NCBI GenBank assembly: GCA_023263845.1
Contig: JALQUH010000227.1
Location: forward strand, 1-44,955
Length of the DNA: 44,955 bases
Direction of reading: 5' to 3'
Source: Candidatus Nanopelagicales bacterium
GTDB taxonomy: Bacteria; Actinomycetota; Actinomycetes; S36-B12
Positions 1 to 44,955 of the stretch are shown here, piece after piece. Both the position numbers and the translations under genes were made by a program. Within the stretch, counting starts at the first letter, position 1. Each line of letters begins with the position of its first letter. The notes under the pieces were generated by a model that was given only the letters and a program-made list of their open reading frames with translations, was not told the origin of the DNA and did no database searches.

Positions 1-140
1 TCGGCTCGCTTGGTGAGCAGCGTGTCGATATCGCCAAGGGCACCCTCCGCCGACACATCAAGTCGTCTGAGCTTGTTGAACTGGACAATGCCCACAAGGA
101 CGATGACGATGACCGCAATGACGATGAGCACCCACCACAT
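1..140 (-). CDS. LemA family membrane protein (5' end only; gene runs off the window)
   Basis: This gene is too short inside the window for the ORF track. Reading the minus strand from the ATG at 140 gives 46 codons open to the window edge. The start is a hydrophobic membrane segment (MWWVLIVIAVIVIVLVG), followed by VQFNKLRRLD and EGALGDIDTLLTKRA. This matches the N-terminus of LemA proteins: one N-terminal transmembrane helix, then the NxLxxL..V..A...ID..L..R pattern that begins the cytoplasmic or extracellular helical bundle. LemA function is not settled in bacteria, so only family membership is claimed. The two nearby upstream ATGs (144 and 148) are out of frame. The C-terminal three quarters of the protein lies outside the window. 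Confidence 0.75.
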   Translation of the reverse strand, partial: MWWVLIVIAVIVIVLVGIVQFNKLRRLDVSAEGALGDIDTLLTKRA

Positions 141-213
141 ACATCCATTGTGTCGCGAACACGTGCGGATGTCCGGTCCTTTGCGCCGAACGTCCCTCGC
201 CGTGGGAAGGCAA

Positions 214-246
214 AAGGGGCGGGCAGCTCTGCGCTACCCGCCCCTT
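214..246 (-). terminator. Hairpin terminator after the lipoprotein gene
   Basis: A perfect 10-bp stem (AAGGGGCGGG paired with CCCGCCCCTT) surrounds a 13-nt loop. It lies about 50 nt past the stop of the minus-strand lipoprotein gene. On the minus strand the stem is followed by TTTTGCCTT, a short T-run, so it fits a weak intrinsic terminator read right to left. Confidence 0.6.
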
Positions 247-294
247 CGCCGTTCCGCGCGTCCTGTGGGCGTCGCGGTGGCCTTCAGTCGTGGA

Positions 295-723
295 CTACGG
301 CGTGACCGTGACCTGGATGGTCCACTTGTCGTCGGTGTTGTCCATGTTGGTCAGCACGATCTCGGCCGTACCTTCCTTCAGGGCCTCGCCACCGGGCAGG
401 TACGTGGCTCCATCCATCTCCTGCTTGCCGGGGGTCACGTCCATGACCTCCGGATCACTCGTGGAGACCATCCACACCATTGGGTCCGCGACATTGAAGG
501 TCATGATGCGGCCGACCGAGATCTCCGCGCTGGTCGTGCCAGGCTCAACGATCACCGGTCCGATCACGCCGGTACCCCCCTCGGAGGATGAGGACGCCGC
601 AGCCGAACTGGACGTCGTGCTGTCAGAAGACGACCCACCGCAGGCGGTGAGGATGCCCGCGCCACCGAGCGCGAGGACGCTGGCGGCGGCGATGGTGATA
701 CCGCGTCGTGCGGTCGAGTTCAT
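295..723 (-). CDS. Small secreted lipoprotein, possible I42 (chagasin-like) or Ig-like fold
   Basis: A 142-residue protein. It has a type II signal peptide with lipobox LTAC (ITIAAASVLALGGAGILTACGG), so it should be lipid-anchored outside the membrane. A Ser/Thr/Ala-rich linker (about residues 26-50) follows, then a domain of about 90 residues ending in IVLTNMDNTDDKWTIQVTVTP. The pattern (DPMVWMVSTSDPEV, EALKEGTAEIVLTN) resembles inhibitor I42/chagasin-like or bacterial Ig-like domains, but the match is loose and the function is unknown. The start is set at the ATG at 723, not 753, because GGAGAAAG lies just upstream and the signal peptide then has a normal short basic N-region (MNSTARRG). 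It is monocistronic and divergent from the kynurenine operon. Confidence 0.8.
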   Translation of the reverse strand: MNSTARRGITIAAASVLALGGAGILTACGGSSSDSTTSSSAAASSSSEGGTGVIGPVIVEPGTTSAEISVGRIMTFNVADPMVWMVSTSDPEVMDVTPGKQEMDGATYLPGGEALKEGTAEIVLTNMDNTDDKWTIQVTVTP

Positions 724-765
724 GTCTTTCTCCGTTTCCCGTGGCCGCCCCATGCGGCGCTCCAG

Positions 766-771
766 ATGATA
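766..771 (-). promoter_or_regulatory. Candidate -10 box of the lipoprotein gene
   Basis: The minus strand reads TATCAT about 43 nt before the ATG at 723, in the 130-bp gap shared with the divergent kynurenine operon. The sequence 17 nt further upstream (ACTGAT) is only a poor -35. No comparable -10 box was found for the plus-strand operon. Confidence 0.35.
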
Positions 772-853
772 GACGCCCAGATCGGGCCATCAGTTCCTCA
801 TCCGTTCGGCTGATATCGCGGCGCGGCGATGCCGGAAAGGCCAGGATGGAGGC

Positions 854-1711
854 ATGACGAGTCGACGCAATCCCTCACGTCGCCAGTCGGAGGGAGTGGA
901 GGCCCCCAAACTCGAATTTGGCGGCACGACCCCGTATGACGCCTACGTGGGCTCATCTACCCTCGCGCACTTCAAGGAGACAATGACCGATGATCCGGGC
1001 GAATACATGTTCCTGGTCATGTCCCAGGTCATGGAGCTGTACTTCCGGCTCATCGCCTTCGAATGGCGGACGGCCCAGCGCTTCCTGCGCGAAGACAACC
1101 TGTCCGAGGCGCTGGTGGCTCTTCGTCGCAGCCGCGACACCTGGACCGCGCTCAACGCATCGTGGGTCACCTTTCGCTGGATGACGCCCCCGGACTTCAA
1201 CGCCTTCCGCGAGGCCCTTGGCGAAGCATCTGGCTTCCAGTCCTTCCTGTACCGGCACCTGGAATTCCTTCTCGGCTTCAAGGATGCGGCGTTGCTACGG
1301 CCCCATAAGAAGGTCGCGGGCGACAACTACGCCGAACTCGTCGCAGCGTTCGAGGCACCCTGTCTCTACGACGACGTCCTGGCCTACCTGAGCCGTCACG
1401 ATCACGACGTTCCCGATTCAGTTCTCCAGCGCGACACGACGACGAGCTACGAGAGCGACGAAGGTGTCGAGGACCTGTGGGTGGCGCTGTACGAGCGGAC
1501 CGGTCCTACCGATCCCGAACGCCAACTCGGCGAAGTGCTCACCGACATCGCCCAGGAGTTCAGCGATTGGCGCTACTGGCATCTCACATCGGTACGCCGT
1601 GCCATGGGAGCCAAGGCCGGGACCGGCGGGTCCGCCGGCCTCGGCTGGTTGGAGCGCAGCATGCAACGCCAGGCCTTCCCCGAACTGTGGTCGGCGCGGA
1701 CGAGGATGTGA
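854..1711 (+). CDS. kynA: Tryptophan 2,3-dioxygenase-family protein, divergent distal site
   Basis: Heme enzyme expected to open the indole ring of L-tryptophan with O2 to give N-formylkynurenine, the first step of the pathway. At 285 residues it has the usual bacterial length. Family marks seen: YDAY near residue 28 (the YxxY pair), DFNAFREALGEASGFQS (aromatic and Arg substrate contacts) and WRYWHLTSVRRAMG followed by KAGTGGSAG, which holds the proximal heme His and the mobile loop. The oddity is the stretch FLVMSQVMELYF. The usual family motif is HQ.YELWF, so the distal His (His55 in Xanthomonas numbering, His76 in human) is Ser here, as in indoleamine 2,3-dioxygenase. It is the first gene of the operon and ends 2 nt before kynU. 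The identity is supported by all the neighbouring kynurenine genes. Confidence 0.88.
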   Translation: MTSRRNPSRRQSEGVEAPKLEFGGTTPYDAYVGSSTLAHFKETMTDDPGEYMFLVMSQVMELYFRLIAFEWRTAQRFLREDNLSEALVALRRSRDTWTALNASWVTFRWMTPPDFNAFREALGEASGFQSFLYRHLEFLLGFKDAALLRPHKKVAGDNYAELVAAFEAPCLYDDVLAYLSRHDHDVPDSVLQRDTTTSYESDEGVEDLWVALYERTGPTDPERQLGEVLTDIAQEFSDWRYWHLTSVRRAMGAKAGTGGSAGLGWLERSMQRQAFPELWSARTRM

Positions 1712-1713
1712 CG

Positions 1714-2997
1714 ATGCGCGCATACGATCCCGCGCTCGATGCCGGTGATACCGGATGGCGCGACGAGTTCTGCATGCCGCCCTTCGAGGGCGACGCGGGC
1801 GCACCCGGAGCCGCGTACCCGCAGGTCGCCTACTTTGCGGGCAATTCCCTCGGTCTGCAGCCACGCGCTACCGCGCCCGCGCTCCAGATCGAACTCGACC
1901 GCTGGGCGCAGATGGGTGTCGAGGGTCAACTGAGTGGGCCAAGGCCATGGAAGGACTACCACGAGGCGCTCGCGGGCCCCGCTGCCCGGCTCGTCGGGGC
2001 ACTCCCCCACGAAGCCGTGATCATGAACTCGCTCACCGCAAACCTGCACTTCATGATGGCGACGTTCTATCGACCCGAAGGGCGTCGTACGAAGATCGTC
2101 ATGGAGGACATCGTCTTCCCGTCGGATGGCTACGCAATGGCCTCCCAGGCCCGCTGGCATGGCCTTGACCCGGCCGAGCATGTCCTGCGCCTTCGACCAC
2201 GCGAGGGCGAGGACGTGTTGCGCACTGAGGACGTGGTGTCGACGATTCACGAACTCGGCGACGAGGTCGCCATGGTGGTCTTCAGCGCCGTCAACTACCT
2301 CACGGGCGAGTGGATGGACATGCCCACGATTACCGCTGCCGGACATGAGGTCGGCGCCATCGTGGGCTGGGATCTTGCCCACGCGGCCGGCAACGTCCCG
2401 ATGTCCCTCCACGAGTGGGGTGTCGATTGGGCCGCCTGGTGCAACTACAAGTACGTCAACTCCGGCCCTGGCGCGCTGGCCGGCTGCTTCATCCACGAGC
2501 GCCATGCGCGCAACACCGGGCTGCCGCGCCTTGCTGGATGGTGGGGTACCCGGACAGAGACACGCTTCCGCATGGAGCCCACCTTCGATCCGCCGCCCAC
2601 CGCCGACGCATGGCAGGTGTCCAACCCCCCCATCTTCGCGATGACCCCGGTGCAAGTCTCCCTCGACATCTTCGACCGCATTGGCATGCCGACCCTGCGC
2701 GCACGCAGTCTGCGTCTTACCGACTATTTGCGTGAACTTCTCACCGAGGTGATCGAGGGGATGCCGCCAGGCAGTTTGCAGATCGTCACTCCCGAAGAGC
2801 CTGAGCGGCACGGCTCTCAACTTTCACTGCGCTTCACCGCAGATATCGGGGTCTTGGCCGACACGCTTCGTGACCTCGACGGGGTCGTGGCCGATACACG
2901 CAACCCCGACATCATCCGGTTCGCACCCACCGCCCTGTACTCGAGCTATCTCGACTGTTGGCGTGCTGCCGACGCACTCCGGAGGCGACTTGACTGA
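1714..2997 (+). CDS. kynU: Kynureninase
   Basis: PLP enzyme that cleaves L-kynurenine or 3-hydroxykynurenine to anthranilate or 3-hydroxyanthranilate plus alanine. A 427-residue fold-type I aminotransferase-like protein. Seen: AYFAGNSLGLQP near the N-terminus, the PLP-pocket stretch GWDLAHAAGNVPMSLHEWGVDWAAWCNYKYVNSGPGA with the Schiff-base Lys in NYKY, and IRFAPTALYSSYLD near the C-terminus (FAP.PLY.SY family pattern). The ATG at 1714 is preferred over the far upstream ORF start because GAGGA lies 7 nt before it and the upstream codons overlap the dioxygenase gene. An in-frame GTG at 1708 is a possible alternative. Since the operon also encodes a 3-monooxygenase and a 3-hydroxyanthranilate dioxygenase, 3-hydroxykynurenine is the likely substrate. 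Confidence 0.93.
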   Translation: MRAYDPALDAGDTGWRDEFCMPPFEGDAGAPGAAYPQVAYFAGNSLGLQPRATAPALQIELDRWAQMGVEGQLSGPRPWKDYHEALAGPAARLVGALPHEAVIMNSLTANLHFMMATFYRPEGRRTKIVMEDIVFPSDGYAMASQARWHGLDPAEHVLRLRPREGEDVLRTEDVVSTIHELGDEVAMVVFSAVNYLTGEWMDMPTITAAGHEVGAIVGWDLAHAAGNVPMSLHEWGVDWAAWCNYKYVNSGPGALAGCFIHERHARNTGLPRLAGWWGTRTETRFRMEPTFDPPPTADAWQVSNPPIFAMTPVQVSLDIFDRIGMPTLRARSLRLTDYLRELLTEVIEGMPPGSLQIVTPEEPERHGSQLSLRFTADIGVLADTLRDLDGVVADTRNPDIIRFAPTALYSSYLDCWRAADALRRRLD

Positions 2998-3769
2998 GAT
3001 TCGACGTCTTCGTGAGGCCTACGGTCCTGGCGAGCGTCAGTTCGGGGACTGGTTCCTGCCCGACCGCCCAGGCGCCCCGCTCGTCATCCTCATCCACGGC
3101 GGTTACTTCAGGCCGACCTACCATCTCGACATTGAGGAGCCGAGTGCCGTGGCTCTGGCACAGGCGGGCTTTGCCGTGTGGAGCATCGAGTACCGCACCT
3201 ACGAGTCGGGCTGGCCGGCCACCTTTGAGGACGTGGCGGCTGCCGTCGAGTACGGTGTACAGCGCGCCGTGGAGCACGGCGTGGACGCCAGCCGCAAAGC
3301 CCTCTGCGGACACTCCGCGGGGGGTGCTTTGGCGCAGTGGGTCACGTCTCGGCGACACCTGCCGGCGGGCGCTCCCGGCGCCAACCCGCAGGCGGCCTCA
3401 TTCGATCTTGTGGTGCTGTCGGCTCCCGTGGCCTGTCTCACCCTTGCCAGCACCGACCACCTCGGCAACGGCGCCGTGGACACTCTCATGGGTGGTCGCC
3501 CGGAGGATGTGCCGGATCGCTACGACATGGGCGATCCGGCCCTCCTTACCCCCGACCCGGGACGTCGGCTCATCCTGCATGGCGATGCCGACGTCGACGT
3601 ACTCATGACGCAGAGCGAGTGCATTCGAGATCACCTCGTGGAGCACGGCATCGATGTCGAGCTGATCGTTCTGCCCGGAGACGACCACTTCCGCATCCTG
3701 GACCCGACGAGCGAGGTGTCGCTGCTGCGGCAGCAGGCCCTCGCCGCCGCGCTCACGCTCCAACGCTGA
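2990..3769 (+). CDS. Kynurenine formamidase, alpha/beta-hydrolase type
   Basis: Hydrolyses N-formylkynurenine to kynurenine and formate. This is the alpha/beta-hydrolase (eukaryotic AFMID/BNA7-like) type, not the metal-dependent KynB type usual in proteobacteria. The 259-residue product shows the oxyanion motif HGGYF (36-40), nucleophile elbow GHSAGG (Ser109), an Asp in HGDADVDV (about 203) and His233 in GDDHF. The start is a TTG at 2990 overlapping the kynU stop by 8 nt, with GGAGG 4 nt before it; the ORF-track Met at 2870 lies inside kynU. Function rests on context plus the HGGY/GHSAGG signature. A generic carboxylesterase cannot be excluded, but no other formamidase is present in the operon. 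Confidence 0.85.
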   Translation: MTEIRRLREAYGPGERQFGDWFLPDRPGAPLVILIHGGYFRPTYHLDIEEPSAVALAQAGFAVWSIEYRTYESGWPATFEDVAAAVEYGVQRAVEHGVDASRKALCGHSAGGALAQWVTSRRHLPAGAPGANPQAASFDLVVLSAPVACLTLASTDHLGNGAVDTLMGGRPEDVPDRYDMGDPALLTPDPGRRLILHGDADVDVLMTQSECIRDHLVEHGIDVELIVLPGDDHFRILDPTSEVSLLRQQALAAALTLQR

Positions 3770-3780
3770 CCACACCCCCC

Positions 3781-3844
3781 TCGCAAGCCGACGCAATTTC
3801 GACGTTCGAGACCCACTTAAGGTCGAAATTGTGTCGGCTTGCGA
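3781..3844. repeat. Long near-perfect inverted repeat inside the kynurenine operon
   Basis: Two 23-nt arms (3781-3803 and 3822-3844) pair at 22 of 23 positions around an 18-nt loop. The arm reads TCGCAAGCCGAC(G/A)CAATTTCGAC. It fills most of the 99-bp gap between the formamidase gene and the deaminase gene, the only real gap in the operon. No T-run follows on either strand, and the arms contain an AT-rich core, so it is not a classical terminator. The right arm ends directly before AAAGGAATG. Confidence 0.9.
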
Positions 3845-3868
3845 AAGGAATGACGGCAGAATGGCGGG

Positions 3869-4336
3869 GTGACGACGAATAGCGGCATGACGGAGCCGAC
3901 GACGCCGGGTGGCCACACAGCGAAAGTGGTGGAGGGCAAGGCGACTCCGCGAGGTGCCTACCCCCACGTCAAGGTCGTGGGGGACCTCATCTGGGTCTCT
4001 GGCACCAGCAGTCGCCGCGCGGATGACACCTTCGTCGGTGTCGAGACCGACGAGACAGGTGGGGTAACGCTCGACATTCGTGCGCAGACCAGGGCCGTCA
4101 TCGAAAACATCCGAGACATCCTGAAGTCGGTGGATGCTGACCTCGATGACCTGGTCCAGGTGACCTCCTACCTTGTCGACATGGCGGACTTCCCGGGTTA
4201 TAACGAGGTGTACGCCGAGTTCTTCGACTATTCCGGGCCGACTCGCACCACCGTCGCCGTCCACGAACTGCCCCATCCGCATCTACTCATCGAGATCCAG
4301 GCGGTCGCCCACCGCGGCGCACGCGAGAAGGAGTGA
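3869..4336 (+). CDS. amnD: 2-aminomuconate deaminase (RidA/YjgF family)
   Basis: Expected to remove ammonia from 2-aminomuconate to give 4-oxalocrotonate, late in the aminomuconate branch of tryptophan or 2-aminophenol breakdown. The 155-residue protein is a single RidA-fold domain (trimeric in the family). The stretches [38 protein letters not shown] and [17 protein letters not shown] are typical of the aminomuconate-deaminase clade (NbaF/AmnD type) rather than generic RidA, which has IGPYSQA. The start is ambiguous: GTG at 3869 or ATG at 3887 (residue 7), neither with a strong ribosome-binding site. It ends 1 nt before the dioxygenase gene. Context with ACMSD supports the specific role. Confidence 0.87.
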
Positions 4337-4337
4337 C

Positions 4338-4862
4338 ATGTCCGACCTGACCAAAACCTTGAACTTCGATGCCTGGGTGGCGGAGAACGGACCGAACCTC
4401 AAGCCGCCGGTCGCGAACAAAGAGATGTTCCCCGGACACGAGGATTTCATCGTCATGGTGGTCGGCGGCCCCAACCAGCGCACCGACTTCCACGTCGATC
4501 CCTACGAGGAGGTCTTCTACCAGGTCAAAGGCAACATGCATGTCAACCTCATGACGCCGGACGGCCCGGATCGCGTAGACATCCGCGAGGGTGAGATGTG
4601 GGTCCTGCCCCGCAATCTCCCGCACTCCCCGCAGCGACCCGAGGCCGGTTCGATCGGACTGGTCTTCGAACGTCCCCGCGAGATGGGCACCCTGGAGAAG
4701 TTCCAGTGGTACTGCCCCGAGTGCGGTGGCCTGGTTCACGAGGTCGAGCTGCAGGTGACGGATATCTCCGCCGATCTGCCGCCCATCTTCGAGGCGTTCT
4801 ACGCCGACGAGTCGGCTCGCTCGTGCGCTTCATGCGGGCACCTGCACCCGGGCAGGGGCTGA
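4338..4862 (+). CDS. nbaC: 3-hydroxyanthranilate 3,4-dioxygenase
   Basis: Fe(II) cupin dioxygenase that opens 3-hydroxyanthranilate to 2-amino-3-carboxymuconate semialdehyde. The 174-residue protein has the cupin metal ligands His52, Glu58 (FHVDPYEEVFYQ) and His96 (LPHSPQRP), and substrate-binding Arg48 and Arg100. A C-terminal rubredoxin-like Cys4 site (CPEC at 126-129 and CASC at 163-166) is typical of the bacterial and fungal single-domain enzymes. The ATG at 4338 follows AGAAGGAG, which lies in the end of the deaminase gene. The product is unstable and cyclises to quinolinate unless handled by ACMSD, whose gene lies 8 nt downstream. Confidence 0.95.
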   Translation: MSDLTKTLNFDAWVAENGPNLKPPVANKEMFPGHEDFIVMVVGGPNQRTDFHVDPYEEVFYQVKGNMHVNLMTPDGPDRVDIREGEMWVLPRNLPHSPQRPEAGSIGLVFERPREMGTLEKFQWYCPECGGLVHEVELQVTDISADLPPIFEAFYADESARSCASCGHLHPGRG

Positions 4863-4870
4863 CCTGCGCG

Positions 4871-5893
4871 ATGCCTGTTATCGACGTCCACTCGCACGAC
4901 GTCCCGCGCGGGTGGCCCGACCTCAGCGAGGTCACCGGGGCCCCCGGTCCGTGGCCCTGGCTGCGCCTGGAGACCGAACGCGACGCCATGATCATGGTCG
5001 GTGATCGCGAGTTTCGACGGATCAACGATCGGTGCTGGAATCCGCAGGTGCGCGCGGCCGACATGGCAGCCGATGGTGTGGACATCCAGGTCGTCTCCCC
5101 CACGCCGGTCTTCTTCTCCTACGACCGGCCACCCACCGAGGCGGCGGCGATCGCCCGCGTCTTCAACGACCTCGCGCTGGAGATCTGCGCGCCGATGCCC
5201 GATCACCTGATTCCCTTCTGCCAGGTGCCGCTGCAAGACGTGGACGCCGCCTGCACCGAGCTCGATCGCTGCCTCGCCGCGGGCCATCGCGGCGTTGAGA
5301 TCGGCAATCACGTGGGCGATCGCGACCTTGATGATCCCGGCACCGTGGAATTCCTTCAGCACTGTGCCTCCGTTGGCGCACCCGTCTTCGTCCACCCCTG
5401 GGATATGACTTCCTCACCGCGCATCTCCCGGTGGATGGCGCAGTGGCTGGTCGGCATGCCGGCTGAGACGCACCTCACCATCTTGGCGATGATCCTCGGC
5501 GGTGTATTCGATCGCGTCGATGAGTCGCTTCGGATCTGCTTCGCCCATGGCGGCGGCTCCTTCGCTTTCTGGCTCGGCCGATTCGACAATGCCTGGCATC
5601 AGCGCCCCGATGTCATCGGCGTCTCCGAGCGTCCCCCGGCCGACTACCTGAACCGGTTCAGCGTCGACTCGGTGGTCTTCGAGCCAGCCGCTCTGCGCCT
5701 TCTGGTCGACACCCTTGGCGCGGACCATGTCATGCTCGGCTCGGACTACCCCTACCCGCTCGGTGAGCGCCCCGTCGGCAACGTCGTTCGCTCGTCTGAT
5801 TTCCTGAGCGACGCCGAACGAGATGCGATCCTGGGCAATAACGCCACCCGGTTCCTCGCACTCGACCCCACCAGCGGAGGCCACCATGAGTGA
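4871..5893 (+). CDS. nbaD: 2-amino-3-carboxymuconate-6-semialdehyde decarboxylase (ACMSD)
   Basis: Zinc amidohydrolase-fold decarboxylase that turns aminocarboxymuconate semialdehyde into 2-aminomuconate semialdehyde, pulling flux away from quinolinate and NAD. In the 340-residue protein the metal and catalytic residues sit at His7 and His9 (VHSH), His175 (VHPWD), His226 (FAHGGG) and Asp292 (GSDYP), each two positions before the residues known in the Pseudomonas fluorescens enzyme (9, 11, 177, 228, 294). The start at 4871 gives the expected MPVIDVHSH N-terminus. The 3' end overlaps the monooxygenase gene by 8 nt, suggesting translational coupling. Confidence 0.95.
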   Translation: MPVIDVHSHDVPRGWPDLSEVTGAPGPWPWLRLETERDAMIMVGDREFRRINDRCWNPQVRAADMAADGVDIQVVSPTPVFFSYDRPPTEAAAIARVFNDLALEICAPMPDHLIPFCQVPLQDVDAACTELDRCLAAGHRGVEIGNHVGDRDLDDPGTVEFLQHCASVGAPVFVHPWDMTSSPRISRWMAQWLVGMPAETHLTILAMILGGVFDRVDESLRICFAHGGGSFAFWLGRFDNAWHQRPDVIGVSERPPADYLNRFSVDSVVFEPAALRLLVDTLGADHVMLGSDYPYPLGERPVGNVVRSSDFLSDAERDAILGNNATRFLALDPTSGGHHE

Positions 5894-7199
5894 TCGCGTC
5901 GTCATCGTCGGAGCAGGGCTCACCGGTTCACTGCTTGCCGCCATGCTCGGCCGTCGCGGGGTCCCGGTCGACGTCTACGAGCGTCGCCCGGACCCACGAC
6001 TCACCGGCGCCGAGCGGGGTCGCAGCATCAACCTCGCCATTTCGACACGTGGACTCACCGCACTGCGCGAGGTCGGACTCGAAGACCTAGCGCTGCAGCG
6101 CGGACTACCCATGAACGGCCGCATGATCCATGGCGCCGACGGCGCCACCGAATTCCAGCAGTACAGCGCGGATGGCGAGCGCAGCATTCAGTCCATCAGT
6201 CGAGGCGAGCTGAACGCCGTGCTCCTCGACGCGGCCGAGGCACAGCCGAGCGCGTCTTTGTACTTCGACCACCGACTCACGCGACTCGACCTGGACACCT
6301 CATCTCTCGCGTTCCGAAGTGGCGAGGAGGTCAAGGAGATCAGGGCCGCCGCCATCATCGGTGCCGACGGCGCCTTCAGCGTCGTGCGGCGAGCGCTGCA
6401 GTCGACGGTCGGCTTCGACTACTCGCAGGACTACCTCAGCCACAGTTACAAGGAACTCACCATCCCACCGGTCGATGGCGACTACCCCATGGATCCGGGC
6501 GCACTGCACATCTGGCCGCGGGGTGCGTCGATGATGATCGCCCTACCCAATCTCGACAAGACCTTCACCGCGACGCTCTTTTGGCCGCGGACCGGACCGG
6601 GCTCGTTCGAGGAGATCGCCACCCCCCAACAAGCGCGCCGCTATTTCGACGACAACTACCCCGATGCCTCCGAGTTGATGCCCGACCTCGAGGAGGACTA
6701 TCGCCTGAACCCCGTCGGGGCGCTCCTCACGGTGCGCTGCCAGCCCTGGAACACCGGAACCGTGGGGCTCATCGGTGACGCCGCGCACGCGATCTGCCCC
6801 TTCTACGGCCAGGGGGCCAACGCAGGCTTCGAGGACTGCGTCGAACTGATGCGGCAGTGGGATCTGCACCTTGGTTCCTGGGCCCCGGCTCTCGCGGAGT
6901 ACGCGCGAGTCCGCAAACCACACGGGGACGCCATCGCCGATCTCGCCCTGCACAACTTCATCGAGATGCGGGACTCCGTGAACTCCCCGGTCTACAAGGC
7001 CACGCATCGAGCCGAACATTTGCTCCATCGCGTTCTCGGGGACCGCTACCGAACCCGCTACGAGATGGTGTCGTTCAGCACGACGCCGTACGCCGACATC
7101 GAGCCGACGGTACGTCGTCAACGCAGAATCGCCGGAGCGGTTGTCGCCGGTGCGGCTGCCGCGGTCGCGGCGATCGGGCTGGCCGCGGGACGTTCCTGA
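5886..7199 (+). CDS. kmo: Kynurenine 3-monooxygenase with C-terminal membrane segment
   Basis: FAD and NADPH-dependent hydroxylase making 3-hydroxykynurenine. The 437-residue protein has the Rossmann motif VVIVGAGLTGSLLA at the N-terminus, the Arg-rich GAERGRSINLAIS characteristic of KMO, GADGAFSVVRRAL (DG motif) and the GD motif GLIGDAAHAICPFYGQGANAGFED. The last 25 residues (IAGAVVAGAAAAVAAIGLAAG) form a likely membrane helix, which recalls the C-terminal anchor of eukaryotic KMO. The ATG at 5886 overlaps the ACMSD stop. It is the last gene of the operon; the gene order does not follow the reaction order. No obvious terminator was seen in the 37 bp before the convergent ferredoxin gene. Confidence 0.94.
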   Translation: MSDRVVIVGAGLTGSLLAAMLGRRGVPVDVYERRPDPRLTGAERGRSINLAISTRGLTALREVGLEDLALQRGLPMNGRMIHGADGATEFQQYSADGERSIQSISRGELNAVLLDAAEAQPSASLYFDHRLTRLDLDTSSLAFRSGEEVKEIRAAAIIGADGAFSVVRRALQSTVGFDYSQDYLSHSYKELTIPPVDGDYPMDPGALHIWPRGASMMIALPNLDKTFTATLFWPRTGPGSFEEIATPQQARRYFDDNYPDASELMPDLEEDYRLNPVGALLTVRCQPWNTGTVGLIGDAAHAICPFYGQGANAGFEDCVELMRQWDLHLGSWAPALAEYARVRKPHGDAIADLALHNFIEMRDSVNSPVYKATHRAEHLLHRVLGDRYRTRYEMVSFSTTPYADIEPTVRRQRRIAGAVVAGAAAAVAAIGLAAGRS

Positions 7200-7236
7200 T
7201 CGATTCCGACTGCAGCGGCGATCACCGAGCCCGAAC

Positions 7237-7566
7237 TCAGTGACCGCTCCCGAACTGCTCGAGCCGCTCGGTTCCATGTCGCAAATCCTGTGCCGCATGG
7301 GCAGAGTAACCGGTGTCGGACACCCAGCGAAGGGCGTCAAATGGGCACACCTCGACGCAGATGCCGCAGTACATGCACAGACCCCAGTCGATGGTGAATC
7401 GATCAAGAACCGCGACCGAGCGAGGGCGGCGAGCCCCCGGCTCGGTGACCTCCTCGGTGTGGCTGTCGATCTCGATGCACCAGTCGGGGCACTCGCGCAC
7501 GCACAACATGCAGGAGGTGCAGGCTGCTGCATCCAACGCGATTGCACCGTGCAGTTCGCTCATCAT
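7237..7566 (-). CDS. NuoI-like 2[4Fe-4S] ferredoxin subunit
   Basis: A 109-residue iron-sulfur protein with two complete CxxCxxCxxxC sets: Cys16, 19, 22, 26 and Cys64, 67, 70, 74 (CTSCMLCVRECP and CMYCGICVEVCP). The 37-residue insert between the sets and the CGICVEVCPFDAL form resemble the complex I I-subunit (TYKY) and group 4 hydrogenase ferredoxin subunits more than a small soluble ferredoxin. It is shorter than the canonical NuoI in this window (192 residues) and lacks that protein's N-terminal amphipathic arm. It is translationally coupled to the C-like gene (ATGATG overlaps its TGA). Inference: it carries electrons between KorAB or ferredoxin and the B-like subunit. A stand-alone ferredoxin for KorAB is the main alternative. 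Confidence 0.8.
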   Translation of the reverse strand: MMSELHGAIALDAAACTSCMLCVRECPDWCIEIDSHTEEVTEPGARRPRSVAVLDRFTIDWGLCMYCGICVEVCPFDALRWVSDTGYSAHAAQDLRHGTERLEQFGSGH

Positions 7567-8033
7567 CGCTCCCCGGCATCGTCGGGTACGCCATGCGGTC
7601 GCGGCACTCGTCTCGCCGGCCGCCCCGGCTCGGGATTGGCGCCCGGCCAGGGGCGCTCGCGCCGGGCCTCGAGGACGACGTCCTTGCGCAAGGGGTGATC
7701 GACCGGCACGTCGGCCAGAAGCAATCGTTCCGGACGCGGGTGTCCCACCAGCGTGACACCGAACATCTCAGCGATCTCGCGTTCGTGCCAGTCCGCGGCG
7801 GGGAGCAACTCGACCAGGCTGTCCAGGTGCGGTGCCCCGCGGTCAATTCGCGTGTGCGCGAAGACACCCGATGAGTGTTCGTCTACGAGGTGAATGACGA
7901 CTTCGATTTCACCCTCGTCTATCCGATCCACGGCCGTCAGTAGGTCCAAAGAGGTGTAGCCGTCGGCCATGAGTCCTGCGACCCCGGTGGCCCAGTCCGT
8001 CAATCGGTCACCGGGCGGCGACGACGCCGTCAT
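7563..8033 (-). CDS. NuoC-like (30 kDa) complex I subunit
   Basis: A 156-residue protein with the Complex I 30-kDa signature: DWHEREIAEMFGV, then HPRPERLLLADVP and HPLRKDVVLEARRERPWPG. The canonical family reads WHERE..D.FG......H..L.R.......HP.RKD. It is shorter than the canonical NuoC here (248 residues). The start is the ATG at 8033, overlapping the stop of the B-like gene by 4 nt, which leaves out the first 64 codons of the ORF-track entry (they are antisense shadow of the B-like gene). In known enzymes this subunit scaffolds the B-D-I arm, so it implies a multi-subunit complex rather than free proteins. Confidence 0.85.
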   Translation of the reverse strand: MTASSPPGDRLTDWATGVAGLMADGYTSLDLLTAVDRIDEGEIEVVIHLVDEHSSGVFAHTRIDRGAPHLDSLVELLPAADWHEREIAEMFGVTLVGHPRPERLLLADVPVDHPLRKDVVLEARRERPWPGANPEPGRPARRVPRPHGVPDDAGER

Positions 8034-8428
8034 CGGGCCGCCGCCACTTCGGCGAGTGCAGCCACGAGGGCATCGGGTCGCGGCGGGCAGCCCGGCACGT
8101 AGTGCTGCACCGGCAGCACGTCCACAATGCCGGGCGTGACGGCGTAGGAGTCCCAGTAGGGACCCCCGGAGGTGCTGCAGGCGCCGAAGGCCATGGCGTA
8201 CCGCGGCTCGGGCAGCTCCGCCCACACCGACTCAATCTGCCCGTGGAGGGCGTTGGTCACCGTCCCGGAGATGACCAGGACATGGGCCCGGGCTGGCTCA
8301 GCGACGTCATCGGTCGGAATCAGCAGGCCCCGCGCGACCGCCGCGGCGAACTCGACTGCGCAACATGCCAGGCCCAGATCCCGGACATGGATCCGCACAC
8401 TCGGATCGGTCGCCAGCGCGTAGTCCAC
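8030..8428 (-). CDS. NuoB-like (PSST) [4Fe-4S] N2-cluster subunit
   Basis: A 132-residue protein with all four N2-type cysteines: the tandem pair in LACCAVEF, one in FGACSTSGG and one in VPGCPPRPDAL. These are the ligands of the terminal iron-sulfur cluster beside the quinone site in complex I, also found in group 4 hydrogenase small subunits. It lacks the N-terminal and C-terminal extensions of canonical NuoB (184 residues, encoded at 29230-29784). The GTG at 8428 is chosen because a TANNNT box ends 6 nt before it, fitting a leaderless mRNA; the ORF track uses the TTG at 8434. It is the first gene of the B-C-I triad, divergent from korA with about 100 bp between. Confidence 0.87.
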   Translation of the reverse strand: MDYALATDPSVRIHVRDLGLACCAVEFAAAVARGLLIPTDDVAEPARAHVLVISGTVTNALHGQIESVWAELPEPRYAMAFGACSTSGGPYWDSYAVTPGIVDVLPVQHYVPGCPPRPDALVAALAEVAAAR

Positions 8429-8434
8429 CCCCAA

Positions 8435-8440
8435 AGGCTA
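8435..8440 (-). promoter_or_regulatory. -10 box of a leaderless promoter for the NuoBCI-like triad
   Basis: The minus strand reads TAGCCT, then six nucleotides (TTGGGG), then GTG. TANNNT at this distance is the standard actinobacterial leaderless arrangement and is repeated at four other genes in this window. Confidence 0.6.
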
Positions 8441-8535
8441 CCGACGTTCCGATGGTGGGGACCTGCACGGACAATTCCGCACTCTGGGTGGACAATGGGC
8501 CGAGGCCCCGGGCCCAATCGACCGAAGAGGTGCGC

Positions 8536-10392
8536 GTGACATCGACTGCGAAGACCGTCGTCCCCCTCGGCCATGTGGTCATTCGCTTCGCCGGTGATTC
8601 CGGGGATGGCATGCAGTTGACCGGCGACCGGTTCACCTCCGAGACGGCTGGTCTCGGCAATGACCTGTCCACGCTGCCGGACTTCCCCGCCGAGATTCGC
8701 GCCCCCGCTGGCACCCTGCCAGGCGTATCGGCATTCCAACTGCACTTTGCCGATCACGACATCATGACCCCTGGCGATCGACCTGACGTCCTCGTCGCGA
8801 TGAACCCCGCCGCGCTCAAGGCCAACCTGAAGGACCTGCGCCCCGGATCGGACCTCATCGTCAACACCGACGAGTTCACCAAGCGCAACCTTGAGAAGGT
8901 GGGCTACGGAGCAAACCCTCTCGAGGACGGCTCACTCGATCAGTACGCCGTCCATGACATCGCGCTCACCTCGATGACCCTGGAGGCGCTCGCCAATTTC
9001 GACGTGTCCAAGAAGGAGGCCGAGCGAGCGAAGAACATGTTCGCCCTTGGCCTGCTGTGCTGGCTGTACAGCCGGCCTACCGAAGGCACGCTGGAGTTCC
9101 TGCGCTCCAAGTTCGCCAAGAAGCCCCAGATCATGGCCGCCAACATCGCGGCCTTCGAGGCCGGTTGGTCCTTCGGTGAGACCACCGAGAGTTTCTCAGT
9201 GCGGTACGAGGTCAAGCCCGCGCCGATGGTGCCCGGGACCTACCGCAACATCACCGGCAATCCTGCTCTGGCCTACGGCCTGATCGCGGCATCTCGCCAG
9301 TCGGGCCTGCCCCTCTTCCTCGGTTCCTACCCCATCACTCCCGCGTCCGACATCCTGCATGAACTGAGCAAGCACAAGGACTTCGGTGTCGTCACGGTCC
9401 AGGCCGAGGACGAGATCGCCGGCGTGACCGCGGCCCTGGGTGCGTCGTACGCCGGATCCCTCGGTGTCACGACGACCTCCGGCCCCGGCGTTGCGCTGAA
9501 GTCCGAGGCGATCGGTCTAGCGGTCTCACTGGAGTTGCCGCTGGTGATCGTCGACGTGCAACGTGGCGGCCCATCGACGGGACTGCCCACCAAGACCGAG
9601 CAGGCCGACCTGCTCCAGGCGATGTTCGGTCGCAACGGTGAGGCCCCGGTCCCCATCGTGGCGCCGCAGTCCCCCGGTGACTGCTTCAACGCTGCCCTTG
9701 AGGCCGCGCGTATCGCCATTACCTACCGCACGCCGGTCTTCCTGCTATCGGACGGCTATCTGGCCAACGGCTCCGAGCCGTGGCGGGTGCCCGAGGTCAG
9801 CGCGCTGCCCCGCATCGACCCGGACTTTGCCACCGAGACCAACCACGACGGCGAGTTCTGGCCCTACCTCCGCAACCCGGAGACCCTGGCCCGGCCGTGG
9901 GCAGTCCCCGGAACTCCCGGGCTCGAGCATCGGATCGGGGGGCTGGAAAAGGCTGATGGCAGCGGCGACATCTCCTACGACCCAGAGAACCACGACCGCA
10001 TGGTGCGGATTCGCCAGGCCAAGGTCGATGCCATCGCCGCCACCATTCCACCTGTTGAGGTCGATGACCCGTCGGGCAAGGCCCGGGTGCTCATCCTCGG
10101 GTGGGGCTCGACGTACGGACCGATTGGCGCCGCCTGCCGGGCGGTGCGATCAGAGGGTCTGGAGGTGGCCCAGGCTCATCTTCGCCATCTCAACCCCTTC
10201 CCGGCCAATCTCGGCGAGGTTCTGCACTCCTACGACCGAGTCATCGTCCCGGAGATGAACCTCGGCCAGTTGGCCTTCCTCATCCGCGGCCGGTTCCTCG
10301 TGGATGCCATCGGCTACAACCAGGTGCGCGGATTGCCGTTCACCTCCGATGAACTCAAGCAAGCCATCACCGACGTCATCTCGAGCCTGTGA
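8536..10392 (+). CDS. korA: 2-oxoglutarate:ferredoxin oxidoreductase, fused gamma-alpha subunit
   Basis: Oxidative decarboxylation of a 2-oxoacid (2-oxoglutarate in the best-studied actinobacterial homologues) to the acyl-CoA with transfer of electrons to ferredoxin. The 618-residue protein has an N-terminal gamma domain (VIRFAGDSGDGMQLTGDRF, about 14-190) fused to the alpha domain (TGNPALAYGLIAA, LGSYPITPASDILHEL, QAEDEIAGVTAALGASYAG) and the C-terminal transketolase-like domain (VLILGWGSTYGP, HLRHLNPFP). This gamma-alpha fusion is the actinobacterial KorA layout. The start is the GTG at 8536 with GAAGAGG 5 nt before it; the ORF-track Met at 8365 lies inside the divergent B-like gene. It is followed by korB after 6 nt. 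Confidence 0.93.
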   Translation: MTSTAKTVVPLGHVVIRFAGDSGDGMQLTGDRFTSETAGLGNDLSTLPDFPAEIRAPAGTLPGVSAFQLHFADHDIMTPGDRPDVLVAMNPAALKANLKDLRPGSDLIVNTDEFTKRNLEKVGYGANPLEDGSLDQYAVHDIALTSMTLEALANFDVSKKEAERAKNMFALGLLCWLYSRPTEGTLEFLRSKFAKKPQIMAANIAAFEAGWSFGETTESFSVRYEVKPAPMVPGTYRNITGNPALAYGLIAASRQSGLPLFLGSYPITPASDILHELSKHKDFGVVTVQAEDEIAGVTAALGASYAGSLGVTTTSGPGVALKSEAIGLAVSLELPLVIVDVQRGGPSTGLPTKTEQADLLQAMFGRNGEAPVPIVAPQSPGDCFNAALEAARIAITYRTPVFLLSDGYLANGSEPWRVPEVSALPRIDPDFATETNHDGEFWPYLRNPETLARPWAVPGTPGLEHRIGGLEKADGSGDISYDPENHDRMVRIRQAKVDAIAATIPPVEVDDPSGKARVLILGWGSTYGPIGAACRAVRSEGLEVAQAHLRHLNPFPANLGEVLHSYDRVIVPEMNLGQLAFLIRGRFLVDAIGYNQVRGLPFTSDELKQAITDVISSL

Positions 10393-10398
10393 GGATCT

Positions 10399-11457
10399 GT
10401 GACCGCGACTGACCTGCCCATGCCCGGCCTGGCCGGAGTTCCGCGCACTGACGAGAAGCAGACGGCGAAGTCCTTCAAGACCGACCAGGAGGTGCGCTGG
10501 TGCCCCGGCTGCGGCGACTACGCGATTCTCGCCGCGGTTCAGGGATTCCTGCCCGAGTTGGGGCTGCGCAAGGAGAACATCGTCTTCATCTCCGGCATCG
10601 GCTGCTCCTCCCGGTTCCCCTACTACATGAACACGTACGGCATGCACTCCATCCATGGACGGGCCCCAGCGATCGCCACCGGTGTCGCCGTCACTCGCCC
10701 TGACTTGTCGGTATGGGTCGTCACCGGTGACGGCGACGCCCTGTCGATCGGCGGCAACCACCTCATCCATGCGCTGCGCCGCAACGTCAATCTGAAGATC
10801 CTGCTGTTCAACAACCGGATCTACGGCCTCACGAAGGGCCAGTACTCGCCCACCTCGGAGACCGGCAAGATCACCAAATCGACACCCATGGGGTCTTTGG
10901 ACTACTCCTTCAATCCGGTCTCCATCGCCCTCGGCGCCGAGGCTTCCTTCGTGGCCCGCACGATCGACTCCGACCGCCAGCATCTGACCGAGACCCTGCG
11001 ACGAGCGGCCGCCCACGAGGGCACTGCGCTGGTGGAGATCCTGCAGAACTGCAACATCTTCAACGATGATGCCTGGGCCCCGCTGAAGGACATCGACACG
11101 CGCGACGACATGCTCATCCGGCTCGTGGACGGCGAGCAGATCCGCTTCGGCACGGATGGGCAGCATGCGGTGGTGCGCGGCAAGGACGGACACATCACGG
11201 TCGCCGAGGCTGCCGAGGTGGACGAGTCCGACATCATCGTCTTCGACTCCCACGCTAAGGACCCCGGTCTCGCGTTCGCACTGTCCCGACTAGCCGACTT
11301 CCACTCGCTCGCCGACACCGCAATCGGTGTCTTCCGCGATGTCCAGCGACCCTCCTATAACCGACTCGTGCGCGAGCAGGTCGCTGCTGCACAGGGTGCA
11401 CAGGAGCCCGATCTGCAGGCACTCCTGCTGGGCAAGGACACATGGACGGTCAACTGA
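10399..11457 (+). CDS. korB: 2-oxoglutarate:ferredoxin oxidoreductase, beta subunit
   Basis: TPP-binding subunit of the KorAB enzyme. The 352-residue protein shows the cluster cysteines in RWCPGCGDYAIL, GIGCSSRFPYYM and QNCNIFNDDAW, and the TPP/Mg motif GDGDALSIGGNHLIHALRRN followed by NNRIYGLTKGQYSPTS. There is no built-in ferredoxin domain, so an external ferredoxin or other acceptor is needed; the divergent NuoI-like protein is a candidate. The GTG start at 10399 has GAGGAT just upstream. Its 3' end overlaps the transporter gene by 16 nt. Confidence 0.93.
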   Translation: MTATDLPMPGLAGVPRTDEKQTAKSFKTDQEVRWCPGCGDYAILAAVQGFLPELGLRKENIVFISGIGCSSRFPYYMNTYGMHSIHGRAPAIATGVAVTRPDLSVWVVTGDGDALSIGGNHLIHALRRNVNLKILLFNNRIYGLTKGQYSPTSETGKITKSTPMGSLDYSFNPVSIALGAEASFVARTIDSDRQHLTETLRRAAAHEGTALVEILQNCNIFNDDAWAPLKDIDTRDDMLIRLVDGEQIRFGTDGQHAVVRGKDGHITVAEAAEVDESDIIVFDSHAKDPGLAFALSRLADFHSLADTAIGVFRDVQRPSYNRLVREQVAAAQGAQEPDLQALLLGKDTWTVN

Positions 11458-12389
11458 GCACGTCCAAGGCACCGAGGTCCGAGGTCACCAGCGGGCTTCT
11501 CTTCGGCCTGCTCGCCTACGGTCTGTGGGGCACCTTCCCGCTGTATTTCTCCCTCTTCGACGAACTGAATCCGGTCGAGGTGGTTGCCTACCGCATCACC
11601 TGGTCACTGATCTTCTGCGTCATCCTTATTGCCATCTTCGGCGACTGGCGAGCGGTGCGGTCGATCCTCCGATCGCCGCGGCAGCTGGCACTGCTCGGTA
11701 CCGCATCGGTCGCGATCGCCATCAACTGGACGACATATGTCTACTCGGTGTCCACCAATCAGGTCGTCGAAGCAGCGTTGGGCTACTTCATCAACCCCCT
11801 CGTCACGGTGGCCATGGGTGTCGTCATCCTGCGCGAGCGGCTACGCAGGCCGCAGTGGTCGGCCGTGGCAATCGCGGCGGTCGGCGTGGTCATCATCGGG
11901 GTGGCCAAGGGCGCCGCGCCCTGGGTGGGCCTGATCCTGGCCTTCAGTTTCGGTACCTACGGGCTGATGAAGAAGTTGGCTGGCGCGGGCGCCCTACCGG
12001 GGCTGACGGTGGAGACGTTGCTGCTCCTACCGGTCGCGGGCGTGGTACTCGGCTACTTCCAGGTGCACGGCGGGACGGCTATCGCCACGCACGGATGGGG
12101 CCTGGGCACACTCCTCGCGCTCCTCGGACCGGTCACCGCCATCCCTCTCATGGCCTACGCCGCAGCCGCGAACCGGCTCCCCCTTGCGACCGTTGGCATC
12201 CTGCAGTACCTCACACCAACGATCATTTTCATCATGGGCATCACGATCTTCGGCGACAGCGTGTCCGCCTTCCAGTTGCTTGGCTTCTGCCTCATCTGGA
12301 CGGCCCTGGCCGTCTTCTCCTACGACACGGTGCGGCACTCGCGGCGAGCCTCTCCGCTGGACGCGCTCGAGGTGGCCGAGCCGACGTAG
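11442..12389 (+). CDS. rarD: RarD-type EamA/DMT transporter
   Basis: Ten-helix drug/metabolite transporter of the RarD branch. The 315-residue protein starts LLFGLLAYGLWGTFPLYFSL and contains INWTTYVYSVSTNQVVEAALGYFINPLV, the marker of RarD within the EamA family (NW..yiwAvn...v.eaSLGYFINPL). Substrate is unknown in most members; amino acid-derived or chloramphenicol-like compounds have been proposed, so no substrate is assigned. The ATG at 11442 overlaps the end of korB by 16 nt, suggesting cotranscription. It may export an aromatic amino acid product given the kynurenine genes nearby, but that is inference only. Confidence 0.9.
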   Translation: MDGQLSTSKAPRSEVTSGLLFGLLAYGLWGTFPLYFSLFDELNPVEVVAYRITWSLIFCVILIAIFGDWRAVRSILRSPRQLALLGTASVAIAINWTTYVYSVSTNQVVEAALGYFINPLVTVAMGVVILRERLRRPQWSAVAIAAVGVVIIGVAKGAAPWVGLILAFSFGTYGLMKKLAGAGALPGLTVETLLLLPVAGVVLGYFQVHGGTAIATHGWGLGTLLALLGPVTAIPLMAYAAAANRLPLATVGILQYLTPTIIFIMGITIFGDSVSAFQLLGFCLIWTALAVFSYDTVRHSRRASPLDALEVAEPT

Positions 12390-12399
12390 CCGCGAGATC

Positions 12400-12418
12400 G
12401 GGCACCGCGGAAGTGCCC
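12400..12418. terminator. Short hairpin between convergent rarD and luxR-type genes
   Basis: GGGCAC and GTGCCC pair around a 7-nt loop, 10 nt after the rarD stop and before the end of the convergent regulator gene. There is no T-run, so this is a weak bidirectional terminator candidate. Confidence 0.3.
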
Positions 12419-12448
12419 AGGCGACCATGCGCACCGCACGCGGAAGCC

Positions 12449-13213
12449 CTATAGACCAACGCGCTTGGCCCTGACCAAGAGATCGGCGCGGCCCTTGGCC
12501 CCGAGGAGCCCGCTGAGATTCGTGACGTCTGCCTTGATGGTTGCCTGGGAGTACCCGAGCATCGTGGCGATCTCGCGAGTGGATCGACCCTCGCGCAGGT
12601 TGACCAGAATCTCCCGCTGACGTGCCGTGAACTCCAACGGAGGCGCATCGGTCGCCAGCGCTCGAGTCTCGCCGTTGCGCTGCGCATCGGCGATGACCCA
12701 CAGCGCTGTGGCGTCGCACATGGCGTCAAGGACCGCGCGCAGCTGCCAGGTGCGGTCCACGGCCTCTTCGAAGAACAGGACAAGGAATCCGATCGGCGCG
12801 CCTCGATGGACGATAGGCACAAACCCAATATCCCCACGCGGGGCGAGGCCGCGGAAGAAGGGGGCCGCGAGCGGGTATTCGTCGGCCACCTGCTCGGCAG
12901 ACATAAACTTCTCCACCCCGGTGCGGAAGGTTTCCGCGCCCGGAAGGTGCATCGAGGCCGTAACCGTCTGGTAGACCCGCGTTGCGCGGGGACCGACGCC
13001 GTGGGAGCCCACGAGGTCCAACGTGGCGCCGTCCGTGCGCACCGAGTAGATGAGCGCGCCCCCGGCCCGGTAAGGGGCCAGCAGTCCGCGCACCATGGCG
13101 TAGGCCACCGTGTCGCCATCGGGGAAGTCCCGAAGGGTCTTGAGGAAGGAAAGCAGCGGCGCAGCGTCCGGGGCATGCCGGTCCCCAGAACGACGACCCT
13201 TGCTCTGAGCCAT
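12449..13213 (-). CDS. GAF-LuxR family transcriptional regulator
   Basis: A 254-residue one-component regulator. The N-terminal two thirds look like a GAF-type sensor (LLSFLKTLRDFPDGD, GALIYSVRTDGATLDLVGSHG, IGFVPIVHRGAPIGFLVLFFEE). The C-terminal 60 residues are a LuxR helix-turn-helix (LEFTARQREILVNLREGRSTREIATMLGYSQATIKADVTNL). There is no receiver domain. The start is set at the ATG at 13213 because GGGAGGTG lies 5-6 nt before it; the ORF-track start at 13342 would translate the upstream palindromic region. Ligand and targets are unknown. Palindromes upstream could be its own operators. Confidence 0.85.
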   Translation of the reverse strand: MAQSKGRRSGDRHAPDAAPLLSFLKTLRDFPDGDTVAYAMVRGLLAPYRAGGALIYSVRTDGATLDLVGSHGVGPRATRVYQTVTASMHLPGAETFRTGVEKFMSAEQVADEYPLAAPFFRGLAPRGDIGFVPIVHRGAPIGFLVLFFEEAVDRTWQLRAVLDAMCDATALWVIADAQRNGETRALATDAPPLEFTARQREILVNLREGRSTREIATMLGYSQATIKADVTNLSGLLGAKGRADLLVRAKRVGL

Positions 13214-13241
13214 CGCGTTCACCTCCCGGTGGACACTTTCG

Positions 13242-13301
13242 CCGAGTGTGCGCCCCCGTGCGCCGAAATCGCCCAAAGTCGACCCGCGAGCGCACACTCG
13301 G
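13242..13301. repeat. 12-bp inverted repeat upstream of the regulator
   Basis: CCGAGTGTGCGC at 13242-13253 and its exact reverse complement GCGCACACTCGG at 13290-13301, separated by 36 nt. It sits 29-88 nt before the regulator start, within its leader or promoter. It could bind a dimeric regulator at two half sites, form a 5' leader hairpin, or be a dispersed palindromic element. Confidence 0.8.
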
Positions 13302-13340
13302 TCTCTTCGTCCACGACGATCCAGAGGGGGCAAAACGGTC

Positions 13341-13353
13341 ATAGCCGGGCTAT
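13341..13353. promoter_or_regulatory. 13-bp palindrome, possible operator
   Basis: ATAGCC-G-GGCTAT, a perfect dyad about 130 nt upstream of the regulator start. Size and symmetry fit a LuxR-type operator, but no binding evidence can be seen. Confidence 0.35.
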
Positions 13354-13437
13354 AGCCGCGCCAATCGGTCGAGGACGACCCCCTTCACGCACTAGACAGG
13401 GCATGTCCGCCAATCGAGGGGGTGGCGGAAAGGCTTC

Positions 13438-13481
13438 GGGCCGTCGTCTCGGATCGGGGGGATTCGACGAGACGGCGGCCC
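13438..13481 (-). terminator. Hairpin downstream of the nuo / prenyl synthase operon
   Basis: Arms GGGCCGTCGTCTCG and CGAGACGGCGGCCC pair at 13 of 14 positions around a 16-nt loop, about 125 nt past the prenyl synthase stop. Only a weak pyrimidine stretch (CCTTTCC) follows on the minus strand. It is the best candidate for the end of the long nuo transcript. Confidence 0.45.
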
Positions 13482-13606
13482 GAATTCATTTCCGCTCCAT
13501 GACGCGCGGGACGAAGCAATCCCTAGTGCCCTGGGGGACCGGCAGCCTTCCCGCGGCGCTCAGGCAGGCCGACCATGACCGACCTAGCCACCCGCCTCAT
13601 GGGTAT

Positions 13607-14605
13607 CTAGCCCGTGCGGGTGACGACGTAGTCGCACAGCACGGACATGGCATCGCGCGCTGGGATCGCCGGGAGCGGTTCGAGTGCTTCGCGAGCAAGG
13701 TCGGCCCAGTGTCTCGCCTCGACCCGAGCCCGGGCGAGCGCATCATGGCCGCGCAGCAACTCCAGCGCCTCCGCGTGCTCGTCATCGTCCGGAAGGGGTC
13801 GAGTGAGCAGGTCACGGAATCTCGGATCGAGCTCTCCCGACAGCGCGATAAGCGCCGCCAGCGTGGGCACGCCCGCCCGCAGATCAGTTCCGGGCACCTT
13901 GCCCGAGTCCCGGGAATCGCTGGTGATGTCCACGATGTCATCAGCGAGTTGGAAAGCGATGCCGATTCGTTCGCCGAAATCGGTGAGCAGGTCAACGGTG
14001 GCGGGGTCACAGCCAGCCATCAGGGAGCCGTAGCGGCCGGACGTCGCGATGAGTGAGGCGGTCTTGTCCGCAATCACCTGGATGTGATGCTCGACCGGAT
14101 CGAGTCCGTCCTCAGGGCCGATCGTCTCGCGAATCTGACCGGTGCACAGGCGCTCAAAGGTGTAGGCCTGGATGCGCACGGCCTCCGGGCCGAGGTCGGC
14201 GAGAATCCCGGAGGATTTGGCGAAGAGAAAGTCCCCGGTGAGGATGGCGACGCTGTTATCCCAGCGTGCATTCGCCGAGGCCGCACCGCGCCGGAGATCG
14301 GCTTCATCCATGACGTCGTCGTGATAGAGCGTCGCGAGGTGGGTGAGCTCGGCCACAACGGCGGCCGGCACAACGCCCGGAGCGTGCGGATCACCGAACT
14401 CCGCGGCAAGGAGCACCAGCAGTGGGCGAAAACGCTTGCCGCCGGCCTCCACAAGGTACTTCGACGCCTCGGTCACGAAGGGGTAGTCGCTGCGCACCGC
14501 GGCCAACAGCCCCGCCTCGACGCTTTCCATGCCCTGTGTAAGGCGAAGGGCAAGAGCCGGTTCCAAAACACCGAGGTCGGGGAGTCGGCCCGATGACGCA
14601 GTCAT
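13607..14605 (-). CDS. Polyprenyl diphosphate synthase (menaquinone side chain)
   Basis: Trans-prenyltransferase that elongates farnesyl or geranylgeranyl diphosphate with isopentenyl diphosphate. The 332-residue protein has the first Asp-rich motif LYHDDVMDEADLRRG, the second QLADDIVDITSD, and GGKRFRPLLVLL near the N-terminus, which binds IPP. The ATG at 14605 is used (10 nt after nuoN ends) because the ORF-track start overlaps nuoN. The chain length cannot be read safely from sequence. Position at the end of the nuo operon and the nearby men cluster point to the menaquinone tail rather than carotenoids. Confidence 0.9.
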   Translation of the reverse strand: MTASSGRLPDLGVLEPALALRLTQGMESVEAGLLAAVRSDYPFVTEASKYLVEAGGKRFRPLLVLLAAEFGDPHAPGVVPAAVVAELTHLATLYHDDVMDEADLRRGAASANARWDNSVAILTGDFLFAKSSGILADLGPEAVRIQAYTFERLCTGQIRETIGPEDGLDPVEHHIQVIADKTASLIATSGRYGSLMAGCDPATVDLLTDFGERIGIAFQLADDIVDITSDSRDSGKVPGTDLRAGVPTLAALIALSGELDPRFRDLLTRPLPDDDEHAEALELLRGHDALARARVEARHWADLAREALEPLPAIPARDAMSVLCDYVVTRTG

Positions 14606-14615
14606 GTCGCGATGG

Positions 14616-16157
14616 CTATCGCAGGAAGACCCCGGCTTGATCAATCAGATCAAGGACCGGCTGGGGCAGGATGCCGAGGAGGACCGTCACCGCGACCGAG
14701 ATCGCCAGGGCGAGGGTGGTGAACGCTGATGGGACCGTCACGGTGGCGCCGTCGCCCTCTGGCTCGCGGAAATACATGATGACGATGACTCGACCGTAGA
14801 AGAACGCGGCGATGACGCTGGAAAGAACGGCGATGATGACCGGGACTACCTGGTCCACGGCCAACGCAGAGCCAAAGACGGCGAACTTCGCGATGAAGCC
14901 GCTGGTGAGCGGGATGCCGGCCAGCGACAGCATGAAGATGGCGAACGCTGCCCCGACAACCGGTGAGCGCCGACCCAGACCGGCCCACTGCGACAGTCGA
15001 CCGGCCTCACCGCTGGCATCGCGCACCATCATGATGACGGCGAAGATGCCCAGCGTGGTGAAGGCGTATGCGGTCAGGTAGAAGATCGAGGCAGCGAGCC
15101 CCTGCGCCGACGCGGACGCAACACCCATGAGGATGAAGCCCGCCTGGGCGATCGAGGAGTAGGCGATCATGCGCTTGATGTCGGTCTGGACGACGGCGAC
15201 GATCGACCCGACCAGCATGGTGAGGCAGGCGATGACCCACATCAGCGCTTCCCAGTCCCAGCGCAGACCACCAAAGGCGACGTAGAAGACGCGCAGGATC
15301 GCGCCAAACGCAGCGACCTTGACCGTGGCAGCCATGAACGCCGTGACCGCGGAGGGAGAGCCCTGATAGACATCCGGCACCCACTGGTGGAACGGCACGG
15401 CACCGACCTTGAAGAGCAGACCCACGGCAATCAGGCCGATGCCACCGATCACCAGGTAGGTCTGACCCGGCTGAGCCGCGAGGGCGTCGGAGATAGCGGC
15501 GAACTCGACGCTGCCGGTGAACCCGTAGACCAACGCAGTACCGAAGAGGAAGAAGGCCGACGAAAAGGCACCGAGGATGAAGTACTTCATCGCGGCCTCC
15601 TGCGACAGCAGGCGACGACGACGGGCCATGCCGGCGAGAAGGTACAGCGGTAGGGACATGACCTCGAGCGAGATGAACATCATCAGCAGGTTGTTCGAGA
15701 TGACGAAGAGCATCATGCCGAGGACGGCGAAGAGGAACAGCGGCCATACCTCGGTTTGGAGATACCCCCGAGCAGTGAGTTCGCGCTCATCGGTCGAACC
15801 GGGCAGTGCCGAAGCGCGGGGCGCGAACGAGTCGCCGGCCGGGTCGAGTTGTCGCTCGGCGATGAGCATGGCGGCCACCAACGATGCGAGCAGGATCAGC
15901 CCCATGAGCACCCGGCCCGGCCCATCGAGAGCGATCGCCCCCTCCATCTCGAGGGAACGCAGGCCAGCCTGGCTGACGAGGGTCGCGAACGCCGCGATGA
16001 GTGCTCCGAAGGCGAGGAAGAGTTGGATCGTGCGACGGGCGCCGCGCGGGGCGAAGGTCTCGACGATCACGCCCACGACCGCAGCCCCTGCCACGATGAG
16101 AAGGGGCAGGATCGCGATGTAGTCGACCTCGGGGGCGCTGAGCATGTCGGTGTTCAC
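14616..16157 (-). CDS. nuoN: NADH-quinone oxidoreductase subunit N
   Basis: Antiporter-like proton-pumping membrane subunit of complex I, 513 residues, about 14 membrane helices. Family marks: MFISLEVMSLPLYLLAGM (conserved helix Glu), AMKYFILGAFSSAFFLFG, FHQWVPDVYQGSPSAVTAFMAATVKVAAFG (Lys/His channel residues) and DIKRMIAYSSIAQAGFILMG. Its ATG overlaps the nuoM stop by 4 nt. Last nuo gene in the operon. Confidence 0.97.
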   Translation of the reverse strand: MNTDMLSAPEVDYIAILPLLIVAGAAVVGVIVETFAPRGARRTIQLFLAFGALIAAFATLVSQAGLRSLEMEGAIALDGPGRVLMGLILLASLVAAMLIAERQLDPAGDSFAPRASALPGSTDERELTARGYLQTEVWPLFLFAVLGMMLFVISNNLLMMFISLEVMSLPLYLLAGMARRRRLLSQEAAMKYFILGAFSSAFFLFGTALVYGFTGSVEFAAISDALAAQPGQTYLVIGGIGLIAVGLLFKVGAVPFHQWVPDVYQGSPSAVTAFMAATVKVAAFGAILRVFYVAFGGLRWDWEALMWVIACLTMLVGSIVAVVQTDIKRMIAYSSIAQAGFILMGVASASAQGLAASIFYLTAYAFTTLGIFAVIMMVRDASGEAGRLSQWAGLGRRSPVVGAAFAIFMLSLAGIPLTSGFIAKFAVFGSALAVDQVVPVIIAVLSSVIAAFFYGRVIVIMYFREPEGDGATVTVPSAFTTLALAISVAVTVLLGILPQPVLDLIDQAGVFLR

Positions 16158-17686
16158 TGCTCACCTCCCTGCACGCCAATGACAGGGGGCGGATCGGTCA
16201 CACCCACGATCTGCAACGTACGTTCGACGGCGGGATTTACGACGTTGAAGACCGGTGCCGGGAACACGCCGAGCACGATCGTGAGTAGCACGACCGGTGC
16301 GAGCGCCGTGACTTCGCGGCCCTTGAGGTCGCTAATGCCCTCGACGGCGGGTGAGGCTGGACCGGTGGCGACCTTTTGGTACAGGCGCAAGGCGTAAGCG
16401 GCGGTCAGCACGATGCCGATCGTGGCAATCACGCCAACCGCGATGTAGCGGGCGAACGTGCCAAGCAGCACGAGGAACTCGCCGACGAAGCTCGCTAGGC
16501 CTGGGAGCGCCAGGGAGGACAACGTGGCGAAGAGCAGGAAGCCCGCCAAGATCGGTGCCTTCTTGTTCACACCGCCGTACGCCGCGATCGCGCTCGATCC
16601 CCCCGAGCGGTACATGAGGAATCCGGCCGCGAGGAAGAGCGCTGCCGTCGACAGACCATGAGCAAGCATGTAGATCGTCGAGCCGGAGGCACCCCAGGAC
16701 GTAAAGACGAAGATGCCGAGCGCGATGAAGCCGAAGTGCGACATCGAGCTGTAGGCGAACAGCCGCTTCATGTCGGTCTGGCCGAGGGCCACGAGGGCTC
16801 CGTAGAGGATGCCGATCACCGCCAGGGCAATGATGAGCGGTGCGTAGAACTCCGATGCCGCAGGGAAGATGGGCAGGAGATACCGGATCATGCCGAAGGT
16901 GCCGACCTTGTCGAGTACACCGATAAGCAGGACCGCGGTGGCGGGGGTCGACTCCTTGGCGGCGTCGGGGAGCCAGGTGTGGAAGGGCCACAGCGGCGCC
17001 TTGATGGCGAAGGCGATGAAGAAGCCGAGGAACAGCACCTTCTGGGTGTTGGGATCGATGTCGAGCCCCACGAGAGTGGCGAAGTCGAAGGTGCCTTGGC
17101 CCAGTTCATTGGCCGACACGACGTACAAGCCGATGAGGGCCGCGAGCATCAGCAGGCCGCCGACGAGGCTGTAGATGAGGAACTTCACCGCCGCGTAGGC
17201 CCGATTGGCTCCGCCGTAGCGTCCGATCAGGAAGTAGATCGGGATGAGCATGACCTCGAACAGCACGTAGAACAAGAAGACGTCGGTCGCCGCGAAAACA
17301 CCGATCATGAGCGTGTCGAGGACGAGCAGGAGCGCGAAGTATCCCTTCACTGCTTCATCCGGCACATCGCGCCAACCCGCGAGAATGACCACGGGGACCA
17401 AAGTGGCGGCCAGAGCCACCAGGACGAGGCCGATGCCGTCGACTCCGACGCTGTAGGAAATGCCGAACGCCGGAATCCACGGGTAGCTCTCGGTGAACTG
17501 GAAGGCCGCCGTGGACTGCCCGTCGAATTGCAGACCCATCGCGATGGTGAGCACGAGAGTGGCGAGCGCGAAGACGAGCGCCGTCTGCTTCACCAGACGG
17601 GCGCTGCCGCGGGGAATGAAGAGAATGAGCAGGCTACCGACGAGCGGCACCACCATGAGGATGGTCAGCCAGGGAATCGTTGTCAT
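16154..17686 (-). CDS. nuoM: NADH-quinone oxidoreductase subunit M
   Basis: Second antiporter-like proton-pumping subunit, 510 residues, about 14 helices. Seen: FYVLFEVMLIPIYFLIGRYGG (essential Glu), FHTWLPDAAKESTPATAVLLIGVLDKVGTFGMIRYLLP with the conserved Lys, and DMKRLFAYSSMSHFGFIALG. It overlaps nuoL and nuoN by 4 nt each. A long antisense ORF covers part of it (16658-17752) and is rejected. Confidence 0.97.
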   Translation of the reverse strand: MTTIPWLTILMVVPLVGSLLILFIPRGSARLVKQTALVFALATLVLTIAMGLQFDGQSTAAFQFTESYPWIPAFGISYSVGVDGIGLVLVALAATLVPVVILAGWRDVPDEAVKGYFALLLVLDTLMIGVFAATDVFLFYVLFEVMLIPIYFLIGRYGGANRAYAAVKFLIYSLVGGLLMLAALIGLYVVSANELGQGTFDFATLVGLDIDPNTQKVLFLGFFIAFAIKAPLWPFHTWLPDAAKESTPATAVLLIGVLDKVGTFGMIRYLLPIFPAASEFYAPLIIALAVIGILYGALVALGQTDMKRLFAYSSMSHFGFIALGIFVFTSWGASGSTIYMLAHGLSTAALFLAAGFLMYRSGGSSAIAAYGGVNKKAPILAGFLLFATLSSLALPGLASFVGEFLVLLGTFARYIAVGVIATIGIVLTAAYALRLYQKVATGPASPAVEGISDLKGREVTALAPVVLLTIVLGVFPAPVFNVVNPAVERTLQIVGVTDPPPVIGVQGGEQ

Positions 17687-19623
17687 GGGAGCCTCACCAC
17701 CGCGAGAACCACCACAACCAAGATGGCGCCACCCACCATGGCCAGCGCGTAGGAACGGGCGAAGCCGGTTTGCCAGCGTCGCAACTTCGCGCCGGCGCCA
17801 CCCACGAGGGCCGCAAGCCCATTGACGACGGCGTCAATGCCCTTGTTGTCGACCCCGACGAACGCACGCGAGACGCTGTAGGTGGGCTGAACGACAAGGA
17901 CGTCGTTGATCGCGTCGTCGTACATGCTGTTGCGTGCCGCCTTCGTGAGGATGTTGACGTCCTGGGGTGCCTCGACCGGAACCTCACGGCGATACATCGT
18001 GTAGGCCCAGCCGGCTCCGATCAGCACCAGGGCCAAGGTCATGCCTTCATACGCGATCTCCGGCAGCGGAAGTGGGTTCTCCTGCAGGCCCGTGACGGGC
18101 TTGAGCCACTCGATGATGTTGCCCCAGAAGAGCAGCGCCATCCCGGTGAACGCCGAACCGATGCCCAGGATGATCAACGGGATCGTCATGACCGGCTTGG
18201 ACTCGTGCGGATGCTGATCGTCCTCCCAGCGAGCCTTGCCCAGGAACGTCATGGTGAACATGCGGGTCATGTAGAAGCCGGTCAGGCCGGCGGCCAGCAT
18301 GCCGCTGATGCCAGCGACGAGGCTGACCTCGAAGGCCGCGTGAATGATCGAGTCCTTGGACCAGAACCCCGAGAACGGCGGGATGCCCATGATCGCCAAA
18401 GTGGCCGAGGCGAAGCTGAGGAACGTAATGATCATGACCGCACGCAGCGCACCGTAGCGGCGCATGTCCTGCTGGTCCTTCATCGCGTGGATGACAGATC
18501 CGGCACCGAGGAAAAGGTTGGCCTTGAAGACACCGTGGGTCAGCAGGTGGAAGATCGCGAAGACATAGCCCACCGGGCCAAGGCCAGCAGCGAGCACCAT
18601 GTAGCCGATCTGGCTCATCGTCGATCCGGCAAGGGACTTCTTAATATCGTCCTTCGCACTGGCGATGATCGCGCCGAGGAACATCGTGATGACGCCGACG
18701 ACCAGAACCGTGGTGAGGGCGAAGATGGTGCCGTCGTAGATCGCATTGCTGCGGACGATGAGGTAGACGCCGGCAGTGACCATCGTGGCCGCGTGGATGA
18801 GGGCCGACACCGGGGTCGGGCCTTCCATGGCATCGAGCAGCCATGCCTGCAGCGGGAACTGGGCCGACTTGCCGGCTGCTGCGAGGAGAAGGAGCAGCCC
18901 AATCCAGGTGAGGGTGCTCTCGCTGGCCTGACCCGCCTCGGTGAAGACATCGTTGAAGGTGACACTGCCAAAGGTGATGAAGATCAGCATGATCGCCAGG
19001 CTCAGCCCGACGTCGCCAACGCGGTTCATCACGAAAGCCTTCTTCGCCGCTGCCGCAGCGCTGGGCTTCCACTGCCAGAAGCCGATGAGCAGGTAGGACG
19101 CCAGGCCGACGCCCTCCCAGCCGACGTACAGCAGGAGGTAGTTGTCAGCGAGGACGAGCAGCAGCATCGCCGCCACGAAGAGGTTGAGGAATCCGAAGAA
19201 CTTGCGGCGGTCTGGATCGTGATCCATGTAGCCGATTGAGTAGATGTGGATCAGCGAGCCGACAATCGTGATGAGCAAGACGAACACCATGGACAGCTGG
19301 TCGAGCTGAAGAGCCACAGGAGCGGTGAATCCGCCGACGAAGACCCACTCGAAGAGAGTCTGGCCGATCGCACGATCGTCCTCGGGCCGGGCCATGAGGT
19401 TGACCAGCAGGATGACGGCGTAGATCGCCGCCAGGACAACCGTGGTCGAGCCGAGCAGGTGGCCCCACCGGTTCGTACGACGTCCACCGAGCAGGAGGAC
19501 AGCAGCTCCGAGCAGGGGGAGGGCGATGAGCAGCCAGAGGTAGGAGAACACGCCCGTCGCCTCCGCCAGGGGGGCGACGACGGGTGCTGCGTCCGTCATC
19601 ACGGCTGCGCCGGTCCCGATCAC
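17683..19623 (-). CDS. nuoL: NADH-quinone oxidoreductase subunit L
   Basis: Distal proton-pumping subunit, 646 residues, about 16 helices plus the long lateral helix region at the C-terminus. Motifs: LLLYVGWEGVGLASYLLIGFW, FPLQAWLLDAMEGPTPVSALIHAATMVTAGVYLIVR and DDIKKSLAGSTMSQIGYMVLA. The start is a GTG at 19623 with AAGGAGG 5 nt upstream. A 55-nt gap separates it from nuoK, the largest gap in the operon. Confidence 0.97.
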   Translation of the reverse strand: MIGTGAAVMTDAAPVVAPLAEATGVFSYLWLLIALPLLGAAVLLLGGRRTNRWGHLLGSTTVVLAAIYAVILLVNLMARPEDDRAIGQTLFEWVFVGGFTAPVALQLDQLSMVFVLLITIVGSLIHIYSIGYMDHDPDRRKFFGFLNLFVAAMLLLVLADNYLLLYVGWEGVGLASYLLIGFWQWKPSAAAAAKKAFVMNRVGDVGLSLAIMLIFITFGSVTFNDVFTEAGQASESTLTWIGLLLLLAAAGKSAQFPLQAWLLDAMEGPTPVSALIHAATMVTAGVYLIVRSNAIYDGTIFALTTVLVVGVITMFLGAIIASAKDDIKKSLAGSTMSQIGYMVLAAGLGPVGYVFAIFHLLTHGVFKANLFLGAGSVIHAMKDQQDMRRYGALRAVMIITFLSFASATLAIMGIPPFSGFWSKDSIIHAAFEVSLVAGISGMLAAGLTGFYMTRMFTMTFLGKARWEDDQHPHESKPVMTIPLIILGIGSAFTGMALLFWGNIIEWLKPVTGLQENPLPLPEIAYEGMTLALVLIGAGWAYTMYRREVPVEAPQDVNILTKAARNSMYDDAINDVLVVQPTYSVSRAFVGVDNKGIDAVVNGLAALVGGAGAKLRRWQTGFARSYALAMVGGAILVVVVLAVVRLP

Positions 19624-19678
19624 GGCGCCTCCTTCTTCATCACGTCATGTCCTTGCGTCATGCCCCGCGGGGCGGTGT

Positions 19679-19978
19679 TCAGTACTTGAGCAGATTGGGT
19701 TCGTCGATCGAGGCTGATCGACGCGAGCGGTACAGCGCCACGATGATGGCGAGGCCGACGACCACCTCGGCGGCCGCCACCACCATCACGAAGAATGCGA
19801 TGACCTGGCCGTCCAGGTTGCCGTGCATCCGGGCGAAGGCCACGAACGCGAGGTTGGCCGAATTGAGCATGAGCTCGATCGACATGAAGACCACGATCGC
19901 GTTGCGACGTACGAGCACGCCGATGGTGCCGATGGTGAAGAGGACCGCCGACAGCAGGATGTAGTGGTCAGGGCTCAC
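19679..19978 (-). CDS. nuoK: NADH-quinone oxidoreductase subunit K
   Basis: Small three-helix membrane subunit, 99 residues, the usual size. The two functionally important buried Glu residues are present, in [19 protein letters not shown] and [21 protein letters not shown] start at 19978, overlapping the nuoJ stop (GTGA). Confidence 0.97.
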
Positions 19979-20814
19979 TTCGGCTCCCCTGGAGACGTGC
20001 CGGGATCATCGGCGACCGGTCGGTCCGCGGGTCCGAGGGCTTGCTCGCCATCGGAGAGCGCGATGGCCTCCGCGATCGCACCGGTGTCGACCGGTCGCAG
20101 GTCGCCACGGGCGCGCAGCGGACCCGGCACCGAGATTTCGGCCACGGAGCCGTCCGGCAGCAGGCCCGGCGTATCGACAGCGTTGTGGCGGGCGTAGACG
20201 CCCGGGGCGGGCAGCGGTGCCGGGTGGATGCCCTCGCGGAAGCGCTCCTGCGAGATCTCGCGCTGGGTGCGCTTGGGCGCCCAGCGCTCGCGGTGGGCCA
20301 GCACCAGGGCGCCAAGAGCCGCGGTAATGAGCAGTGCAGCGACGATCTCAAAGGCGAGGAGATACTCAGAGAAGAGCAGGCGAGCGATGCCCTCGACGTT
20401 GCCGCCGTACTCGGAGTTGGCTGCATCGAGTCCGACAGCGGGCATGCCGGTGAGCGCCCCGCCCACGCCGAAGATGAGCAGGGTGCCGAACCCGACCGCG
20501 AGCAAGATCCCCACGACTCGCTGCCCTCGCAGCGTTTCGACGAGGGAGTCAGACGAGTCAACGCCGACCACCATGAGCACGAAGAGGAAGAGCATCATGA
20601 CCGCGCCGGTGTAGACGATGATCTGCACCATGCCAAGGAACGGGGCCGAGTTGGCGAGGTAGAGCACCGCGAGGTTGATCATGGTGAAGGCGACCCACAG
20701 TGCGCTGTGGACCGCGCGTCGCGACAGGATCAGCCCGAGCGCTCCGGCCACGGAGAAGATCGCGCAGACCCAGAAGACAATGGCCTCGGCCGTGCTGGGT
20801 TCGGTGTCGGTCAT
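19975..20814 (-). CDS. nuoJ: NADH-quinone oxidoreductase subunit J
   Basis: Membrane subunit with five helices in the first 180 residues, including the conserved [27 protein letters not shown] that carries the helix with the pi-bulge. At 279 residues it is longer than the E. coli protein (184) because of a hydrophilic C-terminal tail of about 100 residues ([29 protein letters not shown]). The ATG overlaps nuoI by 4 nt. Confidence 0.96.
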
Positions 20815-21389
20815 GCCGACTCCCCCTCGGTGATGCGGAGCAGGTCCTCGTTGCCGGCCGGCTCCTGGGCGGGGACCGCCCCGGTGACTTCGCCGGCGTA
20901 GTAGTTGAGATCGGTCGTGCCCGGGACCATGGGATGCGGCGGAGCAATCATCCCGGGTAGAAGGGGCGCGAGCAGCTCTTCCTTCTCATAGATCAGGTCG
21001 GCCCGATTGTCATCAGCGAGTTCAAACTCGTTGGTCATCGTCAGAGCACGAGTAGGGCACGCTTCGATGCACAGTCCGCAGAAGATGCAGCGCAAGTAGT
21101 TGATCTGGTACGTCCGGCCGTAGCGCTCTCCCGGTGAGAAGCGATCTCCATCGGTGTTGTCCGCGGCCTCGACGAGAATTGCATCGGCCGGACAGGCCCA
21201 AGCGCACAGTTCGCAACCGATGCACTTCTCCAGCCCGTCGGGCCACCGGTTGAGTTGATGGCGTCCGTGGAAGCGGGGCTTGGGCGGGTAGCGATCGGCC
21301 TGCTCGGGGTACTGCTCGGTGACGACCTTTTTGAACATGGTCGCGAAGGTGACGCCGAAACCGCGTACGGCGGCGGGCAATTCAGGCAT
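20811..21389 (-). CDS. nuoI: NADH-quinone oxidoreductase subunit I (canonical)
   Basis: Peripheral arm ferredoxin-like subunit carrying clusters N6a and N6b, 192 residues. The two sets are [12 protein letters not shown] and [12 protein letters not shown]. The N-terminal amphipathic arm ([18 protein letters not shown]) and [23 protein letters not shown] are as in canonical NuoI. This contrasts with the shorter NuoI-like protein at 7237-7566. It overlaps nuoH by 8 nt. Confidence 0.97.
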
Positions 21390-22716
21390 CTGTTCCCTCC
21401 TGTGAGGTCTGCGCGTCCTGAGGCGCCTCGCTCGTCACCGTTCCCGCCACGACAGCACCGGCGGCCGAGCGCCGGGAGGAGTAGGTGAACTCCTGCCCGG
21501 GCAGGGGCGGCACCGGGTAACCGCCTTCGTAGGGGTCGAATGGCTTGCGCATCTCCGCCTCCGCGCGTTCGATCTCGCGCTTCTCCTTGCGGTCACTGCG
21601 GATCTGGACAACCCACGAACCGACGACGATCACGACGAGTGCTCCCGCACCGACGAGCAGAAGTTCCTGGGTCGAAGCGGAGTATTCGTTGCGGACAACC
21701 CGGGCGGCAGCAACCACGACGATCCAGACGAGCGAGGCAGGGATCAACACCTTCCAGCCAAAGCGCATGAATTGGTCGTACCGCAGACGCGGCAGGGTTC
21801 CACGCAGCCAGATGAAGACGAAGATGAACAGCTGCACCTTGATGAGCCACCACAGCAGCGGCCACCAGCCGGTATTGGCGCTCTCCCACAGCGAGATCGG
21901 CCACGGGGCGCGCCAACCGCCGAGGAACAAGGTGGTGGCCAGCGCCGACACGGTCACCATGTTGATGTACTCAGCGAGGAAGAACAGCGCGAACTTCAGG
22001 GATGAGTACTCGGTGTGGAAGCCACCCACGAGTTCGCCCTCGGCCTCCGGGAGATCGAAGGGTGCGCGGTTGGTCTCGCCGACCATGGCCGTCACATAGA
22101 TGAGGAATGACGGAAGCAGGATCACGGCGTACCAGATGGGTTCTTGCGCGGCCACGATCGCCGAGGTTGACATAGATCCGGCGTACAGGAACACCGCGAC
22201 GAAGGACATTGACATGGCGAGCTCGTACGAGATCATCTGCGCCGAAGAGCGCAGGCCACCGAGCAAGGGGTACGTCGAGCCCGAGGACCAGCCGGCCAGC
22301 ACGATGCCGTAGATGCCGATGGAGGCGATGGCAAGGACGTACAGCACCGATACCGGGAAGTCGGTCAACTGCAGCGGTGTCTCAACGCCGAAGATCGAGA
22401 CCATCGGACCAAACGGGATGACCGCGAACGCGAGGAAGGCCATAGAAGCGGAGATCACCGGGGCGATCCAGTAGACCGCCCGGTGCGCCGTCTTGGGGAT
22501 GATTTCTTCCTTGAGAGCGAGCTTGAGGCCATCCATCAGCGACTGCAGCAGCCCAAAGGGGCCCACGCGATTGGGGCCGATGCGGTTCTGCATGCGGCCG
22601 ACAACTCGACGCTCCCACCAGATCGTGAAGAGGGTGAGCAGGACGAGCAGCACGAAGATGGCGAGCACCTTGAGGATGATGAGCCACCACGGATCGTTGA
22701 ACACCATCTCGCTCAT
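21382..22716 (-). CDS. nuoH: NADH-quinone oxidoreductase subunit H
   Basis: Membrane subunit that forms the quinone chamber entrance, 444 residues, about 8 helices. Motif [34 protein letters not shown] is near the N-terminus, with [18 protein letters not shown] and [21 protein letters not shown] further on. The start is at 22716, where ATGA overlaps the nuoG stop; the extra 29 codons in the ORF track lie inside nuoG. A hydrophilic C-terminal tail of about 60 residues is present. Confidence 0.96.
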
Positions 22717-25148
22717 GCGGCACCTCCGCTCAGCTGGACGCGTGCACCGTGCGTGGCGCCAAGTTCGAGGACATCCGAGCCGGTCGAGCGCATCGGCACC
22801 CACACCGTGTTGTCAGCAACATCGGCGATGCGCAGGGGCAACTCGAGGGATCCGCGAGCGGTGGAGATCACCACGCTGGATGCCCGGGAGAGTCCGTGGG
22901 CGGCTGCGGTGTCGGCGCTCAGGAGAGCCTCGACGGGGCGAGCGGTGGCTGCCAGGTGTGGCTCACCGTCCTGCAGCGCGCCAGCGTCGAGCAGCATTCG
23001 CCACGTGGCCAAAGCGACTCCATCGTTCGCGGTGGCGGGCGCCTGCTGCGGTGACTCCGCGCGCGCGCCGTCCCAGGGACAGAGTGCGGCCAACTCCCGA
23101 CGCAGGGCGAGGACGTCACCTGTGCCGAAGTTGACTCCCATCGTGTCGGCCACCATGGCAAGGACACGGGCATCAGTACTGGTCTGTGCACCGTGAATTG
23201 CCGGGGAGAAGGGCTTGGCGCGGCCCTCCCAGTCGGTGAACGAGCCGGCCTTCTCCGCCACGACGGCAACGGGGAAGACGACGTCAGCCGAGGCGGTCAC
23301 GTCATTGTGATGGGTCGACAGTGCGACGAGGAACGGCACTTCGTCGATGGCCCGGCGAAGCGCGTCAGCATCGGCAGAATCGGCCACCTCAAGACCGGCG
23401 ACGACGAGAGCGTCAAAGCGACGCGGCTCGTCACGCTCGACCCGCCCGTGGTCAGCCAAGATTTCCTCGATCATGCCGGCAGTCGACAGCCCAGCCGTTG
23501 CGGGCAGCGCATTCGGATCGATACCCCACACAGCGGCCACCTGCTCGCGCGCGGTCGCATCAGTGAGGGGGCGACCGCCGGGGAGAAGCCCGGCCAGTGC
23601 GCCGGCATCGAGAGCTCCCCGATCACCGGCGCGTCGCGGCACCCAGGCAAGTCGAGCTCCCGTTGCGGCGGCAAGTGCGGACGCTTGCGATAGTGCGCCG
23701 GGTACGGCGGCCATGCGCTCGCCCACGAGGATGACCGACCCCGTCAGTCGCAAGGTGCTGAGCAGGTCGCCGTCTTCGCCCTGCGCGATCCGCGCGAGGA
23801 CATTCCCCTCTTCGCCGGCGGGGCATCCCCACCAGGTGGCGCCCATCTTGTCGATGCCGCGCGTACGCACGGGTGCGATCGAGACGATGGACGTGCCGAA
23901 CTTATTGGCCGCCTTACGCAGGCGGAGCAGGATGATCGGTGACTCATCCTCGGGCTCCAACCCGACCAGGAGAACCACCGGTGCCGCCTCGAGGTCGGCG
24001 TACGTCGCGCCCATACCCATACCGGCAACGTGAGCAGCGAGGAACTGCGCCTCTTCGGCGCTGGCGACCCGATTGCGGAAGTCGATGTCATCGCTCCCCA
24101 GGGCGACGCGGGCGAACTTCGCGTACGCGTAAGCGTCCTCGCACGTCAGGCGCCCGCCGGTGAGGACGCCTACGCGACCTGCCGCCTCGGCCAGTCCGCG
24201 GGCTGCACGATCGAGCGCCTCCGGCCAGGACGCGGGACGGAGTTGGTCACCGTCGCGGACGAGGGGAGATTGCACCCGCCCCTCGGTCATGTAGCGGAAG
24301 GCGAATCGACCCTTGTCGCAGTTCCACTCCTCGTTGACCTGCGGGTCATCCCAGGCAAGACGTCGGGTGATGACACCGCGGCGCACATCGGTGCGCAGCG
24401 AGCAGCCCGAGGCACAGTGCTCGCATGTCGTCGGCGTACTCACCAGATCGAACGGGCGGGCACGGAAGCGGTAGTCGGCGCTGGTGAGTGCGCCCACCGG
24501 GCAGATTTGAATCGTGTTGCCCGAGTAATAGGAGTCGAATGGCTCATCTGGCCCAACGCCCACCTGCTGCTTAGAGCCGCGCTCCAGCAACTCGATCATC
24601 GGATCGCCGGCGATCTCATCGGCGAAGCGGGTGCACCGCGCGCAGGACACGCAGCGCTCACGATCGAGGAGTACCTGGGCACTGATGCTGATGGGTTTGG
24701 GGAAGGTGCGCTTCTTCAGGTCGAATCGGGAGACGCCGCTTCCGGCGCTCATGGCCTGGTTTTGCAGTGGGCACTCGCCACCCTTGTCGCAGATGGGGCA
24801 GTCGAGGGGGTGGTTGAGGAGCAGGAACTCCATGACTCCCTCTTGCGCCACCGAGGCGACCTCAGAGGTGCGCTGCGTGCGGATGATCATGCCGTCGGTC
24901 ACCGGGATCGCGCAGGCCGGCTGCGGTTTGGCCTGACCCTCAATCTCAACCAGGCACATGCGACACGCGGCCACGGGATCGAGCAGCGGGTGGTCGCAAA
25001 AGCGAGGGATCTCAATGCCCATCATCTCCGCAACGCGGATGACTAGGGCTCCCTTGGGTACGCGTACGGCAATGCCGTCGACCGTGACGGTCACCGAGTT
25101 CGGATCGGCCTGCTCCACTCCCGACGGGGCCTGCGGTGCGACGGTCAT
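22713..25148 (-). CDS. nuoG: NADH-quinone oxidoreductase subunit G
   Basis: Large iron-sulfur subunit of the NADH dehydrogenase module, 811 residues. Cysteine sets seen in order: the [2Fe-2S] N1b ligands ([12 protein letters not shown]), the His/Cys region [14 protein letters not shown] (N5), [10 protein letters not shown] (N4) and the N7-like set [17 protein letters not shown]. The rest is molybdopterin-oxidoreductase-like and degenerate in function. Start at 25148, overlapping nuoF by 4 nt. Confidence 0.96.
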
Positions 25149-26452
25149 CGGGCAGCCACTCCTTCGAAGACGTAGCCGGCGGCGGGCGGGAATGACTCGT
25201 CGACCGGGACGCTCGTCGCGGTCTGGAACTCATCACGGAAATACTTCACGGCGGCGGGGTACGGGGTCGCGGCAGCATCACCAAGCGCACAGAACGAGCG
25301 CCCCATGATGTGACCGCACACCTCATTGAGCAGGTCCATATCCGGGTCTGTGCCGTGCCCGGCCTCGAACTTGTCCAGCAGACCGGTGATCCAGTAGGTG
25401 CCCTCGCGGCAGGGCGTGCACTTGCCGCAGGACTCGTGCTTGTAGAACTCCAGCCAACGTGTCACCGCCTTGACCACGCTGATGGTGTTGTTGAAGATCA
25501 TTGGGGTGCCGGTGCCCAGCATCGAGCCAGCGTCGACCATGGCCTCGTAGGTCAAGGGGGTATCGAGGTGGTCCGCCGTCAGCATGGGCACGGACGAGCC
25601 GCCGGGCAGCCAGAACTTCACCGGGCCACCGCCGATGACGCCACCGGCGTACTCGAGCAACTCACCCATCGTGATACCCAGGGGCGCCTCATAGATCCCG
25701 GGGCGCACCACGTGGCCGGAAACCGCGAAGACCTTGAAGCCGGGCGACTTCTCGGTGCCGAACTGACGGAACCAGTCGACCCCGTTGTTGATGATCCAGG
25801 GCACGTTGGCAATGGTCTCGACGTTGTTGACGACCGTCGGGGACGCGTAGAGACCGTGCGTGGCCGGGAACGGCGGCTTTAGGCGCGGCTGGCCGCGCAG
25901 ACCCTCGAGAGAGTTGAGCAGGGCGGTCTCTTCGCCACAGATGTAGGCACCGGCGCCGGAGTGCACGGTGACACTCAAGGAAAATCCCGAGCCGGAGATG
26001 TTGTCGCCGATGAGGCCCGCCTGCTCCGCTTCGCGAATCGCGGCGGCCACGCGACGGATGGACTGGGGGACCTCGCCACGGATGTAGATGAAAGCGTGAC
26101 TCGCGCGAATCGCGTACGAGGCGATGATGACGCCCTCGAGGAGCGCGTGCGGGTTGGCGATCATGATCGGGACGTCCTTGCAGGCACCCGGCTCGGACTC
26201 GTCGGCGTTGACGACCAGGTAGTGCGGCTTGCCGTCGTTTTGTGGGACGAAACTCCACTTCAGACCGGTCGGGAAGCCTGCACCACCGCGGCCACGAAGT
26301 CCGGTGTCCTTGACCATGCCGATGATCGCGTCGGGGTCCATAGCCAACGCCTTTGGCAGCGCTCGATAGCCACCCTTGCGTCGATACCCCTCGATCGTGA
26401 ACAGGTCGGGGGTGTCCCAGTGCTCGGTGATGACCGGAGTCAGCGGAGTCAT
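25145..26452 (-). CDS. nuoF: NADH-quinone oxidoreductase subunit F
   Basis: FMN and NADH-binding subunit, 435 residues, with cluster N3. Motifs: [18 protein letters not shown] (NADH/FMN glycine loop), [26 protein letters not shown] and [15 protein letters not shown] (N3 ligands). It overlaps nuoE by 4 nt. Its presence shows that the canonical complex here takes electrons from NADH. Confidence 0.97.
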
Positions 26453-27105
26453 GCGTCGCCTCCCGGTGCTGCTGGCGCGGACATTCCGTGTTCGCGCGCG
26501 TACGTGAGCCCGGCGAGCATGATTGCGTCTGCCTCCCCGCCCTCACCGGCGAGACCATCGACGGGGAAGGCGAGCGTGTGCTCGGTTGCTTGGAAATCTC
26601 GAATGACCGGTCCGCGCGTGGACTGGACCACCTCGCCGCGAGCGAGCCGGTCGATGATGTCAACGGCGCTGCTCGGCGTCTGGTTGTCCATGAACTCCCA
26701 GTCCACAGTCATGACCGGCGCGTGTGTGCACGCGGCCTGGCACTCGATCCGCTCAAGCCAGAACGTGCCATCGACATCAGTCTCATTGTGTCCAGCACCG
26801 AGGCGCTCGGCGACCGCGTCGTAGACGGCGTCACCACCGAGCAGCGCGCACAGGGAGTTGGTGCAGACTCCGATGTGGTGCTTGCCGACCGGCTTGCGCT
26901 TGTACATCGTGTAGAACGTCGCGACCGCGGCTACCTCGGCGGTGGTGAGCCCGAGGACGCCGGCGATGGTTTCCATGGCCTCAGGCGTGACCTCATCATC
27001 GATGCTCTGCGCCAGATGGAGCAGCGGCATGAGAGCCGAACGCGAGTTGGGGTAGCGGCCGATGATCTCCGTCATCTGCGCACGCAACTCCGGGGTGAGT
27101 TCCAT
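26449..27105 (-). CDS. nuoE: NADH-quinone oxidoreductase subunit E
   Basis: Thioredoxin-fold [2Fe-2S] (N1a) subunit, 218 residues. Ligands are in the pairs CTNSLC and CQAAC (ECQAACTHAPV). The helical N-terminal part (YPNSRSALMPLLHLAQ) and VATFYTMYKRKPVGKHHIGVC are typical. The C-terminal tail is somewhat longer than in E. coli. The ATG overlaps nuoD by 1 nt (TGATG). Confidence 0.96.
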   Translation of the reverse strand: MELTPELRAQMTEIIGRYPNSRSALMPLLHLAQSIDDEVTPEAMETIAGVLGLTTAEVAAVATFYTMYKRKPVGKHHIGVCTNSLCALLGGDAVYDAVAERLGAGHNETDVDGTFWLERIECQAACTHAPVMTVDWEFMDNQTPSSAVDIIDRLARGEVVQSTRGPVIRDFQATEHTLAFPVDGLAGEGGEADAIMLAGLTYAREHGMSAPAAPGGDA

Positions 27106-28487
27106 CAGCGATCCACCCCACCCATGACCGGATCGATGCTCGCCACGGCGGCGACGACGTCGGACACCATGCTGCCGTCACACATGGCCGCAGTGGACTG
27201 AAGATTGTTGAAGGACGGGTCACGGAAGTGTGCACGGTAGGGGCGGGTGCCACCATCGCTCACCAGATGCACACCAAGTTCGCCGCGGGGCGATTCCACC
27301 GCTGAGTAGACCTGGCCGGCCGGCACGCTGAAGCCCTCCGTCACCAACTTGAAGTGGTGGATGAGCGCCTCCATCGACTCGGTCATGATCTCCTTGATGT
27401 GCTCCGGCGAGTTGCCCTGGCCGTCGCCACCGAGCGATAGTCGCGCGGGCCAGCCGACCCGCTTGTCCTCGATCATGACCGGACCGGGCTGCAGTCGATC
27501 GAGAGCCTGCTCCACGATCTTCATCGACTCGTGCATCTCCTGGATGCGAATAAGGAAGCGCCCGTAGACGTCGCAGGTGTCCGCCGTCGCGACCTCGAAC
27601 TCGTAGTTCTCGTAACCGCAGTAGGGCTGAATCTTGCGAAGGTCGTGTGGCAGGCCGGTGGACCTCAGGATCGGGCCGGTGACACCGAGCGCCATGCAGC
27701 CGGCAAGATCGAGGTAGCCGATCCCGACGGTGCGCCCCATCCAGATGGCATTGTCGACGAGCAGATCCGCGGTGTCTTTCATCCGCTTCTTCAGCAGTGG
27801 GAGAGTCTCGCGGATGCGCTGGACCTGGTCATCGGTGATGTCCTGGACAACACCACCGGGACGAATGTAGGCGCTGTTCATGCGCAGCCCGGTGACCATC
27901 TCGAAGATGTCGAGGATGAGTTCCCGCTCACGGAAACCGAAGGTCATGGCCGTCAACGCACCGAGCTCCATTCCGCCGGTGGCGAGCGCGACCAGGTGCG
28001 AGGAGATGCGGTTGAGTTCCATCATGAGGACTCTGATGACAGTGGCGCGCTCAGGGATCTCATCGGTGATATCGAGAAGCTTCTCCACCCCAAGGCAGTA
28101 CGCCGCCTCGTTGTAGAACGGGGTGAGGTAGTCCATACGCGTCGCGAAGGTCACACCCTGAGTCCAGGTGCGGAATTCCATGTTTTTCTCGATGCCGGTA
28201 TGCAGGTAGCCAATGCCGCACCGGGTCTCGGTGACGGTCTCGCCCTCAAGCTCGAGGATGAGGCGGAGCACGCCGTGGGTCGACGGGTGCTGTGGGCCCA
28301 TGTTGACGACGATGCGTTCCTTCTGGCCTTCGTCGGGCGCCTCGATCGTGTCCCAATCCCCACCGGACACGGTGTAGACCGTGCCTTCGGTCGTCTCGTA
28401 GGACAGTGCGTAGGGATCGACAATCTCCTCGGCACCCTCGAAGGAGACGTCCTCGGTCATGAGGGTCTCGTCGGTCATGTCAGACAT
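27105..28487 (-). CDS. nuoD: NADH-quinone oxidoreductase subunit D
   Basis: 49-kDa quinone-site subunit, 460 residues. Motifs: [22 protein letters not shown] with the quinone-binding His, [17 protein letters not shown] and [15 protein letters not shown] near the C-terminus. It is the only D-type subunit gene in the window: the triad at 7237-8428 has no D partner. It overlaps nuoC and nuoE by 1 nt each. Confidence 0.97.
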
Positions 28488-29233
28488 CAGGTGTACGACC
28501 TCCGCTGATCGGGCGGCGGTACCTCAGCGCCCTTGTACTCCACAGGAATTCCACCGAGCGGGTAGTCCTTACGCTGAGGATGGCCTGGCCAGTCATCCGG
28601 CATCTCGATACGGGTCAGTGACGGATGATCGTCGAAGATGATGCCGAAGAAGTCGTAGGTCTCCCGCTCGTGCCAGTCGTTGGCCGGGTAGACCTTGGTG
28701 ATCGACGGAATGTGCGGGTCGACGTCCGGGCAGGTCACCTCGACACGAAGCCGACGGTTGTGCGTGATCGACTGGAACGGGTAGACCGCATGCAGTTCAC
28801 GGCCCGCATCACCGGGGTAGTGCACGCCGTTGACGCCCATGCACATCTCAAATCGCAACGCGGGCTCATCCCGTAGTGCGGCCACGAATGTGACGAGGTG
28901 CTCGCGCCGAACGAAGAAGGTGATTTCGCCGCGGTACACGACGACCTTCTCCACCGCGGACTCCATCGGCACGCCACGATCGGTGAGGGCCAGGCTCAAT
29001 TCCTGCGCAGCGTCATCGAACCAACCGCCGTACGGAGGAAGCGTCGGGCCCGGCATCACGATGGGGGCTACGAGTCCGCCGAAGCCGGACGTGTCTCCAC
29101 CATCGACGGCCGAGAAGGCACCGTGGCGGACACCGACAATCTCGAGTTCGGGGATCTCGGCGGTCGATGTCGCTCGGGCCGCTACTTCAATGCCGGCCTC
29201 GGTCGGAGAGACAGGGGTCTGGTCGTCACTCAC
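28487..29233 (-). CDS. nuoC: NADH-quinone oxidoreductase subunit C (canonical)
   Basis: 30-kDa peripheral arm subunit, 248 residues. Signature: [27 protein letters not shown] followed by [19 protein letters not shown]. It has an N-terminal extension of about 80 residues relative to the short NuoC-like protein of the triad. The ATG at 29233 overlaps nuoB by 4 nt. Confidence 0.97.
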
Positions 29234-29784
29234 CGCAGCAGGCCCTTCATCTCCAGGGTGGGAGCCGCCGTCAGTGCGGCGAACTCCTCGGCGTCCTGGA
29301 CGCGCAATGCATCAGCGCCGAGCTTCATGTCCTGGATCTGGTCGTGAATCTTCAAGATCGCATTGATGAGCATTTCGGGCCGAGGGGGGCAGCCGGGGAG
29401 GTACATGTCGACGGGGACGACGTGGTCGACACCCTGAACGATCGCATAGTTGTTGAACATCCCACCGCTAGAGGCGCACACGCCCATCGCGAGAACCCAC
29501 TTGGGGTTGGGCATCTGGTCGTAGATCTGGCGCAGAACCGGCGCCATCTTCTGACTGACCCGGCCAGCGACGATCATCAGGTCGGCCTGGCGCGGCGATG
29601 CGCGGAAAACCTCCATGCCGAACCGAGCGAGGTCATAGCGCGGGCCACCGGTCGCCATCATCTCGATGGCACAGCAGGCCAGTCCGAACGTCGCGGGCCA
29701 CAGTGATCCCTTACGGGCATAGCCGGCGACCTTCTCGACCGTGGTGAGCAGAATTCCACTGGGGAGCTTCTCTTCCAGACCCAT
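29230..29784 (-). CDS. nuoB: NADH-quinone oxidoreductase subunit B (canonical)
   Basis: N2-cluster subunit, 184 residues. Cysteines in [19 protein letters not shown] and [11 protein letters not shown]. It also carries [44 protein letters not shown], which the NuoB-like paralogue keeps only in reduced form. It lies 4 nt after nuoA. Confidence 0.97.
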
Positions 29785-29788
29785 ATCG

Positions 29789-30166
29789 CTAGTCCCAATC
29801 CAATCCGCCGCGTCGCCACTCGTAGACGTACGGCACCGTCAGGTTGAACAGGAACAGCATCATCGCGAGGAAGACGAAGAGCGGCAATTGGTCGAAGGCG
29901 ACCGCCCACGGGTAAAGGAAGACGATCTCGATGTCGAAGATGATGAACATCATTGCGGTCAGGTAGTACTTGACCGGGAAACGGCCGCCGCCCATGGGCT
30001 GCGGCGTGGGCTCGATACCGCACTCATAGGCGTCCATCTTGGCCCGGTTGTAGCGCTTCGGACCGGTGAAGGTGGTCGCGGTGACGCTGAAGATGGCAAA
30101 GCCCGCGGCCAGGATGCCGAGAACGAGGATGGGGGCGTAGGGGCTCACCACACTCCTCACAGGCAT
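29789..30166 (-). CDS. nuoA: NADH-quinone oxidoreductase subunit A
   Basis: Three-helix membrane subunit, up to 125 residues, first gene of the operon. Motifs: [43 protein letters not shown] (Asp/Glu cluster near the quinone loop). The start is uncertain: ATG at 30166 has GAGGA only 1 nt away, while GTG at 30148 has AGGAG 4 nt away and would give the usual short N-terminus ([11 protein letters not shown]). Confidence 0.95.
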
Positions 30167-30198
30167 GTCCTCGGGCTCAGGGGCGAGCTCTCGATCGG

Positions 30199-30215
30199 CG
30201 GACTCCTAGAGTCCG
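30199..30215. promoter_or_regulatory. 17-bp palindrome in the nuo leader
   Basis: CGGACTC-CTA-GAGTCCG, a perfect 7-bp dyad with a 3-nt centre, 33 nt before the nuoA ATG. It could be an operator or a short leader hairpin. There is no T-run, so it is not a typical terminator for menG. Confidence 0.5.
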
Positions 30216-30225
30216 ACCGCTGGGC

Positions 30226-30252
30226 AGTCTACCGACGTCCCCAAGTGCTCAA
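30226..30252 (-). promoter_or_regulatory. Candidate nuo operon promoter
   Basis: On the minus strand TTGAGC and TAGACT are separated by 15 nt. The TTGAGC overlaps the menG stop codon. The 17-bp palindrome would then lie just after the start of transcription. Spacing is a little short, so this is tentative, and read-through from menG is possible. Confidence 0.3.
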
Positions 30253-30938
30253 CGCCACCCCCGGTGGAGCGCAACGATCCCCCCGGACAGGTCAAGCCAC
30301 GCCACGTTTCGCCAGCCCACCGAGATCATCCGCGCGGCAAATCCGGCCTGGTCGGGCCAGGCCCGGATGGACTCGGCGAGGTAGACGTAGGCGTCCGGGT
30401 TGGAGGCCGTACGGCGTGCGATCTCCGGCAGCATCCCCATGAGGTACTGGGAATAGACCGTACGGAACGGTGCCCAGGTGGGGTGGGAGAACTCGCAGAC
30501 GACGACCCGGCCGCCTGGACGCGTGACGCGTCGCATCTCGGCGAGGGCCTGATCGGGGTCGGCGGTGTTACGCAGCCCGAACGACATCGTGACGGCGTCG
30601 AAGGACTGGTCGGCGAAGGGAAGGGCAAGGGCGTCGCCAGCCACGAACGGCAGGCTCGGCTGGCGGCGGCGGCCGACCTCGAGCATGCCCAGGGAAAAGT
30701 CGCAGGGAACGACGAGCGCTCCACGCTCGGCCAAGGGGGCGCTGGAGGTACCGGTGCCCGCTGCCAGATCCAGGATGCGCTCGCCGGGGCGGGGCGCGAT
30801 GGCATTAACGACGGCCCGGCGCCACAGCCGGGTCTGACCGAGGGCAAGCACGTCGTTGGTGAGGTCATAGCGCGCAGCAACGTCGTCGAACATGGCGGCT
30901 ACCTCGTCGGGGCGCTTGTCCAGGTCAGCTCGAGCCAT
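30249..30938 (-). CDS. menG: Demethylmenaquinone methyltransferase
   Basis: SAM-dependent C-methylation of demethylmenaquinone, the final step to menaquinone. The 229-residue UbiE/MenG family protein has [27 protein letters not shown] at the N-terminus, [12 protein letters not shown] (SAM-binding motif I), [26 protein letters not shown], and [32 protein letters not shown] at 30938 with GAGAGGA 7 nt upstream. It is divergent from menF and lies directly upstream of nuoA in the same direction. Confidence 0.95.
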
Positions 30939-31077
30939 GGGCGCATCCTCTCACTGCTCCCCCGACCAGCCCCTCGCGCCGCTTGTCCAACTCCGCGGGA
31001 GCCACGGCGAGGAGTCACTGCTGACGTGACCGGCCGCTTGGGACCCCGGTCCGGCTGCCGGGTCTGGCAGGACCCCC

Positions 31078-31083
31078 TACGCT
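31078..31083 (+). promoter_or_regulatory. -10 box of a leaderless menF promoter
   Basis: TACGCT, then CAGGGG, then GTG. The TANNNT box is 6 nt before the start codon, so transcription would begin at or next to the GTG. The same CCTACGCTC string occurs before menE. Confidence 0.6.
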
Positions 31084-31089
31084 CAGGGG

Positions 31090-32334
31090 GTGTCTACTCC
31101 CCTGGCGGCCGCTCCGGCCGGGCCGCGAGTGCGCACCTATCCCATCAGTGATCCGGGCCGCCTACTTGAGCGTCTGCCCGCCGAGCCCAGCGCCGCCTGG
31201 GTCCACCGCGGTGAGGGCCTGGTCGGCTGGGGAGTTGCCGCCTCCTGGGAGGTCACCGGCGACGAGCGCTTCAGCCGGACTCAGCGGCAGTGGAGCGAGT
31301 GGTGCCAGCGAGCACAGGTCGAAGACCCGCTGGAGATGCCGGGCAGCGGACCGGTGGCCTTCGCCACCTTCACCTTCGACCCCGAGCCCACTTCGGGGGC
31401 TCGCTCGCTCGTCGTGGTCCCCCGGATCCTCGTCGGCCGACGCGATGGGCACTCCTGGGTCACCGTGGTGGGTGACGGAGAACCCACGCTCCCGCCCGTG
31501 GCCGTACCCGAGCCTCCGTCGCAGGTCGATTGGTCGCGCGGAAGTCGCACATCTTCGGAGTGGGAGGCTTCCGTCGCCGAGGTCATCACTCGGATAGCCC
31601 GAGGCGAACTGGACAAGGTGGTGCTCGCACGCGACATCGTCGCCGAGCTGGGCACGAACTTCGATCCGCGCTACCTGCTGCTCCGGCTCGAGGACGCCTA
31701 CCCCGAATGTTGGACCTTCCATGTCGGCAACATGGTGGGAGCGACCCCCGAACTCCTAGTACGGCGCACCGGCGATGACGTTCTGTCGCGAGTCCTTGCG
31801 GGCACCGTCAAGCGGCGCGGTGAAGACTCCGTCGATGCCTCGCTAGCCCAAGCCCTTCTCGGCAGCGGCAAGGACCTCGAAGAGCACGAGTACGCCGTCC
31901 ATTCGGTGGCGCGCGCTCTTGCCGCGCATTGCACCGACCTTGATGTGCCCGACCGCCCGCATGTGCTGCGTCTTGCCAACGTCCAACATCTCGCCACCGA
32001 CGTCACCGGACGTCTCGCAGACGATGCTCCCGTTGTGGCTCTGGCCGCGTCGCTTCATCCCACGGCCGCCGTCTGCGGCACGCCCACCGAGCGCGCCCTG
32101 GCCACCATTCGCGAGATCGAGGGTATGGACCGCGGCCGCTATGCGGGGCCCATCGGTTGGTTCGACTCACGCGGTGACGGCGAGTTCGGTATTGCCTTGC
32201 GCTGCGCAGAGATCGGTAAGGATCGTCTGCGACTCTTCGCAGGCTGCGGAATCGTTGCTGGCTCCGATCCCGAAGCCGAACTTGCCGAATCGCGGGCCAA
32301 GTTTCTGCCGATCCGACAGGCGCTCGGCGACTGA
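31090..32334 (+). CDS. menF: Isochorismate synthase
   Basis: Converts chorismate to isochorismate, the entry step to menaquinone. The 414-residue chorismate-binding protein has ARGELDKVVLARDI (general-base Lys), GATPELLVRR, HPTAAVCGTP, GRYAGPIGWFDSRGDGEFGIALR and LFAGCGIVAGSDPEAELAES with the Mg-binding Glu. Salicylate and anthranilate synthase components share this fold, but menD is in the same cluster and no glutamine amidotransferase partner is present. GTG start at the leaderless promoter. It is followed 24 nt later by the TetR-ACT-GNAT gene. Confidence 0.92.
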   Translation: MSTPLAAAPAGPRVRTYPISDPGRLLERLPAEPSAAWVHRGEGLVGWGVAASWEVTGDERFSRTQRQWSEWCQRAQVEDPLEMPGSGPVAFATFTFDPEPTSGARSLVVVPRILVGRRDGHSWVTVVGDGEPTLPPVAVPEPPSQVDWSRGSRTSSEWEASVAEVITRIARGELDKVVLARDIVAELGTNFDPRYLLLRLEDAYPECWTFHVGNMVGATPELLVRRTGDDVLSRVLAGTVKRRGEDSVDASLAQALLGSGKDLEEHEYAVHSVARALAAHCTDLDVPDRPHVLRLANVQHLATDVTGRLADDAPVVALAASLHPTAAVCGTPTERALATIREIEGMDRGRYAGPIGWFDSRGDGEFGIALRCAEIGKDRLRLFAGCGIVAGSDPEAELAESRAKFLPIRQALGD

Positions 32335-32346
32335 GCCGGCACCACC

Positions 32347-32352
32347 TAGGCT
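32347..32352 (+). promoter_or_regulatory. -10 box of a leaderless promoter for the TetR-ACT-GNAT gene
   Basis: TAGGCT, six nucleotides (GACGTC), then ATG at 32359. It gives the gene its own promoter just after menF. Confidence 0.6.
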
Positions 32353-32358
32353 GACGTC

Positions 32359-34053
32359 ATGTCGGACGAGGCGTCACGGGAGCGTCCGCTACCGCGCGTC
32401 GAGCGCGAGCGTCGCGAGCGCATTCTCGCTGCCGCGACCGACCTTTTCGAGACGGCCGGCGTCGCTGAGACGTCACGACGTGACATCGCGCACGCCGCTG
32501 ACGTCGCTACACGCTCGGTGACGTCCTGGGCCTCGTCACGTACTGACGTCCTTGCGCGTGTCGTCGCAGCACTCCCCTTCCCGCCCACCTCACAACGCAT
32601 CCAGGAAGTCGACGACGCGGCATCGCCCATGACGACCATCCTCACCGCGGCGCGCGATGCCTTTGGCGCTCCAGCGTCGGTGTGGGATGACATTGAGTTA
32701 CAGGCCGTCGCCCTGGCCCCGTTTGACGATGAGCTCGCGGCCGTCGTGCGCCAGCGCATGGCCATGCGATGGGAGGCCGCGCACAACGTCGTCCGACGAC
32801 TGCGCGGTGAAGGAGCGGTCGACGCAGCCATCGATGATGACGCGGCGACGCTTCTGGTCATCGCTGTCGGCGCCGGCCTAGCGCTACTCGACGGCCTCGT
32901 ACCGCGAAGTGCCGATGCGCAGGCATGGTCACGGTTGACCGCCCGACTGCTGGAGTCACTCGCGGCCGCTGACCCGCCGGAGTTGGACTACGACGGGCCG
33001 ACCCGTCCCATGCGTGTTCGCGTCGTCGCCCCGGATAGCCCGGCGGCGACCGCCCGGGTCCTGCGCGTGCTGGCGCTCATGCGTGTCGACCTGATTTCCC
33101 TGTTCACCCACGCGCAGGAAGACGACACCCAACTCGTCGACATGATCGTCTCCGTCCCGGAGGGCATGGACCGTGGCACTCTGCGCCAGGCACTCGCCAC
33201 GGTCGCCCACCGAACCAGCGTGCGGCGCGGCTCGGAGGAGGACGAGGATGACCTGGTGGCGAGGATCCTCGACGCCTCGGCCCAGCTCGTCGCCCATCCG
33301 CAACGCGCTCCACGTGCCGCAGCCGATCTCGTCATGGCCGATTCGTGGACCGTGGAGCCGGCGACCTCCGGTGAGGACGCCGGACCCAACGTCATGCGCC
33401 TGCAGTGGACCCCGGAGCATCACGTGGTCCTGCGGCGGGCGGGGGCGCCGTTCGCCGCGGTGGAGCGGGCCCGCGCATCCGCCCTTCTGCGTCTTGTCGA
33501 GCAGATCGCATCTGCCCCGGCCGGTGCCGGCGGCTTCGGCTGGGTCGAACATCTGCGGGATGGTTCACGCGTCGAGATTCGCCTCGCCCGACCGGAGGAC
33601 TCCGACGATGTCGAGGACATGCACGAACGCTCGTCGGAAGCCACCCGCTACCAGCGATACTTCGCCCCGATGAACGATTGGCGTGTCGACCAGCTCAGTC
33701 GAATCTCTGGCGGTCACCGGGGCGCAACACTCGTCGCGCAGGATGCGACGGGTCAGGTCATCGGCCTGGGCAATCTCTTCCCCGAGCACCCGGACGACAC
33801 GAGTACCGCCGAGATCGCCGTCATCGTCGAAGATGCCTGGCAGGGGCTCGGACTCGGCACCCTGCTGCTTGCGCACCTCACCGAACTTGCACGGCGCCAA
33901 CGATTCACGGCCTTGACGGCTCTGGTGCTGGCCACCAACACCGGCATGATCCAACTGCTCGAACGTCTGGACCTGACCTGGACCAAGCAGACCGATCCCG
34001 ATCTCGGCGCCGGCATCGTGCGCCTGAGCGCCGACCTCGGCGAGGGCTCCTAG
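32359..34053 (+). CDS. TetR-ACT-GNAT three-domain fusion protein
   Basis: A 564-residue protein with three recognisable parts. Residues about 16-70 are a TetR helix-turn-helix (RRERILAAATDLFETAGVAETSRRDIAHAADVATRSV), with a helical effector domain to about 200. Residues about 216-285 look like an ACT domain (MRVRVVAPDSPAATARVLRVLALMRVDLISLF, then LVDMIVSVPEG). Residues about 403-560 are a GNAT acetyltransferase resembling actinobacterial Pat-type enzymes (RYQRYFAPMND; acetyl-CoA loop WQGLGLGTLLLAHL at about 494-507; LATNTGMIQLLERL). ACT-GNAT amino acid-regulated lysine acetyltransferases are known in actinobacteria; an added TetR part is unusual to my knowledge. The frame is continuous with no sign of frameshift. 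Target genes and substrates are unknown. Its stop shares CTAG with the stop of menD on the other strand. Confidence 0.82.
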   Translation: MSDEASRERPLPRVERERRERILAAATDLFETAGVAETSRRDIAHAADVATRSVTSWASSRTDVLARVVAALPFPPTSQRIQEVDDAASPMTTILTAARDAFGAPASVWDDIELQAVALAPFDDELAAVVRQRMAMRWEAAHNVVRRLRGEGAVDAAIDDDAATLLVIAVGAGLALLDGLVPRSADAQAWSRLTARLLESLAAADPPELDYDGPTRPMRVRVVAPDSPAATARVLRVLALMRVDLISLFTHAQEDDTQLVDMIVSVPEGMDRGTLRQALATVAHRTSVRRGSEEDEDDLVARILDASAQLVAHPQRAPRAAADLVMADSWTVEPATSGEDAGPNVMRLQWTPEHHVVLRRAGAPFAAVERARASALLRLVEQIASAPAGAGGFGWVEHLRDGSRVEIRLARPEDSDDVEDMHERSSEATRYQRYFAPMNDWRVDQLSRISGGHRGATLVAQDATGQVIGLGNLFPEHPDDTSTAEIAVIVEDAWQGLGLGTLLLAHLTELARRQRFTALTALVLATNTGMIQLLERLDLTWTKQTDPDLGAGIVRLSADLGEGS

Positions 34054-35690
34054 CCTCGCGCCCGGTCGGCGATCACATTCTCCGTGGCCCGATCCACGCA
34101 ACGAGCCACCACGATCCGAACGCCGTCATGCGGTCCAAGGGCCTCGCGTAGCTCCGTCTCGGTCGACACGGCGCGAACCTCGACGTCCGGCGCGGCGAGA
34201 AGCACGCTCAGGTCAGCCGAGAGGGGTGTGCCGAAGACACGTTCGAAGTCTTGAGCAAACGCCGGCGCCCCCTGCTCGAGCGAACTGAAGATTCCACCAC
34301 CGTCGTTGTCGACCACGACATACGTCAGGGTCGGTCGCGGCTCGCTCACCGGCGCGAGCAGGCCGTTGCGGTCGTACACCGCCGTGAGATCACCGAGCAG
34401 GGCGTACGTCCGTGCACCGCCGCCAGCACGGTGCGCTACGGCAGCACCCCATGCCATGGAGACCACACCGTCGATGCCGGACGTTCCACGATTGGCCAAA
34501 CAATGGGCCCGGATCGGACCACCGAACTCGCTGAGGTGTCGGATGGGCCACGACGCACCGACGATCAGCAGATCACGCGCGTCGACGTGGGAGGCCAGTA
34601 TGCGGGCAACCACCGGTCCCGTAAGCGGAGCCTGCGACAACACCGCAGCAACACGGTCCGACCGCGCCCGGTCCAACCTGCGCCAGTCATTCATCCACTG
34701 TGGGTCACTCGCCTCGGTAACCCCTATGGGCACCGCGTCGACGATGACGCTTGCCGTGCGGGCCGGATCCACTCGGCCACGTCGTGGGGCCACATCCACC
34801 GCGATGTGCACGGGCACTTCACGCACCAGACGCATGATGCTGCGATGCAGTCCAATCCGTCCGACAGAGACGACGACGTCGGGCCGCATCTCGGTGAGCA
34901 CGGTCGGGTCACCGAGCAGGAGGGGACCGTGCACCAAAGACTGCGGCGTTTCGGTGAGATTGCCGCTTGGTTCGCTGATCACCGGCCAGCCCATCGTCTC
35001 GGCGAGCTCACGAGCCTGCCCCCGCAGATCGTCGTCCAGTCCGTCTCCGACGATGAGCAACCCCCGGCGTATATCGGCATCACCGGCCATCTCGACGAGT
35101 GGCCGACGGGCTCGGGCCAACGCTGGCGGCGTGGCCCACGTCGTCACCGGTCGTATGACGTGCTCACCCTCGGCCACGAGCGGTTCGCCGAAGGAAACGT
35201 TCAGGTGCACCGGGCCGTGCTGCGCCATTGCCGACGTCACCGCGCCGATGACGGGATCGAATTCGTCCTCGCTCGTGCCATCAAGATCGATCGTCGAGGC
35301 GTCAATTCCGAAGAGCGCGCGCTGATCAATGGTCTGATTTGCACCGCTCCCCCGCAGGGCGGCAGGTCGGTCAGCGGTGACCGCGATCAAAGGCACACCG
35401 AGGTAGGCCGCCTCGACGATGGCCGGATGCAGATTGACAGCGGCCGTTCCCGAGGTCGTGATGACGGCGACTGCCGTGCCGGAAACTCGCGCAAGTCCCA
35501 ACGCCAGGTATCCGGCCGAACGTTCATCGATGCGCACGTGCAGACGGAGCAGCCCTTGCCGTTCGGCGTCGGCGGCGGCCAGGAGCAAGGGCGCCGACCG
35601 CGAGCCGGGCGCCGCGACGACATGGCGAACACCGGCCGCTAGCAGTGCCTCGACCAGACGAGCGCCGCGCTGAGGCGAGGACGTACTCAC
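34050..35690 (-). CDS. menD: 2-succinyl-5-enolpyruvyl-6-hydroxy-3-cyclohexene-1-carboxylate synthase
   Basis: TPP enzyme joining isochorismate and 2-oxoglutarate. The 546-residue protein has HVVAAPGSRSAPLLLAA and RIDERSAGYLALGLAR at the N-terminus (the Glu/Arg site of MenD), TSGTAAVNLHPAIVEAAY, SGANQTIDQRALFG, and the TPP motif LLGDLTAVYDRNGLL followed by VVVDNDGGGIFSSLEQG. GTG start at 35690, 13 nt after the menC stop. It uses 2-oxoglutarate, the likely substrate of KorAB, so the two compete for one pool. Confidence 0.94.
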   Translation of the reverse strand: MSTSSPQRGARLVEALLAAGVRHVVAAPGSRSAPLLLAAADAERQGLLRLHVRIDERSAGYLALGLARVSGTAVAVITTSGTAAVNLHPAIVEAAYLGVPLIAVTADRPAALRGSGANQTIDQRALFGIDASTIDLDGTSEDEFDPVIGAVTSAMAQHGPVHLNVSFGEPLVAEGEHVIRPVTTWATPPALARARRPLVEMAGDADIRRGLLIVGDGLDDDLRGQARELAETMGWPVISEPSGNLTETPQSLVHGPLLLGDPTVLTEMRPDVVVSVGRIGLHRSIMRLVREVPVHIAVDVAPRRGRVDPARTASVIVDAVPIGVTEASDPQWMNDWRRLDRARSDRVAAVLSQAPLTGPVVARILASHVDARDLLIVGASWPIRHLSEFGGPIRAHCLANRGTSGIDGVVSMAWGAAVAHRAGGGARTYALLGDLTAVYDRNGLLAPVSEPRPTLTYVVVDNDGGGIFSSLEQGAPAFAQDFERVFGTPLSADLSVLLAAPDVEVRAVSTETELREALGPHDGVRIVVARCVDRATENVIADRARG

Positions 35691-35703
35691 AACCGGAAGA
35701 CTC

Positions 35704-36729
35704 TCACGCGCAGAGTTCGGTCACGAGTTCAGCGCCCCCGGCCTCCCAGGCGTCCACCAGCCGCTGCCGCCACCACCGCGCACGGTCGTCGCCGAGTCGG
35801 TCGCGCGCGGCCATCAGTGCGTCAAGGTCCGGTGCGACCCGTCCCACCTTGAGGCAACCGTTCTCGGGCACCAGCGGTGGATCGACGACGTCACGTTCGA
35901 GTAGCGCCCCGGTGCCCAGACCAGCGGCGGGCGGATCGCCACCGAGCGCGGCGGCCAGGGCGACTCCGGCGGACAGCCCCACGGCCGAGTCGAGCGCGCC
36001 ACTGACGACAACGGGCCCTCCCCAGCGGCGGGCAAGAGCCAGTGCGGCGGCAACGCCACCGAGTGGGGCCACCTTGACGATGACGATGTCCGCGACATCG
36101 AACACCCGTGACTCGCCGAAGCGCACCGACTCGTCCATGGCGATGGCGACACCGGTCCGGCCGCGCAACTCCGCTGTCTCGTCGACGGTGGGGCACGGCT
36201 GTTCGACGTATTCGACGTCGTACGCCGACAGGCGTCCTAGCGCTCGCTCCGCCGCGTCCGCTGACCACCCACCGTTGGCGTCGAGTCGAATCCGCGCGGG
36301 GCGGTCGTCGCCGATCGACCGCAGAGCACTGTCAGCGGCATCACGCACGGCGACGACGCGTGCCTCATCATCGGCGAGGACCTCACCCAGGGCCGCCACC
36401 TTGATCTTGAACGTCGAGCAGCCGTGCTCCAAGACCGCTCGGCGGGCCAGGGCGCCGGCATCGCTGGCCGAGAGCCCGGGAATGATCGCGTTGACGGGCA
36501 CGCGGTCGCGCAACGGCTCAGGCCAGGTACCGAACGCCGACTCCACCGCAGCCGCGAGCCAGGGTGCCGCTCGAGCAGCGGAGTAGTCGTCGAACGGAGC
36601 GAACTCACCCCACCCGCTCGGGCCACGGATGAGCAGGCCTTCGCGCTCGGTGATGCGACGGAAGCTTTGCCGCAGCGGAAGCGAGTAGGGAACGGCGTCC
36701 CGCAGGATCGACGTGAGGGAGACGTCCAA
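35704..36729 (-). CDS. menC: o-Succinylbenzoate synthase
   Basis: Enolase-superfamily dehydratase that makes o-succinylbenzoate. The 341-residue protein has PLRQSFRRITEREGLLIRG, FKIKVA (catalytic Lys pair), RLDANGGWSADAAERAL, EYVEQP, IAMDESVR and IVIVKVAPLGG, giving the metal-binding Asp/Glu/Asp set and the second catalytic Lys. The start is a TTG at 36729, only 2 nt after the menB stop, with no strong ribosome-binding site; coupling to menB is likely. Confidence 0.92.
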   Translation of the reverse strand: MDVSLTSILRDAVPYSLPLRQSFRRITEREGLLIRGPSGWGEFAPFDDYSAARAAPWLAAAVESAFGTWPEPLRDRVPVNAIIPGLSASDAGALARRAVLEHGCSTFKIKVAALGEVLADDEARVVAVRDAADSALRSIGDDRPARIRLDANGGWSADAAERALGRLSAYDVEYVEQPCPTVDETAELRGRTGVAIAMDESVRFGESRVFDVADIVIVKVAPLGGVAAALALARRWGGPVVVSGALDSAVGLSAGVALAAALGGDPPAAGLGTGALLERDVVDPPLVPENGCLKVGRVAPDLDALMAARDRLGDDRARWWRQRLVDAWEAGGAELVTELCA

Positions 36730-36731
36730 GG

Positions 36732-37676
36732 TTATGGGCGCTTCGGGAAAGCGCTGAAGTCCGGACGGCGGCGTTGGGCATAGGCGTCACGGCCCTCTTG
36801 CGCCTCCTCGGTCATGTAGAACAGCAGCGTGGCATCCCCGGCAAGTTGTTGGACCCCGGCAAGGCCGTCGTCGGCGGCATTGTGCGACGCCTTGAGCATG
36901 CGCAACGCCATGGGTGACAGGCTCAGCATCCGCTGAGCCCACGCGACGGTCTCGCGTTCGAGGTCGGCGACTGGAACTACCGCGTTGACCAAGCCCCAGT
37001 CATAGGCCTGCTCAGCGCCGTACTGGTTGCACAGCATCCACACCTCACGCGATCGCTTCTGACCGATGCTGCGGGCAAGGAGGCCGGAGCCGTAGCCGCC
37101 ATCGAAGGAGCCGACCATGGGCCCGGTCTGGCCGAACCGTGCATTGGACCCGGCAATGGTGAGGTCGCAGACGACGTGGAGGACGTGGCCACCACCGATG
37201 GCATAGCCGGCCACCATGGCAATGACAGGCTTGGGCGTGCGGCGAATTTGAATCTGCAGGTCGAGAACGTTGAGTCGACCGATCCCCTTCTTGGCAACTT
37301 CGTCGTCTCCGATGTAGCCGTCGTCGCCGCGGATCATCTGATCTCCGCCGCTGCAGAACGCGAAGTCGCCCTGACCTGTGAGGATGATCACTCCCACGCT
37401 GTCGTCGTCTCGGGCCTGGTTCATCGCATCGGAGATCTCGAAGAGTGTCTGGGGGCGAAAGGCATTGCGCTTGTGCGGTCGATTGATGGTGATCTTCGCG
37501 ATCCCCGCCGCATCGCCGGTGGACAACTCATAGCGAATATCGGTGTAGTCCCCGACGCTCTCCCAGGTGCAGGCCGGCTCGATGCTGGAGTAGGTCGGAT
37601 CCTGCAGGGCCGGGCTGCCCTCAGGGACCACGGGCGGTAGCGAATACCTCGTCCGTGAGTCGAACTCGTGCGCCAC
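36732..37676 (-). CDS. menB: 1,4-Dihydroxy-2-naphthoyl-CoA synthase
   Basis: Crotonase-fold enzyme that closes the naphthoate ring from o-succinylbenzoyl-CoA. The 314-residue protein has [85 protein letters not shown] and [11 protein letters not shown]. It has the longer N-terminus typical of actinobacterial MenB. GTG start at 37676 with GGAGGGAGG 6 nt upstream. First gene of the menB-menC-menD unit and divergent from menE. Confidence 0.96.
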
Positions 37677-37709
37677 GGGGCGCCTCCCTCCGGTCGTCGC
37701 GATGCGTCC

Positions 37710-37715
37710 AACCTA
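37710..37715 (-). promoter_or_regulatory. Candidate -10 box for menBCD
   Basis: The minus strand reads TAGGTT about 34 nt before the menB GTG. It sits back to back with the menE -10 box in the 60-bp divergent gap. Confidence 0.35.
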
Positions 37716-37723
37716 GTGAGCCC

Positions 37724-37729
37724 TACGCT
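37724..37729 (+). promoter_or_regulatory. -10 box of a leaderless menE promoter
   Basis: TACGCT, seven nucleotides (CGGGTGC), then ATG at 37737. The core CCTACGCTC is identical to that before menF. Confidence 0.6.
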
Positions 37730-37736
37730 CGGGTGC

Positions 37737-38903
37737 ATGCGCGGCCTGCGAATCATCGACGCGGCACCTGGAGAGACGGGTGCCCTGATGCTGCAGGAAG
37801 CCCTACACCAGCGGCTCTTCGGCGACGGTCCGGCCGTCTCCGCCGTACCCGAGCCATCTCGACATGTCACGGCCACCTACGCGGCGGCGGCCCACGCGGC
37901 CGTTGCCGCAGATCCCGGCGGCGTGCCTGGTGATGTCGCCGTCGTCGTCGCCACCAGCGGGTCAACCGGTCGACCGCGCGGCGTGCTCCTCACCGAGTCC
38001 AACGTGAAGTCCGCCGCACAACGTGCCGACCTCGCCCGCCCCGGACTTGCCACCTGCGCATGGATCCTCGCCCTGCCGGTCACGTCTGTGGCGGGCCTCA
38101 ATGTGGTCGCTCGCTCGCTACTCGCCGATTCACCACTCGCTGTGCTGCCCAGCGTCGGGGGCTCGACCACCTTCGATCCGGCCGACCTGCTCGCGCTGGA
38201 GGTGACCGAACCCTTCGCGGTCTCCCTCGTGCCGTCGCAACTGCGCCTAGTCGTCGAAAACGTTGACGCGACGCGGTTGTTGTCCGCGGCGCACACAGTG
38301 CTCGTCGGAGGGGCAGCAACCGACCAGACTCTCCTTGACCGCGCTCGTGCCGCCGGCATCCCGGCTGTGTCCACGTACGGCATGACCGAGACAACCGGCG
38401 GCTGTGTGTTCGATGGCATTCCGCTCCCGGACGTGCGGGTTTCCACCGACGACACCGGCCGAATCAGCGTGAACGGCCCGACCATCGCGGCCGGCTACCT
38501 CAGGCCTGGGCCGGACGACGGGTTCGCGGCGGACGGTGGGTTCACCACGGGCGATGTCGGTCGGTGGGACGGACAGCGCCTCGTTGTGTTCGGTCGCGCG
38601 GACGACATCGTCACGGTGCACGGAGTGAACGTTTCCTTGGGCGCGATCGAGCACCTGCTGCTGCGCGGAGAGGACGTACGAGAGGCCGCGGTCGTCGCCG
38701 TCTCCGATCCGGCCAGCGGTAGTCGACTCATCGCCTACGTCGTCCTCAACGGTGACACTTCGACGAGTCCCGTTGACCTTGCTGACGCCGCGCGCGAGCA
38801 ACTCGGCGGTGCGGCTCGGCCCGAGGTCGTTCGGGTCGATGAGCTGCCACACCTACCCAATGGCAAGATCGACCGTCTCGCGTTGCGCAACGCGGGCGCG
38901 TGA
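37737..38903 (+). CDS. menE: o-Succinylbenzoate--CoA ligase
   Basis: AMP-forming ligase that activates o-succinylbenzoate. The 388-residue protein is a short ANL-family enzyme: ATSGSTGRPRGVLLTESNV (P-loop), VSTYGMTETTGGCVFDG (A5 motif), GDVGRWDGQRLVVFGRADDIVTVHGVNVSLGAIE (hinge) and the C-terminal catalytic Lys in PNGKIDRLALR. The N-terminal domain is shortened compared with enterobacterial MenE, as in other actinobacteria. The ATG at 37737 is preferred over the upstream ORF start, which overlaps menB. Its stop lies just before the menA start. Confidence 0.93.
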   Translation: MRGLRIIDAAPGETGALMLQEALHQRLFGDGPAVSAVPEPSRHVTATYAAAAHAAVAADPGGVPGDVAVVVATSGSTGRPRGVLLTESNVKSAAQRADLARPGLATCAWILALPVTSVAGLNVVARSLLADSPLAVLPSVGGSTTFDPADLLALEVTEPFAVSLVPSQLRLVVENVDATRLLSAAHTVLVGGAATDQTLLDRARAAGIPAVSTYGMTETTGGCVFDGIPLPDVRVSTDDTGRISVNGPTIAAGYLRPGPDDGFAADGGFTTGDVGRWDGQRLVVFGRADDIVTVHGVNVSLGAIEHLLLRGEDVREAAVVAVSDPASGSRLIAYVVLNGDTSTSPVDLADAAREQLGGAARPEVVRVDELPHLPNGKIDRLALRNAGA

Positions 38904-38917
38904 GGGAAGGAAGAGCC

Positions 38918-39802
38918 GTGGCCACAGCGGGCGAGTGGGTACAGGGTGCGCGCCCTCGCACCCTGGGCGCCGCGGCAGCCCCAATCGTCATCGGCACTGG
39001 GGTGGCGGCCGCCGAGGACTCGCTCAATCTGGGATTCGCCGCCCTTGCCTTGATCGTCATGGTGGCCGCACAGGTCGGCGTCAACTACGCCAATGACTAC
39101 TCCGACGGCGTACGCGGCACGGATCAGGCGCGCGTGGGCCCGGTACGCCTGGTGGGCCAAGGGCTCGCCGCCGCCCCGCAGGTCAAGGCGGCCGCGGTGG
39201 CCGCTCTGCTCTTGAGTGCACTGTGCGGCCTGGCGCTGGTGGGCCTCAGCGAGCACTGGTGGCTACTGCTCCCGGGCGCGGTGTCCATCGCGGCCGCCTG
39301 GTTGTACACCGGCGGCCCCAAGCCCTACGGCTACCTCGGGCTTGGCGAGGTGGCCGTGTTCGTCTTCTTCGGGCTCGTCCCGGTGCTCGGAACCACCTAC
39401 GTCCAGACCTCGACGTTTCCCGCGGCCGCGTGGTTAGGCGGCATCGGCGTCGGCGCATTGTCGTGCGCGATCCTGGTCGCCAACAACCTGCGCGACATCC
39501 CCACCGATCGTGAGGCCGGCAAGAACACGCTCGCCGTTCGCATCGGGGACCGCTCGACGCGACTGCTGTACATCGCCCTGCTCGTCGCAGCGTTCATCGT
39601 CGTTCCCGTGGTCGCGGTGCCACATGGATTGAGCCTCACCTACGCCTGGCTTGGCCTGCTCGCTTTCCCCCTCGGCGTGCCGCCGGCGCTCGCCGTGTTA
39701 CGCGGGGTTGGTGGGCGTGCCCTCGTCCCCGTCCTGCAGATGACCGGACTGTTGACCCTCGCCTACGGAGTGCTGCTCGGGGTCGGCATCGGGCTGTCCT
39801 GA
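38918..39802 (+). CDS. menA: 1,4-Dihydroxy-2-naphthoate polyprenyltransferase
   Basis: UbiA-family membrane prenyltransferase that joins the naphthoate ring to the polyprenyl chain. The 294-residue protein has about 8-9 helices and both Asp-rich sites: VNYANDYSDGVRGTD and NNLRDIPTDREAGKNTLAVRIGD. The N-terminal WVQGARPRTLGAAAAPIVIGTG is typical of MenA. GTG at 38918 is chosen because GGAAGGAAG lies 4 nt upstream; the ORF-track GTG at 38900 overlaps the menE stop and is possible. Its last 105 nt overlap the convergent DUF4229 gene. Confidence 0.93.
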   Translation: MATAGEWVQGARPRTLGAAAAPIVIGTGVAAAEDSLNLGFAALALIVMVAAQVGVNYANDYSDGVRGTDQARVGPVRLVGQGLAAAPQVKAAAVAALLLSALCGLALVGLSEHWWLLLPGAVSIAAAWLYTGGPKPYGYLGLGEVAVFVFFGLVPVLGTTYVQTSTFPAAAWLGGIGVGALSCAILVANNLRDIPTDREAGKNTLAVRIGDRSTRLLYIALLVAAFIVVPVVAVPHGLSLTYAWLGLLAFPLGVPPALAVLRGVGGRALVPVLQMTGLLTLAYGVLLGVGIGLS

Positions 39803-40060
39803 CAGCGGCGACTCTTCGTCGAAGTCCTCGGCGGTCCGGCTCTTCTCGATCCGCTCGTCGATGCGCCGGAAGACGCCGGCCACCTTGTTGCCCGCCCGAT
39901 CGCGGGGCCGGTCGAGTAAGACGACGCTGATGACGCCAGAGACAAGAAGGGCAATCACCACGGCCATGAGACCGCGGAGCGGCGTCACCGCCTGCAGGAG
40001 CAGCCACACCGCAGCCAGGAGGGCCAGGCGAAGCCCCGTGTAGATGGCAATGTCCCGCAC
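39698..40060 (-). CDS. DUF4229 small membrane protein
   Basis: A 120-residue protein with two membrane helices (about 7-25 and 31-49: LRLALLAAVWLLLQAV and LMAVVIALLVSGVISVVLL), then a charged stretch DRPRDRAGNKVAGVFRRIDERIEKSRTAEDFDE typical of DUF4229, and a low-complexity acidic tail. Function unknown; the family is actinobacterial and often near menA. The 3' third lies antisense to the end of menA, so the tail may be little constrained. GTG start at 40060 fits a leaderless promoter. Confidence 0.82.
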   Translation of the reverse strand: MRDIAIYTGLRLALLAAVWLLLQAVTPLRGLMAVVIALLVSGVISVVLLDRPRDRAGNKVAGVFRRIDERIEKSRTAEDFDEESPLSGQPDADPEQHSVGEGQQSGHLQDGDEGTPTNPA

Positions 40061-40066
40061 CCCTCA

Positions 40067-40072
40067 ACCGTA
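40067..40072 (-). promoter_or_regulatory. -10 box of a leaderless DUF4229 promoter
   Basis: The minus strand reads TACGGT, TGAGGG, then GTG: a TANNNT box 6 nt before the start codon. Confidence 0.55.
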
Positions 40073-40176
40073 GGCAGCGCGGGCGAGAATCAGCCACCTG
40101 GGGTTATCGTGGTGGCCACGAACCAGCCCCGCTGTGGTTGCCAGGCCCACCGTCACTGCTCGAAAAGGAGGCACAG

Positions 40177-40494
40177 ATGCTCAGGGTTGCCCTTGTGCTG
40201 CTCGGCCTCGCCGTCTACATCTGGTTCGTCGTGGACGTCCTGCGGACCCCCGGCGCGAGCACACGGACATTGCCCAAATTCGTCTGGCTGCTCATCGTGG
40301 TCCTGCTGCCGCTGCTCGGGGGCGTCATCTGGCTCCTGGCGGGCCGGCCGAAGAGCGATCGGCGCGGACGCCGACGTCGTCGGGGGCCCATCGCTCCGGA
40401 CGACAACCCGGCGTTCCTTCGGCAGATCGGCGATGACGCGTGGGCGGAGAAGATGCGACGTCGTCGCGAAACCGACGGCCAAGCCCCTGCATAG
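40177..40494 (+). CDS. PLDc_N-domain small membrane protein
   Basis: A 105-residue protein with two membrane helices and the PLDc_N pattern YIWFVVDVLRTPGASTRTLPKFVWLLIVVLLPLLGGVIWLLAGRP. The C-terminal half is basic (RRGRRRRRG), then NPAFLRQIGDDAWAEKMRRRR, which is common to actinobacterial members. No phospholipase domain is attached; function unknown, and a role as a membrane-protein accessory is only a guess. ATG at 40177 with AAAGGAGG about 7 nt upstream; the ORF-track start at 40138 lacks this support. Confidence 0.88.
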   Translation: MLRVALVLLGLAVYIWFVVDVLRTPGASTRTLPKFVWLLIVVLLPLLGGVIWLLAGRPKSDRRGRRRRRGPIAPDDNPAFLRQIGDDAWAEKMRRRRETDGQAPA

Positions 40495-40500
40495 TCACCT

Positions 40501-40531
40501 GTCGTTGCTCCCACTCGACGGGACAAGCGAC
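40501..40531. terminator. Hairpin between convergent PLDc_N and ccsB genes
   Basis: GTCGTTGCTCCC and GGGACAAGCGAC pair over 11 bp with two single-nucleotide bulges and a 7-nt loop, filling most of the 43-bp gap. It could stop transcription from both sides, though T-runs are lacking. Confidence 0.45.
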
Positions 40532-40537
40532 AAGAAG

Positions 40538-41524
40538 CTACATGCCGGAGTAGGAGTGCAGGGAGTTGACGAAGAGGTTGACTCCGAAGTAGTTCACCAG
40601 CAGCGCCACGAAGCCGAGGATCGAGATGTACGCCGCCCGGCGCCCACGCCAACCAGCCGTCGCCCGCGCGTGCAGGTACCCGGCGTAGATCACCCACGTG
40701 ATGAAAGCCCAGGTCTCCTTGGGATCCCAGCCCCAGTAGCGGCCCCAGGCGTTCTCCGCCCAGATCGCCCCGCTGATCACCGCGAAGGTCCACAGTGGGA
40801 ATGCGAACGCGACGATGCGGTACGCCAGCGTGTCCAGTCGCGCGGCGTCCGGCAACTTGGCCACCATTCCGCGCACAGCATCGCGCCGTTCGGCACGATC
40901 ACGCCACAGGTAGAGCACAGTGATCAACGTCGACACCGTGAAGGCGCCGGCGCAGATCACGGCAGCAGATACGTGAATGACCAACCACCACGACTTCAAC
41001 GCCGGGACGAGTTGAGCGGCTTCGGTATAGAGAACCGTGACGGCGAGACCCAGACTCAGCAGCGTGATCCCGACGACGGGAAGGCCGAGCCAACGCACAT
41101 CGCGTCGCAGCGACACAACGAGGAAGACCACGAGGATACCGAGCGACATGGTGAGCGAAAACTCGTACATATTGCCCCACGGCACCCGCTCGGCCCAGAT
41201 GCCGCGAAGAACAACCCCCACCAGGAGTAGTCCGGTCGCCAGCCAGGTGAGCGACATGCCGATGTTGCCGGCACGTCGACCGGGCTCCGGCTGCTCGGCG
41301 ACATGGAGCGCATGGTCGCCCGCGGCGCGTGCGTCATCGAACGTCGAGTCAGGACCACCGGCGCCGATGCCGACGGGGACGACCTGAGGTGTGGCCGCCG
41401 AGAGGCCGACTCGGCGGCCGCGCGCCGCGAAGCCCGCCGCGAAGGCAATGAGGGCCATGATGAGAACGAACATCGCCGAGTAGACAGCCATGTTGCTCCA
41501 CTGAGCCAGCGTGGTGGCACTCAT
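40538..41524 (-). CDS. ccsB: Cytochrome c biogenesis protein CcsB (CcsA/ResC family)
   Basis: Heme-handling membrane protein of System II cytochrome c maturation; with ResB it brings heme out and attaches it to apocytochrome. The 328-residue protein has about 8 helices, the WWD heme-binding domain WGRYWGWDPKETWAFITW and flanking His residues (VIHVSAAVICAGAF and NSLHSYSGM). An actinobacterial cytoplasmic stretch of about 60 residues follows the first helix. The ATG overlaps the resB stop by 4 nt. The gene name varies between databases (ccsA, ccsB, resC). Confidence 0.94.
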   Translation of the reverse strand: MSATTLAQWSNMAVYSAMFVLIMALIAFAAGFAARGRRVGLSAATPQVVPVGIGAGGPDSTFDDARAAGDHALHVAEQPEPGRRAGNIGMSLTWLATGLLLVGVVLRGIWAERVPWGNMYEFSLTMSLGILVVFLVVSLRRDVRWLGLPVVGITLLSLGLAVTVLYTEAAQLVPALKSWWLVIHVSAAVICAGAFTVSTLITVLYLWRDRAERRDAVRGMVAKLPDAARLDTLAYRIVAFAFPLWTFAVISGAIWAENAWGRYWGWDPKETWAFITWVIYAGYLHARATAGWRGRRAAYISILGFVALLVNYFGVNLFVNSLHSYSGM

Positions 41525-43062
41525 CGCGACACCGGTTTCCCTTCGGCGAGGATGTCGACCAACTCGGTGACATCGGGTTCGAGGTCCGCATCGTCACTGC
41601 GCATGAGGCCAGCAACCTGTACAACGGTATCCCCCTGGGCATTCCCGGTGACTCGGACCCACACGCGGCGCCTGCGGACGAAAAGCGACAGCATGAGGCC
41701 AACGAGAGCCAGCATGGAACTGATGAGGGCGGGCTCCTTGCCCGGATCGTGCGCGATCTGGAACGACGCCCAGCGCTGAATGCCGGCGAACTCAATGGAG
41801 CCGGTGCCCTCAGGCAACTCCCACACATCGCCGGGCCGCAGGGATTCCAGCCCAAGCTGGGTCATATTGGCGGTATCAAGCCGGTAGATGCTCTGCGGCA
41901 CACCCGAGTCCAGGCCGAGGTCCCCGGTCCACGCGGACATGAAGACTGCCGGGTCATCCGGAGCGGGGAATATCGAATGCGGGCCGCGGATCTCATCGAC
42001 GGCTGCTGTCGGCAAGAACAGGCCCTGGATCCCGAGAGCGGGCCGCGCATCGGGAGCTTTGACCACACCCGTGGAGGTGAAGTTGCCATCCTGCGGCAAG
42101 AAGACCACACCCTGGTCGTTCACGACCCGACCGAGCGCATCGCGTACGACGAGCACGGGGGCGTATCCGTGGCCAACGAGAAAGACCTTCGCCCCATCGA
42201 CGAGCAGTGGTTCGTTGACGCGGATCGTCTGCCCCTGCGGTTCGGCTCCGGGCATGGGGTAGACGGTGACCTCGGCCTCGAATAGACGTGGTGAACCACG
42301 CTGCGACGAATCCCGCTCGAACTCCACTCGGAACTCGTCAAGGGTGAAGGCAAACGGTGGGAGATTGTCGGGGTTCACCAACCTCCCGCCGCCCCACGCG
42401 TCGTACTGGGTGAGTGTGTCCGAGAAGCCGGTGCCTTGACGCACGATGACGTTGCCGCGCCAGCCAAACAATGCGCCATAGGCAACGGAAATGAGAAGCG
42501 CTACGAGTGCGACGTGAAACAGCAGGTTGCCGGTCTCTCGCAGATAGCCCTTCTCCGCGGCCACCCAACCGTCGCCGCTGGCTACGCGCCACCGTCGGGC
42601 TCGCAATCCGTCGGCGACCGACTGCAGCACCTGCTCCGGCAGGCGAGCATCTGTCATTGATCGGAAGCCCGCCAGCCGATCCAGTCGCCGGGGCGCGGCC
42701 GGGGGCACGCTGCGCAGCGCGCGCAGGTGCGTCATGGTGCGTGGGAGCACGCACCCCATCAGCGATATGAAGAGCAGTAGATAGACAGCGGCGAACCAGG
42801 GGGCGGCGTACACGTCGAAGAACCCCAACCGCTCCAGCAGGGGGCCCCAGGTCGGGTTGTTCTCGATCCAGTCGTCGACGCGAATCGGGTCGGTGCCGTT
42901 CTGTGGGAGGACTGACCCGGGGATCGACGCGATCGCGAGGAGGAAGAGCAGGATCAGGGCGATGCGCATGCTCGTCAGTTGCCGCCAGGCCCAGCGCAAG
43001 AATCCGCCGGTCCCCATCGGTGGCAGTGGCGCCGCACTTTCGCTCGTCAGCGTCTGGGTCAT
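41521..43062 (-). CDS. resB: Cytochrome c biogenesis protein ResB
   Basis: Partner of CcsB in the System II synthase. The 513-residue protein has three N-terminal helices (MRIALILLFLLAIASIPGSVLPQ; FFDVYAAPWFAAVYLLLFISLMGCVLPR; NLLFHVALVALLISVAYGALFG, with a heme-ligand His candidate), a large extracytoplasmic beta-rich domain (about 200-440) and a last helix before a basic tail. The start at 43062 overlaps ccdA by 4 nt (ATGA); the 742-residue ORF-track entry extends wrongly through ccdA. Confidence 0.93.
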   Translation of the reverse strand: MTQTLTSESAAPLPPMGTGGFLRWAWRQLTSMRIALILLFLLAIASIPGSVLPQNGTDPIRVDDWIENNPTWGPLLERLGFFDVYAAPWFAAVYLLLFISLMGCVLPRTMTHLRALRSVPPAAPRRLDRLAGFRSMTDARLPEQVLQSVADGLRARRWRVASGDGWVAAEKGYLRETGNLLFHVALVALLISVAYGALFGWRGNVIVRQGTGFSDTLTQYDAWGGGRLVNPDNLPPFAFTLDEFRVEFERDSSQRGSPRLFEAEVTVYPMPGAEPQGQTIRVNEPLLVDGAKVFLVGHGYAPVLVVRDALGRVVNDQGVVFLPQDGNFTSTGVVKAPDARPALGIQGLFLPTAAVDEIRGPHSIFPAPDDPAVFMSAWTGDLGLDSGVPQSIYRLDTANMTQLGLESLRPGDVWELPEGTGSIEFAGIQRWASFQIAHDPGKEPALISSMLALVGLMLSLFVRRRRVWVRVTGNAQGDTVVQVAGLMRSDDADLEPDVTELVDILAEGKPVSR

Positions 43063-43841
43063 AGCAGCGTCTCGAAGGACGGGGCGATCGTGCGCATCCA
43101 CACGGTGATGTCGTTCCACAGGCCGGTAACGAGGAGGACGCCGATCAGCACCAGGAGACCGCCACCGATTCGCATGATGGCAGCGTAATGACGGCGTACC
43201 CAGGCCACGGTGCCCGCCATTTGTCGGAACGCGAGTCCGAGAACGATGAAGGGGAGCCCGAGCCCGAGGCAGTAGACCAGGGACAGCAGTGCCCCCCGCG
43301 CGGCGCTGGCCTCGGTGAAGGCCAGGCTCTGCACCGCGGTGAGGGCCGGGCCGATGCACGGTGACCAGCCGATGCCGAAGAGCACCCCGAGGACGGGAGC
43401 CCCCCAGACGGAGTACGACGGCATGCGATGCAGCCGCCACTCCCGCTGCAAACCAGGGACCAACCCCATGAAGCCCAAGCCCATGACGATGACGAGAACC
43501 CCGAGTATGCGCGTGATGACGTCCTGCCACTGCAGGAGCACCGCCCCCAAACTTCCGAAGAGGACGCCGTAGGAGACGAACACGACCGAAAACCCGAGGA
43601 CGAACAGCACACTGCCGAGGAGCACCCGACTCTTGACCGCGACCTTCAGGCCGCCCGGTGAGCCACCCTCCTCTGCCTCCCCGGCGATCTCGGCACCGGT
43701 CAGGCCGGTGACGTAGGACAGGTAGCCCGGCGCGAGCGGAAGGACGCACGGGCTGATGAAGGACACGACACCGGCCGAAAAGGCCAGCAGCATCGCCAGA
43801 ATGAGGCTGCCACTGGCGACGGTCTCGGTCACTCCATCCAC
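43059..43841 (-). CDS. ccdA: CcdA-type thiol-disulfide membrane transporter
   Basis: Six-helix DsbD-family protein that passes reducing power across the membrane to keep apocytochrome cysteines reduced. The 260-residue protein has the two redox cysteines in SFISPCVLPLAPGYLSYVTG and GIGWSPCIGPALTAV. GTG start at 43841, 9 nt after the TlpA-like gene; no strong ribosome-binding site. It is expected to reduce the neighbouring TlpA-like lipoprotein. Confidence 0.94.
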   Translation of the reverse strand: MDGVTETVASGSLILAMLLAFSAGVVSFISPCVLPLAPGYLSYVTGLTGAEIAGEAEEGGSPGGLKVAVKSRVLLGSVLFVLGFSVVFVSYGVLFGSLGAVLLQWQDVITRILGVLVIVMGLGFMGLVPGLQREWRLHRMPSYSVWGAPVLGVLFGIGWSPCIGPALTAVQSLAFTEASAARGALLSLVYCLGLGLPFIVLGLAFRQMAGTVAWVRRHYAAIMRIGGGLLVLIGVLLVTGLWNDITVWMRTIAPSFETLL

Positions 43842-43850
43842 TTGGACACT

Positions 43851-44441
43851 TTATGCATCGTTCGGGGCTGGCGCCGCGTTGAGAGCACCTTCGATGAGGC
43901 CACGCAGCGTGGGCTCGCTGATCCGGCCGAGGATGCGTCCCGCCACACGCCCATCGGCATCGACAATCAAGGTCGAGGGGATGGCCTGCGGCGGCAGAGT
44001 GTCAGCGAACAGCAGTTGCAGTCGACCGTCGGTATCGATGACGTTCGGGTAGGTGATGCCATAGGCGTCGATGAAGGCCAGCGCCGCGGCATCCGTGTCT
44101 CGGGTGTCGAGCCCGACGAACTGCACACCCTGATCGGCGAACTCCTCCCACAGGGATTGAAGTTCGGGCGCCTCCGCGCGGCAGGGCGCACACCAGGACG
44201 CCCAGACGTTGAGAACGACAACGTCCCCACGATGGTCGGCAAGCCGGAAGGTCCCGCCCTCCACAGTTGGCCCGATGAGGTCCGGAGCAGGCTGCCGAGC
44301 CGCCACGTCGAGCAGCACGATGGAACCGTCACCCGCCACGAAGCCGGTGCCACTCTCGGCCGCCCCCCCACCGCAGGCCGCGAGTACGGCGGTCAGCGCC
44401 AGAGCACCGACGACGTACCCGGGGCGCGGCAATCTAGGCAC
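43851..44441 (-). CDS. TlpA/ResA-like thioredoxin lipoprotein
   Basis: Extracytoplasmic thiol-disulfide reductase, likely reducing the CXXCH cysteines of apocytochrome c. A signal peptide with lipobox LAAC (GYVVGALALTAVLAAC) is followed by a thioredoxin fold with the active site WASWCAPCRAEAPELQ and the cis-Pro in AIPSTLIVDADGRV. The start is uncertain: GTG at 44441 (used here, 196 residues) or GTG at 44456 (201 residues); both overlap the end of the phosphatase gene. Placement before ccdA-resB-ccsB supports the cytochrome c role. Confidence 0.9.
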   Translation of the reverse strand: MPRLPRPGYVVGALALTAVLAACGGGAAESGTGFVAGDGSIVLLDVAARQPAPDLIGPTVEGGTFRLADHRGDVVVLNVWASWCAPCRAEAPELQSLWEEFADQGVQFVGLDTRDTDAAALAFIDAYGITYPNVIDTDGRLQLLFADTLPPQAIPSTLIVDADGRVAGRILGRISEPTLRGLIEGALNAAPAPNDA

Positions 44442-44955
44442 CGCGGCCCTTGGCACCGGGCAGGAGGTCCGCGGCCGGCTCGCTGTAACTCACGCGCGCC
44501 AAGCGGTCACCGTCGAACTCGAAGGACGTCAGGGACGCCAGGGAACATTCGCGCTTGCGCGGGTCATGCCACAGGCGCCGGTTCTCGGCGTGCAGGCGAG
44601 CGATCCAGATCGGCAGCTGATGGCTGACCACGACCGTCTCGTGCCCGCGAGCCTCATTGCGCGCGTCGCGAATGGCCGCGGTCATGCGATCGGCCAACTC
44701 GTCGTAGGGCTCGCCCCAGGACGGCGTGAAGGGGTTCCACAGGTGTCGCCATGCCCGAGGCTGACGAAGCACTCCGTCCCCGACACCGACCCGTTCGCCC
44801 TCGAACACATTGGCGGCCTCGATGACCCGCGGGTCGCTGACGATCTCCAGCCCGTGGGCCTGCGCAATGGGTCCTGCGGTTTCCTGCGCGCGGTCCAGGG
44901 GCGAGGCCACCACCCGCACGACGTCACGCTCAGCCATGGCCTGCGCCACTCGGTC
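44434..44955 (-). CDS. Histidine phosphatase family protein (5' end missing)
   Basis: The reading frame is open to the window edge (codons before the track's GTG at 44949 read through), so the N-terminal RHG motif lies outside. Seen: VVASPLDRAQETAGPIA, VIEAANVFEGE, PFTPSWGEPYDELADRMTAAI and VVVSHQLPIWIARL with the second catalytic His. These are typical of phosphoglycerate mutase-like phosphatases that head actinobacterial ccdA-resB-ccsB operons. Substrate unknown. Confidence 0.9.
   Translation of the reverse strand, partial: DRVAQAMAERDVVRVVASPLDRAQETAGPIAQAHGLEIVSDPRVIEAANVFEGERVGVGDGVLRQPRAWRHLWNPFTPSWGEPYDELADRMTAAIRDARNEARGHETVVVSHQLPIWIARLHAENRRLWHDPRKRECSLASLTSFEFDGDRLARVSYSEPAADLLPGAKGRGA

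Follow-up and report, generated by a model that had tools for sequence, protein, structure and literature searches.

Within the 44,955-nucleotide stretch of Candidatus Nanopelagicales DNA analysed here (hereafter the window), one gene encodes a TetR-fused variant of the actinobacterial ACT-GNAT acetyltransferases and, judged from its sequence and that of its homologues, the fusion is real and inherited. The TetR part appears to be the addition to the known ACT-GNAT layout and the variant appears undescribed, since no TetR-GNAT or TetR-ACT-GNAT protein was described in the open-access literature searched. We propose that the protein is probably an AAPatA-like lysine acetyltransferase of AMP-forming acyl-CoA ligases, with MenE as prime candidate, whose DNA-binding arm would report the same state.

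Features of the TetR-ACT-linker-GNAT gene and its men neighbours (window positions)
Feature	Position	Strand	Basis
-10 element TAGGCT, separated from the ATG by 6 nt; putative leaderless promoter of the gene	32347..32352	+	Sequence; spacing in homologues
TetR-ACT-linker-GNAT gene, 564 aa	32359..34053	+	ORF listing and translation; full-length homologues
TetR helix-turn-helix, residues 17-68 (helices 13-32, 40-47, 51-57)	32407..32562	+	Pfam TetR_N; AF2; dN/dS 0.074
TetR C-terminal helical (dimerisation/ligand) domain, residues 69-205	32563..32973	+	Profile against TetR structures; AF2 all-alpha
ACT domain, residues 213-292; ligand-loop motif 226-231 DSPAAT, not DxPGxL	32995..33234	+	Profile-profile; AF2; Foldseek; alignment
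AAPatA-type linker domain, residues 293-398, most conserved part	33235..33552	+	Profile-profile E 3.5e-13; identity in pairs
Pat-type GNAT, residues 399-560; Glu485 catalytic, QGLGLG 495-500	33553..34038	+	Pfam; NCBIfam Pat; PDB PatZ/SlPat/Rv0998
menF, isochorismate synthase, conserved upstream neighbour	31090..32334	+	NCBIfam names; synteny
menD, convergent neighbour, 4-nt overlap with the gene's stop	34050..35690	-	NCBIfam names; synteny
menE, OSB-CoA ligase, candidate substrate, PX4GK as PHLPNGK	37668..38903	+	NCBIfam names; motif; BsMenE precedent (PMC11619455)

The reading frame runs on the forward strand from the ATG at 32359 to the stop at 34053 with no internal stop, exactly the single unbroken frame of 564 codons that a first-pass annotation of this DNA had read, and its placing of TetR, ACT and GNAT modules on one polypeptide is supported by profiles and homologues, with significant profile matches for both TetR and ACT in the family. 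Could a frameshift or an assembly error have fused two genes? The window protein comes from one MAG contig and its TetR_N match, taken alone, lies under the cut-off. However, full-length unbroken homologues occur in many genera and several families, so that we reject such an artefact, whose probability is practically negligible. The nearest named relative (L031, JAURFD010000010.1, from a 'Candidatus Nanopelagicales' MAG) is 87% identical to the window protein, and every domain of the family is under purifying selection.

The architecture is rare and clade-centred. In the order, a match at E <= 1e-40 is present in 45 of 166 genomes (21 of the 80 good ones), which belong to three families; a few of these matches are fragments. 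Outside the order but in the same class, homologues are found in families f26 (two copies in genome G077) and f33 (G084). An even draw of 397 genomes across the phylum returned none at E <= 1e-60 besides the window genome.

Actinobacterial AAPatA enzymes have the ACT-GNAT layout (Lu et al. 2017, PMC6434083), and 24 of them use acetyl-CoA synthetase as a substrate and become more active with Asn or Cys (PMC6434083). A class search with a profile of 16 homologues (set A2, also used for the profile comparisons) retrieved many proteins that match positions ~203-540 only, at E values of 1e-40 to 1e-50, and all 17 proteins sampled from these matches carry Pfam ACT and GNAT. This sample, equated with AAPatA by layout and taxon rather than by accession, aligned with the A2 profile over 343 columns at E 3.7e-52. 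Segments were also compared separately so that the GNAT part could not carry the result for the others: ACT against AAPatA ACT gave E 8.7e-13 and linker against linker E 3.5e-13, with crossed controls of unrelated segments at E >= 0.04. The claimed kinship to amino-acid-activated ACT-GNAT enzymes of actinobacteria is thus borne out by ACT and linker, each significant alone. In a tree of the shared part, all TetR-bearing proteins fall on one side of a 100/100 branch, and this single clade is consistent with a single fusion event.

With the AAPatA enzymes MaKat (Micau_1670), SvePatA and AmiPatA (PMC6434083), the window protein shares the ACT-linker-GNAT order, homology in each part, the catalytic Glu and the acetyl-CoA loop, whereas it differs in the additional N-terminal TetR of ~205 aa, in its separate clade and in the change of DxPGxL to DSPAAT. 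Because the Gly of that motif is absent, we file it as a relative or derived variant of AAPatA and not as a plain member. The mycobacterial cAMP-gated Pat enzymes (Rv0998, MSMEG_5458) likewise have a sensor domain N-terminal to a Pat GNAT, and one of them (4avb) is the best Foldseek match by E-value, but their sensor is a cyclic-nucleotide domain and they have no TetR. AcuA, PatZ and SlPat resemble the window protein in GNAT type and in likely substrate class (BsAcuA acetylates MenE), yet they have other regulatory parts or none, and none has a TetR. On the AAPatA side, the proteins of family f24 (L044, L046, L053, L056, L058-L060) have, before the ACT domain, an N-terminal stretch that resembles two hydrophobic, possibly membrane-spanning segments.

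Pfam finds no ACT domain in the window protein alone. Matches in homologues (PF01842/ACT_4/TTHA0829-ACT) occur in 4 of the 16 members of A2, the best (5.1e-6) being that of L040, outside A2. Foldseek with a separate AF2 model of residues 210-398 (pLDDT 86.5) returned the ACT proteins SerB2, aspartate kinase and GcvR; ACT and linker together align to tandem-ACT proteins, yet at ~12 Å rmsd. The whole-chain model has a pTM of 0.56 and does not fix the relative placement of the domains. The linker (33235-33552) is the best-conserved part in most pairs, is common to AAPatA and belongs to no Pfam family.

AAPatA enzymes carry the DxPGxL motif between the first ACT strand and helix (PMC6434083). The window protein and its genus read DSPAAT, ATPAAT or ATPSAT, the conserved Gly being replaced by Ala in the window and by Ala or Ser in the genus, while PG is retained in some TetR-fused relatives (DRPGGL in L040 and L041, ASPGAT in L007, NAPGAI in L014). 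Without this Gly, the ACT domain may bind its ligand differently or not at all, and a ligand pocket might also lie in the TetR C-terminal domain. The amino acid sensing that the first-pass annotation had suggested therefore keeps the support of kinship with amino-acid-activated enzymes but is uncertain, because the Gly of the ACT ligand motif is lost.

The GNAT part is the Pat-like domain with an intact acetyl-CoA loop that had been described. Pfam GNAT matches at E 2.7e-11 and the NCBIfam Pat model (NF058543) at E 4.1e-16, the latter over the GNAT part only and with 58.7 bits against an equivalog cut-off of 460, which it does not reach; the family profile also matches the Pat structures PatZ, SlPat and Rv0998. 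Glu485 aligns with the catalytic Glu809 of E. coli PatZ, and the acetyl-CoA loop reads Q495-G-L-G-L-G500. Glu485, Gly498 and Gly500 are invariant in 30 of 30 aligned sequences, with the Q of the loop changed to H in some relatives. By these residues, the catalytic part looks intact.

Acetylation of Lys52 and Lys62 abolishes DNA binding by the TetR-type regulator RutR (PMC10891134), which raises a further reading in which the GNAT part acetylates its own helix-turn-helix and frees the DNA. The window protein has a single lysine in the whole chain (Lys548) and none in the helix-turn-helix, and two TetR-fused homologues have none at all, so that self-acetylation of the helix-turn-helix is highly improbable and is rejected for the window protein. 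We also rejected the view that lysine depletion (1 in 564 residues) sets this enzyme apart, given that the neighbouring MenD has none in 546. The scarcity is strong in several men enzymes, including MenG (1 in 229). A different composition is seen in the homologue of genome G057 (L016:1261-3102, minus strand), which ends in a C-terminal tail of ~60 residues rich in lysine, alanine and proline, similar to the histone H1-like HC2 (Pfam E 1.1e-4, below the cut-off); this could be an extra DNA-binding or self-acetylated tail on the acetyltransferase.

A complete TetR module spans residues 1-205. On the window protein, Pfam TetR_N scores E 6.5e-5 and 23.1 bits, just below the 24-bit cut-off, and it is found in 13 of the 16 homologues of A2 with a best E of 2.7e-14. 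The family profile aligns beyond the helix-turn-helix with whole TetR structures in the PDB (2nx4 over 6-183, 6srn over 6-189, 2gfn over 6-197). As in TetR repressors, then, the matches cover both helix-turn-helix and C-terminal domain. Unlike in those repressors, a sensor and an enzyme follow, and the helix-turn-helix is weak in the clade and missing in some members. The TetR_N score falls from 53 bits in L017 (53.1, the maximum) through L016 (37), L041 (35), L040 (34), L003 (31), L014 (24), the window (23), L007 (21.5) and L009 (17) to no match in L012, L013 and L015, three genera that lack the helix-turn-helix. A helix-turn-helix hidden in another upstream frame of these genera is rejected, since none was found in any frame of their upstream DNA. 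That DNA reads as the end of menD, and the loss is therefore real. The helix-turn-helix is thus dispensable, having been lost in three genera; these are not shown as sisters on the tree, though the forks there are weakly supported.

This gradient, together with the genuine loss and the retention of the TetR C-terminal domain in all members, argues for a reading in which the TetR part serves only as a dimerisation or ligand-binding scaffold with vestigial DNA binding, so that the protein would be a normal acetyltransferase to which one more sensory domain has been added. Against it, the helix-turn-helix of the window's genus is conserved like the rest of the chain: in the closest pair (window and L002) dN/dS is 0.074 for the helix-turn-helix, 0.065 for ACT and 0.057 for GNAT, values that are rough given the high dS, and the recognition-helix residues ADVATRSV are identical in most species of the genus. 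In this genus, the helix-turn-helix thus seems to be under about the same constraint as the remaining protein, and we consider the scaffold-only reading possible but rather unlikely. What had been annotated as a repressor retains its TetR module, with DNA binding put in doubt by the range of TetR_N scores and the three genera without the helix-turn-helix. Inspection by eye of the menG-menF and menF-gene gaps revealed no common palindromic operator.

The gene appears to have its own leaderless promoter, as the first-pass annotation had held. The spacing of the -10 element is shared widely: in 11 of 18 homologues, exactly 6 nt separate a TAnnnT from the start codon, compared with 0.4% of random window positions for a looser range of 4-9 nt. 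In L017, an ATG two codons past the first candidate start was taken as it fits the spacing, which adds one to the count in favour of the pattern. The pattern speaks for leaderless transcription and for the start codons adopted here.

By NCBIfam names, the annotated position between menF and menD is correct, in the order nuo(-)-menG(-)-menF(+)-gene(+)-menD(-)-menC(-)-menB(-)-menE(+)-menA(+). The same slot is occupied in all f1 loci with enough contig, which represent nine genera (g1, g2, g3, g6, g10, g11, g12, g13 and g5, the last with a gap of 2.2 kb between gene and menF), and also in g27 of f7. Within the slot, the gene is oriented with menF in g1 and g11 and with menD in the remaining f1 genera. 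In two of the three HTH-less genera it starts at the menD stop (the start codon of L013 overlaps it as GTGA, and that of L012 lies 2 nt after it), which ties the enzyme half to men expression. Apart from f1 and g27 of f7, the homologues whose surroundings were examined lie away from men genes, as in G057, G077 (both copies) and G084; in G084, a fragment of an AMP-binding enzyme lies immediately upstream.

Several relatives lack the gene. In G013, G017, G024, G028 and G033 the menF and menD matches are ~50-120 bp apart, while a frameshifted 5' remnant fills the slot in G003 of the window's genus (L117, about 2847-3142, menF on the plus strand) and a short GNAT remnant in G011 of another genus (L123, about 2769-2933, menF on the plus strand). 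These empty slots and remnants indicate an accessory gene that was lost repeatedly and, with menF and menD intact in several of these relatives, one not required for menaquinone synthesis. The non-men contexts, the empty sites and the flipped orientation within the slot would also fit a gene that hitchhikes in a slowly rearranging cluster and acts on unrelated targets, e.g., acetyl-CoA synthetase; the constancy of the slot over nine f1 genera and g27 of f7 and the close joining of the gene's start to the menD stop in two genera speak against this. We regard hitchhiking as a serious possibility, falling somewhat short of an even chance. The suggested link to menaquinone thus keeps its men-locus position and is weakened by synteny in one family and one genus only, by other contexts elsewhere and by intact clusters that lack the gene.

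In the mechanism that we propose for a TetR-fused acetyltransferase, the chain would dimerise via the TetR C-terminal and ACT domains, and a small molecule in the ACT or TetR pocket would set GNAT activity. The GNAT part would use acetyl-CoA to acetylate AMP-forming acyl-CoA ligases on their active-site lysine (PX4GK), the adjacent MenE being the prime candidate along with other ligases of the genome, and an AcuC/HDAC-type deacetylase would reverse the modification. In lineages that bear the helix-turn-helix, the same conformational change would alter operator binding, most simply at the gene's own leaderless promoter.

PX4GK belongs to the A10 motif that AMP-forming acyl-CoA ligases share as a class, so that its presence in the window MenE (PHLPNGK) and most syntenic MenE proteins, with two exceptions (L070 and L073), is weak evidence. 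A precedent exists in B. subtilis, where the GNAT AcuA acetylates MenE on the active-site lysine, impairing the enzyme and lowering menaquinone-dependent growth (PMC11619455). The window genome has 10 AMP-binding frames over the cut-off and an HDAC/AcuC-type deacetylase (G000:C64:273-1166, L116, E 3.2e-84), which together make a reversible system possible. A sirtuin partner is rejected, since no SIR2-family match was found in the window genome (assembly ~93% complete).

The bacterial acetyltransferases known so far have cAMP or amino-acid domains as their gates. Here, one metabolic signal acting on one chain might have two outputs, namely transcription of men or of its own gene through TetR, and MenE activity (hence menaquinone and respiration) through acetylation, an idea that we put forward as speculative and unlikely in its full form. 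If active, the protein would offer a one-protein system in which to ask whether gene expression and protein acetylation answer to a single signal, and the natural HTH-less members would serve as ready-made controls to tell which half counts. It also offers a concrete candidate case in which menaquinone synthesis would be controlled by acetylation, a control demonstrated to date for the B. subtilis MenE. Next to this candidate substrate, the longest frames of menB (-) and menE (+) share 9 nt at their 5' ends (37668-37676), and one of the two starts is therefore probably further in.
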